This document shows positions 1-60,347 of a stretch of DNA of 60,347 nucleotides, piece by piece. The position numbers and the translations under genes are program-made. This DNA is from Pirellulales bacterium (lineage in GTDB: Bacteria > Planctomycetota > Planctomycetia > Pirellulales > JADZDJ01): the NCBI GenBank assembly GCA_035656635.1, contig DASRSD010000146.1:1-60347 (forward strand), given 5' to 3'. The first letter of the stretch is position 1, and each line of letters starts with the position of its first letter. The notes under the pieces were generated by a model. The model had not been told where the DNA came from and ran no database searches. It saw only the letters and a program-made list of their open reading frames with translations.

Positions 1-438
1 TAGGCTCACGTAACCGTGTTGTTTGAAATATTTCGGCAAGCTGACAAAATCGGGATGCAAATCGCCAAACCAGGTGCGGTTGCCGAATACCCCAGTCGTG
101 GTCGGATTGCGGCCGGTCAGCATCGAGCTGCGCGACGGATTGCACAACGGAAACTGGCAATACGCCCGATCGAACTTCACCCCGGCCGCAGCCAGCGCGT
201 CGATGTTGGGCGTCTTGGCCAACCCGCCGAAGCTGCCGCACTCTGCCCGCATGTCGTCGGACATGATGAACAGCACGTTCAGCGGCTTGTGCGCCGGTGG
301 TGAAGTTGTTTGTCCGCTAGCGGACTGGGGATTTCCCACGAAAGATTTGGGCTGCTCTTGAGCCGCCAGATTCAGGCCGAACATGGCGCCGACCAGCACG
401 GCCGACAAAATCGCCCCGTGGAATCTCAAATTAGACAT
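1..438 (-). CDS. Secreted sulfatase, N-terminal part (cut by window edge)
   Basis: Only the first 146 codons are present; the gene runs off the left edge. It begins with a hydrophobic signal peptide (about residues 8-26), then a linker and the start of an alkaline-phosphatase-superfamily sulfatase domain: NVLFIMSDD (metal-binding Asp pair, about residues 54-62) and CNPSRS at Cys99-Ser104. That cysteine sits in the C-x-P-S-R motif that is oxidised to formylglycine in type I sulfatases. The wording around both motifs is closest to the iduronate-2-sulfatase/choline-sulfatase type. Family knowledge suggests removal of sulfate esters from polysaccharides outside the cytoplasm; the substrate cannot be told. 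It is divergent from the gcv operon. Confidence 0.9.
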   Translation of the reverse strand, partial: MSNLRFHGAILSAVLVGAMFGLNLAAQEQPKSFVGNPQSASGQTTSPPAHKPLNVLFIMSDDMRAECGSFGGLAKTPNIDALAAAGVKFDRAYCQFPLCNPSRSSMLTGRNPTTTGVFGNRTWFGDLHPDFVSLPKYFKQHGYVSL

Positions 439-752
439 GGTCGACGCTCCCGATTTGCAAGCCGGCTGCCGGCAAGAGAATTCTTGTGCCGATCTTACCA
501 GCCGCCTGAAGCAGTCGCAAGAATTTTCGACGGCGACATTCTGCTTGGTTAATTAGGCAAAAATTGCTGCGAAGCGGGGCCAGAAGTGCAGCCCCTGGAA
601 GTCGGTGCCAACGCCGTTACAATACCGCAGACGGATCGTACATCCTTGGCATCTTGAACTGGCGGCGCTTCACGCCGGAACGCTGGCGCTTTGATCTCGG
701 GCGGCTTTTGGCCGCAATGGCAAAGGGCCAGCCATGGCTCCGGCAACAGCTT
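439..752. other. Intergenic region between divergent sulfatase and gcvT
   Basis: This 314-base gap must hold promoters for both divergent genes. A TACAAT hexamer near 617 could be a -10 for the gcv operon, but its -35 match is weak. I searched for a glycine riboswitch, a common gcv leader, and did not see its conserved core. An open frame continues upstream of gcvT from 564, but it does not resemble GcvT. Confidence 0.4.
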
Positions 753-1865
753 ATGGTCACTTCATCTCTTGCTCAAACGCCGCTGCACGATTGGCATGCC
801 GCGCATGGCGGCCGGATGGTCGATTTCGCCGGCTGGTCGATGCCGGTGCAGTATTCATCAATCGTAGCTGAGCACACTGCCACGCGCACCGCCGCCGGTT
901 TGTTCGATGTTTCGCACATGGGCCGGCTGCAGTTTACCGGCACCGGTGTCGCCCAATTTTTAGATTCGCTGGTTACCCGCCGCATCACCGAGATGGAAAT
1001 AGGTCAAGTGCGATATGCCTTGGTCACGAATGAACAAGGCGGCATTCTTGATGACGTGCTGGTCTACCGTTTAAAGCACCCCAGCAAAGGCGAATACCAT
1101 TTGATGGTGGTCAACGCCAGCAATCGAGAAAAAATTGTCGATTGGATTCAGCACTGGCTGGACGAACGAAAACCTGATGTTCGTTTCACAGACATCACGC
1201 ACGACACCGCCATGATCGCCGTGCAGGGACCGCTGGCGGCAAAGTTGATTGAACCCCGCGTGCCATTTGATCCAACCGCGATGAAGTACTATCACGCAAT
1301 TTCAGCGGAACAGGGATACGGATGCATCAGCCGCACCGGCTACACAGGCGAAGACGGGTTCGAAGTGATCGCGCCGGCAAATGAAGCGTTAAAAATTTGG
1401 GAAAGCTTGCTGGACAGCTCAAGCCAGTTGGGAGTAATGGCCGCCGGCCTGGGGGCGCGCGACACCCTGCGATTGGAAGCCGCCATGCCGTTGTACGGTC
1501 ACGAGCTGAACGAGCAAACCAATCCACTGGAAGCCGGGCTGGGCTTTGCCGTGAATTTGGAAGGACGACGGTTTCCTGGAAGTGCTGCGCTAGCCACCGT
1601 ACAACGCGAAAAGCCACGTCGCGCACGCATTGGCCTGGAACTAACTAGCAAGCGTGTGCCACGGGAGCATTATGGAATTTATGCCGGTGACCAGCCGATT
1701 GGCGAAATTACCAGCGGCACGTTTTCGCCCACGCTGCAAAAACCAATCGCCATGGGCTACGTGCCGCCGCAGTTTGCTCAGTCTGGTACAGAACTTACTG
1801 TCGACATCCGGGGCAGCCGCGAACCTGCCCACGTAGTGAAGTTGCCATTTTACAAACGACCATAA
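753..1865 (+). CDS. gcvT: Aminomethyltransferase (glycine cleavage T protein)
   Basis: T protein takes the aminomethyl group from lipoyl-GcvH, passes the one-carbon unit to tetrahydrofolate and releases ammonia. The 370-residue product starting at ATG 753 (MVTSSLAQTPLHDWH) matches the usual family length of about 365. The frame stays open back to 564, but the extra 63 residues look non-homologous, so I chose 753. Family hallmarks are visible: a folate-binding N-terminal domain with MVDFAGWSMPVQY and FDVSHMG, and the conserved ARDTLRLEAAMPLYGHEL segment in the middle. It is the first gene of the operon gcvT-gcvH-gcvPA-gcvPB-lipM, 62 bases before gcvH. Confidence 0.95.
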   Translation: MVTSSLAQTPLHDWHAAHGGRMVDFAGWSMPVQYSSIVAEHTATRTAAGLFDVSHMGRLQFTGTGVAQFLDSLVTRRITEMEIGQVRYALVTNEQGGILDDVLVYRLKHPSKGEYHLMVVNASNREKIVDWIQHWLDERKPDVRFTDITHDTAMIAVQGPLAAKLIEPRVPFDPTAMKYYHAISAEQGYGCISRTGYTGEDGFEVIAPANEALKIWESLLDSSSQLGVMAAGLGARDTLRLEAAMPLYGHELNEQTNPLEAGLGFAVNLEGRRFPGSAALATVQREKPRRARIGLELTSKRVPREHYGIYAGDQPIGEITSGTFSPTLQKPIAMGYVPPQFAQSGTELTVDIRGSREPAHVVKLPFYKRP

Positions 1866-1927
1866 ACTCTGCGTTCAGCCGCGTGAATGTGCGGTTCCAT
1901 TTTCGGTAATAAAACGGGAGCAACGAC

Positions 1928-2329
1928 GTGAAGCCTCAAGAACTGTTGTACGCCAAAACCCATGAGTGGGCCGCAGTGCAGGCCGGCCCGCAAGGCGCAA
2001 AAATTGCCACGGTCGGCGTGTCGGCGTTTGCCGTCGAGGCGCTCACCGATCTGGTTTACATGCAACTTCCTAGAGTCGGCCGCAAAGTGAAGGCGGGCGA
2101 ATCGTTCGGCGAAATTGAATCGGTGAAAGCGGTCAGCGATTTATACAGCCCGGTGGACGGCGAAATCGTCGAAGTCAACACCGCCCTGCCCAACAAACTG
2201 GAAACGCTCAACAGCGATCCCTACGGCGCCGGCTGGCTGGTTAAAATTAAATTGAGCGACGAAACCGCCCTCAAGAACCTACTCGATTACGCCGCGTACC
2301 AAAAGTTGTGTACGGAAGAATCACACTGA
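1928..2329 (+). CDS. gcvH: Glycine cleavage system H protein
   Basis: Small lipoyl carrier that shuttles the aminomethyl intermediate between P, T and L proteins. The 133-residue product has the family fold and length. The lipoylation site is Lys67 in GEIESVKAVSD. It starts with GTG at 1928, preceded by a GGGAG ribosome-binding site eight bases upstream. It lies between gcvT and gcvPA. The LipM-like enzyme encoded at 5369 is its likely modifying enzyme. Confidence 0.96.
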   Translation: MKPQELLYAKTHEWAAVQAGPQGAKIATVGVSAFAVEALTDLVYMQLPRVGRKVKAGESFGEIESVKAVSDLYSPVDGEIVEVNTALPNKLETLNSDPYGAGWLVKIKLSDETALKNLLDYAAYQKLCTEESH

Positions 2330-2370
2330 ACAACCTTGCGGCGCGTCTCAAGCGGCGCGTTTAATTACTG

Positions 2371-3741
2371 ATGTCGTACATTCTGAACACGCCGGCTGAT
2401 CAGCAAGCAATGCTGGAAGCGATTGGCGTCCCCTCCATCGACGAATTGTTCGCGCAAATTCCCGCCGAGTTACGGTTGAATCGCGAATTGAATATTCCGC
2501 CGGCGCTGTCGGAGTTGGAACTGACGGCACATCTGGGGCAATTGGCGGCGCGTAATGTGGCTTGCGGACAAAAGGTCTGCTTTCTGGGCGGCGGCAGTTA
2601 CGATCACTTTATTCCCGCCGTGGTCGATTACGTGGCTTCACGCGGCGAGTTTTATACTTCCTACACGCCCTACCAGGCCGAAGCCAGCCAGGGCAATCTG
2701 CAAGCGTTCTTCGAATATCAAACGCTGATTACACAACTCATGGGCATGGATGTTGCCAATGCTAGTTTGTACGACGGCGGCAGCGCAGCGACCGAAGCGG
2801 TGTTGATGTGCATTCATGCCACAGGCCGCCAAGGGCGTGTGATTGTGCCGTCCAGCGTGCATCCGGAATACCGGCAAATCCTGCAAACATATTTGGCGAA
2901 TTTGGGAACGGAGTTGGTCACGGTTGGCACGCCGGAGGGAACGATCAACCCGCACGAACTAGCCGCTGCACTTACGGATGACACAGCCTGCGTATTTGTG
3001 CAACATCCGAATTTTTTTGGTTGCCTGGAAGATGTCCAATCGCTAGTGAAAGCCGCCCACGAGCGCGGCGCACTGGCGGCGGTGTCGGTCGATCCCATTA
3101 GCTTGGGCTTGCTCAAGCGGCCGGGAGATTACGGAGCCGATATTGTTGTGGCCGAAGGGCAATCGCTCGGCACGCCTATGCAATACGGCGGGCCGTACCT
3201 GGGCATCATGGCTTGTCGCGAAAAGTTTGTGCGCCGCATGCCTGGCCGCATTGCCGGGCAAACCGTCGATCGCCGCGGCAAACGCTGCTGGGTGCTTACG
3301 CTGCAAACTCGCGAACAGCACATTCGCCGCGAAAAAGCCACCAGCAACATTTGCACCAACCAAGGCCTGTTCGCACTCCGGGCCAGCGTGTATTTGGCGG
3401 CCATGGGCCCGCAAGGCATGCGCGAAATAGCCACCGCTTGCGTTCGGAAAGCAAATTATGCGCTGAAAAAATTGACGAGTGGAAATCGGCTGACCGCCAT
3501 GTTCGACCGGCCCGTGTTCAAAGAATTTGTGCTCCGCGATGCTGCCGGCCGAGTGGATGAATTGCTGGCCGAGGCGCTCGATTGTGGTTACTTCGCCGGT
3601 GTGCCGCTGGGACAATGGTACCCGGAATTGGGCGATGGACTTTTAGTTTGTGTCACCGAAAAACGGACCCGTGCAGAAATCGACGGGCTAGCTGCGCGAA
3701 TTGCCCAACAACGCCAACCGAAAGCCGCCGTTCATGCGTAA
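2371..3741 (+). CDS. gcvPA: Glycine dehydrogenase (decarboxylating), subunit 1
   Basis: N-terminal half of the P protein in organisms with a split GcvP; it forms an alpha2beta2 enzyme with GcvPB and decarboxylates glycine. The 456-residue length is typical. Recognisable segments are FLGGGSYDHFIPAVVD, YTPYQAEASQGNLQAFFEYQ and the fold-type I aminotransferase core, without the PLP lysine, which lies in subunit 2. Its stop overlaps the gcvPB start by eight bases, which suggests translational coupling of the two subunits. Confidence 0.95.
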   Translation: MSYILNTPADQQAMLEAIGVPSIDELFAQIPAELRLNRELNIPPALSELELTAHLGQLAARNVACGQKVCFLGGGSYDHFIPAVVDYVASRGEFYTSYTPYQAEASQGNLQAFFEYQTLITQLMGMDVANASLYDGGSAATEAVLMCIHATGRQGRVIVPSSVHPEYRQILQTYLANLGTELVTVGTPEGTINPHELAAALTDDTACVFVQHPNFFGCLEDVQSLVKAAHERGALAAVSVDPISLGLLKRPGDYGADIVVAEGQSLGTPMQYGGPYLGIMACREKFVRRMPGRIAGQTVDRRGKRCWVLTLQTREQHIRREKATSNICTNQGLFALRASVYLAAMGPQGMREIATACVRKANYALKKLTSGNRLTAMFDRPVFKEFVLRDAAGRVDELLAEALDCGYFAGVPLGQWYPELGDGLLVCVTEKRTRAEIDGLAARIAQQRQPKAAVHA

Positions 3742-5236
3742 TACTCGCGCCACCCAGTTGCTGTTTGAACTTTCGCGGCCTGGCCGACGGGCAGCGCACA
3801 TTCCGTGCACCGACGTGCCCGCCACCGCGGTCGAAGAATTGCTGCCGGCCGAAGCGCTAGCCGCCACGCCGCCGCCGCTGCCGGAACTGGCCGAGCCCGA
3901 TATTGTGCGGCACTACGCCAATCTTTCGACGCAAAACATGTCGATCGACACGCACTTTTATCCGCTGGGTTCCTGCACGATGAAGTACAATCCTAAACGG
4001 AACGAACGGATTGCCGGCCTGCCAGGTTTGGCCGATTTGCATCCATATCAGCCCGAGGAAACGCTGCAAGGCATGTTGCAGTTGCTGTACGAAATGCAAG
4101 CCATCCTGGCCGAAATTTCCGGACTTGATGCCGTTTCGCTGCAACCGGCCGCCGGCGCCCACGGCGAATTAACCGCCCTAATGATGGCGGCCGCGTACTT
4201 TCGCGATCGGGGCGAAAAGCGGACCAAGGTGCTCGCTCCCGACAGCGCCCATGGCACGAACCCGGCCAGCGCCGCCATAGCAGGCTTCGAAGCTGTGACG
4301 ATTCGCAGCGCTGCCAATGGTTCCGTGGACTTGGCCGATTTGAAATCGCATCTTGGCAACGACACCGCTGTATTCATGATCACCAATCCCAACACGCTGG
4401 GATTGTTCGAACGGCAGGTGCGCGAAATTGCCGACTTGGTGCACCAACAGGGTGGCCTGATCTATCTCGACGGCGCGAACATGAACGCGATTTTGGGCAT
4501 CGTCCGGCCCGGCGATTTCGGCGCCGACATGATGCATTTCAATCCGCATAAAACGTTCAGCGGCCCGCACGGCGGCGGCGGTCCCGGTGCAGGGCCCATT
4601 GCGGTGCGTAAATTTTTAGAGCCGTTCCTGCCACTGCCGGTGGTGGAAAAAGTCCCTTCACCCTCATCCCGGCCCTCTCCCGTCAAGGAAGAGGGAGATT
4701 TTGTTTATCGCCTGGTGCGCCAGCGGCCCAAATCGATTGGCCGCGTTCGCAGCTTTTTCGGCCAGGTGGGCGTGTTTGTGAGGGCCTACAGCTACATTCG
4801 CACCTACGGCCCGCAAGGTTTGAAAGCGGTTTCGGAAAACGCGGTGCTGAATGCCAATTATTTGCTCAGCCGCGTGAAGCACATTTTTCCGGTGCCGCAT
4901 GGTGATCGCTGCTTGCATGAATTTGTCGCCACGGCGGCCAAGCTGAAAGCCGATCGTGGAGTTTCGGCGATGGATGTGGCCAAGCGGCTCTTGGATTACG
5001 GTTTCCATGCCCCCACCGTTTACTTCCCACTCACCGTAAAAGAGGCCATGATGATTGAGCCCACGGAAACCGAGAGCAAGGAAACGCTGGATGCCTTTGC
5101 CGAAACTCTGTTCCGCATCACGGAAGAATCGCCGCAACTATTGCACGATGCGCCGCACACCACGATCGTTAGCCGGCCGGACGAAGTCCGAGCCGCTCGG
5201 CAACCCATCCTGCGCTGGACGCCGGCGGGAGAATGA
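3734..5236 (+). CDS. gcvPB: Glycine dehydrogenase (decarboxylating), subunit 2, with in-frame repeat insertion
   Basis: PLP-binding half of split GcvP. ATG 3734 (MRNTRATQLLFEL) overlaps the gcvPA stop; the frame is open from 3701 but that extension has no family match. The product is 500 residues. The PLP lysine is Lys273 in NPHKTFSGPHGGGGPG, followed by the glycine-rich loop. Odd feature: residues about 308-320 (PSPSSRPSPVKEE) interrupt a segment that in homologues runs directly from a valine-rich strand to GD.YRL and RPKSIGRVRSF. The insert is encoded by a palindromic repeat at 4653-4697 that recurs elsewhere in the window. The frame is intact and all core motifs are kept, so I expect a functional enzyme. 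Confidence 0.94.
   Translation: MRNTRATQLLFELSRPGRRAAHIPCTDVPATAVEELLPAEALAATPPPLPELAEPDIVRHYANLSTQNMSIDTHFYPLGSCTMKYNPKRNERIAGLPGLADLHPYQPEETLQGMLQLLYEMQAILAEISGLDAVSLQPAAGAHGELTALMMAAAYFRDRGEKRTKVLAPDSAHGTNPASAAIAGFEAVTIRSAANGSVDLADLKSHLGNDTAVFMITNPNTLGLFERQVREIADLVHQQGGLIYLDGANMNAILGIVRPGDFGADMMHFNPHKTFSGPHGGGGPGAGPIAVRKFLEPFLPLPVVEKVPSPSSRPSPVKEEGDFVYRLVRQRPKSIGRVRSFFGQVGVFVRAYSYIRTYGPQGLKAVSENAVLNANYLLSRVKHIFPVPHGDRCLHEFVATAAKLKADRGVSAMDVAKRLLDYGFHAPTVYFPLTVKEAMMIEPTETESKETLDAFAETLFRITEESPQLLHDAPHTTIVSRPDEVRAARQPILRWTPAGE
4653..4697 (+). repeat. In-frame palindromic repeat, family A, copy in gcvPB
   Basis: A CACCCTCATCCC segment is followed by a stem of CCCTCT (4673-4678) and AGAGGG (4690-4695). 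Related copies lie at 24877-24913, 25069-25113 and 43940-43974. Here it is read as P-S-P-x-x-x-P-S-P-x-K-E-E-G and keeps the gcvPB frame open. Confidence 0.75.
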
Positions 5237-5366
5237 CGAATGTCTAAATCCGAATGCCTAATGAATGACCAATGACCAAATCCCAATGACCAATACTCAG
5301 ACCTTGCTGTTTGGTCATTGGTGCTTGGTTATTGATTCGTCATTTGGATTTCGTCATTCGTCATTA
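5232..5366. repeat. Long imperfect inverted repeat filling the gcvPB-lipM gap
   Basis: Two arms of about 55-60 bases (5232-5293 and 5311-5366), built from degenerate AATGACGAATG and CCAATGACCAA words, are inverted around a short centre. The left arm starts on the gcvPB stop codon and the right arm ends two bases before the TTG start assigned to the next gene. RNA from the operon would fold into a long hairpin here. It may act in mRNA processing or termination, or be a mobile repeat. Confidence 0.7.
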
Positions 5367-5368
5367 TT

Positions 5369-6142
5369 TTGATTCCCTGTCGTCTAATCATCGATCCTCC
5401 CTCTCCCGGCGCTTGGAACATGGCGCTGGATGAAGCGCTGCTGGAATCGGCGCAGAATGAGGGGATTGCCACGCTGCGGTTTTATTCCTGGCGGGAGCCG
5501 ACCTTGTCGCTGGGTTATTTTCAGCCCCAGGCCGATCGGCAGTTGCATGCCGCTAGCGCCGAATGTGCGCTGGTGCGCCGGGCTACCGGCGGCGGCGCAA
5601 TTCTGCACCATCATGAGCTGACGTACAGCATTGTGCTGCCCAGCTCTCATCCGTTGGCGAAGCCGGCCGAAAAGTTATATCAAGCTGTGCATCAAAGCTT
5701 GATTAAAACACTGACTGAGTTCGGCGCCGCGGCCACATTGTGTGAATTAGGGGTGTCGACAGAAAGCGATCGTGCCGGTAAACCGTTTTTGTGTTTCCAG
5801 CGTCGAGAGGCGGGCGATGTGCTCCTTGGAGAGCATAAAATCGCCGGCAGTGCCCAAAGGCGGCAGCGCGGCACGGTACTGCAACACGGCAGCGTGCTTT
5901 GGGCCCGATCGGCATTTGCCCCGGAACTTCCTGGCATTACCGATTTAATCGAAGGGGTTTCACAATCCGGGCACGGCCACGCTCAGGGAATCAGCCGGCT
6001 GCTGGAACTATGGCCCGCACATTTGTGCGCGAGCCTTAATTTGGATGCCCAGCCAGACAGGCTGGCAGAATCGCTGATTTCCGATGCTCGCGAAATCGAA
6101 CAGCGAAAATATCTCGACTCCAGTTGGACTTGTCGACGCTAG
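5369..6142 (+). CDS. lipM: LipM-type octanoyltransferase (lipoate/biotin ligase fold)
   Basis: Probable octanoyl-ACP:protein octanoyltransferase that primes GcvH for lipoate synthesis. The 257-residue product has the BPL/LPL catalytic fold: WNMALDEALL near residue 16, RRATGGGAILH (70-80), and KIAGSAQ (157-163). Cys142 in FLCFQRREAGD is at the position of the LipM catalytic cysteine, which LplA ligases lack; this favours transferase over ligase. The start is TTG 5369, since homology must begin before the internal ATG at 5420 and no better in-frame codon exists; no clear ribosome-binding site is visible. Its position behind gcvPB fits modification of GcvH. The alternative is a lipoate-protein ligase. 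Confidence 0.82.
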   Translation: MIPCRLIIDPPSPGAWNMALDEALLESAQNEGIATLRFYSWREPTLSLGYFQPQADRQLHAASAECALVRRATGGGAILHHHELTYSIVLPSSHPLAKPAEKLYQAVHQSLIKTLTEFGAAATLCELGVSTESDRAGKPFLCFQRREAGDVLLGEHKIAGSAQRRQRGTVLQHGSVLWARSAFAPELPGITDLIEGVSQSGHGHAQGISRLLELWPAHLCASLNLDAQPDRLAESLISDAREIEQRKYLDSSWTCRR

Positions 6143-6324
6143 CAAGCCCTTTGGCGGAAGTCTCAATTCGGCAAGGTGTTGCAACTTCTACACGATTCCT
6201 TAACCAAGTTAAATACAAGACGGGATGAAAATCAGAATCGAGTTCATTGGCTGGTCGGCCGATGTCAGTTCGAGAAGGTTTAACGGCTAGCAGGGGTTCG
6301 CCGGGACACCAATGGGGGAGTTCT

Positions 6325-6353
6325 TTGACTCTGCAAGCCCGATTCGTTATGAT
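6325..6353 (+). promoter_or_regulatory. Sigma-70-like promoter upstream of the FHA gene
   Basis: TTGACT (6325-6330), a 17-base spacer and TATGAT (6348-6353) form a near-consensus promoter. Transcription would start near 6360, leaving a leader of about 285 bases before the FHA ATG at 6645. No gene or known riboswitch was recognised in the 6143-6644 gap, so the leader may be regulatory or encode a small RNA. Confidence 0.5.
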
Positions 6354-6644
6354 CGGCATGTGGGAAAGACATCGGCACTCAGCTGCGTGCCAGAGTGTGA
6401 ATAGTAATCGTGATCTGGCCCATGCTGCGAGCCACTCAAAGGCCATCATTCTTTTTTCTCCAAAGAGTGGACTGCAGTAACGTCACGGTTGAGCTTGCAG
6501 TTTTAAGGGATTCAACTTTTCTTAATAGGGAGCAAGCCGAAGTGTCGCAAGCTGTTGATCCGGCAGCGCATGATTTCGTCGTGGTTCATTTCCGCTCTTA
6601 TCAATTGACGTACTGCAAACCACGAAACGGAACCGAGGCGGTGT

Positions 6645-7367
6645 ATGGAATTAACGCTTAAGCTGCTGACCGGTCGCAACGCCGGCCAGGAGATTCCAAT
6701 TCCCATTAGCAAGTTTCTGATCGGCCGCGCCGACGATTGCCACCTGCGCCCGCATAGCGAAACCGTCAGTCGGCATCACTGCGTGCTCCTCGTCGAAGAA
6801 GGGTTTTGCGCGGTGCGCGATTTTGGCAGCCGCAACGGCACGCTGGTGAACGAGCAGAAAGTCGTCGGTCAGCACGAGCTACATAACGGCGACCGGTTGA
6901 AAGTGGGCAGCTTGGAATTCGAAGTGCAACTGAGTTCCCGCGTCGGCGGCAAAAAGCGCCCGAAGGTCAAAGACGTGAAAGATGCCGCCCAACGCACGGC
7001 CGCGCCGGTGGTTGCCAAGGGAGACCGAGACATTAGCGATTGGTTGGCCGAAGACGGAGGCGAAAATCATGCGGCGGTCGACAACCTGCGCGAAACACGC
7101 CAGCCTCCGCACGAAACGCCCGAAAATCTGTCCACTCGGGAAACTGCGTTTTTGAAAACACCCGCCGACGAAACCACTACTGTAAAACCGCTGGATGCCA
7201 AGAGGAATGAACCCGTCTCGCCGGCGCCTAAACCCGCGGATTCCGGCGGCATGGAAGCACTTAAGCGCACCGGTAAGTTCGCAGCTCCCACCCAGGCCGC
7301 TCCCAAAGACAGCCGCGAAGCCGCCAATATGGCTCTGCGCAAACTCTTCAATAATCGGAACGGCTAA
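6645..7367 (+). CDS. FHA domain protein
   Basis: Phosphothreonine-binding signalling adaptor. Residues 1-100 form a forkhead-associated domain with the hallmark residues GRADDC (about 27-32), SRHH (44-47) and GSRNGTLV (66-73). Residues 101-240 are low-complexity, rich in Pro, Thr and Lys, and probably disordered. Partners would be targets of Hanks-type Ser/Thr kinases; one such kinase lies at 56202-58535, but any link is inference. The cytoplasmic location follows from the lack of a signal peptide or membrane segment. Confidence 0.9.
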   Translation: MELTLKLLTGRNAGQEIPIPISKFLIGRADDCHLRPHSETVSRHHCVLLVEEGFCAVRDFGSRNGTLVNEQKVVGQHELHNGDRLKVGSLEFEVQLSSRVGGKKRPKVKDVKDAAQRTAAPVVAKGDRDISDWLAEDGGENHAAVDNLRETRQPPHETPENLSTRETAFLKTPADETTTVKPLDAKRNEPVSPAPKPADSGGMEALKRTGKFAAPTQAAPKDSREAANMALRKLFNNRNG

Positions 7368-7531
7368 TCCCGGTTGGATGTTTTGGCAGATTGAGTTTGC
7401 AGGCGAAGGCTTTTGCGGCGCTACCCTCGCACTGTTTGCGTCGTAAGCTGCGCTTTTGATAACCTTGACTGGGAAATACCAGGCTGCCTATAGTTTTAAC
7501 GGCGGTAGCAACGATAAGTAAGCTAGAGAAT

Positions 7532-7855
7532 TTGATAGAAGCGGATTCGGAATTTGAACGTCGAAAACAAAAATCTGTTTCCCTAGAGGCATGCGTGAGA
7601 CCTGTCCACCGCCAACGTAAAGCTGCTTTGCTGGGCTTGGCCTTCGATGCCGCCGACGGACACACGCGCATTACCAAAGGCGATAATTTTCTGCTAGCCG
7701 GCGGTTCTCAGGAAACGCACGAAGTGATGCAGGAAACTGCCACCAAAATCAACGAGAAGCTCTCGGAACGCAGCCAGCGGTTGGAAGACGTTTCGCTGCA
7801 GGAATTGCGCGGAATTGCCCACGATGTGTGGCAGCAAATCACGAGCCGGCAATAA
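7532..7855 (+). CDS. Conserved small hypothetical protein
   Basis: 107 residues from TTG 7532; the start is uncertain. The C-terminal two thirds (GLAFDAADGHTRITKGDNFLL through LQELRGIAHDVW) looks coding and resembles small conserved planctomycete proteins of unknown function. It contains a hydrophilic helical stretch (residues about 60-105) and no membrane segment. I cannot assign a function. Confidence 0.55.
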   Translation: MIEADSEFERRKQKSVSLEACVRPVHRQRKAALLGLAFDAADGHTRITKGDNFLLAGGSQETHEVMQETATKINEKLSERSQRLEDVSLQELRGIAHDVWQQITSRQ

Positions 7856-7897
7856 CCGCCTAGTGAATGGCCCTGGCGGATTTGGCTTGGTTTTGGG

Positions 7898-7987
7898 TTA
7901 ATCTTCGCGGCTAGAACGCGCTCGATTTTCGCCGGCCGACATTCCCCGAGCAATCAGATCGAGCTTCGGGGCTGCTTCGGTTTCCAT
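7898..7987 (-). pseudogene. Coding-like remnant or micro-ORF
   Basis: In the 7856-8169 gap the minus strand reads YRIPPEAARRMETEAAPKL and onward to a stop at 7898. It looks protein-like, but it opens right after an in-frame stop and has only an internal ATG (29 residues) without a ribosome-binding site. It may be the 3' end of a decayed gene. The rest of the gap shows no other feature. Confidence 0.2.
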
Positions 7988-8169
7988 GCGGCGGGCCGCT
8001 TCAGGCGGAATTCGATAATTGCCCCATCTAACGCAAACCCATTAGCTATGCAAAACTTGCGCTGTTAGTAGGGGGAATGCCGTTGTTTTTCAGCCTGGCC
8101 GAAACCACAATGGCTGCAGGCAGGTATTTCACTTAGAGCCGTTTTCCGCCAGAAAATGGGGACCCAGCA

Positions 8170-8736
8170 TTGGCCGACGATGTGCGAGAGTTAGTTCGAA
8201 GTTCGCTTGCCGGTGACCAAACCGCCATGTTGGCATTGGTAAACCGCTATCAAGGCCAAGTTTTTGGCTTGTGTTATCGCATGCTCGGACAGCGCCAAGA
8301 TGCGGAAGATATGTCACAGGAAACGTTTGTTCGCGCTTTGCGAAGTCTGCGGAGTTGGGACAGCGATCGCGAATTTTTGCCGTGGCTACTGGCGATTGCT
8401 GGAAATCGGTGCCGGACATATTTGGCCCAGCGAATGCGGCGTCCCGGCACGACGCCGCTGGTCGAACACTTGCCCGATCGCCAACCAGATATGAAACCGG
8501 CCCGCCATTTGGCCGAGGAATTGCAACGGGCCCTTTCTCGGCTGCGGGAAGAATATCGTCTGGCATTTATGTTGTTTCATTATCAGGAGCTAAGCTACGC
8601 TGAAATTGGCGCTGCGCTAAATTGCCCGTTGGGAACCGTGAAAACGTGGGTACATCGGGCGCGGCGGGAGTTGGTCGAAATGCTTCACAAACGAGAAGCG
8701 GTGGGGGAGGTGTCACGTGTCGCAAGCCGAATTTAG
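8170..8736 (+). CDS. ECF RNA polymerase sigma factor
   Basis: 188 residues. Region 2 is visible at about residues 25-85 (YQGQVFGLCYRMLG, QDAEDMSQETFVRALRSL, REFLPWLLAIAGNRC) and region 4 at about 120-170 (LREEYRLAFMLFHYQELSYAEIGAAL and LGTVKTWVHRARREL, a helix-turn-helix). It starts at TTG 8170 with a GGGGA upstream. The 3' end overlaps the start of the next gene by 20 bases, a typical sigma/anti-sigma arrangement. The stress it responds to cannot be told. Confidence 0.92.
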   Translation: MADDVRELVRSSLAGDQTAMLALVNRYQGQVFGLCYRMLGQRQDAEDMSQETFVRALRSLRSWDSDREFLPWLLAIAGNRCRTYLAQRMRRPGTTPLVEHLPDRQPDMKPARHLAEELQRALSRLREEYRLAFMLFHYQELSYAEIGAALNCPLGTVKTWVHRARRELVEMLHKREAVGEVSRVASRI

Positions 8737-9220
8737 CAATCACGAAATGAGTTGTGCATCGTTTAAATCGCGGTTGAATGCCGTGCTCGATGCCCGGCGA
8801 TTACCACAATTGGATTTGCAATTGTGCGCCCATGTGCGGCGCTGCCCGTCATGCGAACACTTAATGACAACTCAAATGTTACTGCTGGAAGCGTTGCCCA
8901 GCACGCCCGCAAAACTTTCCGCAGATTTCGCCGTGAAAATTCTCCAGACGGCGGAAACCGAACGGCGACAGCAACATCGTTGGCGGGTGCGCGCCACGAG
9001 TATTCTAGCAATTGCAGCGGGTTTGATGATCGCCCTGGCCAGTTGGCGCGGCCCTGTCCTGACGCAAGGTTTGGCTAGCCATTCCAGTGCTTACCCGGCC
9101 ACGCAGCTTACCGCTGAAGTGGTTCGCCGAGTTGACCAAGTGGCCGCCGATTTCAAACCGGTCAGTGGTTCGGTCTACACGGCATTTAACGCCATCTGGC
9201 TGGCGAATCGGTTATTGTAA
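8717..9220 (+). CDS. Zinc-finger transmembrane anti-sigma factor
   Basis: 167 residues from GTG 8717, overlapping the ECF gene. The N-terminus holds a zf-HC2-like zinc-binding motif, HVRRCPSC (H-x3-C-x2-C), preceded by an earlier Cys. A single membrane segment follows near residues 93-112 (ILAIAAGLMIALASW), with a short extracytoplasmic tail. This is the layout of anti-sigma factors that hold an ECF factor at the membrane until a signal arrives. Its partner is almost certainly the sigma factor at 8170. Confidence 0.87.
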   Translation: MSQAEFSNHEMSCASFKSRLNAVLDARRLPQLDLQLCAHVRRCPSCEHLMTTQMLLLEALPSTPAKLSADFAVKILQTAETERRQQHRWRVRATSILAIAAGLMIALASWRGPVLTQGLASHSSAYPATQLTAEVVRRVDQVAADFKPVSGSVYTAFNAIWLANRLL

Positions 9221-9347
9221 AACCGTGCTCATAACTGCCACTCCGGGATCATTCTGTCGCTAATCGTCGAGACAATCCCCTGCATTTTCACTGCGTGGGA
9301 CCTTCTTCGGCTGCTCAGCCCCCCGCGACCGTTAAAATCGCCCGATT

Positions 9348-9377
9348 GGGAAAACCCATACAAAGCGATGGGTTCCC
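9348..9377. terminator. Stem-loop downstream of the anti-sigma gene
   Basis: GGGAAAACCCAT (9348-9359) pairs with ATGGGTTCCC (9368-9377) with a two-base bulge and an eight-base loop. There is no long T-run after it, so it may be a weak terminator or an mRNA stability hairpin. Confidence 0.4.
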
Positions 9378-9504
9378 TAAAACCCTATATTTTTCCCAGT
9401 CGTTGATTTTTCACAGCCGGACCCGCCGATTTTCATTCTCATCAGTAAAAGTCCTATAATTTCCGTGGCTTACGCCCCTTTCCCAGACCGCAAAGGCAAT
9501 TCAC

Positions 9505-9885
9505 GTGACCAAAACCAAATCCGCTGCCGTGATAGATTGCCGTGGAAGCGCCAAAGAACGTCGTCATGCCATCGAGCGCCGGGTTGAAAAAAAGCCTATC
9601 GCCATCGAACGTCGCAAGCTGGAACGCCGAGAGAAAGTGAATCGCCGTAGGCAAATCGATCCGACCACCTGTGAACGCGACTACTCGCAAGACGAAATTG
9701 AATTCATGCACGCTCTGGATCAGTACAAGCGGACCAGCGGCCGAATGTTTCCCACCTGCAGCGAAGTGCTGGAAGTGATCCGCGGCCTGGGCTACGCCAA
9801 ACTGAGCCTACCTGTCTCGAACGAAACCCAATTGCCGCTGAACGAAACGAATTCGCCCAGCAGCTTAAATTCGCTACAGATTTAA
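9505..9885 (+). CDS. Conserved small planctomycete protein, Arg-rich N-terminus
   Basis: 126 residues from GTG 9505. The first half is very basic ([26 protein letters not shown]), which would suit nucleic-acid binding. The second half carries [20 protein letters not shown] and [14 protein letters not shown], a segment I recognise from small uncharacterised planctomycete proteins. A perfect TATAAT lies at 9455-9460, about 45 bases upstream, with a poor -35. The function is unknown. Confidence 0.75.
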
Positions 9886-10121
9886 TTGCCGCTTGCATTG
9901 CTTGCGCTGCTAGTGCAACTTTGTGTTGCCGGAAGCATCGATTGCTGAGACGCGTGAATCGCCCGATTCTGCCCTTGCAGCATTGCCGACCGGAAACTAT
10001 CGTTGGCCCACTTTTCTCGGCCTGAGCCGCCGCTGCCGAAATGAATCTCGCGCCGGCCCGTTCATGCCACCCAGGGGCTGTTCAGCCATTGTTTTAACTT
10101 CAGCGGAAGGAGCCGCAAACC

Positions 10122-10892
10122 GTGAACTCTGCGCGCTTCAATCATCGCGTCGTCGGTCGGCACATTGTTCGATGCCGATACTTACCAATTCCAGCAGCAG
10201 TACTTGCAGGGCTATTCGTCAGCGCCATGTCCGGTTGCGGCTGGATGTCGGCCGGCGAAAACTCTGAAGGCGTGCGGCTGTTTCAAACGGGAAACTATGA
10301 TGGGGCGGCTAGCGATTTTCGCGAAGCGATGCAAAACGATCCCAATAATCCCAACAGTTACTACAACCTGGCGGCATATTATCATCGCCAAGGCAAGCTG
10401 CTACAGAAACCAACGGATACCGCCCAGGCCGAAAGCTATTACCGCCAATGTTTGGACCACAATCCGAACCACGTCGAGTGCCGCCGCGGACTGGCTGTAC
10501 TGTTGGTCGAGCAAGGACGCTCCGAGGAAGCTTTTAAAATGCTCGAAGATTGGTCCACCGAAAACCCGACGTTGGCCGCTCCGAAAATCGAGTTGGCCCG
10601 CATGTTTGAAGAGTTTGGCGATAAGAAATCGGCCACGGAATATCTCACCGCCGCGCTGACTGTTTCGCCGAACGACCCCCGTGCTTTGGCCGCGCTGGGC
10701 CGGTTGCGGGAAGACTCTGGCGACGTAAACCAGGCGCTGGCCAACTATCAGCGGGCTTTAATGGTCGATCGAAACCAGCCGGAGCTAGCTCAACGAGTGA
10801 ACGCCTTGCAAGCCGCCGGCGTCACTGGCGCGCCCTATCAAACTGCCGGCGGCACTCGCTTGGTTGCCGCCCCCGATGCAACATTCCGGTAA
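10122..10892 (+). CDS. TPR-repeat lipoprotein
   Basis: 256 residues from GTG 10122. The N-terminus has a basic stretch, a hydrophobic core and a lipobox-like MSGCGW, so Cys39 is the likely lipidation site. After it come several tetratricopeptide repeats (residues about 50-235; for example LFQTGNYDGAASDFREAMQ and LANYQRALMVDRNQPE). It probably acts as an envelope scaffold. The 3' end converges with the SDR gene only 12 bases away. Confidence 0.85.
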   Translation: MNSARFNHRVVGRHIVRCRYLPIPAAVLAGLFVSAMSGCGWMSAGENSEGVRLFQTGNYDGAASDFREAMQNDPNNPNSYYNLAAYYHRQGKLLQKPTDTAQAESYYRQCLDHNPNHVECRRGLAVLLVEQGRSEEAFKMLEDWSTENPTLAAPKIELARMFEEFGDKKSATEYLTAALTVSPNDPRALAALGRLREDSGDVNQALANYQRALMVDRNQPELAQRVNALQAAGVTGAPYQTAGGTRLVAAPDATFR

Positions 10893-10904
10893 TTGGCCGA
10901 AGTA

Positions 10905-11798
10905 TTACGCTGCGGCCTTTTCCGATGTTATTGCGTTGTCCAACTGCGGCAAATCAAACTGCGGCGGGAGTTCCACAGCACTGCTATCGGCCGCCACGGG
11001 ACGCTTTTTACGGCTGACATGATTCAGCCCATCAAGGAGCGCAGGTGAAATTCGCTTCAACGCGTACAGCAAGCGAGCCAGTGGCGTTACTAATACCATC
11101 CGCTTGTTTCGTTTGATTGCCCACACGCCCCGCCGCGCCACGTATTCCGGCGAAGCACACAGCCAGGCGGGCGGGTTCGGCACGGTTTGGCCGCCGTTGC
11201 GCCCGCTGATCGCGCGATTGTACAAATTGCTACTGACCGGGCCAGGACACAAATTGGTAACACCAATGCCACGTCGATTATATTCGGCTCGCAGCGCTTC
11301 GGTGAAACCGGTCAATCCGAATTTGCTGGTGTGATACGCGTTGAATCGGCCGCCGGCCACAATTCCAGAAATACTACACACATTCAAAATGTGCGCGCCG
11401 TTTCGCGCCAGCAGCGTAGGCAATAATTCCCGAGTGATATGCAGCGGCGCCAATAGGTTAATGGCCATGAGCCAATCCCATTGTGTGCCCGTCATTTTTT
11501 CCGTCGGCCCATAATAGGCTACGCCCGCGTTATTCACCAGCAAATCAATGTATTTCCAGCGGGCCAGCAAATCGGCAATGGCGGCTGAAATTTGTGTGGG
11601 CTGCGACAAATCGCACGGCCGACCGACCGCCACGACGCCAGCCAGCCGACATTCCCCGACAACGGTTTGCAATCCTGCCACGTCAACATCAAGCAGATAC
11701 AAATGCACGCCTTCTTCTGCCAGTCGCAGCGCCAGTGCCCGGCCAATGCCGGAGGCTGCGCCAGTGAGCAAGCAACGCTTTCCTTTAAGATGCTTCAT
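10905..11798 (-). CDS. Short-chain dehydrogenase/reductase
   Basis: 297-residue classical SDR. The cofactor motif TGAASGIG lies near residue 13, LVNNAGVAYYG near 87 and the catalytic YHTSK with its upstream Ser near 155. A C-terminal extension of about 50 residues is hydrophilic. The substrate is unknown. It lies 41 bases downstream of a second SDR gene on the same strand, so the two may form an operon; they share the fold but are clearly diverged. Confidence 0.9.
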   Translation of the reverse strand: MKHLKGKRCLLTGAASGIGRALALRLAEEGVHLYLLDVDVAGLQTVVGECRLAGVVAVGRPCDLSQPTQISAAIADLLARWKYIDLLVNNAGVAYYGPTEKMTGTQWDWLMAINLLAPLHITRELLPTLLARNGAHILNVCSISGIVAGGRFNAYHTSKFGLTGFTEALRAEYNRRGIGVTNLCPGPVSSNLYNRAISGRNGGQTVPNPPAWLCASPEYVARRGVWAIKRNKRMVLVTPLARLLYALKRISPALLDGLNHVSRKKRPVAADSSAVELPPQFDLPQLDNAITSEKAAA

Positions 11799-11839
11799 AT
11801 GCTGCTCCCTAGTTTATCTGCTCCCATTTTGATTGGCGT

Positions 11840-12670
11840 TTATTTGCGTTCATCCGCATTTCGTTCGTCATGTGTTTGTGCTCGGTTTTTTTCGCCCACC
11901 GACATAGCCGAAATGGCCGATGCCAGACGCCGTGGTAAAAATCGCACCACTAGCCCGTTGATTTGATAAAACAGCCCCGGCGTAATCAGCAGCTTGCCGC
12001 GAAACATTCCGTTCACAGCTTTACGGGCTGCATAATGTAGCGGGAGCGTGGTGATTTTCATTAGCAAGGTGCGCTCGTGATGAGCCACGTCGTGAAATTC
12101 CGTCGACATGAATCCGGGGGCCACTACGCTAATACTAACTCCAGTTTTGCGCAGCTCATGCTGCAGACCTTGCGCCATCGCGACCAAAAAAGCTTTTGCT
12201 CCGGAGTAAATGCTGTAGCGCGGGATAGGCTGTAATGCCGCAAATGACGACACCTGCAAAATTCGCCCGCCGCCTTGCCGCACCATCACCTGGGCATACA
12301 GGCGAGTGAGCACGATCGCTGCGGTCACATCGACCGCAATCATTTCTTCAATTTGCTGAACACTTTGATCCAAAAACGGTCCGAAATGTCCTACGCCCGC
12401 ATTGTTCACCAGAATGTCGATTTGCAAACCGGCGGCTTGCACTTCGTCGAACAATTGTTGTGGCCCATTGGCCATCGAGAGATCGGCGGCAAACACGGCA
12501 ACCGGTACGTCGTGCTTTTGCTGCAATTCGTCGGCTAAAGCTCGTAAGCGGTCCCGCCGGCGAGCTGCCAACACCAGATGAACGCCACGCTCGGCCAAAA
12601 CCCGGGCGATTTCTGCGCCAAATCCGCTGCTAGCGCCTGTTACCAAGGCGCGCTGTTTTGCGGCATCCAT
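11840..12670 (-). CDS. Short-chain dehydrogenase/reductase
   Basis: 276-residue classical SDR with TGASSGFG (about 12-19), ILVNNAGVGHFG near 87 and YSGAK as the catalytic Tyr-Lys pair. The segment near the end (LLITPGLFYQINGLVVRFLPRR) resembles membrane-associated SDRs of the YqjQ/DltE type. A GAGGAG ribosome-binding site precedes the ATG. The last residues (HDERNADERK) are encoded by a GCGTTTATTTGCGTTCAT-like repeat at about 11835-11862, also seen at 39493-39597. Confidence 0.9.
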   Translation of the reverse strand: MDAAKQRALVTGASSGFGAEIARVLAERGVHLVLAARRRDRLRALADELQQKHDVPVAVFAADLSMANGPQQLFDEVQAAGLQIDILVNNAGVGHFGPFLDQSVQQIEEMIAVDVTAAIVLTRLYAQVMVRQGGGRILQVSSFAALQPIPRYSIYSGAKAFLVAMAQGLQHELRKTGVSISVVAPGFMSTEFHDVAHHERTLLMKITTLPLHYAARKAVNGMFRGKLLITPGLFYQINGLVVRFLPRRLASAISAMSVGEKNRAQTHDERNADERK

Positions 12671-12884
12671 GCCTTCTTTTCTCCTCGTAGAGGAGTCAAA
12701 CTATCACAATTCCACCGCTTAAGTCACTTCCAGCTTCTAGCCCAGACAGCGAACCGGGACGAGTGTGTGCTGTCATGGCGTTAGCGTCCTTGACCACTTT
12801 GCCCTAGCGTCGTATTCTGCGAGATTCACTAACGAACAAGCTACGAGGAGCGGCGCGACTTGACCGCTCGCAGATATATTAACC

Positions 12885-13979
12885 ATGACCGACCGCGTTT
12901 TTAATTTTTCCCCGGGTCCGGCTGTTTTGCCGCGAAGCGTGTTGGAGCACGCTCAGCAGGAGCTGTTGGCATTGCCAGGCGTGGGAATGTCCATTCTCGA
13001 AATCAGCCATCGTAGCAAGGCCTTCGACGCCATTTTGGCCGAAGCAACACAGGGCCTGCGTGATTTGTTGGCCGTGCCCGAAGGCTACCACATTCTGTTT
13101 TTGCAAGGCGGAGCCAGTTTACAGTTCTACATGGTGGCGCTGAACTTCTTGCGAAGCAGCGGGAAACGGGCGGATTACGTCCTCACAGGCGCGTGGGGCA
13201 AAAAGGCCTTGGAGGAAGCGCGGCGTGAAGGGGAAACGCACGTCGCCTGGGACGGCAAGGCAACCAATTATGATCGCTTGCCAAAGACCGCCGATCTGAA
13301 ATTCACTACAAATGCCGCGTATGTTCACTATACCGATAACGAAACGATTCAAGGCGTGGAATTTCCGACGGTGCCTGAAATAGGTAACGCACCCTTGGTA
13401 TGCGATGCCTCCAGCAATTTTCTTAGTCGACCAGTGCCCATAAACCGTCTCGGTTTGTTGTACGCATGCGCCCAGAAGAATGCCGGGCCGTCGGGAGTGA
13501 CCGTTGTCATTATTCGCGACGAAGTTATGCAACGCGCCGCCGCGAATTTGCCCCCAATGCTCGATTATCGTCAATATGCCGCCAACGAATCGCGATACAA
13601 CACGCCGCCCACTTTCGGCATCTATGTGGTGATGCTCATCTGCCGCTGGCTAAAGAGTGAGATCGGTGGGCTGGCCAAAATGCAGGAGCTTAATAAATCA
13701 AAGGCTACGCTGTTGTACGACGTGCTCGACAAGCATCCGAAGTTTTTTCAAGGGCATGCCCAACCCGATTGCCGCTCGCTCATGAATGTCACGTTTCGCC
13801 TGCCAAACGAGGAACTCGAAAAGGCGTTTCTCGAGGGTGCGAAACAACACAAATTGATCGACTTGAAAGGTCACCGTTCGGTCGGCGGCATTCGGGCTTC
13901 CATATACAACGCCATGCCACGGGAAGGTGTGGAAACACTACGGCAATACATGCTCGATTTTGCAAAGCAGCGCGGCTGA
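12885..13979 (+). CDS. serC: Phosphoserine aminotransferase
   Basis: Converts 3-phosphohydroxypyruvate and glutamate to phosphoserine and 2-oxoglutarate. The 364-residue length is typical. Visible features are NFSPGPAVLP at the N-terminus, the FLQGGASLQF phosphate-binding segment and the PLP lysine, Lys198, in AQKNAGPSG. The C-terminus has HRSVGGIRASIYNAMP. serA follows 127 bases downstream on the same strand, so the first two steps of serine synthesis sit together. Confidence 0.96.
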   Translation: MTDRVFNFSPGPAVLPRSVLEHAQQELLALPGVGMSILEISHRSKAFDAILAEATQGLRDLLAVPEGYHILFLQGGASLQFYMVALNFLRSSGKRADYVLTGAWGKKALEEARREGETHVAWDGKATNYDRLPKTADLKFTTNAAYVHYTDNETIQGVEFPTVPEIGNAPLVCDASSNFLSRPVPINRLGLLYACAQKNAGPSGVTVVIIRDEVMQRAAANLPPMLDYRQYAANESRYNTPPTFGIYVVMLICRWLKSEIGGLAKMQELNKSKATLLYDVLDKHPKFFQGHAQPDCRSLMNVTFRLPNEELEKAFLEGAKQHKLIDLKGHRSVGGIRASIYNAMPREGVETLRQYMLDFAKQRG

Positions 13980-14106
13980 ATTTCCGATCGCAGTGTTCGC
14001 TGGCCGGCTCGCAGCTAACCGCAAGACAGAGCAACGTTTTGAGCAAGACCACTGCCCATACACAACTCACTAATCAATCACGTACTAGTTACCTGCCCTT
14101 ACCCTC

Positions 14107-15735
14107 ATGCCGCGCATTGTCGTTCTCGATACGCTCAGCCCAGATGGCCTCAAACTGCTGGAAGAGGCTCGGCCCCGGGGCATTGAATATCAAGTCCGCA
14201 CGGGACTAAAAGGGGGTGGCTTACGCGAAACGCTGGCCGAATTTGAGGGGGCCATCTGCCGCAGTGGAGTGAAAATTACCGCCGATGCACTGGCGGGCAA
14301 CCATCGGCTTAAGGCCATTGTTCGTGCCGGAGTCGGGACGGATAACATCAACAAGGAAGCGGCAACGCGCCTGGGCATCGTGGTGATGAACACTCCGGCC
14401 GGTAACACGCTGAGCACGGCCGAGCACACTTGGGCGCTGATGCTGGCTTTGTCTCGCAATGTGGCCCCCGCCTACCAAAGCCTGATCGAACATCGGTGGG
14501 ATCGCAACAAATACATGGGGACGCAACTGGCTGAAAAAACACTCGGTGTTGTCGGCCTGGGCCGCATCGGGCAGGCCGTAGCCAAGCGCGCCCGGGCGTT
14601 TGAAATGCGCGTGCTGGGATACGATCCATTTCTGAACAAAGATCGCGCCGCAGAAATGGGGGTCGAGCCGGTCGAAAGCATTCGCAAAATGTTGCCGCAG
14701 GTCGATTACCTCACGGTGCACACGCCATTGACCGAGGAGACCACAGGCATCGTCAATGCCGAAACGTTGCCACTGCTGCGCACTGGAGTGCGGCTCATCA
14801 ACTGTGCACGCGGTGGTATCTATGACGAAGCAGCTCTTCTCGAAGGTTTAAAAACCGGCCGCATTGCCGGCGTTGCGCTGGACGTATACGCCGAAGAGCC
14901 TTGCACGAATAGCCCGCTATTCGGAATGCCGGGGGTGCTGTGCACACCTCATTTGGGCGCCAGCACGGAAGAAGCGCAAACCCAAGTGGCCGTGGAAGGC
15001 GTGGGATTGCTCGTGGATTTCCTGACCACCGGAGCTATCCGTCATGCCGTAAACATGAGCCCGCTGGACCCAAAAACGCTCGAAGGCTTGCGGGGTCATC
15101 TCGACGTTGCATTTCGCTTGGGGAGACTGTTGGCGCAATTGGTACGCGGTAGTCCCAAGCGATGTGAAATTCATTATCGCGGCGAAATTGCCGAAAAGAA
15201 CACAAAGTTGCTAAGCGCCGCCTTTGCATGTGGGCTACTCGAATCGGCGCTGGTCGAAGATGTGAACATTGTCAATTCCGAAGTGCTGCTGCGTGAGCGG
15301 GGGATCGAGCTAGTTGAGCAATTGCGCCAAGATCGCGGCGCGTTTAATTCGCTCATTAGCGCTCAAGTGACCACCGATAGCGAAACTCGTCGAGCCGCTG
15401 CCACCCTCTTCGGCAATAACATGCCGCGATTGGTCCAAATTGACGAGCATCGCCTGGAAGCATATCTGGATGGCGTATTATTGGTGTTTACCCATACAGA
15501 TGTGCCCGGAATTATCGGCCGAGTAGGCACCATTTTTGGACAACACCACGTGAACATCGCCCAAATGGCAGTTGGCCGCGGCGCCCCTGGCGGGTCGGCG
15601 ACAGGTATCTTGAACCTTGACGGTGAACCTCCGCCCGTGGCATTGGCCGCTGTTCGGTCCTCTCCGGACATCAAAACAGCCACGGTCGTACAGCTTCCCT
15701 CCGCGGGAAAACTGCCAGGTTGGCTACAAGGGTAA
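14107..15735 (+). CDS. serA: D-3-phosphoglycerate dehydrogenase (long form)
   Basis: First step of serine biosynthesis. The 542-residue form carries a catalytic/NAD domain (GLGRIGQAVAKRA near residue 152, CARGGIYDEAALLEG near 235, HLGASTEEAQTQVA near 280), an ASB-type intervening domain (about 310-450) and a C-terminal ACT domain (about 460-535; LLVFTHTDVPGIIGRVG) that in homologues senses serine. It lies downstream of serC. Confidence 0.95.
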   Translation: MPRIVVLDTLSPDGLKLLEEARPRGIEYQVRTGLKGGGLRETLAEFEGAICRSGVKITADALAGNHRLKAIVRAGVGTDNINKEAATRLGIVVMNTPAGNTLSTAEHTWALMLALSRNVAPAYQSLIEHRWDRNKYMGTQLAEKTLGVVGLGRIGQAVAKRARAFEMRVLGYDPFLNKDRAAEMGVEPVESIRKMLPQVDYLTVHTPLTEETTGIVNAETLPLLRTGVRLINCARGGIYDEAALLEGLKTGRIAGVALDVYAEEPCTNSPLFGMPGVLCTPHLGASTEEAQTQVAVEGVGLLVDFLTTGAIRHAVNMSPLDPKTLEGLRGHLDVAFRLGRLLAQLVRGSPKRCEIHYRGEIAEKNTKLLSAAFACGLLESALVEDVNIVNSEVLLRERGIELVEQLRQDRGAFNSLISAQVTTDSETRRAAATLFGNNMPRLVQIDEHRLEAYLDGVLLVFTHTDVPGIIGRVGTIFGQHHVNIAQMAVGRGAPGGSATGILNLDGEPPPVALAAVRSSPDIKTATVVQLPSAGKLPGWLQG

Positions 15736-15854
15736 GGCGTTGCTATTCGCGGCTCTTGGCCGCCTGCAACCGCCGTCAAATCCCCTACGGTCGCACCTTT
15801 CTCGCTTATTTTTGCAGATTCTGCAAACGTCAAAACTTCACAATTCCGTGAATC

Positions 15855-16217
15855 GTGGCCGATATTTTCTTAGCCGGCTTGGTACAAACACCTGGGCCGG
15901 CTCACTCTTTGTTTCCCACCTTCCAGCTAAATCCTTCCAGCACCGCCGTGGACATTATGCCGTCAGCCGATCTTTCTTTCGAAGCGCGCCAGCGCGAAGA
16001 GCAACTTGCCGAGCAATTCGAAGAACGGGTGTCCAACGCGCTGCGACAAAACCCGCACTTACATACGCGCAACTTGCGGTTTGAGGCCAGCGAAGGCCGC
16101 GTAACGTTGAAAGGGCAAGTCAGTTCCTGGTATCAAAAGCAAATGGCCCAGGAAACGCTATTCCGGCTGGACGGCATTGACCGAGTCGAGAATCAACTTG
16201 AAGTCAATTGGGTTTAA
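15855..16217 (+). CDS. BON-domain protein
   Basis: 120 residues from GTG 15855, or 86 from ATG 15957; neither start has a strong ribosome-binding site, and only the part after 15957 has recognisable homology. The BON-like domain covers the C-terminal half: FEERVSNALRQNP, LRFEASEGRVTLKGQV and a closing IDRVENQLEV. BON domains are thought to bind phospholipid or act in envelope proteins such as OsmY. There is no signal peptide. Confidence 0.75.
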   Translation: MADIFLAGLVQTPGPAHSLFPTFQLNPSSTAVDIMPSADLSFEARQREEQLAEQFEERVSNALRQNPHLHTRNLRFEASEGRVTLKGQVSSWYQKQMAQETLFRLDGIDRVENQLEVNWV

Positions 16218-16273
16218 TTCTTGCCGAGCTGTCACTTTTGTCCGCAGCTCCTAGCATCTGGGTCGCTGAGCAA

Positions 16274-16660
16274 TTACCTCGGCTGTATTGGCCGATGAGT
16301 CCCCATCACAGCATCGCTGCGACTGTCGTAATTGGGCAAACAGCCATCCAAACGGCAAGTGTGTAGCATTTGCTGATTTACCGGAGACAATTGGCACAAC
16401 CGCAGCATGCCGCCGTGCGAATGCACGCGCTTGGAGAGGAGAACCATCTGTGCAATCAGGCAACTTTGCAAATGCTCGATACGATCTAGTTCCAGCACGA
16501 GCCGGTATGTAAAGCTTTGCTCTAGGATCGACCACACCCTCTCTGCCAATAAATGCTCCTCGGTCCCACCTTCGTAGGCGGGCTGAAGTCGAACAAACAT
16601 CCAGTCCGGGCCGCGCTCCACCTCAAAATCCCACCCTGTAACAGCTTGCACGGTGAACAT
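16274..16660 (-). CDS. STAS-domain protein (anti-anti-sigma-like)
   Basis: 128 residues from the ATG at 16660, chosen because GGGAGGT lies seven bases upstream; the frame is open to 16966, but that part does not look like protein. The core LVLELDRIEHLQSCLIAQMV has the strand-helix pattern of STAS domains, with a Ser where many family members are phosphorylated. Such proteins work in partner-switching control of sigma factors or in signalling complexes. No cognate kinase is adjacent. Confidence 0.75.
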   Translation of the reverse strand: MFTVQAVTGWDFEVERGPDWMFVRLQPAYEGGTEEHLLAERVWSILEQSFTYRLVLELDRIEHLQSCLIAQMVLLSKRVHSHGGMLRLCQLSPVNQQMLHTCRLDGCLPNYDSRSDAVMGTHRPIQPR

Positions 16661-16984
16661 ACAGAATACCTCCCTTCCGCCGAAAGAGGTTTGCCTAACC
16701 ATTAGTCGCCGAAAATTCATCATAAGCATTTCTGATGGCGATGCAACATGTGGCGCTACGATGGTAGGAAAAACCGGCCGAACCTCCTCCGCACACTTAA
16801 AGGGCAGTTCTCTCCTGGGCAATTGTGGTTCACCCTGCCGCCCCTTTGCAGCCCTCACTTCATCGGCGATACTTACGCTTCTTTCCGTATTACGGCCATT
16901 CGACTTAGACGTCTCAGCTGGCCTGCTAGCAACCGCTGACAGCTTTTTCACCAACATTACTCCCATTCCTTAGTGAGGCCCATC
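16661..16984. other. Divergent intergenic region, STAS gene and tpx
   Basis: 324 bases between two divergent starts. Apart from the STAS ribosome-binding site at its left end and the TGAGG before tpx at its right end, I see no convincing gene or structure. An ORF covering it on the minus strand is treated as a chance extension. Confidence 0.4.
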
Positions 16985-17503
16985 ATGGCACGTTCCGGAG
17001 CAGTCACATTCAAAGGCAATCCTCTGACCTTAGTCGGTGAGGCAGTGAAAGTTGGCTCGCCGGCACCCGATTTTACCATTCACTACTTTGACGGCAGCCT
17101 CAAGACCATCAAACTTGCCGATCTCAAAGGCAAGCCCACCTTACTAAGCGTCGTGCCATCGCTCGATACCGGCGTGTGTGCCACCCAAACCAAAAAGTTC
17201 AACGAACAGTTGGGATCTCTGGGTGACCGCATTAATGCCGTCACCGTCAGCCTTGATTTGCCCTTTGCCCAAAATCGTTTCTGCGGGGCCGAGAGCATTA
17301 AGAACATGCGCGTCGGCAGCGACTACCAAGACCGTTCCTTCGGCAAGAACTGGGGCATGCTGATCGACGAGTTGAAAATCCTCGCCCGCGGCGTCTTCGT
17401 GCTCGACAAAGATGGCAAGGTCGTCTACGAACAGTTAGTAAAAGAAGTCACCACCGAACCCGATTATTCCAGCGCCCTGGCGGCCCTCAAATCGCAGTTG
17501 TAA
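16985..17503 (+). CDS. tpx: Thiol peroxidase (atypical 2-Cys peroxiredoxin)
   Basis: Reduces hydrogen peroxide and organic peroxides using thioredoxin. 172 residues from ATG 16985 (TGAGG six bases upstream; a GTG at 16973 is less likely) against about 168 in E. coli. The peroxidatic Cys65 is in SLDTGVCATQT and the resolving Cys100 in NRFCGAESI, both in the expected context. It is cytoplasmic or periplasmic; no signal peptide is seen. Confidence 0.95.
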   Translation: MARSGAVTFKGNPLTLVGEAVKVGSPAPDFTIHYFDGSLKTIKLADLKGKPTLLSVVPSLDTGVCATQTKKFNEQLGSLGDRINAVTVSLDLPFAQNRFCGAESIKNMRVGSDYQDRSFGKNWGMLIDELKILARGVFVLDKDGKVVYEQLVKEVTTEPDYSSALAALKSQL

Positions 17504-17540
17504 TTTACGGGTTGGTCATCGCGAGCAGAACACTAGGTGT

Positions 17541-18773
17541 TTAATCCGTCTTCAATTGCGACTCCAGCCACGGTGCAACTTTCTCTGCCCACAGTGCGCC
17601 ATGCCTTGGCAAGCCTTGGGCGTTAAAGTGCACTCCCTTGCGAAACTCTTCGCCTAGCGCGTCAGTGTCGGGCCCTTCCAACGTCAAATGTGAATCCCAC
17701 AGCGATTTTTGCGCGGCCCGAAACTCCGTGTTCCCGGTGTCTTGCTCGCTGTGATAAGTAGCTTGCGCCGTGAACCAGGGCACGTCCCAGCCAGCCGCTT
17801 GCCGCGACGCTTTGACCAGCACCGCCATGTAGCGCACGTAATCGTCGCCGGAAATTTGCCGATCAGCATTCGCTCTGTCCGGGCGCCGCTGGCCTGCGTC
17901 CGATTCTCCTTGATGCCACAGCACTGCCCGGCATCCATGCGGCCCCAGCGCCGTTAGCCTCGCTGGCAGCTTGGCGAAAATGTTTCCCAGCGCTTCCCAC
18001 TGGCCCGGCCCAATTTCCTTCAATCCTTTGCCGGTGGTGGTCTGATGATCCACCTTTTCCCCCTTGGGCAGCCATTCCCGCACGCTGGTCGAACCCACTC
18101 CCAAAGCGACAATGCCAATGGGCACATGAAATTTTTCTGCCATTGCGTCGCCAAACGACGGCATGAAGCTCCCACCTTGGCCGCCAGCGCCGGGCTGCGG
18201 ATCATCCGCGATACGCCATGTTTTGCCATCGAATGCCGTAACCAATCCCGATTTCGACTGCTGCTTCTCCGCGCCATAATTCGCCGAGTTTGATTGCCCG
18301 GCAACCACAAACACTTCTCCAACTCCAAGATGTTCAATCGTTGCCTGTGAGGTAACTTCGTCGCCACGCACGGCTCGCAATTCCAACCGAAACCAACCGC
18401 CAGCCGGAGCCGAGATTTTACCGGAGAACCGCGTCCTGCCCGACGCATCCGTTTGTTGCCCAGCATTTGTTGAGTCAGCCGATGCTGAAGGTTCGCTGTT
18501 CGCAAGGGGCTGCCAATCTTTCGCTAACGCTCCCGTCAGCGGTTGGCCGGACAACTGCCACTGGATTCTTTCATCAGCGGCACATTGACCAGCCACATAA
18601 ATTAGGCCTTGCGCGGCCGATTGCCGCTGTGAAACCTCCCAATTCACCGGCTTCCACACAGTTATTCCATTTGCAGTGTTCTCTGCACCAACCAACACCG
18701 CCGAATGGAAAATCAATCCAACTGTTAACAATCCTTGTGACAAACCGAGCCGGCAATGGCGCCATTTCTGCAT
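17541..18773 (-). CDS. SASA-domain carbohydrate esterase, secreted
   Basis: 410 residues with an N-terminal signal peptide (hydrophobic about 10-29). The SGNH/GDSL-like esterase signatures are VVAGQSNSANYG, with the nucleophile Ser in GQSN, and LWHQGESDAG, a block typical of the SASA (sialate O-acetylesterase, DUF303) family. It probably removes acetyl groups from sugars outside the cytoplasm. It starts four bases after the stop of the upstream membrane-protein gene, so the two are likely co-transcribed. Confidence 0.85.
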   Translation of the reverse strand: MQKWRHCRLGLSQGLLTVGLIFHSAVLVGAENTANGITVWKPVNWEVSQRQSAAQGLIYVAGQCAADERIQWQLSGQPLTGALAKDWQPLANSEPSASADSTNAGQQTDASGRTRFSGKISAPAGGWFRLELRAVRGDEVTSQATIEHLGVGEVFVVAGQSNSANYGAEKQQSKSGLVTAFDGKTWRIADDPQPGAGGQGGSFMPSFGDAMAEKFHVPIGIVALGVGSTSVREWLPKGEKVDHQTTTGKGLKEIGPGQWEALGNIFAKLPARLTALGPHGCRAVLWHQGESDAGQRRPDRANADRQISGDDYVRYMAVLVKASRQAAGWDVPWFTAQATYHSEQDTGNTEFRAAQKSLWDSHLTLEGPDTDALGEEFRKGVHFNAQGLPRHGALWAEKVAPWLESQLKTD

Positions 18774-18777
18774 GACC

Positions 18778-19026
18778 CTATACCCGCTTAATCAGTCGGA
18801 GTAGGGCAATCAGAATGATGGCACCCACAAGTGCAACAATTAACGCTCCAACAATTCCTCCACCGGCTGATATTCCTAGCGTTTCAAATATCCAACCGCC
18901 CAAAAACGCGCCAATGATGCCGACCACTAAATCGCCTAACAAACCATAGCCGCCACCTTTCATAATCAGCCCAGCGAACCAACCGGCAACAATACCGATG
19001 ATGATGAACCAGACCCAATGTGGCAT
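18778..19026 (-). CDS. GlsB/YeaQ/YmgE-type small membrane protein
   Basis: 82 residues made of three hydrophobic segments with glycine-rich turns (IIIGIVAGWFAGLIM, DLVVGIIGAFLGGWIF, GALIVALVGAIILIALL). This matches the transglycosylase-associated protein family, whose members are often stress-induced and of unknown biochemical role. A strong AGGAG precedes the ATG. The SASA esterase gene follows at once. Confidence 0.9.
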   Translation of the reverse strand: MPHWVWFIIIGIVAGWFAGLIMKGGGYGLLGDLVVGIIGAFLGGWIFETLGISAGGGIVGALIVALVGAIILIALLRLIKRV

Positions 19027-19111
19027 GACCCTGCTCCTTTTTCCACGAAGTAGCGAACGACCGTGGCCGCCGGAATAGCGAGCCAGAGTGCGGCGATCGC
19101 TTTTCTCTATT

Positions 19112-21724
19112 TTACTTCAAAAGAGCTTCAATTTGCCTTCGGGCTGCATCTAATGCAGCCGGCAGTTTATCGGGCGATTTGCCGCCGGCCTGGGCCATGT
19201 CGGGCTTGCCGCCGCCACGGCCGCCAACCGTTTCCGCCGCCGAATTGATCCACTGTCCGGCACTCAGTCCGCGCTCCACTAAATCGCGCGTCAAGCCCGC
19301 AATGATGGTCACTTTATCTTCGGTGCTGCTAGCAAGCAAAATCGCCGCTGGGCTAACTTTGCGGCGTACCAGATCGACCAGTTCTCGCATGCCCCCGGTT
19401 TCCACTCCCGGTGTTTCGGTAACAATAACGGTCACGCCACCGACTTTGGCTGCTTCTTCAATCAATTTTTCGGGAGTCACGCCGCCGGCTTTCGGACCAG
19501 CCGCCAATTGCTTTTTCAAATCGCGCACTTCTTTGGCCAAAGTTCCCACGCGCTGAGGTAATTCGTGTACGGGCACGCGCAATGCGGCGGCAATTTCAAG
19601 CAGAACATGCTGATCTTCCCGCGCTTGTCGTAAGGCCCTCTCTCCCGTCCAGGCGACGATTCGGCGTGTACCGGATGACACGCTCTCTTCATGTGCAACG
19701 CGGAACAGACCAATTTGCCCAGTGCTGTTGACGTGCGTGCCACCGCACAACTCCTTGCTAAAATTCCCCATACTCACCATTCGCACCACATCAGGATATT
19801 TCTCTCCGAAGAGCATCGTCGCGCCGGCTTGTCGTGCCTCGGTAATGGGCAGCAATTTCCAACTCACTGGTTGCGCGGCCAGAATTTGGCGGTTTACTTC
19901 GTCTTCAATTTTCGCCAGCGTGTCTTTTTCGACAGCCGCTGGATTGGCAAAATCAAACCGCAGCCAATCGGCATCGACCTTGGAACCCTGTTGCTGCGCA
20001 TGCTTGCCGAGATATTTTTGTAAAGCGTAATGCAACACGTGTGTTGCGGAGTGAGCCCGGCGAATGCCATCACGCCGCTCGTCATTCACCTTGGCGGTTA
20101 CCGTCTGGCCCAATTTCAACACGCCCTGGCGCAAGTGCCCGCGATGCAGCACAAAGCCTTTTTCCTTTTGCGTGTCGATTACTTCAAATCGCAAACCAGG
20201 CCCGGTGATTTCTCCTGTATCGCCCACTTGTCCGCCCGATTCCCCATAAAACGGCGTTTGCTCCAGCACCACGGTCACGGGTTCGCCACTGCCGATTTCC
20301 TGCATCGCCTCGCACAAATGATCCTGGGCGATAATGCCCACCACTTTGTCGGCGGCTTCGATAGTTTCATAACCCAAAAACTTGGTCGGCTCCATTGCCT
20401 TGGCCAAACTGTCGACCGGGCTATGAGTGAACACATCGGCTACTTTGCCGCCGCCGCTTTCCAGGCCGTGTTCCTCCATCGCGGATTTGAAGCCGGCCCA
20501 ATCCAATTGCAAATTATGCTCCGCGCCAATCTGCTCTAGCAATTCCGGCGGAAAGCCATGTGTGGTGTACATGTCGGCAGCTTCGGCGCCGGTAATTAGC
20601 GAGCGCCCTTCCCGCTTCATTGATGCAAACAACCGATCGATCAAATTCAATCCGCTGTCGATGGTGCGCAAGAAGCTTTCTTCTTCGCTGCGAATGATTT
20701 TCGACACCCGATCAATCGTGGTTTTCAATTCCGGATAAGGCTGCTTCATGACGTCGGCCACGGTGCCAACTAGTTGGTACAAAAACGGCTGCTTCACTCC
20801 CATTTGATGTCCGTCCAACACCGCCCTCCGCAACAGCCGCTTGATCACGTAACCTTGTTTCTTCGGCCCGGGCGCCACTTCCTCATGAATGGCAAAGGCA
20901 CAGGCGCGAATGTGGTCGGCAATGCGCCGCAGCCGGCGGCCGTTGTCGCTGGCCGAGTCATACTTCTGTTTGCACACTTGCCCAGCAGCTTCAACCAAGG
21001 GACGCAAAATATCGATGTGAAAATTTGTTTCCACGCCTTGCATGACGGCGGCCATCCGTTCTAGCCCCATGCCGGTGTCAATGTTTTTGCTCGGTAGCGG
21101 CCTCAAGTTATTGGGAGGATTGCCGATACGGTTGAATTGCGTGAACACCAAATTCCAGATTTCGACTTCGCCGCCGCGGGGCGTGTGAAAAAAGATTTCG
21201 CTGCACGGACCGCATACGCCGTCAGGGCCTTTGCTGGGCGCACCGGCAGGCCAGAAATTATCATCTTCCCCCATCCGCTGAATATGTTCGGCAGGCACTT
21301 TAATTTCGTCGTGCCAGATGTTGTAGGCCTCGTCGTCGTCCAAATAGACCGAAACCGAAAGCTGGCCGGCCGGAATACCCATCCACTTCTTCGCCGTCAG
21401 GAATTCCCACGCCCAGCTAATGGCTTCGCGCTTGAAGTAATCGCCAAAGCTGAAATTCCCCAGCATCTCGAAAAACGTGTGGTGATACGCCGTGCGCCCC
21501 ACGTTGTCGATGTCGCCAGTCCGCAGGCACTTCTGGCAAGTGGTGGCCCGCGTAAACTCGAGCTTGCACTTGCCCAAAAAATGATCTTTGAACTGGTTCA
21601 TGCCCGCCGGCGTGAACAACACCGACGGATCCCACCGCGGCACCAGCACGTCGCTGGGTCGGCGGACGCACTTCTTGGATTCAAAGAACGCCAAATACTT
21701 TTCGCGAATTTCGTCGGTTTTCAT
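19112..21724 (-). CDS. alaS: Alanyl-tRNA synthetase
   Basis: 870 residues from the ATG at 21724 (MKTDEIREKYLAFFES); the frame is open to 21775 without homology. The class II core has RWDPSVLFTPAGMNQFKD and HHTFFEMLGNFSFGDYFK. The editing domain has the zinc ligands HSATH and CGGTH, and a C-terminal DHHA1-like domain ends in GGRGGGKPDMAQAGG. It charges tRNA-Ala and edits mischarged Ser/Gly. It lies 222 bases downstream of recA on the same strand. Confidence 0.97.
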   Translation of the reverse strand: MKTDEIREKYLAFFESKKCVRRPSDVLVPRWDPSVLFTPAGMNQFKDHFLGKCKLEFTRATTCQKCLRTGDIDNVGRTAYHHTFFEMLGNFSFGDYFKREAISWAWEFLTAKKWMGIPAGQLSVSVYLDDDEAYNIWHDEIKVPAEHIQRMGEDDNFWPAGAPSKGPDGVCGPCSEIFFHTPRGGEVEIWNLVFTQFNRIGNPPNNLRPLPSKNIDTGMGLERMAAVMQGVETNFHIDILRPLVEAAGQVCKQKYDSASDNGRRLRRIADHIRACAFAIHEEVAPGPKKQGYVIKRLLRRAVLDGHQMGVKQPFLYQLVGTVADVMKQPYPELKTTIDRVSKIIRSEEESFLRTIDSGLNLIDRLFASMKREGRSLITGAEAADMYTTHGFPPELLEQIGAEHNLQLDWAGFKSAMEEHGLESGGGKVADVFTHSPVDSLAKAMEPTKFLGYETIEAADKVVGIIAQDHLCEAMQEIGSGEPVTVVLEQTPFYGESGGQVGDTGEITGPGLRFEVIDTQKEKGFVLHRGHLRQGVLKLGQTVTAKVNDERRDGIRRAHSATHVLHYALQKYLGKHAQQQGSKVDADWLRFDFANPAAVEKDTLAKIEDEVNRQILAAQPVSWKLLPITEARQAGATMLFGEKYPDVVRMVSMGNFSKELCGGTHVNSTGQIGLFRVAHEESVSSGTRRIVAWTGERALRQAREDQHVLLEIAAALRVPVHELPQRVGTLAKEVRDLKKQLAAGPKAGGVTPEKLIEEAAKVGGVTVIVTETPGVETGGMRELVDLVRRKVSPAAILLASSTEDKVTIIAGLTRDLVERGLSAGQWINSAAETVGGRGGGKPDMAQAGGKSPDKLPAALDAARRQIEALLK

Positions 21725-21946
21725 GGGCGCAGGACGGTCAAAAGCGGATTTTTCACCGCGAAGACATTCAAACACGGAAACGCGAGAGCCCGTAAAATTT
21801 CAAACGGGACCGAATGGAACATCATATCCGCCTCGTGAAATAGCGACTAGGCGGAGATGCGGCCCGCAACTTCAGACCCCATCGAGAAAAGCCCCGCGAC
21901 TCCCGTCCCAGGGCTTCCAAACCACGATGAAATTTACCCTCTGGCT

Positions 21947-23059
<1,113 letters not shown>

Positions 23060-23195
23060 GTGATTGTTGGTTTTAACCGCGGTAACCATGAAATGTGCAT
23101 CCTTTATCTCGCAGAAGCCCCGAAAGTGCAAGCTGGCAGCCTCCTGCGAAGTGCCCGGCCAGCCGCATTTGGTTCATCGACCCGGCGAACCGCAT

Positions 23196-23215
23196 TACTG
23201 AACACGTGGACAGTA
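23196..23215 (-). promoter_or_regulatory. Candidate LexA/SOS box of recA
   Basis: TACTGAACACGTGGACAGTA has the TACTG-N10-CAGTA symmetry of the E. coli-type LexA site, with one departure from CTGT-N8-ACAG. It overlaps the -10 element of the recA promoter, which is where a repressor would act. lexA itself is not in the window. Confidence 0.55.
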
Positions 23216-23240
23216 TATCGGCCTATTTCCGGAAGATCAA
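23212..23240 (-). promoter_or_regulatory. recA promoter
   Basis: On the minus strand, TTGATC (23240-23235), a 17-base spacer and TATACT (23217-23212) form a good sigma-70 promoter pointing at recA. The leader to the recA ATG would be about 145 bases. Confidence 0.65.
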
Positions 23241-23891
23241 GTAGGATTTTTTGCCGCCCCGCAGTCCTGGGAAAAATGTACCGCTTATGTCCCTGTGGCA
23301 GGCTGTTTTTGCCTGCCGGCGAGGAGCTGCCCCGTTGGTTTTTGTCGATTTGCCCTGGATTTTTTATTTCGCTGCCAAAATCACCTCGTTTTGTCAGTCC
23401 CACCCTGGCGAAGCCTCGAAATTTCTCGCGTACGGCCGCGCCGGCCAGGCGACAAAAGGCGGAAAGTTTACGTTCGAAGGCGTCAATTGTTTGTGAATTG
23501 CTGGGCATGATGGCGGGAAGGAGATTAGAGATTAGGAAATAAAGGTTAGTGTTTGGAACCTGGGGCGAGTGGCTCGTGCGAAGTGTCGATTGGTTCGACG
23601 ATTAGCCTTTACCAAGCCGCAACCGTTAGTCGCGCTCCGCTGTGCCCAGACACCAGGCCCACCAGGCCCACCAGACACCAAACACAAAACCACCAGCCAC
23701 TCGCAACCGTATAATATACTGTTGTACACTTACCGATTCTAGCCGATCGCCTGGCCTAATTTCAAGAGCCATTTTCACCAAGCCGGACAATGACCTGCCC
23801 GGGTAACATCCCCCAAGCCGGGCACGGTATGCCAGGGCGGCATCCATAAAGCCGGCATGGTATGCCCGGAAGGCGGTCGAAACCGCTCCGC
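23241..23891. repeat. Non-coding stretch with short CCAGGCCCACCAGACACC-like repeats and a hairpin
   Basis: I see no gene here. Around 23646-23690 there are degenerate direct repeats of CCAGGCCCAC and CCAGACACC; similar words recur at 47940-47970 and, inverted, at 41494-41525. CCGGGCA (23818-23824) and TGCCCGG (23863-23869) could form a hairpin just downstream of the CHAT gene stop. Confidence 0.45.
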
Positions 23892-24876
23892 TTACCGCCA
23901 GTCGCCGGAGAGTTCGAAGGCGGCCCAATATTTGGGCGAGAGCCGGCCGTGCGTCTTCGTTTGGTCAGCGTCAGCGGCGGGAGAGTCTACTTCTACTGCA
24001 CCGCGGCCGAGGTCTGGCGCCCGATGAACCAGTTGTTTCGTGCGCGGATCGTAATGCTGGAGCATTGCCAGTTGTGCCTCGCGCAGCGCGGCCAGCTTAC
24101 CGAGTGGATGCTGCCTGTCCCACAGCCGAGAATAGAACTCGCTCATCAAAGTTTGCGTGGCGGCATCGTCTACGCTCCATAGCGACGTGACCGTTGTCCG
24201 CGCTCCGGCCAACTGGAAGGCCCTTTGCAGACCGAGCATCCCTTCCCCGGCGGATGCTTGTCCCAAGCCAGTTTCGCACGCCGACAGCACGGCTAAATCG
24301 ACGTTGCGTAAATCGAGTGCAGCAACTTCCAGAGCGGTCAAAATGCCATCGTCTGTCGTTGAGCGATTAAGATTATCGTCCCATAAATTCCGTTGATTTC
24401 CTCGATTGGCGCCGCTCAATGCAATGCCCGAGAGCAGGCCTGGGTTAAAGCCAATCGGATCTCGCTGGCGGGCATTTTGAATAGCCGGTGATGATTGCAG
24501 ATTGCCTGCCAGCGCCGAGCGAACTGTGACCGGAGCAAAAAAGCCGTGCGTGGCCAGATGCAAATAGCGAAACTGGGGCGCTTCCTGCCGCAACCGCTGG
24601 GTAGTGGCAGCCGATTGCGTTAGCGTCAGCGGCGGAGTGGCGCCGAATCGTTCTTGATACATTTTTCCAATCGCTTGAATTTCCTGGGCGGTGCCGGGGA
24701 GGGGCGAAAATTGCATCCCATCTTTGCCGCGGATCGCTGAACGGTGCGGTTCGGCCATGGCCAGTGGAGTTTTTTCAAGCAGCGGTTGCGGCAAAGGATC
24801 GGGCTTCGCTGAAGGCCGATCATCCGGAGCGGCGTCGTAATTTACATCGCCCAAGATTAGCAGCGCGGGAGCTTTT

Positions 24877-24913
24877 CCCTCTCCCTTGGCGGCAGACGGT
24901 TGGGGTGAAGGGG
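24877..24913 (-). repeat. In-frame palindromic repeat, family A, second copy in CHAT gene
   Basis: CCCTCTCCC and GGGGTGAAGGGG words as in the gcvPB copy. Read in the CHAT frame as SPSPQPSAAKGEGK, the same reading frame of the repeat as in gcvPB. Confidence 0.7.
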
Positions 24914-25068
24914 ACTCTCCCAACAAATCCGGCAGCATCTGCGGCACGGGAATTAATGCGACGGCAATCCCATCTTCAATCAAATACGTGTTCGGCTTAC
25001 TTCCCGGCAGCGCACTCCAAGGAAATTTCGCCACCTCGCCATCGGGCGAAATGAGGACGGTTTTCACG

Positions 25069-25113
25069 CTCCCTCTCTCTTTGGGAGAGGGCTGGGGTGA
25101 GGGTGCCGCAGGA
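25069..25113 (-). repeat. In-frame palindromic repeat, family A, first copy in CHAT gene
   Basis: The clearest copy: CCCTCTC (25071-25077) and GAGAGGG (25085-25091) form a stem, followed by CTGGGGTGAGGGTG. Translated as APSPQPSPKERGS. Confidence 0.8.
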
Positions 25114-25433
25114 TCGATTCCCAAGTACGGCTCCAGCGGTTCCCAAACCAACCGCCGCAATTTCATGCCCGGTTGATCTTCGGCCGCCAGGCCAGCCACA
25201 TTGCCGCCGTACGTTTCGCGCCATTTTTCGACCGCCTGGTTAATCGGCTCGACGGGTCCCAAATCGATCAATTTGATGGGCCGATCCGTGCGAAGCACAA
25301 ATGCTAGACACGATGGAAGAGGGCCCCTAAAATCACGCCTAGCCCATTAGTGGTATCTCGGTTTTCGCCTGAATCGAACCGTTAACGGCTGGAATGCTTA
25401 CTGGCACGCTGCCATTCTAATTTTGTTTGGCGC

Positions 25434-26549
25434 TTGGTGAAAGAGTTGCCGAGCGACAATTGGTGTCTAAGCAGTGCGGCATCCATGTTTATCAGCAAAC
25501 AAGTTTCTGGCGGTAGTCAGGCGCAGCGGTACGGTGCGAATTGTCGTCGGCGAGACAGCGGCGCTGAAGAGTCGCAATGGGTTATATTCTGCCACTCCAA
25601 GGATTCGCAGCTAAATTCGCCAGCGTTTACGTTGGTAGAGCTGTTGGTGGTGATGGCAATTGTCGGCGTGCTAATCTCTCTTTTGATCCCCGCTGTCCAA
25701 ACTGCTCGCGAATCGGCACGCAAAACACAATGCCGAAACAATCTGAAACAAATTGGCGTCGCGATTTTAAATCACGTCAATGCACAACGGTTTTTTCCGA
25801 CAGGCGGTTGGGGAGGAGGGTGGACCGGCGATCCCAATCTCGGCTTCGACCACCATCAGCCCGGCGGGTGGATTTACAACGTGCTGCCTTACTTGGAAGA
25901 AAATGTGCTCCGGGTTCGGGGATTAGATTTGTCGCCCACTGATAAAGCGACCGCATTAGGTTCCGTGTGCGCCACGGCGCTGACCGTTTTTAACTGCCCT
26001 TCCCGGCGGGCCACCAAGCTGTACCCGAATGTTTGGCCTTATCCTTCTTACAATGTCACCCTCGGACCGCTGGTAGCCCGAAGTGATTACGCCATTTGCG
26101 CCGGCGACCGTGGGACTAACGGACTTGGTGATCAAGGGGGACCAAAATCGTTCGACGCCGCGGCTGATTATCCGTGGCCCGATCCCAGCCGATTCACCGG
26201 CATTTCTTTTGTCCGCAGTCAAATCAAGCCTGCGCAAGTGATCGATGGTTTATCGAAAACATATTCAGCCGGCGAAAAGTACCTCGATTCTGAATACTAC
26301 GAAAGCGGTTGGGACCCTTCCGATCGTGGCCACATGTACTCCGGTTTTGCGGTAGACAACGTCCGGCTTGCGCTGGCCAACGATCCGCCCAAACGAGATC
26401 AAGTGAGCGTCACCAGTGAAACCTGTTTCGGCAGCGCTCACTGGAACAGCTTTAACGTGGTGCTGTGCGACGGATCGGTGCAAGATATTAATTACTTGAT
26501 CAATTTGTCGATTCACCGTCAATTTGCCAACCGCTGTGACAACCCATAA
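25434..26549 (+). CDS. DUF1559 pseudopilin-like protein
   Basis: 371 residues from GTG 25434; ATG 25485 is an equally possible start and neither has a clear ribosome-binding site. The type IV pilin-like N-terminal helix [20 protein letters not shown] begins near residue 65, an unusually long leader, followed by [19 protein letters not shown]. The C-terminus has the H-X9-DG motif ([13 protein letters not shown]). This family is vastly expanded in planctomycetes and its roles are unknown; cleavage and methylation by a prepilin peptidase are inferred. It lies between the truncated CHAT gene and a dockerin/PEP-CTERM gene. Confidence 0.85.
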
Positions 26550-26636
26550 GCATTTTTTTAACTATTCCAGCCAAACAGGCTAATTCCAAACACACAGTTT
26601 GTTCTGAACCTTTCACTGATTACCGAGGGAATTATC

Positions 26637-27542
26637 ATGCATCCTAAATTGGGAATCTTGAGCTGCTTATTCCTAGGATACGCACTGGCAGGCACGGTTT
26701 ATGCCGATGTGGATGCGCCAACCACCATTTTCCCAGCGGGCTGGACGACGGTCGGAGATTTGGATCCGCCGACTTTTACGACCGGGTTTGGTGATCATTT
26801 GGTCGACAATCCGTGGATTTCCAGCGGCGGATCGATCGGTTTACAGAAGCACTGTGTTTATTTTGACTCCGCGCTGTATTCTCCGCTATTGACTTTCTCC
26901 GACAGCACAACTTTAGTCTCCTTCAGCTATAGCATTGCTGATGATCATCCTGGCGGTGAGGAATTTGATGCGGACATCTTTCAAGTATCTGGTAGCGACA
27001 AAGTTCAAGGTGACCATCGAGTTATTACCTACGGAACCACGGCATCGAGTGATGGTGAAATAGAATTTGATGTGACCCCAGGCGACACTTACCAAATTCG
27101 ATTCCGTGCGTACGACTATGATACTGTTGCATCAATCTCAAGTTTAGGCATGACCGGTCCCATTCAAATCACCAATGCCAGCGTGGTGTATTTACCAGGC
27201 GATTTTAACCACGACGGCCACATCGATTCTTCAGACATTCTGCCGATGATGAAGGCACTGGTTGATCCGGCCGGATACCAGTCGCAATACCATGTTTCTG
27301 CTGACGTGCTGGCTGAAATCGGTGACATCAATCAGGACGGCTCTTTTAATAATGCTGATCTGCAAAGCTTTTTAGATTTCTTGAATTATGGAGATGGTTC
27401 AGCAACGGCCGTTCCGGAACCGAATTCGTCAGTCCTTTCGATCTTGATTGCGATTGGGGTGTTCGCTGGCAAGCGAAAACGTCAAACGGCTACTGCGAAA
27501 AAAATGGCGACTACTAAATATCAAATCGTGGCATTTGTCTAG
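26637..27542 (+). CDS. Secreted dockerin-type protein with PEP-CTERM anchor
   Basis: 301 residues. The order is: signal peptide (1-23), a beta-rich domain (about 25-180), two dockerin-like calcium-binding loops (GDFNHDGHIDSSDI near 190 and GDINQDGSFNNADL near 230), then VPEPNSS, a hydrophobic helix and KRKR. The last part is a PEP-CTERM sorting signal, recognised by exosortase in other bacteria; here a further 20 residues follow the basic patch. A GAGGGA ribosome-binding site precedes ATG 26637. It follows the pseudopilin gene by 87 bases. Confidence 0.82.
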   Translation: MHPKLGILSCLFLGYALAGTVYADVDAPTTIFPAGWTTVGDLDPPTFTTGFGDHLVDNPWISSGGSIGLQKHCVYFDSALYSPLLTFSDSTTLVSFSYSIADDHPGGEEFDADIFQVSGSDKVQGDHRVITYGTTASSDGEIEFDVTPGDTYQIRFRAYDYDTVASISSLGMTGPIQITNASVVYLPGDFNHDGHIDSSDILPMMKALVDPAGYQSQYHVSADVLAEIGDINQDGSFNNADLQSFLDFLNYGDGSATAVPEPNSSVLSILIAIGVFAGKRKRQTATAKKMATTKYQIVAFV

Positions 27543-27549
27543 CCATTGA

Positions 27550-27780
27550 CTACCGCCAGTCGCCGGAGAGTTCGAAGGCGGCCCAGTAGAACGGCGGCAT
27601 GCGGCCGGCGTGGGTTGGCTTGCTTCGCGATGCGTTAGCGGGCGATTTGTTATCAGCCGACGTGTTATCGTCAGGCAATTCAATTCCGCGGTTGGCGCCT
27701 TGCGTTTGTGCCGGTATTTTTGTTGCCTGCTGGGCGGCTTGTTGAGCAGCGGCCGATGACGGCAGGAACAGCAACGTCAA
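27550..27780 (-). pseudogene. CHAT protein remnant: signal-peptide-like start joined to CHAT tail
   Basis: 76 codons from a TTG. The beginning is signal-peptide-like (LTLLFLPSSAAAQQ; the hydrophobic frame extends upstream to about 27830 without a start codon) and the end is RMPPFYWAAFELSGDWR, the CHAT C-terminus. The catalytic domain is absent. The last 37 bases are nearly identical to the end of the CHAT gene at 23892. It looks like the leftover of a second CHAT gene after an internal deletion; a small secreted protein is less likely. Confidence 0.5.
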
Positions 27781-27910
27781 GCAGAACGTGGGAATTGTCA
27801 GCCCGAATAAGTGGTTGGCTATGGGCTGTTCCCATTCGGCAACACCGGCGCGGCCCGTGCAACCGCGGGAGAAAAACGGCTATCATAGTTTGTGAAAGGA
27901 ATTCCAACTC

Positions 27911-28315
27911 ATGAACATCAATCGCAGTGGCACGCAGCCTTCCAGCAAACCGCCGGCGGAGTATTTCACCGGCACAGTGCGGCTGGATCCCCTGTTTCAA
28001 TCTCCGGCGCCGGCCCGGGCCAATGGCAACAGCGTTACGTTTGAGCCGGGCGCTCGGACCGCCTGGCACACGCATCCACTGGGTCAAACACTGATTATCA
28101 CGGCCGGCTGCGGCCTGACACAGCGCTGGGGTGGGCCCATCGAGGAAATTCGTCCGGGGGATGTCGTCTGGATTCCGCCGGGGGAAAAGCACTGGCACGG
28201 GGCAGCTCCTGCAACAGCCATGACGCACATTGCCATTCAAGAACACGTCGACGGCAAACAAGTGGATTGGCTGGAAAAAGTGAGCGACGAGCAATACGCC
28301 GGCCGGGAAAAATAG
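27911..28315 (+). CDS. Cupin-domain protein
   Basis: 134 residues. A single cupin barrel has both motifs: [20 protein letters not shown] (His-x-His, about 44-63) and [17 protein letters not shown] (about 83-99). The wording resembles small cupins often fused to or paired with carboxymuconolactone decarboxylases. It probably binds a metal ion; the activity is unknown. AAAGGA lies upstream of ATG 27911. No signal peptide. Confidence 0.88.
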
Positions 28316-28442
28316 CCGCTTTTTCGAGCAATTTTGGCGGGAAAATCGGCCGGCGGCTGGCCCATTCCGTCGCCCAGTTTGGGAACCGCAAAGCCGGAAG
28401 CCCTGTGGGGGGGAATGGGGGTAAAATTATTTTATAAAGTAA

Positions 28443-28471
28443 TTGCAACATTCCGAGTGCGGGACTATACT
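28443..28471 (+). promoter_or_regulatory. Promoter of the PEP-CTERM gene at 28545
   Basis: TTGCAA (28443-28448), a 17-base spacer and TATACT (28466-28471), giving a leader of about 65 bases before the ATG. Confidence 0.55.
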
Positions 28472-28544
28472 CTGCCTTGGAACAACTCGAGCAGAGGCAA
28501 CGGGCCGTAGTAGATTAATTCTCAACAGGGGAGCCTCTGCATCT

Positions 28545-29240
28545 ATGATTACGCACAAACGAATTGTCGGCGTAGCGTTCTTTTCGAGCCTTGTTTGCGT
28601 AGTGATTGGTTTTTGTTTCTCTGCCAATGCCACGCCGCTGGCGGTGAATTCGGCCATTCTTGCCACCACTTTGCCTGGAACAGCCGGCGGTATCTTACAA
28701 GCAGATAGCGGCGCGCTTGCCTTTACTGCGACTTCGTTTTCCGGCACGCTGGATAGCAAAGTATTTGTTAACGATCCGGCCAACCCATTTGGACCGGGCT
28801 TTCTCACATTCCAATACGAGGTAAAGAACCTTGCTGGTCCGGATTCGATCGAGCGCTTTAACGTCAATGGATACGGAATTCCCGGCTTGCAGACCGATGC
28901 AAGCTTTTTCCCTACAGCGGGCGCTCTGCCACCGACTTCGTTCGATCGCAGTTCGGCGGCGACCGCGGGAGACGTGGTAGGAGCTAATTATTCCGCTCCG
29001 CCGCTGGGCTTGGGTTTACTTCCGCCGGGCGACAATGGTGAGATTCTGGTAATTCATACGAACTATACCCAATTCAATCTCTCGACTGCCTCGCTCATTG
29101 ATGGCAGCACGGCTCAGGTGCAAAGCTATTCTCCTTTGTTCACGTTTGGCGCGCCCGAGCCAGCAACCGTTTGCCTTCTGGCTGGTGGTGCGATTGGGCT
29201 GGTGCTGACTCGGCGGCGGTTCGTACGCAGCGGCCGTTAG
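28545..29240 (+). CDS. PEP-CTERM surface protein
   Basis: 231 residues from ATG 28545, with GGGGAG upstream; the frame is open from 28443 but the promoter lies there. The signal peptide covers about 1-28 and a Ser/Thr/Gly-rich beta domain fills the middle. The end is APEPATVCLLAGGAIGLVLT followed by RRR, a PEP-CTERM sorting signal. Presumably it is exported and processed by an exosortase, then kept in the extracellular matrix; no exosortase gene is in the window. Confidence 0.82.
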   Translation: MITHKRIVGVAFFSSLVCVVIGFCFSANATPLAVNSAILATTLPGTAGGILQADSGALAFTATSFSGTLDSKVFVNDPANPFGPGFLTFQYEVKNLAGPDSIERFNVNGYGIPGLQTDASFFPTAGALPPTSFDRSSAATAGDVVGANYSAPPLGLGLLPPGDNGEILVIHTNYTQFNLSTASLIDGSTAQVQSYSPLFTFGAPEPATVCLLAGGAIGLVLTRRRFVRSGR

Positions 29241-29264
29241 TTAAAAATCAATCCGCCACTTAAT

Positions 29265-29972
29265 TTAGGGCGCCGGGTTCTCTGTCGGCGGCGTGGAAAG
29301 CGGCGCTGCAGACGGACTGGCCGCAGAAGGCGCCGCATCGGCATTCTCCACGGGCAGGCCCGAATTGGCATAACGGAAGTCCGGACGCGGAAACGCGGGC
29401 GGCGGCGGAGCGTATTTCGGCTTGCGCGTGGATGGCCAGCCGGCGGCCGGCGCGGCGCTGGCTGGCCCCCCTGGGGGAAGATCGCTCAGCGGCGAGTGGC
29501 GGCGGCGGTGCTTGGGATTTTTGCGATTAGTAGTGGCTTCGTGCACCGCCACCAGCGCGCCCTGCTCGATCCGCTTCACGATGCGGTCGCGGGCTTTTTT
29601 ATCGGGAATGTTGCGGCAAATTTCTTCCATGAACCGATCGAGAATTTGGCCCAGGTCTTCCGGGTCGATCATGTCGCGATGGGTGGGAGCGAAATGTTGC
29701 GGCAGCTTTCGCTCCAACAGCCACGTGGCCGCTCGCCAGTTTTCGTGCGCGGCCCTTTGAATGGTTTGCAGCGGACTCAGTGCGGAGGCCAGTTCCGCCT
29801 TGCGAAAGCGCTCCCAAAATTCTTTATTGCGGCGCGTTTCCCGGTAAATGGTGCGGGCGGAACAGCCCACGTAGCGGGCGGCGGTTTCGACGCCGCAACC
29901 GGAGGAAACCAGAGCAATGATTTCGCGCTGTTTAATATCGTCAAGAGCACGCGGACGACCGGGTTTGGACAT
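29265..29972 (-). CDS. HTH protein, resolvase/terminase-small-subunit-like N-terminus
   Basis: 235 residues. The N-terminus has GRPRALDDIKQREIIALVSS followed by GCGVETAARYVGCSARTIYR, a helix-turn-helix as in Hin-type recombinases and phage terminase small subunits, but no catalytic domain follows. The middle is helical; the last 80 residues are Pro/Ala-rich and probably disordered. It most likely binds DNA. It converges on the PEP-CTERM gene with a 24-base gap. Confidence 0.65.
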   Translation of the reverse strand: MSKPGRPRALDDIKQREIIALVSSGCGVETAARYVGCSARTIYRETRRNKEFWERFRKAELASALSPLQTIQRAAHENWRAATWLLERKLPQHFAPTHRDMIDPEDLGQILDRFMEEICRNIPDKKARDRIVKRIEQGALVAVHEATTNRKNPKHRRRHSPLSDLPPGGPASAAPAAGWPSTRKPKYAPPPPAFPRPDFRYANSGLPVENADAAPSAASPSAAPLSTPPTENPAP

Positions 29973-30044
29973 GGCGGTGTTGGAGGGGTTTGAGGTTAGG
30001 GGTTAGACGTGAGAAAGTGATGGGGTATGGGTGAGAATTACTGT

Positions 30045-30073
30045 TTGATAGTGTTCTTTTGTACATATATGCT
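30045..30073 (+). promoter_or_regulatory. Candidate promoter in the 29973-30292 gap
   Basis: TTGATA (30045-30050), 17 bases, TATGCT (30068-30073). It would serve the PPOX-like gene with a leader of about 210 bases. Nothing else is evident in this 320-base gap. Confidence 0.4.
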
Positions 30074-30292
30074 TATAGCCGCTGGGGTGGCCCAAAATCA
30101 AGCCTCATTTTTGGCCAGGGTGCGACAATTTGCAGACGATTTTCTCATTCGGTCGCCGAATGCACTGGAGCGGCGCTTGGTTCAGGCACATGTGCGCGGC
30201 AGTTGCCCGGGACGGTACAATGATTGGCAAGCGTGATGGGACGAGCGTGAAGCACAGAATTCGGCTGCGTTAACTCAACCGGCGTGAAATTG

Positions 30293-30910
30293 ATGAGCAA
30301 CATTCCCAGCGACATTGCCTTCACGCCCGCCGTAAAAGGCATTCAGGCCGAAAAAGGCTCGCGGGGCCAATACACCGACATCGAAGAATTTTCCGGCTGG
30401 GAAACCACCGTCACGCCGCAATTAGCGAAGTTCATCGCCGGGCTCGACATGTTCTATCTGGGCACGGCCAACGCCGCCGGGCAGCCGTACATTCAATATC
30501 GCGGCGGTTTGCCAGGTTTTTTGAAAGTGCTGGACGAGCACACGCTGGCCTTTGCGGATTTCGGCGGCAACCGGCAATACATTACGCTGGGAAATTTATC
30601 GGAGAACCCGCAGGCGTTTATTTTTTTGATGGATTACGCCCACAGCCGCCGCGTGAAATTGTGGGGCACCGCCAAAGTGGTCGAGAACGACGAGGCGCTG
30701 TTGTCGCAACTGGCCGACCCGGCCTACCGCGCAGGAAAACCGGAGCGGGCGATTGCATTCACGCTGGCGGCCTGGGACATGAACTGCCCGCAGCACATTC
30801 ACAAGCGCGTGCCGCTGAAGGAAGTGGCGCCGATCATCGAACAACTGCAAGCGCGTGTGAAACAACTGGAAGCAGAGTTGGCGCAGCGCGACGCTCAGCT
30901 GCCAACATAG
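30293..30910 (+). CDS. Pyridoxamine 5'-phosphate oxidase-fold flavin-binding protein
   Basis: 205 residues from ATG 30293 (GTG 30284 is possible). The split-barrel fold is suggested by FYLGTANAAGQPYIQYRGG and VLDEHTLAFADFGGNRQYIT followed by LGNLSENPQAFIFLMDY, a pattern of PPOX-family FMN-binding proteins. The C-terminal 35 residues form a coiled coil (LQARVKQLEAELAQ). The substrate is unknown. Confidence 0.82.
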   Translation: MSNIPSDIAFTPAVKGIQAEKGSRGQYTDIEEFSGWETTVTPQLAKFIAGLDMFYLGTANAAGQPYIQYRGGLPGFLKVLDEHTLAFADFGGNRQYITLGNLSENPQAFIFLMDYAHSRRVKLWGTAKVVENDEALLSQLADPAYRAGKPERAIAFTLAAWDMNCPQHIHKRVPLKEVAPIIEQLQARVKQLEAELAQRDAQLPT

Positions 30911-30928
30911 TGGACGCGCTTGCAGATT

Positions 30929-31112
30929 TTTACCACGAAGGCACGGAGACGCAGAGAGGACAGAATTCAATAAGGAAACCAGGAATACAGGAAAGAAAGA
31001 AGAGAAGAAGATTTTAGTGCAATTGCCTTTTAATTGACCGTTCCTGCTTTTCTGGCTTCCTTATAAACTGCCTTCTTGCCTCACTGTGTCTCTCTGTGCC
31101 TCCGTGGTGAAT
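30929..31112. repeat. Inverted-repeat element, family B, copy 1
   Basis: The left arm (TTACCACGAAGGCACGGAGA, then AAGGAAACCAGGAATACAGGAA) is mirrored on the right by TTCCTG...TGGCTTCCTTAT and CTCTGTGCCTCCGTGGTGAA. It fills the gap between the PPOX gene and thpR and ends at the thpR stop codon. Copy 2 lies at 31702-32020, on the other side of thpR. Confidence 0.7.
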
Positions 31113-31688
31113 TCAACCTTCAAATTCGGCGCGGGAGAGGACTTCGTAACTTGGCCCTGCGCGGCCCAGGGTGCTGGAAAAGACGGTCACGCTGCCGACC
31201 GGCATGGCCCCGGCGTCGAACTCCGCATGCTTGCGCAATAATTCGGTTAGTTGCTGCAATGCGGCCGGGCTGGAATCGCGAACACGGCCCAAGGTAATGT
31301 GCGCGGTGAAGCGGCGATGCTCGCGCGGAAAGCCGAGCGGCTCCAGCAGGCGCTCCACGACCTGAAACAGCAGTTCTATTTGCTCCGCCCCGTCGCTGAC
31401 CCCCAGCCACAGCGTGCGCGGATGGCCTGCCGACGGAAACGCCCCGGCCCGGGCCGCCACCAGCTCGAAGGGGCTGAACGGCCCGGCGGCTTGCTGCACG
31501 GCCTGGCAAATGGCGGCCGTTTTTTCCATGGGGACGTCCCCCAGGAATTTGAGGGTGTAGTGCAGGTTGTCGGCCTTGGTCCAGGTAACTTTCGCCGGCG
31601 CGATGTGCAGCCGTTCGATGAGCCGCAGCGCCTGCGCGCGAACTTCCGGCGTGATTTCGACGGCGGTAAAAACTCGCAACACGCTCAT
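31113..31688 (-). CDS. thpR: RNA 2',3'-cyclic phosphodiesterase (2H family)
   Basis: 191 residues with the two histidine motifs of 2H phosphoesterases: HYTLKFLG at residue 43 and HITLGRVR at 130. The N-terminal LRVFTAVEI segment is typical of ThpR/LigT. It hydrolyses 2',3'-cyclic phosphates on RNA ends. The gene is bracketed by two copies of the same inverted-repeat family. Confidence 0.92.
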   Translation of the reverse strand: MSVLRVFTAVEITPEVRAQALRLIERLHIAPAKVTWTKADNLHYTLKFLGDVPMEKTAAICQAVQQAAGPFSPFELVAARAGAFPSAGHPRTLWLGVSDGAEQIELLFQVVERLLEPLGFPREHRRFTAHITLGRVRDSSPAALQQLTELLRKHAEFDAGAMPVGSVTVFSSTLGRAGPSYEVLSRAEFEG

Positions 31689-31701
31689 GATTCGTCAGGC
31701 A

Positions 31702-32020
31702 GCAGATTTACCACAGAGACACGGAGAGGACGAATTTCTAATAAGGAAGCCAGGAATACAGGAACGAAAGGAAAGATAAAGATTGTTTGTTTCAATTTCT
31801 GTGGTTGCTGCTTGTTCCTGCCTTCCTGGCTTCCTTAGAGGCTGTTTCAAAACTGGACTTCCTTCAAGGGTGGCTGGGGTCGAGTGCCGCCGAGCCCCCA
31901 GTGAATAGGCTGCTGGGGCTCCCTTCGGTCGACCCCAGCCACCCGATTCCTAGTTTTGAAACAGCCTGTTATAAATCCGATTGTTGCTTCTCTGTGCCTC
32001 CGTGCCTCTGTGGTGAAAAT
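31702..32020. repeat. Inverted-repeat element, family B, copy 2, interrupted by a MITE
   Basis: Same outer arms as 30929-31112 (TTACCACAGAGACACGGAGA on the left, CTCTGTGCCTCCGTGCCTCTGTGGTGAA-like on the right). Relative to copy 1 it contains an extra 131-base element at 31838-31968. It fills the gap between thpR and the PfkB gene. Confidence 0.7.
31838..31968. mobile_element. MITE-like element with TTA target duplication
   Basis: The ends GAGGCTGTTTCAAAACT and AGTTTTGAAACAGCCTG are inverted; an inner pair, GGTGGCTGGGGTCGA and TCGACCCCAGCCACC, extends the hairpin. No ORF inside. It is flanked by TTA on both sides (31835-31837 and 31969-31971). Copy 1 of the surrounding repeat reads CTTCCTTATAAA at the equivalent place, which is the unoccupied site. 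Confidence 0.75.
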
Positions 32021-32025
32021 TGCCC

Positions 32026-32928
32026 TCAAAAACTCAGCATCCTTTTATATTCTTGCATGCGCCGTTCCAGGTCGGGGCGTTCGATTTTTTTCAGCCGGTC
32101 CAGCGAAAAATCTTCCACCGTGAAGCTGGCTGTCAGAATGCCATAGGCGAGGGCCTCTTTCAGCGTGCGCGGGTCGAAGTTGCCGCGCTCGGCGAGGTAG
32201 CCCATCATGCCGCCGGCAAAACTGTCGCCGGCGCCGGTCGGATCAATGACGTCGGGCGTCGGGTAAGCGGGCATCACGTACGTTTCGTGCTCGCTGAAAA
32301 ACATCGCCCCGTGCTCCCCCTTTTTCACAATGACGAACTTGGGGCCCAGTTTCAAAATCGCTTTGCCGGCGCGGACTAAATTTTCGTCGCCGGTAAGCAG
32401 TTTGGCTTCGGCATCGTTGATCACCAGGCCGTCGATGCGCTTCAGCAGCCGCATTAAATCATCGTGCTGGATGTTGATCCACAAATCCATGGTGTCGGCC
32501 ACCGTGAGCATGGCCCCATCCACTTGATCCAGCACTCTCATTTGCAGCACCGGGGAGCCGTTGGCCAGGAACAAAAATTTGCAACGCTTGTACGCTTCGG
32601 GCAGCACGGGGTTGAATTCGCCAAACACATTCAAATGCACTTCCAGCGTTTCGCGGTCGTTCATGTTGGGCTGATATTTTCCGGTCCAGCGGAACGTTTT
32701 GCCTCCTTGCACCACGTGCAGGCCCGTGGTGTCGATGCGCCGGCTTTGCAGCAGCTTGGTGTGCTCGGCCGGCCAATCTTCCCCGACCACGCCCACCAAC
32801 TGCACGGGCGAAAAATAACTGGCCGAGTAAGAAAAGAACACGGCCGCTCCGCCTAGCACGTTATCGCGCCTTTGGGTGGGGGTTTCGACACTATCTAATG
32901 CAACCGAGCCGACAACCAACAATGGCAT
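32026..32928 (-). CDS. PfkB-family carbohydrate/nucleoside kinase
   Basis: 300 residues. The N-terminal LLVVGSVALDSVETP and LGGAAVFFSYSAS (substrate glycine motif) and the C-terminal DPTGAGDSFAGG, the anion-hole and catalytic-Asp motif, define the ribokinase/PfkB fold. It phosphorylates a sugar or nucleoside with ATP; the substrate cannot be told from sequence. It is divergent from the MOSC gene. Confidence 0.9.
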   Translation of the reverse strand: MPLLVVGSVALDSVETPTQRRDNVLGGAAVFFSYSASYFSPVQLVGVVGEDWPAEHTKLLQSRRIDTTGLHVVQGGKTFRWTGKYQPNMNDRETLEVHLNVFGEFNPVLPEAYKRCKFLFLANGSPVLQMRVLDQVDGAMLTVADTMDLWINIQHDDLMRLLKRIDGLVINDAEAKLLTGDENLVRAGKAILKLGPKFVIVKKGEHGAMFFSEHETYVMPAYPTPDVIDPTGAGDSFAGGMMGYLAERGNFDPRTLKEALAYGILTASFTVEDFSLDRLKKIERPDLERRMQEYKRMLSF

Positions 32929-33063
32929 GAGGTTTCCTTAGGTGCGAATTCCGAGCGAACAGCAAAAATGCCGGTTCCGCTTGTCAAACGGCCAAAACTT
33001 GCCACATTATGAAGCGCGAACCCGAACACCGCTAGATCGGTCGAACATGGGGACGATGATGAA

Positions 33064-33609
33064 ATGAGCATTTCTTTCAGCAATTCAAAACGCGAATTGG
33101 CCGGTCAGCCGCGGACCACATTTCTTGGCACGCTGGAAGCAATTTTCATTGGGCCAACCAAGGCGGCGCCCATGCAGCAGGTGGAAAGTGCGCAGGCCGT
33201 GGCCGGAAAAGGATTGCTGGGCGATCGGTACAGTGCGGCGGCCGGCACGTTTTCCGACCGGCCGGGCACGGCGGAGGATGCGGCGGCCATTGATCCCGAA
33301 ACGCAAATCACGCTGATCGAGGCTGAGGCCATGGAAGCTGCTGCCCGCGATTGCGAGATAAGCATTTCGCCCGCTGAATCGCGCCGCAATTTGTTGCTGC
33401 GCGGCGTGCCGCTGAATCATTTGGTGGGACAAGAATTTTTTGTCGGCCCCGTGCGGCTGCGCGGACTGAAACTGTGCGAACCGTGCGGCCACTTGGAAAA
33501 GCTGACCGTGAAGGGAATCAAACAAGCGTTACTTCATCGCGGCGGCCTGCGAGCGGAAATTCTCACCAGCGGCCCACTACGGCCGGGAGATGCCGTGCGG
33601 CCGATCTGA
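33064..33609 (+). CDS. MOSC-domain protein
   Basis: 181 residues. FLGTLEAIFIG, the GKGLLGDRYS segment and a conserved Cys in LKLCEPCGHL mark a stand-alone MOSC domain, the beta barrel found at the C-terminus of molybdenum cofactor sulfurase. It is predicted to carry or transfer sulfur, possibly to a metal cofactor. No molybdenum genes are adjacent. Confidence 0.88.
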   Translation: MSISFSNSKRELAGQPRTTFLGTLEAIFIGPTKAAPMQQVESAQAVAGKGLLGDRYSAAAGTFSDRPGTAEDAAAIDPETQITLIEAEAMEAAARDCEISISPAESRRNLLLRGVPLNHLVGQEFFVGPVRLRGLKLCEPCGHLEKLTVKGIKQALLHRGGLRAEILTSGPLRPGDAVRPI

Positions 33610-33692
33610 TTTTGGGCGTCCAAGCGCGTTTCAGCACGGCCCGTTGGTTCAAATGATCGCGGAGATTGGCCCTAGTAAAGCTTGACGTGTGC

Positions 33693-33761
33693 CATGCCCA
33701 CAGCTTTGTGTGGGCATGAAAATCACAGAGAATCCATGGCCACTCAAAGCAGTGGCCATGG
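33693..33761. repeat. Pair of perfect hairpins with complementary loops (REP/BIME-like)
   Basis: Hairpin 1 is CATGCCCACA (33693-33702), loop GCTTTG, TGTGGGCATG. Hairpin 2 is CCATGGCCACT (33734-33744), loop CAAAGC, AGTGGCCATGG (to 33761). Both stems are perfect and the loops are reverse complements, so hairpin 2 reads as an inverted member of one family. It lies in the 33610-34058 gap, where I find no convincing gene. Confidence 0.8.
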
Positions 33762-34058
33762 CACCCCATCTAACGATTATTGGATGGAGGCAACGCTTGG
33801 ATCGCAGCGGGCCCCTACGGTCAGGCTGACTTCTCTCCAGCCATGCTGGCAATATGTTATCCGCTGCGGCGGCTGGAATTTTACGGCGTTTTCGTTGATC
33901 GTTACGGCGTTGCAGGTTGGGCAATCAAAAAAGGATCTGCCGAAGCTCGGTCAGGCATTGGCATAACAGTTGCGACCATTCCCTCATTTAACGGCGATAT
34001 CGCCGCGCACGTGTCTCCAGGGGCTGCAGTATTTTGAACAGGAACAGGAGTTTTTACC

Positions 34059-35291
34059 ATGAAATTAACTTTCACCACACTGGCCGCCGCGCTATTTGCT
34101 TTGGCCAGCAGTGTAGCGCTGGCCGACGATCAGGCAAAAGCGCCTGCCAACGCAAAACCAATGGCCACGCCCACCGTAGCGCCGGCTACGCCGGCAACGA
34201 AGGCGCCCACCAACCAGCCGAAAGATGCTGGCTCGCCTGCGGCAAACGACATTCAAGGCCGCATGAACGCGCCGGGTCCGGCCCAGCCTGCCCAGCCGAA
34301 TGTTCTGCCGTCGCCGAACAATCCGCTGCAGCAGCAGAATGCGACGAATCAATTTCGAGCCGCGCCGCAAACTACAACTGCGCCGCGGCCCAACCAAGCG
34401 GCGCCGCTCCCGACCGCGCAACCCTCGACCGCCGGACAACCGTTGAACAGCGGCGCCATCAATCGTGATAACCGCGCTGCGTTGCCTGAAAATCGCAATG
34501 TTCAAAACGACAATCGTGCCACGCAGATCCAAAACGGACGAACCGGCCGAACGGCCATGCGTCCCACCGATTTGCGAGCGCCCGACATCGGCTTATGGTT
34601 CGATCGCCACGCGCGCAACGGTTTGGTCATTTCCGATATCGCCACTACCGGCGCCATCACCCGTTTGGGCTTCCGGGAAGGGGATCGCATTGTTTCCATC
34701 AATGGCCGCCGCGTAACCACGGAGCCGGAATTTTTAGACTTCTTGCTGGGCAACGTGTTTGTGCCCGGCGAAGGACTGATCATGAACAATCCGTCCGTCG
34801 TGGTCACGCCCGTCGACGTGGTGATCATGCGCGATGGCCAGGAGCAAACCATTCTGGTCGATCCGTCAGCGGTGCTGGCCGATTATGGCGTTGCCGCGCC
34901 ACTGGATCCGCTGGAACAGTTCGGCGTGGTGCTGGACGACCGCATCAACGACCAGGCCGTCGTGTGGAAAGTGCTGCCGCGCACTGCGGCCTATTACGCC
35001 GGCCTGCGGGCCGGAGACGTGCTGACTACGTTCCACGATCGGCCGATTCGAAATCGAGAAGATTTTGCCAAGAGCATTGCCTCCGCTGATCCGGGCGAAG
35101 CGAGCATTCAAGTTCGCCGCGGGGAGCGCAATCGCGATTTGCAAGTGGATATGCCGCGGTTCGACCAGGCGGCCGAGCAGCACACCGCCATGCGTCCGAA
35201 CTTGGACACGGGCGCGTCCGATCAATCGACGAAGCCCAGCGATCAGACTCGCTCTGACCGCAGCAATCGTGGAGTGCGCACCAATCGGTAG
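34059..35291 (+). CDS. Exported twin-PDZ protein
   Basis: 410 residues. A signal peptide (1-22) is followed by a long low-complexity Ala/Pro/Gln/Asn linker (about 23-165) and two PDZ domains: NGLVISDIATTGAITRLGFREGD (split here as NGLVISDIATTGAI and LGFREGDRIVSINGR, about 188-275) and VWKVLPRTAAYYAGLRAGD (about 285-370). There is no protease domain, so it is an adaptor or a substrate-binding partner in the periplasm. AGGAG precedes the ATG. A rho-independent terminator follows at 35358-35401. Confidence 0.85.
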   Translation: MKLTFTTLAAALFALASSVALADDQAKAPANAKPMATPTVAPATPATKAPTNQPKDAGSPAANDIQGRMNAPGPAQPAQPNVLPSPNNPLQQQNATNQFRAAPQTTTAPRPNQAAPLPTAQPSTAGQPLNSGAINRDNRAALPENRNVQNDNRATQIQNGRTGRTAMRPTDLRAPDIGLWFDRHARNGLVISDIATTGAITRLGFREGDRIVSINGRRVTTEPEFLDFLLGNVFVPGEGLIMNNPSVVVTPVDVVIMRDGQEQTILVDPSAVLADYGVAAPLDPLEQFGVVLDDRINDQAVVWKVLPRTAAYYAGLRAGDVLTTFHDRPIRNREDFAKSIASADPGEASIQVRRGERNRDLQVDMPRFDQAAEQHTAMRPNLDTGASDQSTKPSDQTRSDRSNRGVRTNR

Positions 35292-35349
35292 TCCGTTTTT
35301 CAACCATCCTGTCGCCAAGGGACAGCTTGGAAGTTCACCGAGTCGTTCA

Positions 35350-36105
35350 TTATTTAGCCAGCCCAAGCGGTTGCCGGCGCAGCCGCTGGGCTGGTTTTTT
35401 TGTAGCGCCGGCAAGAGCAAACGATCCGGCCAGGAGGGCAAGTTGTAGTGCGCTGGGTTCGGGAACGACGGTCACTGTTGCACTGAAGTGCCCGGTGTTG
35501 TTGGAAACAAACGACTCATCGATGCCCAAGTACAGCGTGCCCGGTCCCGGCGCAGTAACGGTTAACGGGCCAACGCCAACAAAGAAAATCGCGGTGGAAT
35601 TAATGCCTTTTCCGCCGGTCGCCAAATGGGAGTCGATGGCGCTAAAGCCGGACGCGGAAACAGATGCCGCGGGAACAAAAGCACCCATCAGTGAGCCTAG
35701 CTCCGTCACCGTGCTGGACCCGTCCGTGGTGGGCACGCTTCCACCGCCGTCCATAATTCCTTCTTCCAAGGGCGTGTATCCCTGGCCCTGGCTGAGCCCG
35801 CCAATGATGATGCTCCGCGGCACAGAGATGCCGTTCGGACCCGTCGTCAGCTCGGGATCAAGGTTAATTGTGCCGTTGGCAGAGAGTTGAACTTGCTGGC
35901 CCGCGGCCGTAAACGTGAATGCCGAGACCATGGGCACGGCGCCGCTTTCGGGAATGCCGAATTCGCCGCTGGCCGTGGCGGCCACTTGAATGCTCGTCGC
36001 GCCTGCCCTGGAAGCAAACAGAATTGCCCCGAGGAAGATTGGAAATAACATTGCCCCGCGACAAGCATCCTGGCCTAACCTGCATCGCAAAATGAATCCA
36101 TTCAT
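35350..36105 (-). CDS. PEP-CTERM surface protein
   Basis: 251 residues from the ATG at 36105 (frame open to 36150). A signal peptide ends near FASRAGAT; a Gly/Ser/Thr-rich beta domain follows; VVPEPSALQLALLAGSFALA then leads to TKKPAQRLRRQ. The basic C-terminal tail is longer than usual for PEP-CTERM proteins because the last codons lie within the terminator hairpin of the convergent PDZ gene. Function unknown; presumed extracellular. Confidence 0.78.
   Translation of the reverse strand: MNGFILRCRLGQDACRGAMLFPIFLGAILFASRAGATSIQVAATASGEFGIPESGAVPMVSAFTFTAAGQQVQLSANGTINLDPELTTGPNGISVPRSIIIGGLSQGQGYTPLEEGIMDGGGSVPTTDGSSTVTELGSLMGAFVPAASVSASGFSAIDSHLATGGKGINSTAIFFVGVGPLTVTAPGPGTLYLGIDESFVSNNTGHFSATVTVVPEPSALQLALLAGSFALAGATKKPAQRLRRQPLGLAK
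35358..35401 (+). terminator. Rho-independent terminator of the PDZ gene
   Basis: CCAGCCCAAGCGG (35358-35370) pairs with CCGCTGGGCTGG (35383-35394) with one bulged base, followed by seven T (35395-35401). It lies inside the 3' end of the convergent PEP-CTERM coding region. Confidence 0.8.
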
Positions 36106-36278
36106 AAGAGCTCTCAAGATGTCGAATTGCAAAAACGTCCTAGTGGACAAAAGATAAGATGTGCACCTGGTCTGGTCAAGCGAAGTTGCTAGCAGTGCTG
36201 GCGCCGGCGGACTGCCGCACAGGCTCGTGGTTTGTGGCGGCGATTGTGGCAGCTTCCGACGGCGATCACAACATCAAA

Positions 36279-36791
36279 TCATCGCCAGCCGGTGCTGATC
36301 CAGGGGAGCGATTGATTGTCAGCCAAGGCGGGATCGACACGCCGCAAATAGGCGTACATTGCGCCGGTGTGATGTTGTATGTGTCGCAAGTTGTAAAGGT
36401 GCAGCTCGGCGCGGCAACATTTGCGCCGGGCAATGCCGGAGGGGCCGGCCAGCGATTGCTCCGTTTCAGCGGCCAGCACATCGCGCAGTTTTTGGTGGAC
36501 AAGCCGCACGTATTCCAACGTTTCTGGTTGAGACAGACCGATGCTGGCAGCTTCGCCGCGTTCGTCCCCGCCGCGCTGGTGCAATTCGCGAAGCTGAAAC
36601 GCCTGCTCGCCGGGAGATAAATAGTAATCGGCGAAAAACAATGTGTGATATGCCACGTAGCGAAACGTGTTGTTGGCAATTTTGCTTTCCCAATGCTCGC
36701 TCGGACAGGCCGCGATGCACTGCTTCAACATCGCCAGCGCCGCTTCGAACTGGCCGAGGACGGTTTGCTTGTAAAGTTCCAGCATAAACAT
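36279..36791 (-). CDS. DinB-like four-helix protein
   Basis: 170 residues from the ATG at 36791 (36785 is also possible; the frame is open to 36842). Metal-binding histidines appear in VAYHTLFFADYYLS and in LRHIQHHTGAMYAYLRR, the pattern of DinB/YfiT four-helix bundles. Many members are thiol-dependent transferases or hydrolases. Function not assignable. Confidence 0.8.
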   Translation of the reverse strand: MFMLELYKQTVLGQFEAALAMLKQCIAACPSEHWESKIANNTFRYVAYHTLFFADYYLSPGEQAFQLRELHQRGGDERGEAASIGLSQPETLEYVRLVHQKLRDVLAAETEQSLAGPSGIARRKCCRAELHLYNLRHIQHHTGAMYAYLRRVDPALADNQSLPWISTGWR

Positions 36792-36935
36792 TCTCCAGAG
36801 CTGACGATGGACACAGTATTGGCATCGGGTTAAGGTCGTCAAGTGATCGCCATGGCTTGGAAACCGAGCCGCGGCAGTGTAATGTAGCAGGCCTGGCCGG
36901 AGGGTAACTCATCGCCCATTGCTAAGGAGCGTTCC

Positions 36936-37985
36936 ATGCAGCGCCGTGTAACAACCGTTTGCCTGGGAACGTTGGGATTGCTGTTGATTGCGTGTGGCCA
37001 GGCAGCAGCCCAATCGGGACAAAAACGCGCGCTGTTCGATGGGGTTACGCTAGATGGCTGGATTCAGGAACCGCTGCATGCCACGACGCTGGCGGCCAGC
37101 GATTTCAAAGATTTCCCCGGCCTGGTGAAAGCGCTGACCGATCCATCGAACAAGCTGTCCACATTTGTCTGCGAGCAATTGGATGACAGCGTGAAATCGG
37201 CGATTGTCTCGTATTCTGGCAGCGAAGATGCCGCAGCCACGAAAACGCTGAAATCGAACCTGGCCAAAGCGCTGAACAAAATAATGGCCGGGCCGTCACT
37301 GTACGACGCAGCGCACGCCCAGGCCGTAACGCTGCGGTCGGAGACGGAGGCTTTGCACGAAAAACATCCCCAGGGAAAAGAAGCGGCGCGGCTGAATCGG
37401 GTGATTCTGGAAGACGCCTATCCAAATTTAATTGCCATCAGCCCGGCGGCCGCCTGGATTGTGAAAGACGGCGCCATGGCCAGCACCGGGGCCGGCCGGG
37501 GCGTCATTTACACTAAGGACGATTTCACCAAGTACCGGCTGATGTTTACCATGCGGCATGTATCCGGCCAGCCCGATCATCAGCCTTGCTTTTTGATTTT
37601 CTGTACTCGCCCCGCTGAAGGAGAAAAGCCGCTCGATGCACTGGGGGGCATTCAATTTCAAACTCCCAAAGGCAGCCACTGGGATTATCGGCCGGGCAAA
37701 AACAAAAGCGGCGAAGGCTTCACGCAGGTAACCAAGCCCGACTTCAATGCCAAAGAGTGGCACCGTGTGGAGATTTTGGTCGACGCCACCAAGGGGACGG
37801 CCCGCATGGCTGTGGCCCAACCGCCGACAGCCAAAGCCGTGGAAGTGCTCGATTACGACGTGCCCGATGCCGGCCGCACCGGGCCCATCGCTTTTCAAAT
37901 GCACAACGGCGGTATTTTCGACGAGTACAAAGACGTGGAAATTGAAATCGACCCGGCCGTGGATGAGTTGATTTCGACGAAGTAA
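36936..37985 (+). CDS. Secreted DUF1080 protein (3-keto-disaccharide hydrolase-like)
   Basis: 349 residues with a signal peptide (about 1-25; LLLIACGQAAAQ). The concanavalin-like DUF1080 domain is split: LFDGVTLDGWIQ near residue 33, then an unusual helical insert (about 50-160), then WIVKDGAMASTGAGRGVIYT followed by FTKYRLMFTMRHVSG and KEWHRVEILVDATKG. Family members cleave 3-keto-glycosides or bind glycans. AAGGAG precedes the ATG. Confidence 0.82.
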   Translation: MQRRVTTVCLGTLGLLLIACGQAAAQSGQKRALFDGVTLDGWIQEPLHATTLAASDFKDFPGLVKALTDPSNKLSTFVCEQLDDSVKSAIVSYSGSEDAAATKTLKSNLAKALNKIMAGPSLYDAAHAQAVTLRSETEALHEKHPQGKEAARLNRVILEDAYPNLIAISPAAAWIVKDGAMASTGAGRGVIYTKDDFTKYRLMFTMRHVSGQPDHQPCFLIFCTRPAEGEKPLDALGGIQFQTPKGSHWDYRPGKNKSGEGFTQVTKPDFNAKEWHRVEILVDATKGTARMAVAQPPTAKAVEVLDYDVPDAGRTGPIAFQMHNGGIFDEYKDVEIEIDPAVDELISTK

Positions 37986-37996
37986 GCGAGCAGCGG

Positions 37997-39244
37997 CTAG
38001 CAATTAGCAATTAGCCGGATGCAGAAAATTAGCCGCGAATTAACGCAAATATCTCCGGCGCGGCGGCGTAACCCAACGGTTACGATTCCCAGTCCGCCCA
38101 GGGCCGCCATCAACAGCGAAGCGGGCTCGGGCACCGGCGCGACCAGCACAATATCGCCCGGATTCGCCGTGGTTCCGTCGTAATCGATGCTCCAACCGCT
38201 CGGCAAATTGACGCTGGCAAAGGCGGTGCCCGTCACGTTGGGCGAGCCCACATCGGCATTCGCCAGGACGTATTCCGCCTGGGTCTGCGTGCCGGTTGCG
38301 TTGAGATTGAAATGCAGATTGGTCAGCGCGAGCGTGCCACTGCCGCTGAGGGAAATGAGCTCGGCCAAGTCGCTTGCGATGTTGTCGGTGAGCGAACCGC
38401 CGCTGCCGGTGGTTCCGCCGGCCAGCGTTCCGCCGCTGATGGTAATGTTCGAGTGTCCCAGTCCGCCGCCATTGTCCAGGGTTGTTGCGCCGGTGATCGC
38501 GAGCCCGCCTGAAAACGGACTGACGATGCTAGTGAAGTTGGTGGTTTGGCTGGTCGAGATTGCCAGGTTTCCCCCGCCGGAGCCGTCACCGACCGCGACC
38601 GCAAAGTTGTAAGCGCCAGCAGCCGTTCCGGCCAACGTTACCGTCGTGGTGTTGCCGGTGGTTGCATTGCCATTCACTGTCATCACGGCGTGGCCGCTAT
38701 TGGCATTAAAACTCACGGCTGTTGTGGCGGAAGAATTGTTCGTCCAGATCTGGCTGGCCGAGAGAATGATGCTCTGGCTACCGGCACCCGAGGGTGAATT
38801 GAAATTCAGCGGGCCAGCGGGATTGGTTGCACTGGCTTCGGTCTGAATAGTGATTCCGCCGGCTCCGATGGTGCGCGTGACGGCACTGCCGCCCAGCACC
38901 GTCAGCGTGATTGCGCCCTGGTCCACCGTGAGGCTATTGAGAATTTTGCTGCCGGCCGTGTTGATGCTGTAAGTAGCCGGCGCATTTGTGCCAGCAGAGA
39001 AAACCACGTCGCTGCCGTCGAGGTTACCCGCGCCCGAGGCCGGCCACGCCACGGTGGCGATGGACCCGGTGGGATCGGTGGTCCACTGCGAGTTGCTGCT
39101 GTTCCAGTCGGTCGCGCCGCTTCCGGTGCCGGCGGTGGCGCCGTTCGTGTCGTAATAGACGGTGCTGGCCGAAACGTTACCGGCCGAGATCAGGGCGAAC
39201 CCCAGCAGCGCGCTGAGGGCGAACAAAGTTGTCGAGATCTTCAT
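37997..39244 (-). CDS. PEP-CTERM protein with autotransporter-like beta-strand region
   Basis: 415 residues from the ATG at 39244 (MKISTTLFALSALLG). The signal peptide is followed by a long Thr/Ser/Gly/Asn-rich region of repeated short beta strands resembling autotransporter-associated repeats (for example VTLAGTAAGAYNFAVAVG). The PEP-CTERM signal VPEPASLLMAALGGLGIVTV plus LRRRAGD comes near residue 395. About 17 residues (ICVNSRLIFCIRLIANC) follow the basic patch and are encoded by repeat-like DNA, suggesting loss of the original stop. Confidence 0.78.
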   Translation of the reverse strand: MKISTTLFALSALLGFALISAGNVSASTVYYDTNGATAGTGSGATDWNSSNSQWTTDPTGSIATVAWPASGAGNLDGSDVVFSAGTNAPATYSINTAGSKILNSLTVDQGAITLTVLGGSAVTRTIGAGGITIQTEASATNPAGPLNFNSPSGAGSQSIILSASQIWTNNSSATTAVSFNANSGHAVMTVNGNATTGNTTTVTLAGTAAGAYNFAVAVGDGSGGGNLAISTSQTTNFTSIVSPFSGGLAITGATTLDNGGGLGHSNITISGGTLAGGTTGSGGSLTDNIASDLAELISLSGSGTLALTNLHFNLNATGTQTQAEYVLANADVGSPNVTGTAFASVNLPSGWSIDYDGTTANPGDIVLVAPVPEPASLLMAALGGLGIVTVGLRRRAGDICVNSRLIFCIRLIANC

Positions 39245-39492
39245 CAGTAGCTCTCCGCAGGCATGGGGGAAAGCCCTGAACAATCCCGTCGCCTAAAAAT
39301 GTGACACAAGATGTAATCATAAAATTGTGCCTTCCTTTTGCTCCGAGTCACAGAATAACTGACAACCTCGGGGAAATCAACAATTTGGCAAATATTTTAT
39401 CTCGTTATTTTGATCAATCTACCTACGTTTATTTCTAAGCCACCTCGACGTTTCCCCCACGGGGGCACGGAGCCCGGAATGCGGGAGATATT

Positions 39493-39597
39493 GGCCGCAA
39501 ATGCACGCAAATGAACGCAAATAAGAAGAAGGAATGATGGAGTGGTTCAAAATTGCCTTCCCTATTCATTCGCGTTTATTTGCGTTTATTCGCGGCC
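39493..39597. repeat. Inverted-repeat element, family C
   Basis: The left arm GGCCGCAAATGCACGCAAAT... is mirrored by ...ATTTGCGTTTATTCGCGGCC. It lies in the 39245-39680 gap, which holds no gene. Related GCAAATAAACGC words occur at 38038-38050 and 11835-11862, both at gene 3' ends. Confidence 0.65.
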
Positions 39598-39680
39598 TGT
39601 TTTCTGTGTCTGTTACAAAGACTGGCTTCTTCAAAGACGGCCGGCTCTCCGGCTCCGCGATGAATAGCCGCGCGAACCGG

Positions 39681-41483
39681 CTACCGGCCGCCCTTTTGCT
39701 CGATCTTCGCCCAGGTGTCTTTCAAAGTCACCGTGCGATTGAACACAGGCTGGCCGGGCTGGGAATCGATGCGGTCGGCAATGAAGTAGCCGGTGCGTTC
39801 GAATTGGAAGCTGTTGCCGGGTTGGGCATCGACCAAGCTCGGTTCCAGCTTGGCCTCGGTCAGCGTTTCCAATGAATTCGGATTGAGATTCACCAGGTAA
39901 TTTTGCCCGGCGGGCACATCGTCTGGATCGGCCTGGGAAAACAGATGATCGTACAACCGCACGGGCGCGGTCACGGCCTGCGCGGCGGAAACCCAGTGAA
40001 TGGTGCCCTTCACTTTGCGGTCCGATTGCGGCAAGCCGCTTTTGGTTTCCGGATCGTACGTGCAGTGCACTTCGGTGACGGCGCCGCTGGAATCTTTCGT
40101 GACGCTGACGCACTTGATAATGTACGCATAGCGCAGCCGCACTTCCGCCCCGGGCGCCAGGCGGAAGAATTTTTTCGGCGGCTCCTCGCGGAAATCGTCC
40201 TGCTCAATGTACAGCGTTCGAGAGAACGGGACTTGCCGTTTGCCGGCCGCCGGGTCTTCCGGGTTGTTTACCGCTTCCAGCATTTCGATTTTGTCGGCCG
40301 GGTAATTGTCGATAACGACTTTTAGTGGCCGCAGCACTCCCATGCGGCGCGGGGCACGGCGATTCAAATCTTCCCGCACCGCCCCTTCCAACACCGCCAT
40401 GTCGATAGTGCTGTTGAATTTGGCCACGCCAATGCGGTCGCAAAACAGGCGGATCGACTCGGGCGTGTAACCGCGGCGGCGCAGACCGCAAATGGTGGGC
40501 ATGCGCGGATCGTCCCAGCCGGCAACGTGCTTATCTTTCACCAGCTCCAGCAGGCGGCGCTTGCTCATCATGGTGTACGTGAGGTTGAGCCGGGCAAATT
40601 CGATTTGTTGCGGATGGATGATTGCTTCCACACCCTGGCGTGTCTCTCCGAGACTCGCACTCGCGTCTCGGAGAGACGCGGCTACGTGAGTGGCTACGTG
40701 AGTGGCTACGTGAGCGGCTGCGTGATTGGAGTTGCATTCGATGATGCGATCCAAATACCAATCGTACAGCGGGCGGTGATTTTCGAACTCCAGCGTGCAA
40801 ATGCTGTGCGTCACGTTTTCGATGGAATCGCTTTGACCATGGGCCCAATCGTACATGGGATAAATGCACCAGCGGTCGCCGGTGCGGTGGTGCTTAGCGT
40901 ACAAAATGCGGTACATCACCGGATCGCGCATGTTCAAGTTGGGATGGGCCATGTCAACCTTGGCTCGCAAGGTGCGCGAGCCTTCGGGAAATTCCCCTTT
41001 GCCCATCCGCGCGAACAGATCGAGATTTTCCTCGACGGGCCGAGTGCGGAACGGACTGTTTTTGCCCGGCGTGGTAAGCGTGCCGCGATACTCGCGGATT
41101 TGGTCGGCGTTCAAATCGCACACGTAGGCGTAGCCGGCCTGGATGAGCTGCACGGCCCAGGCGTGAATTTGCTCGAAGTAATCGCTGGCATACAGCGGCG
41201 GCGGAACGTGGAAGCCGAGCCAGCGAACGTCTTCCTCAATCGATTCGACGTACTCTTCCTCTTCCTTGGTCGGGTTGGTGTCGTCGAACCGCAGGTTGCA
41301 CGTGCCGTGGTATTTAATCGCCAGGCCGAAATTCAGGCAGATGCTTTTGGCGTGGCCAATGTGCAAGTAACCGTTAGGCTCCGGCGGGAACCGCGTTTGC
41401 ACCCGATTGCCAAAGCGGCCGGTGCGGGCGTGCTCCTCAATAATTTCTTCGATGAAATTCAGCGAACGGGGTTCGTCAGGCAT
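39681..41483 (-). CDS. glnS: Glutaminyl-tRNA synthetase, with in-frame repeat insertion
   Basis: 600 residues from the ATG at 41483 ([14 protein letters not shown]); the upstream frame to 41558 lacks homology. Class I hallmarks: [15 protein letters not shown] (HIGH) near residue 35, [14 protein letters not shown] near 235 and [12 protein letters not shown] (KMSKS-type) near 295, then the beta-barrel anticodon domains. Odd: about 33 residues (roughly 250-283; [20 protein letters not shown] and onward) lie between the YDWYLDRI helix and [12 protein letters not shown], which adjoin in homologues. They are encoded by a palindrome and a 12-base tandem repeat. It charges tRNA-Gln directly. Confidence 0.95.
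40635..40733 (-). repeat. In-frame palindrome plus 12-bp tandem repeat inside glnS
   Basis: GTCTCTCCGAGAC (40642-40654) and GTCTCGGAGAGAC (40665-40677) form a perfect 13-base stem. It is followed by four tandem 12-base units, GGCTACGTGAGT and variants, at 40680-40727. The reading frame of glnS is kept open through both. Confidence 0.8.
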
Positions 41484-41608
41484 GGGAAGTTGGTGGTCTA
41501 GTGTCTGGTGATGGTAGTCTGATGTCTGAGAGAGCGCGACGTCGATAGTTTCCCGCAATGATTGCTTTCAAGCAAGAGCGGCGCTTACACTAACCAGCTT
41601 GGAGGACC

Positions 41609-42064
41609 ATGAACATGAAAGCCGCGAGTTACATTCCCAAAGATTGCCATGCCGTGACGCCGTATTTGGTGGTGCCCAATGCGAGCCGTTTCATCGAGTT
41701 TGCCCAGCAGGCGTTTGGCGGCACGGTAAGTGAAAAAATTACTCGGCCCGATGGGGGCGTGTTGCACGCCCAGGTGCGAATTGCCGATTCGCTGTTGATG
41801 ATTGGCGAGCCGCCGCCGGGCCAGAAAACATGGCAAGTGGTGCTGTATTTATATGTGCCCGACTGTGATGCCACGTACCGGCAGGCGGTGGCGGCCGGCG
41901 GGGAATCGCAAACCGAGCCGACCGACATGTTCTACGGCGACCGCAGCGCCTGCGTGAAAGACCCGGCCGGCAACATGTGGTGGATTGCCACGCACAAGGA
42001 AGAGTTAACCACTGAAGAAATCCAACAGCGAGCGGCAAAGATGTTTAGTGAGAAGCCGAAGTGA
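41609..42064 (+). CDS. VOC-family protein (PhnB/glyoxalase-like)
   Basis: 151 residues; ATG 41609 or, with better spacing from GGAGGA, ATG 41615. Two beta-alpha-beta-beta-beta modules are visible (VTPYLVVPNASRFIEFAQQAFGG is split as VTPYLVVPNASRFIEF and AQQAFGGTVS; then VVLYLYVPDCDATYRQAVAAG), with FYGDRSACVKDPAGNMWWIA near the end. This is the PhnB-like branch of the vicinal-oxygen-chelate fold. The activity is unknown. Confidence 0.88.
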   Translation: MNMKAASYIPKDCHAVTPYLVVPNASRFIEFAQQAFGGTVSEKITRPDGGVLHAQVRIADSLLMIGEPPPGQKTWQVVLYLYVPDCDATYRQAVAAGGESQTEPTDMFYGDRSACVKDPAGNMWWIATHKEELTTEEIQQRAAKMFSEKPK

Positions 42065-42119
42065 AAACAAATCAAATGCAAATCGATTTTAAAATAATTG
42101 CGTGATACGAGGCCACAGT

Positions 42120-42323
42120 ATGAGCTTAGAGCCTGAAATAGAAAGCAAGGGGCTTGCAGTGTTAATCGTCGATGCTCTCATGACGGCGGGATTACTGCCA
42201 CGTCAACATTTGGACCACGCGATTAGTATTGCCACCGAAGAAATCTCGGTTCGTAAAGCAGCTGATGATTATTGGTGCGCGGATTGCCGATTCCGTCATG
42301 ACGGGATTTACCCAGCAAATTAG
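42120..42323 (+). CDS. Small hypothetical protein
   Basis: 67 residues from ATG 42120 (MSLEPEIESKGLAV); the frame is open from 42102. A helical first half is followed by two Cys in WCADCRF (C-x2-C), a possible half zinc site. I do not recognise a family. It sits between the VOC gene and the REP/transposase region. Confidence 0.5.
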   Translation: MSLEPEIESKGLAVLIVDALMTAGLLPRQHLDHAISIATEEISVRKAADDYWCADCRFRHDGIYPAN

Positions 42324-42395
42324 ATATCACCGTTCGAGTGCCCGCTCGATGCGGGTCGTGCAGTAGTCGCGGTCCGAAGGGCCGACCTAGGTCAG

Positions 42396-42423
42396 CCCAG
42401 GCCAAGCGCAGCGTCGGCCTGGG
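42396..42423. repeat. REP-like hairpin downstream of the HUH transposase
   Basis: CCCAGGCC (42396-42403) and GGCCTGGG (42416-42423) pair; a second one, CGGTCC GAA GGGCCG, lies just before at about 42370. The same CCCAGGCC stem occurs on the other side of the transposase at 42979-42997. Confidence 0.65.
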
Positions 42424-42473
42424 TTCACGTTCACACGACGCCTAAGCAAGCCCCAATCGGGCGCACTACGCAA

Positions 42474-42929
42474 TCAATCCCACGCGTATCGCTCGTCGAT
42501 CTGTACGCCATGCCGCTGGCAAAGCGCGCGAAATTCGTCTTGAAAGGTCAAAGTGCGGTGATGCTCTTCTTGATTTTCGATATATCGTCGCACGTCTGGC
42601 AGCTTCGATTCGCTGACGGAAAATATCCCATAACCATTTTGCCAATGAAAATCGCGCAGTGATGGAGCCTTGGTTTTGAGCCACTTTGAGGTGGAGGTTT
42701 TGGCCTCCTCGATCATTTCCGCAATCGTTTTGGTTCTTGCCAGCGCATTGAGAACATGAATGTGGTCCGCAACTCCGCCGATCGTCAGAGCGGGACTATC
42801 GAGATTCTTCAGCACCGTAGCAAGATAGGCATAAAGTTCGCGCCGCAGTGTGGCATCTTGCAAAATAGGAACGCGGCCTTTTGTGCTAAAGGTGCTGTGA
42901 ACGATGACCTTGGCTAAGGACTGCGGCAT
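42474..42929 (-). CDS. REP-associated HUH (Y1) transposase, RAYT-like
   Basis: 151 residues of the IS200/transposase-17 family. The metal-binding HUH motif is ADHIHVL (His56, His58) and the nucleophilic tyrosine is Tyr116 in DVRRYIENQEEHH. These enzymes nick single-stranded DNA at hairpins. The gene is not flanked by ordinary IS ends but by hairpins with a GTT or TTT loop, which matches domesticated RAYTs that process REP sequences. The reading frame is intact. Confidence 0.9.
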   Translation of the reverse strand: MPQSLAKVIVHSTFSTKGRVPILQDATLRRELYAYLATVLKNLDSPALTIGGVADHIHVLNALARTKTIAEMIEEAKTSTSKWLKTKAPSLRDFHWQNGYGIFSVSESKLPDVRRYIENQEEHHRTLTFQDEFRALCQRHGVQIDERYAWD

Positions 42930-42944
42930 AGTTGGCTCTAGTTC

Positions 42945-43160
42945 GCCCCGTTGGGGCTAAGGTGCTGTTGGGCACCGACCCAGGCCGTTGGCCTGGGCTG
43001 ACATTGGTCGGCCCTTTGGGCCGCAGTTTAGAATATCAATTTCCGCTTTGTGTTCAAAACGTCGAACTGGGTCGGCCCGTTGGGCCGCAATCTACGATAA
43101 CAAATTCCACGCCATGTTGTGAAAAGTGTCGAGAGAAGCAACCCGGTTCGTCCCGTTGGG
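42945..43160. repeat. REP-like hairpin cluster upstream of the HUH transposase
   Basis: Five short hairpins with three-base loops: GCCCC-GTT-GGGGC (42945-42957), CCCAGGCC-GTT-GGCCTGGG (42979-42997), CGGCCC-TTT-GGGCCG (43009-43023), CGGCCC-GTT-GGGCCG (43073-43087) and CCC-GTT-GGG (43152-43160). The last three are each followed by GCA(A/G)T-T/C-TA-like words, giving direct repeats about 64-77 bases apart. Confidence 0.75.
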
Positions 43161-43219
43161 CCGCAATTTAGAATCTGCGTTGTGTTTCCAATAAATTTCG
43201 AACGATCAACATTCTCTTG

Positions 43220-44830
43220 TCACTTCCGCGTCACTGCCCGAGCGATGCGGGCGGTACAGCGCTCTCTGCCAAGGATGGCTAGCGTGTCGAACAGGCCGAA
43301 GCCGACGGATTTGCCGGTGAGTGCAATACGCAGCGGATGGACGAGATCGGCCATTTTAATTTGCCGCTGTTCGATAAACACCTTCAGCGCTTGCTCCAGT
43401 TGCGGCGGCTCGAATGGTTCGACCGTGGCCAGCAATTCTTTCACCGCGGTCAAAATTTCGGCCGCGCCGGGGGTATTGCGGATGCGTTTGTCGAATGCGG
43501 CTTCGTCGCACGGCAATTGATCGTCGGGCAGAAAAAAATCGGCATAGTCGAGAATATCGCCGAACACTTTAATCCGGTCGCCGGCTGCGGACACGATTTT
43601 CGTGAGCTGTGGGCCGACATCACATGGCGTGGGCTCAGCCACTAACCCGGCGCGTTGCAAATACGGCAACATCTTGGCCACTTTTTGCTTGAGGGGCAGT
43701 TCTTGCATGTAGTGATCTTCAAACGCCCACAGCTTTTTGGGGTCGAAGCTGGCCGGCGCTTTGTTCACGCGCTCCAGGGAAAAGCTGTCGATCATTTGCT
43801 GCCGCGTGAAGAATTCGGTTTTGTCGTCGAACGACCAGCCGAGCAGTATCAGGTAATTGATAATCGCGTCGGGCAGATAACCGACCTGCTCGTAAAAATC
43901 GACGATGACGGGATTGAACGTTTCGGCGGTAAGGGCGGCACCCTCACCCTGCCCTCCCCCGGAGAGAGAGGGTGCGGCAAGCGCTAATCTAGCGGCGATA
44001 TCGACGCCGTGCTTGTACAGCCGGGCGAAATCTTGGTTCTTCAGGTATTGACCCAGCTTGCGCTTGCTCAGTTTGTTTTTGCTGCCCGGCTCAGCCACAA
44101 ACGGCACGTGGGCATACTCGGGCAAGGGGTAACCCAGCGATTGGGCAATGAACACTTGCCGCGGCGTGTTGGAAAGATGTTCCTCGGCCCGAATGACGTG
44201 CGAGATTTGGAAATCGTGATCGTCAACAACCGTGGCCAGGTTGTACAGAAATGTGCCGTCGGCGCGCTGAATGACGTGATCTTGCTCGCGGACCCAATCG
44301 AATTGCACGTCGCCCCGAATTAAATCGTGGATCACCAATTGTCCCTGGTGCGGCATGTTCAGCCGGACGACGCCTTTGCGGCCTTCGGCCTCGAAGCGGC
44401 GCTGGGTGTCGACGGTGTCGGCCATCCAGCGGCGGCTGTAAATGAACGGCTGCTTAGCGGCTTCGGCGGCGGCGCGCTCGATCTGAATTTCCTCGGTCGT
44501 GGCGTAATCGCAGTAGGCGAAATTGCCGTCCAGCAGTTTGTTGATCGCTTCCTGATAGCGCTCCCGCCGCTGCGATTGATAGTACGGCGCAAACGGCCCG
44601 CCCACTTCCGGCCCTTCATCCCAATCGATTCCCAACCAACGAAAGCCGTGCAAAATGGGAGCCAGGGCTTCGGCAACATTGCGCTCCTGATCGGTATCGT
44701 CAATCCGCAGCAAAAACTGCCCGCCGTGCCGCCGCGCAAACAGCCAGTTGAACAACGCCGTGCGCACTCCGCCAATGTGCAAATACCCGGTGGGACTGGG
44801 GGCAAACCGTGTGCGAACCGTGCGAGCCAT
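43220..44830 (-). CDS. gltX: Glutamyl-tRNA synthetase, with in-frame repeat insertion
   Basis: 536 residues. FAPSPTGYLHIGGVRTALFN (HIGH) is at the N-terminus and NKLSKRKLGQYL (KMSKS-type) near residue 248, then the helical anticodon-binding domain. Residues about 286-298 (APSLSGGGQGEGA) interrupt the segment between HGVDIAARL and ETFNPVIVDFYEQVGYLPDA; they are encoded by palindromic repeat family A in the opposite orientation to the other copies. The frame is intact. It charges tRNA-Glu. Confidence 0.95.
   Translation of the reverse strand: MARTVRTRFAPSPTGYLHIGGVRTALFNWLFARRHGGQFLLRIDDTDQERNVAEALAPILHGFRWLGIDWDEGPEVGGPFAPYYQSQRRERYQEAINKLLDGNFAYCDYATTEEIQIERAAAEAAKQPFIYSRRWMADTVDTQRRFEAEGRKGVVRLNMPHQGQLVIHDLIRGDVQFDWVREQDHVIQRADGTFLYNLATVVDDHDFQISHVIRAEEHLSNTPRQVFIAQSLGYPLPEYAHVPFVAEPGSKNKLSKRKLGQYLKNQDFARLYKHGVDIAARLALAAPSLSGGGQGEGAALTAETFNPVIVDFYEQVGYLPDAIINYLILLGWSFDDKTEFFTRQQMIDSFSLERVNKAPASFDPKKLWAFEDHYMQELPLKQKVAKMLPYLQRAGLVAEPTPCDVGPQLTKIVSAAGDRIKVFGDILDYADFFLPDDQLPCDEAAFDKRIRNTPGAAEILTAVKELLATVEPFEPPQLEQALKVFIEQRQIKMADLVHPLRIALTGKSVGFGLFDTLAILGRERCTARIARAVTRK
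43940..43974 (+). repeat. In-frame palindromic repeat, family A, copy in gltX
   Basis: ACCCTCACCCTGCCCTC...GAGAGAGGGTG. Relative to the host gene it is inverted compared with the gcvPB and CHAT copies and is read as PSLSGGGQGEG. Confidence 0.75.
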
Positions 44831-45030
44831 GCGGGTCTCTGGTGCTGAAAACGGGATGAATGTCAGCTATCAGAGTAGCGGGCTATTGGGGAATGGGGAA
44901 TGGGGAGTGCGGGTGATGGGGTGAGTGGGTGATGTTTAGCCGCGACGCGCTAGCGGAGCGAGTCAGCGGTTGAGGAGATGATGGGGTGAGAGGGTGATAA
45001 AAAACGATGGAGTGTTCATCCGCGCGCAAT

Positions 45031-45142
45031 TCATCCCATCACCTGCTCATCCCATCACCTGCTCATCCCATCACCTGCTCACCTCATCACCTGCTCACCT
45101 CATCACCTGCTCACCTCAACACCTGCTCACCTCATCAACTTC
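45031..45142. repeat. Seven 16-bp tandem repeats abutting a stop codon
   Basis: The unit is TCATCCCATCACCTGC (three identical copies), then TCACCTCATCACCTGC (two) and two degenerate units. The array ends at 45142 and the minus-strand gene's stop codon is 45143-45145. Inverted relatives (GGTGATGGGGTGAG) occur at 44912-44935 and 44980-44998. No spacers, so not CRISPR. Confidence 0.85.
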
Positions 45143-46423
45143 TCATTCTTCCTCGTCGTGCTGCTGGCGGCGCATTTGCTTGCGGAGGCGCTTACGCTCC
45201 GCCTTAGAAAGCTTGCCATTCCCGCCGCCGTGAGAGCCACCGTCGTCATCGTCGCCTTCTTCATCGTCGAAGCGATTTTGTCCGGAGCGGCGGTTGGAAG
45301 AGCGATGACTGTCGCGCTCCTCATCGTCATCCTCCGACGTGCTGTAACTTTTTGACGGGGCATAATTCGAGGTCGAAGCGGAATTCGAACCGGTGGACGA
45401 AGAAGCGCTCGAGCGCTGCACCATGGCGGCCAGCGGCGGTGAAGGAGATTTGTGGGCGGCATCAATGCGGCTAGCTTTTAATCGCTCGGCTGCAGTTGCG
45501 GATTTTTCTTCGGCGGCCGGCGACGCTTTCGGTTTCTTCGGCGCCTTTTCACGCTTCGGCTTGCGCTGGCGCACGCTCAGCAAGCCTTCCGCATCCAAAA
45601 GTACATGTCGGGCGTACAGCGCAATGGTGAAAAACAGAGTGACTTGCCCCACCAACCGGCCGCCAATGGCCATGAGGGGGGCGCTTAATTGCTGCGACTG
45701 GCCCAAGTGAAGCCAGCCGTAATCGGTGGCCAGCGCCGCGGCCCAGAGGGAAAACACCAAGGTGAAGCCCAACGTCGCCAGCCGGCTTTCGCGCACTTCC
45801 AAGAGCAGCCGCAAGGCGAGAATGCCCACGATGCCGCCCCAAATGCCGATCCACCAAATGGCGCTGCCGGCCAGCATCGACCAGCCGGTCGCCCGTGCCA
45901 TCGCCAGGGCAAATGGCGTATGCAAGTTGGCCGTGGCGTCGATGCTCATCACCAACCAGGCGATCGCACACCACAGCCATAAGCGGTAGCGGCCGCGATA
46001 ATCGTCCAGCTTGTGGCGACGGATGGAATAAATTAGCACGCTGCCGGCGGCGGAAAATCCAAACAACAGCGACGAGAGCCAACCGGCCAAGCTGCTGCCG
46101 CTGGCCGCATCGAATAATTGCGCGAGCCCCAGCGCGGTGGCGCCTTCCGCATTTTGCTCGCCGCCGAATTTGATATAGCCAAACAGCAATCCGCCGACCG
46201 CAGCCAACGCGGCCACAAAACTTAGCGCCAATTTTGCCCAGTGGCGCGGAATAAAATCGGTCGTGTGCCGGTGGTTCTCTCGACGAGCGGCCGCCGTGTA
46301 GCGCTCTCCCCTGGCGGCCGGCTTCGACGAAGCGGCAGCCGGCGGGGCGATCGATTCGCCCGCTGATTCCTCCGCCAAGTTACGGCGGCGGCGGTCATCT
46401 CGGCTACTTCCGAAAAGCGACAT
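45143..46423 (-). CDS. Multi-pass membrane protein with charged C-terminal tail
   Basis: 426 residues. The cytoplasmic N-terminus (1-60) is Arg/Ala-rich; about six membrane segments follow between residues 63 and 285 (for example LALSFVAALAAVGGLLFGYI and IWWIGIWGGIVGILALRLLL). The last 140 residues are disordered, with Lys/Ala runs, Ser-rich repeats, an acidic block DDEEGDDDDGG and a basic end (KAERKRLRKQMRRQ). I recognise no enzyme family; it resembles planctomycete-specific membrane proteins. Confidence 0.75.
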   Translation of the reverse strand: MSLFGSSRDDRRRRNLAEESAGESIAPPAAASSKPAARGERYTAAARRENHRHTTDFIPRHWAKLALSFVAALAAVGGLLFGYIKFGGEQNAEGATALGLAQLFDAASGSSLAGWLSSLLFGFSAAGSVLIYSIRRHKLDDYRGRYRLWLWCAIAWLVMSIDATANLHTPFALAMARATGWSMLAGSAIWWIGIWGGIVGILALRLLLEVRESRLATLGFTLVFSLWAAALATDYGWLHLGQSQQLSAPLMAIGGRLVGQVTLFFTIALYARHVLLDAEGLLSVRQRKPKREKAPKKPKASPAAEEKSATAAERLKASRIDAAHKSPSPPLAAMVQRSSASSSTGSNSASTSNYAPSKSYSTSEDDDEERDSHRSSNRRSGQNRFDDEEGDDDDGGSHGGGNGKLSKAERKRLRKQMRRQQHDEEE

Positions 46424-46711
46424 CCTTGTCGACGTTTTGGGGGCAGGATTCTGGGGCGGGAACTGGGCAGGAATCAGGAATTTTGCAGCGCAACCATGCG
46501 GATCCTGATCGGTGATGGGAAGTCTATCGATTATTCCGCTGGGCGCGCGGTGCTAGCAATTGCACAAGACGCCTGGGCCTACTCCCAACGTCGGCATTTG
46601 CGGCCGCACGACTGCACTAGCAGAAAACGGCCCGCAAGGTTTGACTTTGCGGCGGTGAAGATTGCCTGTTGTCAGCGTACATCGGGCTGGGGACAGCCCG
46701 GCTCGGATCAA
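46424..46711. other. Intergenic region with one short hairpin
   Basis: CGGGCTG (46683-46689) and CAGCCCG (46694-46700) form a hairpin just downstream of the gene ending at 46712; no T-run follows. No gene seen. Confidence 0.35.
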
Positions 46712-47239
46712 TCATCTTGCGTCGGAAGGCTTGGCCATCTGCCGCAGTTGCTCGGAAATTTGGGCCAGGCTGATATTAATGCGGTTCAGCGTGGTGCGGC
46801 GGGAAGCAAAAACCAGCCACACGGTACACAAGGCGGCTAACAGCAAGCAGATTAGCGCACCATCGATGTACGGTAGCGCGTGATGAAAGAAACTCGTTCC
46901 GTCGTCCCCCAAATTGTTAAATAGCTTGTCTACCGATTGTTTCGACGAATCGGCGCCGCTTGAATGCGAGTCGATTGCCGCATCCTGGATCGCTTTGGCC
47001 GTCAGATATTTGTGCGCGTCGGAAAGCCGGATCCCCATCACAAATTCGTTCAGGCCGTAGACTAATAATCCCATCCCCGCAGCGCCCGCGATCCAAAGCA
47101 GCAGACAGAAACCGGCTAGCCAGTGTGTTCGCTGCTGATCGCGCCGCACAATTTCGGCAGCGATGTCGTGAGCACTGGGCGCCGAAAGCGGCGAGGCAAA
47201 TTGATTCTGAAAAGCCGTATTGAAATCACCGAACGTCAT
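46712..47239 (-). CDS. Two-segment membrane protein, possible ECF partner
   Basis: 175 residues from the ATG at 47239, which overlaps the end of the ECF sigma gene by 14 bases. Membrane segments lie near residues 43-65 (LAGFCLLLWIAGAAGMGLLV) and 123-145 (IDGALICLLLAALCTVWLVF), with a soluble loop between. There is no zinc-finger motif, so it is not a standard anti-sigma factor, but coupling to the sigma gene suggests a role in its control. Confidence 0.7.
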   Translation of the reverse strand: MTFGDFNTAFQNQFASPLSAPSAHDIAAEIVRRDQQRTHWLAGFCLLLWIAGAAGMGLLVYGLNEFVMGIRLSDAHKYLTAKAIQDAAIDSHSSGADSSKQSVDKLFNNLGDDGTSFFHHALPYIDGALICLLLAALCTVWLVFASRRTTLNRINISLAQISEQLRQMAKPSDAR

Positions 47240-47786
47240 GGGTTTTCTCCAAAATAGCGCGTAAGCCACGCTTGGCGTGATGCAACCGCGATTTCACGGT
47301 TCCCACTTGGCAACCGACCACGGCGGCAATATCGTCGTAACTCATATCTTCAATGAACCGCAGCAGCAGCACTTCACGATGTTCCGGGCCAAGTTGGTCG
47401 AGGGCTGCATGCACGGCCTGCGCGTCTTCGGCGGTGAATTCCTCGACGGAATTTTGTTCTTCGGCAACGTTTAAATCCTGTGCGTCGAGCGATTGGACCG
47501 CCGGAGCGCGACGGCGGAAACGCCGATAGGCGCGGTTGCGGGCAATCCGATAAAACCACGGCAAAAACGCGTCGGGGTTGACCAGCTTGGGCAGATCGCG
47601 AAACACATCCAGCCACACCTCCTGCGCCACATCGTCCACGGCTTCCTGGCCGGCCACCAGCTTGAACAGAAAGCCGCGCAGTCGCGATTGGCAGGCGGCC
47701 ACCAATTCCTCGAAGGCGGTGGCGTCGCCAATTTGGCAGCGCACGACCAAGACTTTCCAATAGAAGGAATCTAGTCGGTCAGCCAT
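47226..47786 (-). CDS. ECF RNA polymerase sigma factor
   Basis: 186 residues. Region 2: CQSRLRGFLFKLVAG, VDDVAQEVWLDVFRDL and PWFYRIARNRAYR. Region 4: LGPEHREVLLLRFIEDMSYD and VGCQVGTVKSRLHHAKRGL. Between them is an acidic linker. It overlaps the downstream membrane-protein gene. Confidence 0.92.
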   Translation of the reverse strand: MADRLDSFYWKVLVVRCQIGDATAFEELVAACQSRLRGFLFKLVAGQEAVDDVAQEVWLDVFRDLPKLVNPDAFLPWFYRIARNRAYRRFRRRAPAVQSLDAQDLNVAEEQNSVEEFTAEDAQAVHAALDQLGPEHREVLLLRFIEDMSYDDIAAVVGCQVGTVKSRLHHAKRGLRAILEKTHDVR

Positions 47787-47978
47787 TGGCGTGGGCCACG
47801 GGACGTGTAAATCGCGTCATGCAAGATAAGGTGCGCGCCGAGCGAAAAAGTTCAATGTTGGGGATAAAAATGGGGAATGGCGAGTGGGAAATGGGGAATG
47901 GGGAATAGCGCTAGCGAAGAACGATGAGCTGCTTCAGGCACAAGACACCAGACCACCAGGCTACCAGACACAAGACTC

Positions 47979-48554
47979 CTAACTGTGCATTCGCGGCAGC
48001 GGATCGCCGGCGGCGATAATTTCCGCTTCGGCGGCAGCCAGTTCGTCTAATCGCCGATCAACGACTTCGTACTTGGCGAACCGCTTGGCCAGGCGAACAT
48101 ACGTGCTGTGATGCCGGGCTTCGCTCTCGAACAGGCTGCCATAAAATGCCGCCAGCTCCGGGTCGGAAACGTGCTGCCGCAACAGATCGAATCGTTCGCA
48201 ACTGCGGGCTTCAATCAAGCCCGCTACCAGCAGCCGATCGACCGCCTTGCCTGGCTCCAACTTACGCACTAAATCGTTCAATTTTCGGCCATAAGCCGGT
48301 GGCGATAAGCGGCGAAAACGAATGCCACGGCGCTGGAGTAGATCGAGCACCTCGCGGAAGTGATCCAGCTCTTCGTTCACAATGTCGGCCAGTTCGCGGC
48401 ATAGATCCACCCGATCGACATAGGCGAAAATCAAGTTCATCGCCGTGCCGGCCGCTTTTTTCTCGCAATGGGCATGGTCGACAAGGATTTCGTCCAGGTG
48501 GGCATCGACCTGCGAAAGCCAGCGCTGCGAGGTTTCGGAAGAAAGACTGAGCAT
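47979..48554 (-). CDS. miaE: tRNA 2-methylthio-N6-isopentenyladenosine hydroxylase
   Basis: Diiron monooxygenase that hydroxylates ms2i6A37 of tRNA. 191 residues from the ATG at 48554. Ferritin-like metal ligands are in DHAHCEKKAAGTAMNLIF, NEELDHFREVL, EARSCERFDLL and ESEARHHSTY, the family set of Glu and His residues. It is divergent from the rhamnogalacturonan lyase gene. Confidence 0.93.
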   Translation of the reverse strand: MLSLSSETSQRWLSQVDAHLDEILVDHAHCEKKAAGTAMNLIFAYVDRVDLCRELADIVNEELDHFREVLDLLQRRGIRFRRLSPPAYGRKLNDLVRKLEPGKAVDRLLVAGLIEARSCERFDLLRQHVSDPELAAFYGSLFESEARHHSTYVRLAKRFAKYEVVDRRLDELAAAEAEIIAAGDPLPRMHS

Positions 48555-48640
48555 AAGTGGCGGCACAAATAGCCGTTTGTGGGGTTCAATAGCTGCCCGG
48601 CTAGCCGGGCCACGTGGGAGATTTTGGGCCTAACTGAGTG

Positions 48641-48676
48641 TATATTGTTTTCTATTCGCGGGCATCGTTCAATATA
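48641..48676. promoter_or_regulatory. Inverted repeat between divergent miaE and lyase genes
   Basis: TATATTG (48641-48647) and CAATATA (48670-48676) flank a 22-base centre in an AT-rich patch. It could be an operator or part of overlapping promoters for either gene. Confidence 0.35.
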
Positions 48677-48755
48677 TAGTCTGAGCTGCATATATGGTCT
48701 GGCTGCCAAGTTGGCCACTTGCTTATGGCCGGGCTGCTGAATGGGGGATGATTTC

Positions 48756-50996
48756 ATGCTGTTGAAAACGACAGTCCCGTTGTTGGCATTTTTGTCGCTG
48801 GTCGGTGTGGCATGCGCGGCAACTTCTTCCGATTCAGTCACACCCCCGTCAAATTCCGCTACTGCAAAGCCGGTTACGCTGACCGATCAAGGCCAATCGT
48901 ACGTGCTGAGCAATGGCTATTGCTCGGCCGTGATATCCAAGCACTCCGGCGATCTGACCTCGCTCAAATATAAAGATTACGAGTTGATGGGTTACGACTC
49001 GGGCCACCATGCCGGCTATTGGGAACAGGCGCCGGCCAGTCCCGTGGCCACGGTCACAATTGATCCGGCCACCAACCACGGCGAGCGGGCCGAAATTTCC
49101 ATCAAGGGAACTGCCACCGGCGGCGTCGGCGGCGGCACGGCCAATGTGCAAATGGAAGTGCGCTACACGATGGGGCAAAACGACAGCGGCTTGTATACCT
49201 ACGCCATTTTCAGCCATGACGCCAAGGCGCCGGCCGGCTCGATTGGCGAATCGCGCTACGGCGTGAAGCTGCCCAACATGTTCGATTGGCTTTCGATCGA
49301 CGACAAGCGCAACCGGCTTATGCCCACCGCCGCCGATTGGTCGGCCGGCACGCAACTGAACATGAAGGAAGTTCGCCGCCTGACCACGGGCACGTACAAA
49401 GGAGAAGCGGAGCACAAATACGATTACTCCGCCTATCAATTCAAAATTCCCGCGTTCGGTTGGTCGAGCACGAAAAACCACATTGGGTTGTACTTCATTA
49501 ACCCCTCGGTCGAGTTTCTTTCCGGCGGCGCCACCAAGTACGAGCTGACTGGCCATCTAGATGCTAATCCAGGCGGCGCTCCCACGCTGTTGGATTATTG
49601 GCGCGGCACGCATTACGGCGGCAGCAATTGCCGCATTCCGGCCGGCGAAGAATGGAGCAAAGTGGTGGGCCCGATCATGATTTATTTGAACTCCCAAGAC
49701 ACGCCGCAAGAAATGTTTGATGACGCGCGGTCGCAGGCCAAGCTGGAAGCCCAAGCATGGCCCTACGATTGGGTGCAAGGAGTCGATTATCCGCACCGCG
49801 ACCAGCGTGGATCCGTCAGTGGGCAAATCGTGCTGAACGATCCGCAAGCTGCTTCCAAAAAATTGCCGAATTTGCTGGTCGGCCTGGCGTTTCCCGACCA
49901 AAAGCCCATAGCCTCCGCGTCGACAAGTAGCGCAGCCCCGCCCAGCGCGCCGGCGAGCGCCACACCCAGTGGAAATACTCCCGAGGGTTCGCCCAGCAGT
50001 GGCGGCAGTCAAAGCGATGGCGGAAGCGGCGGAAATGGCGGAAGCGGCAATGTTGGCGGCGGAAATGGCCGTGGAGGCAATGGCGGCGGTGGTGGCTTTG
50101 GCGGCAGTGCAAATGGTAACAGCGGCAATGTTGGCGGCGGAAATGGCGGCGGTGGCGGCAATGGCGGCGGGGGCGGGGGCGGTGGTTTTGGTCGCGGCTT
50201 TGGTCGTGGGCCGATTGTCAACGATTGGCAAAACGACGCCAAGCATTACGAATTTTGGGTCCAGGGAGATGAAAATGGACACTTCACCATTCCCAATGTT
50301 CGCCCCGGCACGTATCAGTTGCACGCCATCGCCGACGGAGTGCTGGGCGAGTTTTCGCAGCAGCCCATCGAAGTGAAGGCCGGCGACAAACTCGATTTGG
50401 GCAAGCTCCAGTGGCAGCCGGTGCGCTACGGCAAGCAGTTGTGGGAAATTGGCATTCCCAATCGGCAAGGCTCGGAGTTCTTCAAAGGGGACGATTATTT
50501 CCACTGGGGTTGGTACGTGGAGTACGCCAAGCTGTTCCCCAACGATGTGCACTACGATGTGGGTACGTCTGACTACCACAAAGATTGGTTCTTCGAACAG
50601 GTGCCGCACGACACCAGCGACAATGACGCCACTGCCAGTGGCCGCGGCCGGGCTACGCCCTGGACGATTACCTTCAAATTGCCTCACGAGCTGCGCGGCA
50701 AGGCTACGCTGCGCTTGGCCATTTGCGGAGCCGGCGCCCGAACCATTGACGTGACGATGAACGATAAAGCGGCCGGCACCGTCAATGCGCCGTTTTATAA
50801 CGCCACGATCAACCGCGACGGCATTGGCGGCTACTGGTCGGAGCGCGATTTAACGTTTGATGCCGGGCTGATGCGCGCCGGCAAAAACACGCTGGTGCTG
50901 ACCATTCCCCCCGGCGGGCTCACCAGCGGAATTATTTACGATTACCTGCGGCTGGAATTGGCCGAAGATTCCACCGTCGCAGAAAAGCCGCAGTAG
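48756..50996 (+). CDS. Rhamnogalacturonan endolyase-like (PL4 family), secreted, with Gly-rich insert
   Basis: 746 residues from ATG 48756 (MLLKTTVPLLAFLSL, signal peptide to about residue 23). The domain order is that of PL4 lyases: an N-terminal beta-sandwich catalytic domain (about 40-360), a FnIII-like domain (about 365-545) and a C-terminal carbohydrate-binding sandwich (about 550-735; WTITFKLPHELRGKATLRLA). It should cut rhamnogalacturonan, a pectin backbone, by beta-elimination. Odd: about 95 residues of Ser/Pro then Gly/Asn-rich sequence (about 388-485) split the FnIII-like domain between GLAFPDQ and WQNDAKHYEFWVQ. Confidence 0.88.
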   Translation: MLLKTTVPLLAFLSLVGVACAATSSDSVTPPSNSATAKPVTLTDQGQSYVLSNGYCSAVISKHSGDLTSLKYKDYELMGYDSGHHAGYWEQAPASPVATVTIDPATNHGERAEISIKGTATGGVGGGTANVQMEVRYTMGQNDSGLYTYAIFSHDAKAPAGSIGESRYGVKLPNMFDWLSIDDKRNRLMPTAADWSAGTQLNMKEVRRLTTGTYKGEAEHKYDYSAYQFKIPAFGWSSTKNHIGLYFINPSVEFLSGGATKYELTGHLDANPGGAPTLLDYWRGTHYGGSNCRIPAGEEWSKVVGPIMIYLNSQDTPQEMFDDARSQAKLEAQAWPYDWVQGVDYPHRDQRGSVSGQIVLNDPQAASKKLPNLLVGLAFPDQKPIASASTSSAAPPSAPASATPSGNTPEGSPSSGGSQSDGGSGGNGGSGNVGGGNGRGGNGGGGGFGGSANGNSGNVGGGNGGGGGNGGGGGGGGFGRGFGRGPIVNDWQNDAKHYEFWVQGDENGHFTIPNVRPGTYQLHAIADGVLGEFSQQPIEVKAGDKLDLGKLQWQPVRYGKQLWEIGIPNRQGSEFFKGDDYFHWGWYVEYAKLFPNDVHYDVGTSDYHKDWFFEQVPHDTSDNDATASGRGRATPWTITFKLPHELRGKATLRLAICGAGARTIDVTMNDKAAGTVNAPFYNATINRDGIGGYWSERDLTFDAGLMRAGKNTLVLTIPPGGLTSGIIYDYLRLELAEDSTVAEKPQ

Positions 50997-51047
50997 CGGA
51001 CGAATTGAACCGTTGCTTCAATAGGCGGCGAATCCCTTCGCCGCAAA

Positions 51048-51086
51048 GATGGACCCAAGGGGTGCGCGTCGAGAGAAGGGTCCATC
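51048..51086. terminator. Hairpin between convergent lyase and S53 peptidase genes
   Basis: GATGGACCC (51048-51056) pairs perfectly with GGGTCCATC (51078-51086). A smaller stem, CGGCGA/TCGCCG, lies at 51026-51043. It could be a bidirectional terminator, although no T-run follows. Confidence 0.4.
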
Positions 51087-51152
51087 CTCTAAGTCGGCAT
51101 GAGGGACACCGACGCTGCCGCTTCAATTTCGGCTCAATTTTTCCCGTGCCAA

Positions 51153-52772
51153 TCAACTATCGAGCGTCGCAAAATGGGCATCGACTAAATCGCTGGAGAG
51201 CGAAACGCCCAGGCCGGCATCGACCGACGCCGCCACGGAGCAAGCGGTGCCATCTCCACCGGTTTGATCGAGGCTGATCGGCTGCAGTCCGGAATCGCTG
51301 TCGCTGGCCAAATTGTTGGTGTTTGACGATTGACTCAACGTCTGCGGCGCGCTGGCGGCGCCGTTATCGTCAGCTATGAAGAACGAATCGATGGCAGCAA
51401 TTGCGGCATTGCCTTGCCCGGAGCCGATTGCATCGCCAGAACCCTCAGTCGTGGCTGCAGACCCGCTCGCAGCCGCCACTTGCCCGCCAGCTGGCACATC
51501 GAACCCGAAGAAGAAGCCGCCGAAACCAAAGCCGCTGAAGCCGCCAAAACCGCCGAAGCCAAATCCACGATGGCCGGTGGTTGTCACCGGGGAAGCCACG
51601 GTGAACTTCGTGGAGCCGCCGTAAGCAACCAAATCGCGAATCACGCTGCTGGCAATGGGCGAGCCCAATCCAGACGCCAAATCGTACCCAGTGCCGGCCG
51701 AGAAGCCATTGGAGCCGGAAGTGATGTCGTGGAAATCGCTCTTGGAAAGGGTGTACAGCACATCTTGCACATTGGCCAGCGAGCCTTTGCCGGCTGCCGC
51801 ACGGCCTTGATCGGCAATGGCTACCAGCGCGGCCCATTGCGGCGCGCCGGCGCTGGTGCCGCCGAATTCTGCCCAGCCACCACTGCCGTAGCTGTCGTAC
51901 ACCGCCACACCGCTGTTGGGATTGGCATCGTACGAAACATCTGGCGTTCCGCGATCGGTAATTCCCAGCCCGGTTTGATAACTGGGCAATCCTTCGTAAC
52001 GACTGGCGCCGCCGCCGCCGTCGGACCAGACGCTTTCGCTGGAATACGTGTTCGTCGAGGTCAGCCGCAACGTCGATCCGCCCACGCTAATGACATCGGG
52101 CGAAGATGACGGATATTCCGCCCCGCCTCCTTCATCGCCGGCGGCCACGGTAAACGATACGCCTTTTCCTGTGGGGGCAGTAAAGTGAACATCTTCCGAG
52201 GCTTCGCCGTTGTACTCGCTGCCGCCCCAACTGTTCGACACCACCACCACGCCGGAAGCGTTGCGGGCGTAATCTTCCGCTTTGTCCAAATCGGTTGTAT
52301 TGGCCGAGCTGGCTTCCACCAGCAAAATGTTCGCGCCCGGCGCAATGGCGTGGGCCCACTCCACGTCGAGTGCTATTTCGCTGGCCCAGCCGCGATTGTT
52401 CGAGGGCAGGCTGGCGCCGCCGCTTTCGTTGACGACTTTAAAGCTCGCGGGCGCCGACAAGCCAAATTGACTGTCAAACGTGGCCAAGTCGGCGGCAATG
52501 TTCGGATCGTTGTAGGCATCGACAATGGCAATGGTCTCTCCTGCTCCGGTGCCGGCCACCGTGGTGCTGCCGCTGGTGAAGGTGATGCCGTTGAAGGAAT
52601 AGGCCGCTTTGATTTGCGCCGGCGTGAAGCCGCGGATGCTCGACGTAGTGGCATCGGGCACCACAATTAAATTGGGCGTGACCAGGTCGCTGGAGGTCGA
52701 TGCACTTAGCACTTGGCGCACTTCCAGCATTTCGATTTTCAACTTGCGTCCAAACCGGAGCGACGATTTCAT
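51153..52772 (-). CDS. S53 (sedolisin-like) peptidase, surface type
   Basis: 539 residues from the ATG at 52772 (AGGA upstream; TTG 52796 less likely). The N-terminus has KIEMLEVRQVLSAS, a variant of the planctomycete LEPR-XLL export motif. The peptidase part shows GWASEIALDVEWAHAIAPGA (catalytic Glu/Asp region), VVVVSNSWGGSE (oxyanion Asp region is less clear) and EFGGTSAGAPQWAAL (Ser in GTSAGAP). There is no long pro-domain. The C-terminus holds a Gly/Phe-rich stretch and an acidic, disordered tail. It is an extracellular serine-carboxyl peptidase by family. Confidence 0.85.
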   Translation of the reverse strand: MKSSLRFGRKLKIEMLEVRQVLSASTSSDLVTPNLIVVPDATTSSIRGFTPAQIKAAYSFNGITFTSGSTTVAGTGAGETIAIVDAYNDPNIAADLATFDSQFGLSAPASFKVVNESGGASLPSNNRGWASEIALDVEWAHAIAPGANILLVEASSANTTDLDKAEDYARNASGVVVVSNSWGGSEYNGEASEDVHFTAPTGKGVSFTVAAGDEGGGAEYPSSSPDVISVGGSTLRLTSTNTYSSESVWSDGGGGASRYEGLPSYQTGLGITDRGTPDVSYDANPNSGVAVYDSYGSGGWAEFGGTSAGAPQWAALVAIADQGRAAAGKGSLANVQDVLYTLSKSDFHDITSGSNGFSAGTGYDLASGLGSPIASSVIRDLVAYGGSTKFTVASPVTTTGHRGFGFGGFGGFSGFGFGGFFFGFDVPAGGQVAAASGSAATTEGSGDAIGSGQGNAAIAAIDSFFIADDNGAASAPQTLSQSSNTNNLASDSDSGLQPISLDQTGGDGTACSVAASVDAGLGVSLSSDLVDAHFATLDS

Positions 52773-52879
52773 AGGGGTCCTATGGTTGTGCTTCAAAAGG
52801 TGAAGGCGGACGGTTTACGGGAACCATCCGCCATGGGAATTTCAAAATTGGGATCCAACTCTCTTAACGAAAATTCAAT

Positions 52880-53947
52880 TTACCTTCTTCGCGCCAAAAT
52901 TCTACTGACAAACGCCAGCGAGCTGCTGGTTGTGCTGGAAGGCGCGCTAAATGTGCCGTTGATTGTTGTACTGGTGGTTGTGCTGGTAATTGTAATGTTG
53001 GTCGGTGAAGTAATACCGGAGGGCAACTGGCCCACGTTCGACGTTTTGGGATTGGACGACAAAATCAATTTCCCATTCCCATTGGCGTCGGTGGTGATTG
53101 AGCCGACCGAGGTTCCGTCGATGGAGACAGCGAACGTCGTGCTGACATCGACGCCGGTTAAATGCACGCGCAAAATTTCATCCGACGTGCCATCGGAATG
53201 GGTAATGGTTGTAAATATCGCTTTGCCGTCGGTGGCACTAGTGCTGGAATCGGTAAGCGTGGTTGTTAGCCGGCTAACGGTTGCGTCGTGGCCTGAGCAG
53301 CCGCCATGGTCGCCATCGCCGCCGAAGCCGCTGCCTTCACCAATTAAACCGGTGGAGGTGGCGAACGTTCCGTTCAATGGATCAACGGTGGTATCGGTCG
53401 AAGCGAGGTTAATTGCCGCTCCTGCCGCCAGGGTGAAACCGGCGGGAAGTGTGCCGGTGGTGGTATCGCCGCCACACTTGGAGCTCGAATTTGCTGCGAC
53501 CGCAGAGCTTGTCGTCGTACCGGTCGATGACGAAGTGTTTAAGACCAAGCGGCCATCCCCGTCGGCATCGGTGTTAAGCGTTCCCACATCGTCGCCGCCG
53601 ATTGTCACGGCATAGCTGGCGCTGGCTGCCGCGCCGACGACAGAAATGATCAGCGTTTCCTTGGTGGTATCGCCGTTGGTGTCGGTTTCAAACGAGGCCG
53701 TGCCCACTATTTCGCCGGAGCTATTGGTAAGCGTGGCGGCCAGGAAGCTGGCAGTGGTGGCAGCAGCCGAGCCCCCCGTGACTTTCGTCGAAGTCGCCGC
53801 CACCGACGAGGTATGTGTATTCGCCACTAGCATATTATGAGCCAGTGATGAAAGCACGGAACTGGCCGAACTGGAGCCACATAGCAACGCCCGTGGTTCC
53901 AGGTTTTCGACGAGTAACGGGCGGCGAATATTTGATTTTCGCGTCAT
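52880..53947 (-). CDS. LEPR-XLL surface protein with duplicated beta domain
   Basis: 355 residues from the ATG at 53947 (GGGAG upstream). LLVENLEPRALLCG near residue 15 is a canonical LEPR-XLL motif. Two homologous domains follow, each with a TLT..S..(G)TA.F...T..DGT..E.L.(I/V)...G pattern, then V.I.G..VG...TDA.G.G.L.L, then LP.G(I/F)T....I......NGTF. Very Thr/Ser-rich, with no enzyme motif. Probably an extracellular structural protein. It lies between the S53 gene (same strand) and another surface-protein gene (divergent). Confidence 0.78.
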   Translation of the reverse strand: MTRKSNIRRPLLVENLEPRALLCGSSSASSVLSSLAHNMLVANTHTSSVAATSTKVTGGSAAATTASFLAATLTNSSGEIVGTASFETDTNGDTTKETLIISVVGAAASASYAVTIGGDDVGTLNTDADGDGRLVLNTSSSTGTTTSSAVAANSSSKCGGDTTTGTLPAGFTLAAGAAINLASTDTTVDPLNGTFATSTGLIGEGSGFGGDGDHGGCSGHDATVSRLTTTLTDSSTSATDGKAIFTTITHSDGTSDEILRVHLTGVDVSTTFAVSIDGTSVGSITTDANGNGKLILSSNPKTSNVGQLPSGITSPTNITITSTTTSTTINGTFSAPSSTTSSSLAFVSRILARRR

Positions 53948-54417
53948 TATCTTTTTGCTCCCAATCACCGCCCCTGGTTTTGAATTTGTGTTTGAGAATT
54001 TACGGCGGCTGCGCAAATCAACTTGAATCGTGCCGAATCCCAAACGGCTGGCGGGTTTAAGACCATTCAATGCGTTACGTTCGGTGCGGCAAAAAAGATC
54101 GGATAAATTGCACGGGTGTACAATAATTCCGCGTCGGGCAATGCATTGCGGCAGTCAATCTAGCCGTAAGGCGTGCTTGCATCTATCATTAGAAACGCAC
54201 CGAGCTCAAATTAGCGCGCGCTAAAAATTCGAAAAAATTATCCGCAACCGCCTGAGCCAGAATTGGCCCGATTTTGCCCACGAAATGATTGACTTTCAGG
54301 CAAGAAAACAAATACACTGGAAACAGTTAGGATGTGGAACTGCTGTGCGGAAGCCAATCCTGCCCTCTAGGCTTTATTCCGTTCATCCCGCCGCTTTTTC
54401 TTGTAAGGAATATTCTT
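53948..54417. other. Divergent intergenic region between two surface-protein genes
   Basis: 470 bases. Ribosome-binding sites are visible at each end (GGGAG at the left, AAGGA at the right). A TACAAT near 54118 may be a -10 element. No gene or strong secondary structure was recognised. Confidence 0.35.
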
Positions 54418-55563
54418 ATGCGGAGTTCTCGTGGCCGTGGTGCTTCTCGCCATGCGCGGTTTCGGACATTCGGCGTGCGGCCTTTTGAACGGCTTGAATC
54501 TCGCTCCGTTTTGAGTGCCATGCCGCTGGCCGCCATGCATATGCCTCCCATGGCTTCGGGCAGCGAAGGAGGTCACGGCCCAATGGTCGGCGCACTGCAG
54601 AGGTTTGGCGGTAATTCGTATTCTGAGCAAACGCTGATTTCGGAACTCGGCCCCATGGCGGCCAGCTATTCCCGCGAAATGGGCCAAAACGGCTATGCCT
54701 TTTTTGAAGTGCCGGGAATGAACGCCGCCGGGCAACATGTAACGTATGGAGTGGTGTATGCCGAAACAACTCAAATAATTGTGGTGTACACGTTCACCCT
54801 CGACACTCCGCCGGCGCCGCAAGACCTGGTGACGCCCGCTTCCCGTGTCGAGCCGCCTCCGATCACAGCCAATATCAGACCAAGCGCGCCCTCCCCGTTC
54901 GACGCGGTCACCCATGCAGCCTCCACGACACCTGCTGATCAATTGCCGACCGCTGCAGCCGCCCATGTTGTGCCTCTGGACTTGACCACCTCCGTGATGA
55001 ATGTTCATTCGTCGCTGCAAGGGCCAGGAGGCGCCGCGGCGGGCTCAACGAAGTCGCTCGTGTTCTCCAGCGTCGTTTCTGCCGCGCATTCCATTCCCGT
55101 GCTCGATGGCGCCGGCGCATTGGTGCAAGCTTTCGGCGGCGATCAATTGTCGGAAGTGGCCGCGGCAACGAACGCCGCTTCCACCGTCGTCCAGGCCGTG
55201 GCTCAAGCCGGCGGCGGACAGCGAGCCGATCAATCCAATGACTCGTTGAATTTCCAAGCCAAAGATTCCCCCGCCGATATGCCGCACAGCAAAGCCGCGC
55301 TGGTCGGCATTCCGTTGAACATGGGAAATATTGAACTGGCGCTGCACACGGTGATGGCCGAAATGGAATCGCTGGGAAAAGGCGTTACGCATTGGCTGGA
55401 CGAAATGCACCTGACGCCCGTCATCGCGGCGGTGGCCGCGGCGACCCTTGGCGCGGGCGGCGCTTACTATTTGCGACGGCGAGGCGCGAAAGAAACCAAG
55501 CAGCCGGATGAAGAAGCCTCCTCCAGTTGGCTGTTCTCCCGGCTGCATGGCCATTCCGGTTGA
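54418..55563 (+). CDS. Surface protein with LEPR-XLL-like start and C-terminal membrane anchor
   Basis: 381 residues from ATG 54418 (AAGGA upstream; frame open from 54334). The N-terminus RPFERLESRSVLSAM is a LEPR-XLL variant. The middle is Ala/Ser/Pro-rich without known domains. Near the C-terminus IAAVAAATLGAGGAYYLRRR is a membrane segment followed by positive charges and a 25-residue cytoplasmic tail. The ECF gene begins three bases after its stop. This suggests an envelope sensor or regulated target that works with the sigma factor and kinase; that role is inference. Confidence 0.72.
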   Translation: MRSSRGRGASRHARFRTFGVRPFERLESRSVLSAMPLAAMHMPPMASGSEGGHGPMVGALQRFGGNSYSEQTLISELGPMAASYSREMGQNGYAFFEVPGMNAAGQHVTYGVVYAETTQIIVVYTFTLDTPPAPQDLVTPASRVEPPPITANIRPSAPSPFDAVTHAASTTPADQLPTAAAAHVVPLDLTTSVMNVHSSLQGPGGAAAGSTKSLVFSSVVSAAHSIPVLDGAGALVQAFGGDQLSEVAAATNAASTVVQAVAQAGGGQRADQSNDSLNFQAKDSPADMPHSKAALVGIPLNMGNIELALHTVMAEMESLGKGVTHWLDEMHLTPVIAAVAAATLGAGGAYYLRRRGAKETKQPDEEASSSWLFSRLHGHSG

Positions 55564-55566
55564 ACG

Positions 55567-56136
55567 ATGAACGACTCTTTGGCTGGGCTGTTGACACGGT
55601 TGAACGCGGCCGATGAATTTGCCATGCGGCAAATGTTTATCGCCTTCGAGCCTTACATGCGGATGGTGGTGCATCGCCATATCGCCGGTTCGCTGCGCGC
55701 TAAATTCGATTCGGCCGACATCGTGCAATCGGTATGGGCCGATTTTGTCGATGGGCTGCAACATGCCAAATGGACCTTCCAAACGTTGGATCAATTGCGG
55801 GCGTTTTTGTTCAAGATGACTCGCAATCGATTCATCGATCGTCTGCGCAAGCACCGCGAGTCACTGCGGCGCGAAGTGGCGTTGCCGCAAGACAATATCG
55901 ACGGCCTGGCGGCCGATCGCTGCCCGCGCGTCAGCGAAAACTTTTACGCCGACGAGCTGTGGCAGCAAATGGTGCAGGCCTGCCCGCCGGCGCATTACGA
56001 ATTGCTTCAGCTCAAGCGACAAGGGGCCACGATCGCGGAAATTGCCCAGCGCACCCAACTGCACGAAGGGAGCGTGCGCCGGATTCTGTACGATATTGCC
56101 CGGCGTGTGGCCCGGTTGCGCCGTCAGCCTGCGTAG
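55567..56136 (+). CDS. ECF sigma factor (planctomycete type)
   Basis: 189 residues. Region 2: YMRMVVHRHIAGSLRAKFDS, ADIVQSVWADFVDGL and LRAFLFKMTRNRFIDRLRKH. Region 4: HYELLQLKRQGATIAEIAQR and EGSVRRILYDIARRVARLR. No zinc-finger anti-sigma gene is adjacent; instead the Ser/Thr kinase gene follows after 65 bases, an arrangement typical of planctomycetes, where sigma activity may be set by phosphorylation. Confidence 0.9.
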   Translation: MNDSLAGLLTRLNAADEFAMRQMFIAFEPYMRMVVHRHIAGSLRAKFDSADIVQSVWADFVDGLQHAKWTFQTLDQLRAFLFKMTRNRFIDRLRKHRESLRREVALPQDNIDGLAADRCPRVSENFYADELWQQMVQACPPAHYELLQLKRQGATIAEIAQRTQLHEGSVRRILYDIARRVARLRRQPA

Positions 56137-56201
56137 TAAACTTATCGTTGTACTGAAATCGTTCTCTGTGTGCCGCTGCCCAGTGGCAAGCGGCGTCCGT
56201 C

Positions 56202-58535
56202 ATGAGCGTTTCTTCGCAATTTACTCCAGAAACGAAAGAATCGCACCCGTCCGTTCCCTATGTGGTGGAGCGTGTGGGGCAGGCGCCCTCGCGCGCCAGC
56301 GTTCTGGAAACCTTGCTGGCCAACACGCTGGATCAAATGGCGGCCCAGTGGCACGCCGGACAAGCTCGCACGGCGGAAGAATGGCTGGTCGATCGGCCGG
56401 AGCTGGCTGCCGATTCCGAAGCCGCGGTCCGCATCGTTTATGAGGAATTCTGCCTGCGGGAAGAACGCGGGGAAAGCGTGCAATCGGCGGAATATTATGG
56501 GCGGTTTCCCCAATGGCAAGATGCATTGGCCGTGGTGCTCGATTGCCATCATCTGCTGCGCGCGCCCACCGAATCCGTGCAATTTCCCAGCTCTGGCCAG
56601 CAGCTGGGGGACTTGCGCTTGATTGACGAATTGGGTCGTGGCGCGCTGGGGCGTGTGTTTTTGGCCGAGCAGCCCTCCCTTTCCGATCGCTTGCTGGTCG
56701 TCAAGCTGACCGCTCGCAACGGCCAAGAGCACTTGTCGCTGGCACGCCTGCAGCACACGAATATTGTGCCGCTGTATTTGGTGCACGATTTTCCCACCGA
56801 GAATTTGCGCGCCTTGTGCATGCCTTACTTGGGCGGCGCCACCTGGGCCAGCCTGTTGCAAAGCCTGCAAAAGCAACCGCTCGGCCGGCGCAGCGGCGAG
56901 CAAATTGTCCAGCAGTTGATCCAGCGGCAACGAAAAATTCCGGGCACGGCGGCCGGCGGCCCAGCGATTGGGTTTTTATCGCGCTCCACGTATGTCGATG
57001 CCGTCTGCTGGATCGGCGCGTGCCTGGCCGATGCGCTGTCTTATGCACATCAGCGGGGACTGGTGCATTTAGACATCAAGCCCTCGAATGTGCTACTGGC
57101 CGGAGATGGTCAGCCCATGTTGCTCGATTTTCATTTGGCCTGCGAAATCGAACGCTTGCAAAACAAAAATATGGATCGGCTGGGAGGCACGCCGGGCTAC
57201 ATGTCGCCGGAGCAGCGTGCCGCCGCCGAATGCGTGAAGCAACGCGTGCCAATTGGCCAGCCGCTCGATACGCGCTCCGATATTTATTCGCTCGGCGTGT
57301 TGTTGTACGAATCGCTGGCGGCCCAGCTCCTCCCGGAAAATCCCAACTTGGTGCGCCAGCAGTTGCGGCATGCTAATCCGCACGTCAGCCGAGGATTGGA
57401 AGATATCGTGTGCAAATGTCTGGCGACAACTCCGGCAGTCCGTTACTCCGATGCCAGCCAATTGGCCGCCGATTTGCGGTGCCATTTGGCTAGCCTGCCG
57501 CTGCGTGGCGTGGGGAACCACAGCTTGGTAGAACGCTGGCAAAAATGGCGACGCCGCAGGCCGCACTCCTTGTTGGTGCTAGCGATTAGCGCGGCAGTGG
57601 TCGCGGTGGTGAGTGGCGCACTTGCGCTGTATTACCGCGATCACATTCGGACCGCCGAGGCAGCCCTGCAACAATCGCAGGAAGAATTGGCGAACCACCA
57701 GTTCGGCCCCGCCATTGCGCATTCACAAGTCGCGTGGAACACGCTGCAATGGTTTCCCGGCCAGGCGGAATTGAAAAGCAAGCTGAAAGCGCAAATCGAT
57801 GCGGCCAAACATGGGCAAGCGCTGGCAGCCCTGCACGATTTGGTCGATAAGCTGCGGTTCCTGGACGATGAGCCCGCCGGCAATCAGAAATTGAGCGCCG
57901 AACAGCTTGCGGAAATTGCCGCCGGCTGCCGCACCATTTGGGAAGGGCGCAACATGCTGGCTGCGCTTCCCAGCGATGGACCTACTTCCAACGATCCATG
58001 GGCCGATTTACTCGATTTAGCCATTTTGTCGGCCCGGCTTGATGTGCAACTGGCTCCGCCGGCCAAGGCCGATGCCGCCCGGCAGCAAGCCCTGCAAAAG
58101 CTGAACGAGGCCCGCACTTTGTGCGGCCCCTGCATTTTATTGGATTTGGCAGAGCGCGATTTTCGCGCTTCGGCCGCAGCGGATGCGGAGAAAACTTCCG
58201 CCGATTCGCTGCCGGTCGTCCGGAGTGCCTGGGAACACGACGGGTTGGGGCGCTGGCTGATGCATCACCGGGAATTCGATCCAGCGCGGCAGCAGTTTGC
58301 CGCCGCCATCGCCAAGCAGCCGGACGACTTCTGGGCGCATTTTCAACTGGCGCGCTGTAATTATGAACTTGGCCATTATGCCGATGCCTTATCGGCGGCC
58401 AATGTTTGCGTGGCCTTGGCGCCAAATCGGGCCGAGTGCTACTTCAATCGCGCCTTGTGCCAAGAGGCCCTGCATCACGAGGCAGAGGCATCTGTCGATT
58501 TCGATCGGGCGAGCCAACTTGATCCGGGCCTGTAA
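56202..58535 (+). CDS. Hanks-type Ser/Thr protein kinase with TPR sensor part, DFH variant
   Basis: 777 residues. The kinase domain spans about 135-450: glycine loop GRGALGRVF (145-153), Lys168 in VVKL, a helix-C Glu in GQEHLSLARL, HLDIKPSN (289-296, with Leu in place of the usual Arg), LLDFHLAC (Asp309; His311 replaces the Gly of DFG), and GTPGYMSPEQ. A single membrane segment lies near 455-480, then coiled coil and TPR-like repeats (about 640-775) that would be extracytoplasmic. The residues needed for catalysis are kept. It is the third gene of the surface protein-ECF-kinase run. Confidence 0.92.
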   Translation: MSVSSQFTPETKESHPSVPYVVERVGQAPSRASVLETLLANTLDQMAAQWHAGQARTAEEWLVDRPELAADSEAAVRIVYEEFCLREERGESVQSAEYYGRFPQWQDALAVVLDCHHLLRAPTESVQFPSSGQQLGDLRLIDELGRGALGRVFLAEQPSLSDRLLVVKLTARNGQEHLSLARLQHTNIVPLYLVHDFPTENLRALCMPYLGGATWASLLQSLQKQPLGRRSGEQIVQQLIQRQRKIPGTAAGGPAIGFLSRSTYVDAVCWIGACLADALSYAHQRGLVHLDIKPSNVLLAGDGQPMLLDFHLACEIERLQNKNMDRLGGTPGYMSPEQRAAAECVKQRVPIGQPLDTRSDIYSLGVLLYESLAAQLLPENPNLVRQQLRHANPHVSRGLEDIVCKCLATTPAVRYSDASQLAADLRCHLASLPLRGVGNHSLVERWQKWRRRRPHSLLVLAISAAVVAVVSGALALYYRDHIRTAEAALQQSQEELANHQFGPAIAHSQVAWNTLQWFPGQAELKSKLKAQIDAAKHGQALAALHDLVDKLRFLDDEPAGNQKLSAEQLAEIAAGCRTIWEGRNMLAALPSDGPTSNDPWADLLDLAILSARLDVQLAPPAKADAARQQALQKLNEARTLCGPCILLDLAERDFRASAAADAEKTSADSLPVVRSAWEHDGLGRWLMHHREFDPARQQFAAAIAKQPDDFWAHFQLARCNYELGHYADALSAANVCVALAPNRAECYFNRALCQEALHHEAEASVDFDRASQLDPGL

Positions 58536-58934
58536 GCGGGACATGGGGACGGCCAAAAGGGGTTAGAACCGCATTAAGCCGCATCTCTCTACGGAAACCC
58601 CTTCCCAGACATAATTTAAACCCCAATGGGTACAGTTTTTGCAAAAAGGGTTCCTTTCACCCGCTTCTCAATTGATCGGCCTGGAGCGACTTTGATAAAA
58701 AGTTGTTGAACCGCAAGAGTTTCGGAGGCCGGATGCACTGGATCGCGCCGGACTCTGGAGGAGCGGAGATGGTTTGTAATTGACCAACCTGGCATAAAGC
58801 CAGCCAACGACGAGCTTTTGAGTTCTTTCGGTAAACAACGATTATGCCGATTTCGCTAGCGCGGAATACTCCCGCATTTTCGTGAGAAGCCTTCTTATTC
58901 CCGTAAAACCTTCATTGAGAGAAGGAATCTAACA
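58536..58934. other. Intergenic region, kinase to HAMP gene
   Basis: 399 bases. It is less GC-rich than the flanking genes. I see no ORF or convincing promoter pair. AAGGA lies eight bases before the ATG of the next gene. Confidence 0.35.
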
Positions 58935-60347
58935 ATGTCACTGGTCGAAGAAGCTGTGGCTGATGGACTGAAAGTTAAGGGGAACGGTCAGCAGGCTCAC
59001 GGCGCAAATGGAAACGGCGCCCACGTGGATGGGCAGGGAGTCGACCTGCAATCGCTCATTGGCGCCTTGGCGGCTTTGCGAAAGGGAGATTTTACGGTTC
59101 GCCTGCCCCGGGTATGGGACGGCATGGGGGGCAAAGTGGCCGATGTTTTCAACGACGTGATGGATCAATTGGAAGGCATGACCAACGAAGTCGACCGCAT
59201 CAGCCGCGTGGTGGGCAAAGAGGGAAAAATCAAGCAGCGAGCCCGCTCAGCCGGCTTCACCGGATCGTGGGCCGGGACGATCGATTCGGTCAACGCGCTG
59301 GTGAGCGACTTGGTGCACCCCACCAGCGAAATGGCGCGCGTGATTGGCGCCGTGGCCAAGGGCGATCTCTCGAAATCCATGGCCTTAGACATTGATGGCC
59401 GGCCGCTGGAAGGAGAATTTTTGCGCACGGCCAAAACCGTGAACCGCATGGTCGATCAGCTCGGTTCGTTCGCTTCCGAAGTGACCCGCGTGGCCCGCGA
59501 AGTGGGCACCGACGGCAAACTCGGCGGACAAGCGGAAGTGAAAGGCGTGGCCGGCACCTGGAAAGACTTGACCGACAGCGTGAACAGCATGGCCGGCAAC
59601 CTGACGGCCCAGGTGCGCAACATTGCCGAAGTAACCACAGCCGTGGCCAATGGCGACTTGTCGAAAAAAATCGCCGTCGACGTGCGCGGCGAATTTTTGG
59701 AATTGAAAGACACCATTAACACGATGGTCGATCAGCTCCGTTCGTTCGCTTCCGAAGTGACGCGCGTGGCCCGCGAAGTGGGCACCGAAGGAAAACTCGG
59801 CGGGCAAGCGCGCGTGGAAGGCGTTTCGGGAACGTGGAAAGATTTGACCGACAGCGTGAACTTCATGGCCGGCAACCTGACGGCCCAGGTGCGCAACATC
59901 GCAGCCGTGACCACTGCCGTGGCGACCGGCGACTTGTCGAAGAAAATTACGGTCGACGTGAAAGGCGAAATTCTGGAACTCAAAAACACCATCAACACGA
60001 TGGTCGATCAGCTAAGTTCGTTCGCCGCAGAAGTGACCCGCGTGGCTCGTGAAGTGGGCACGGAAGGAAAACTCGGTGGTCAGGCGGAGGTGAAGGGCGT
60101 GTCGGGAACGTGGAAGGATTTGACCGACAACGTGAACTTCATGGCGGATCGCTTGACCAACCAGGTGCGCGGCATCGCCAAAGTCGTGACGGCGGTCGCG
60201 AACGGAAACCTCAAGCTGAAACTGACCGTGGACGCCAAGGGCGAAATCGCCGAGCTGTCCGACACGATCAACAGCATGATCGATACGCTGGCGACGTTCG
60301 CGGATCAGGTGACGACGGTGGCCCGCGAAGTGGGTGTGGAAGGAAAA
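58935..60347 (+). CDS. HAMP-repeat signalling protein, probably hybrid histidine kinase (cut by window edge)
   Basis: 471 codons from ATG 58935 (AAGGA upstream) to the window edge. After a Gly/Asn-rich start come tandem HAMP domains in units of about 92 residues ([66 protein letters not shown]). This is the architecture of Nik1-type (group III) hybrid histidine kinases, soluble osmosensors in which the HAMP array precedes the kinase and receiver domains. Those domains are outside the window, so the kinase identity is inference. Confidence 0.85.
59465..60347 (+). repeat. 276-bp tandem coding repeats in the HAMP gene
   Basis: The words TTCGTTCGCTTCC/TTCGTTCGCCGC recur at 59465, 59741 and 60017, exactly 276 bases (92 codons) apart, with strong similarity across each unit; a fourth, more diverged unit begins near 60293. 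Confidence 0.85.

Follow-up and report, generated by a model that had tools for sequence, protein, structure and literature searches.

A probable IS5-type MITE encloses a REPIN-like repeat and lies within an older palindromic repeat in a Pirellulales genome

Introduction

MITEs that are mobilised by IS5-type elements are already known (PMC6382973), and so are REPINs (PMC3116915). In Anabaena variabilis, dimers of REPs are known to lie within long palindromes (PMC3733652). Here we describe a locus from a Pirellulales bacterium at which nested layers of repeats have a readable order of arrival; this kind of nesting recurs across the genome. The locus is in a window of 60,347 nucleotides, which is the whole stretch of DNA that we analysed (contig DASRSD010000146.1 of assembly GCA_035656635.1, or C146 below). 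An initial annotation of the window, made from its letters alone, had proposed that a hairpin element inserted into one of two copies of a longer inverted repeat (family B).

Results

The element at 31838-31968 (forward strand) is 131 bp long and has the features of a MITE: it is short, lacks a transposase gene, has terminal inverted repeats, and is present in many near-identical copies. Its left terminal repeat, GAGGCTGTTTCAAAACT (31838-31854), and its right one, CAGGCTGTTTCAAAACT when reverse-complemented (31952-31968, reverse strand), match at 16 of 17 positions. TTA adjoins the element on the left (31835-31837) and on the right (31969-31971). The initial annotation had these coordinates, ends, and flanking triplets right. 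The folding energy of the element is -85.8 kcal/mol.

The 17-bp end has 13 exact matches in the 4.9-Mb assembly (190 contigs) and none in 56 relatives, the congener among them, so the repeat is not due to chance. If truncated copies are counted, the genome has 13-14 MITE sites. Seven other copies share about 99% identity with the window's copy over 130-132 bp, and most copies are 98-100% identical. (The window's copy has 131 bp instead of 132 because it lost one G, with GGGG for GGGGG.) The genes that flank the window loci are ~80-87% identical to the congener (G001) at the nucleotide level, so the burst of MITE copies is recent by comparison. We found no matches to the MITE in plasmids, phages, or viral contigs. 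A single MITE end on C127, with two mismatches, could not be assigned to any IS.

We then compared the target sites across copies, as the initial annotation had suggested. The duplications are exact at six fully assembled and independent sites: TTA on C146, C6, and C165, and TAA on C84 and at two sites on C54. TAA also flanks two copies at contig edges (C58 and C116), and the copy on C125 is flanked by TTA or TTTA, depending on which base is considered the last one of the element. (Several of the copies are located at contig ends.) At three more sites (C145, C110, and C55), the duplications are imperfect. The copy on C55 (38620-38751; L036) has TTATAA on both sides and replaces the inner palindrome of a family-B repeat, which the orthologous site (L310) still has. 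Another site is rearranged: the left ends of C97 and C102 (L356 and L357) meet at one armed locus, whose orthologue is near 74.9 kb on C214 of G001. The MITE there has no right end and has the same 40-bp stretch of inner palindrome on both of its sides.

What kind of transposase might move this element? Within the IS5 family, the IS1031 and ISL2 groups duplicate TNA, and the element has both the GAG... ends and the 3-bp TNA duplication of this group. The initial annotation had suggested a search for the MITE's ends beside a transposase gene elsewhere in the genome. In the assembly, which is 95.6% complete, we found no intact IS that carries them, so the MITE shares its ends with no autonomous IS there; its parent may have been lost or may lie in a part that was not assembled. 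We considered an IS5-type ORF fragment on C76 and DDE genes on C145 and C35 as partners, but the MITE's ends are absent from them.

Instead, we found the ends on an IS from JAAXZI, a MAG from the Phycisphaerae (L123; also L115 and L184). This IS is 891 bp long, and its left 17 bp are identical to the MITE's end, while its right end has one mismatch (16/17). It encodes two transposase ORFs, with PF13340 and PF01609, and its three copies are flanked by TTA, TAA, and TTA. The left end matches by construction of the search, which does not apply to the right end paired with it, to the transposase, or to the TNA flanks. The interior of the IS is unrelated to the MITE's, and the MITE has no transposase ORF. 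Most of the 120 matches to the 17-bp end on genome contigs are chance matches in coding DNA or belong to unrelated elements; by our reading of these 120, only the Phycisphaerae contigs pair the end with an IS5-type transposase. Because the Phycisphaerae IS has the same ends and TNA flanks, we classify the element as an IS5-type MITE, with the caveat that the IS behind this label comes from another genome, the partner being unseen in this assembly.

The same left 17-bp end is also found on short elements in JASMLW, a MAG from the Pirellulaceae (L167 and L189). These elements have a different hairpin, GTACGATGGCCTTCCAAGGCC, which occurs again elsewhere in the same loci, and TA adjoins their ends. 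Shells of this kind are thus found around local hairpins in more than one lineage.

We next consider the repeat that surrounds the MITE. In copy 2 of family B, the left outer arm (31707-31731) is followed by an inner palindrome, AATAAGGAAGCCAGGAA...TTCCTGGCTTCCTTA (31740-31837), the MITE, and a segment with the remaining target and the right outer arm (31969-32020; the arm itself is near 31998-32017), all on the forward strand. The element does lie inside copy 2, as first described. Copy 1 (30929-31112, forward strand) has the arms and the inner palindrome without interruption: it carries CTTCCTTATAAA at 31056, where copy 2 reads CTTCCTTA, then the MITE, and then TTATAAATCC. Both copies are two-layered, with outer arms of ACCACRRAGRCACGGAG... 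and an inner palindrome of AATAAGGAARCCAGGAA...CTTCCTTA, and they are about 75% identical to each other if the MITE is excluded.

Family B is dispersed across the genome, with about 50 loci, including copies 1 and 2. The pattern for its arms has 92 matches in this genome, as compared to 10 for a reversed-pattern control, and 106 matches in G001 (11 for the control). Most of the loci lack the MITE, which, along with the exact duplications, bears out the proposal that the MITE inserted later, with a duplication of 3 bp (TNA). At the variable position before GGT, the two arms of a copy agree in 40 of 43 cases. Shuffling predicts just 22.6, and none of 5,000 shuffles reached the observed value. 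Orthologous copies may differ at this position (L261 versus L294). Together, the agreement within copies and the differences between orthologues point to replacement of whole units or to compensatory change.

Comparison with the congener indicates the order of events. G001 has family-B arms at the sites orthologous to both copies in the window, and the MITE's ends are absent from all of G001, so the arms came first and the MITE arrived later, in this lineage. This upholds the part of the initial annotation in which family B is older than the MITE, but a local duplication from copy 1 to copy 2 is not supported. Also, copy 1 had been taken as the empty site. As copies 1 and 2 are among ~50 dispersed loci and are both positionally shared with the sister species, copy 1 is a paralogue rather than the true empty site. 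A MITE-free orthologue of a filled site is available for C165: that locus (L034) reads TTCCTTA, the MITE, and TTATGAA, while its orthologue in G001 (L290) has the uninterrupted TTCCTTATAAAA, with a single TTA.

In G001, the contents of the two window sites are different. The site of copy 1 has a CGAATGACGAATG-type palindrome between the arms, and the MITE site has an ORF for a GxxExxY protein (TIGR04256, E = 5e-43). More broadly, the armed loci of the two genomes include about 25 pairs of syntenic regions, far above the one or so that we would expect from independent insertion. (The loci in the sister genome were chosen for having arms, so these pairs do not give an estimate of arm loss.) There are about a dozen pairs in which both arms are recognisable in both genomes, and by eye, about 10 of these differ in their interiors. 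The interiors that we saw are palindromes of the TAAGGAAGCCAGGAA, AATGACCAATGACCA, CGAATGACGAATG, or GCGAATAAACGC types, a GxxExxY gene, or nothing. Thus, the arms of family B stay at orthologous sites while the interiors are swapped. At another armed locus (L340, on C236 of G001), a few hundred bases that include coding-like sequence are inserted in the inner palindrome.

The MITE is not placed at random: 6 of the 13-14 sites are in family-B loci (C146, C165, C55, C110, C97/C102, and the right end of C116). The copy on C84 adjoins a related palindrome. Using rough estimates as inputs (55 family-B loci of 170 bp each and a non-coding share of 12%), rough binomial P values for this excess are 8e-14 relative to the whole genome and 2.5e-8 relative to non-coding DNA. 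The excess might reflect survival instead of target preference, if inert, AT-rich repeats between genes tolerate insertions and those elsewhere are lost. The family-B loci do lie between genes, and TNA targets are abundant in some of them, with 0.0056-0.016 YTNAR sites per base in five samples as compared to 0.0095 in an intergenic sample. However, relative to non-coding DNA only, and if target density is also allowed to be threefold higher, P is still about 1.5e-5, and most of the MITE copies are young (98-100% identical), which leaves little time for purging. We give survival a substantial chance, somewhat short of even, of explaining the placement; it concerns the placement only and is compatible with our preferred explanation for the element.

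Inside the MITE is a second repeat. Its core (31868-31944, forward strand; positions 31-107 of the element) comprises two inverted hairpins with GTGG heads, and it has over 20 matches elsewhere without the MITE's ends. Many of these are in another shell, GGTAGTGATGCATTTTG...CAAAGTGCATCACTACC or GGTAGTGGGCCAATTTGATGG...CCCACTACC. The GGTAGTG-type shells with the core (L040-L048, L344, L350, and L352) are MITE-like and have 8-bp duplications, identified by eye (such as CGACCGTC in L044 and GGAATTCT in L046). Other copies of the core are bare. So although the initial annotation was correct that there is a MITE, now of IS5 type, it is not a simple element: the core is a separate repeat. Matches to the core are few and weak in the congener and in one family member.

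The core consists of two inverted REPs that form a hairpin, and it is dispersed, as expected for a REPIN. In contrast, we found no RAYT gene that has the same REP in its flanks: at nine Y1 loci that we scanned, the core motif was present at just one (L087), as part of the C116 copy of the MITE near the contig's end. Because of the lack of a linked RAYT at these nine loci, we call the core REPIN-like.

Could a RAYT-type tyrosine transposase, acting on the core's hairpins, move the whole element as a REPIN, with the shell being irrelevant? The core is a symmetric double hairpin and the most abundant part of the element, and the genome has 13 matches to Y1_Tnp. But the shell has sharp boundaries with 3-bp duplications next to them, which is how DDE-type elements behave; the single Y1 locus with the core has it within a MITE copy; and the repeats around the best Y1 genes are different ones. 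We consider this explanation to be improbable. We also considered Y1 transposase genes as carriers of the family-B arms, but the three best Y1 matches are flanked by other repeats. The window itself contains a Y1 (IS200/RAYT-like) transposase gene at 42474-42929 (reverse strand), between 37-bp inverted repeats, GCGGYCCRAAGGGCCGACC... (42369-43024 in all). This arrangement resembles the "TIRtrons" (PMC3733652).

It is even less probable that the MITE belongs to family B as an integral part, which spread with it and was lost from copy 1: six of its 13-14 copies are in family-B loci, several of them at the same junction between CTTCCTTA and TAAA, but this is already largely refuted by the 7-8 copies outside of family B with the same TNA duplications, by the lack of the MITE at most family-B loci, among them the orthologues in G001, and by its presence in both orientations within family-B loci (C165 versus C146).

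Discussion

We are fairly confident that the element is a non-autonomous IS5-type MITE that depends on an IS5-family transposase to recognise its ends in trans, and that it inserted at a TNA target, encloses a resident REPIN-like repeat, and landed in an older family-B repeat. The family-B repeat was already present between thpR and a gene for a PfkB-type kinase before the split from the sister species. A resident double-hairpin repeat would have become enclosed between the MITE's ends by some route of capture. An IS5-family transposase would then act on those ends. The MITE inserted at the edge of the inner palindrome and duplicated TTA. A preference for family B could be due to its AT-rich, TTATAA-like sites, to exposed hairpins, or to the neutral landing room that it offers. 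Interiors might be exchanged if nested elements are inserted and lost, or if dispersed copies recombine with each other.

GxxExxY (PDDEXK_3) genes lie between family-B-type arms in both species (L213/L313 at C141:31443-31917 in G001, and L244 at C98:48531-49011 in this genome, G000). Across the order, nearly all of the GxxExxY genes that we tested have inverted arms; at most of them, the arms are short purine-rich units of the ACCACGGAG kind. The median score for inverted repeats in their flanks is 21 (n = 29), as compared to 9 at 146 control positions (95th percentile 12.5, maximum 17). A tentative idea, and one that we think is rather more likely to be wrong than right, is that a single mobile element exists in two forms with the same inverted arms: one with a GxxExxY nuclease-like gene between them, and one without a gene, which is family B. 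In this view, a pair of arms would persist at its chromosomal site through exchanges of its contents, and the loci would serve as docking sites for palindromic elements, including the MITE. GxxExxY proteins may have a role in the exchange of interiors or in mobility. If both the exchange and the tie to GxxExxY hold, they would be a lead towards the function of a common protein family that has no known role, as well as a general reason why palindromic repeats in bacteria are so often nested. In the literature that we searched, whose coverage omits most subscription journals, we found neither the link between GxxExxY and arms nor the exchange of interiors; searches for GxxExxY, PDDEXK_3, or nested palindromes in planctomycetes gave nothing relevant, and the mentions of GxxExxY were not about mobility.

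Among known systems, MITEAba12 (PMC6382973) is similar to the window's MITE in its length (~110-130 bp), its ends of 16-17 bp in common with an IS, its target duplications, and its recent burst. Unlike the window's MITE, MITEAba12 has 9-bp duplications instead of 3-bp TNA and has a co-resident ISAba12, while we found no co-resident parent; also, the interior of the window's MITE is a separately repeated double hairpin. The core is similar to REPINs and to GTAG-type REPs (PMC3116915, PMC3733652) in that it has two inverted hairpins with a conserved head (GTGG in the core) and is dispersed, but we found no adjacent RAYT, and many copies of the core are inside transposon-like shells. As with the REP dimers of Anabaena variabilis (PMC3733652), the window's locus has a palindrome within a palindrome. 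However, A. variabilis has one REP family and one type of palindrome, whereas here, one core is found in several shells and the MITE shell is within a family-B locus. Nested palindromes as such are known, and overall, the chimeric MITE, together with the way in which it is nested, is a variant of what is known for IS5-type MITEs, REPINs, and REP dimers within long palindromes.
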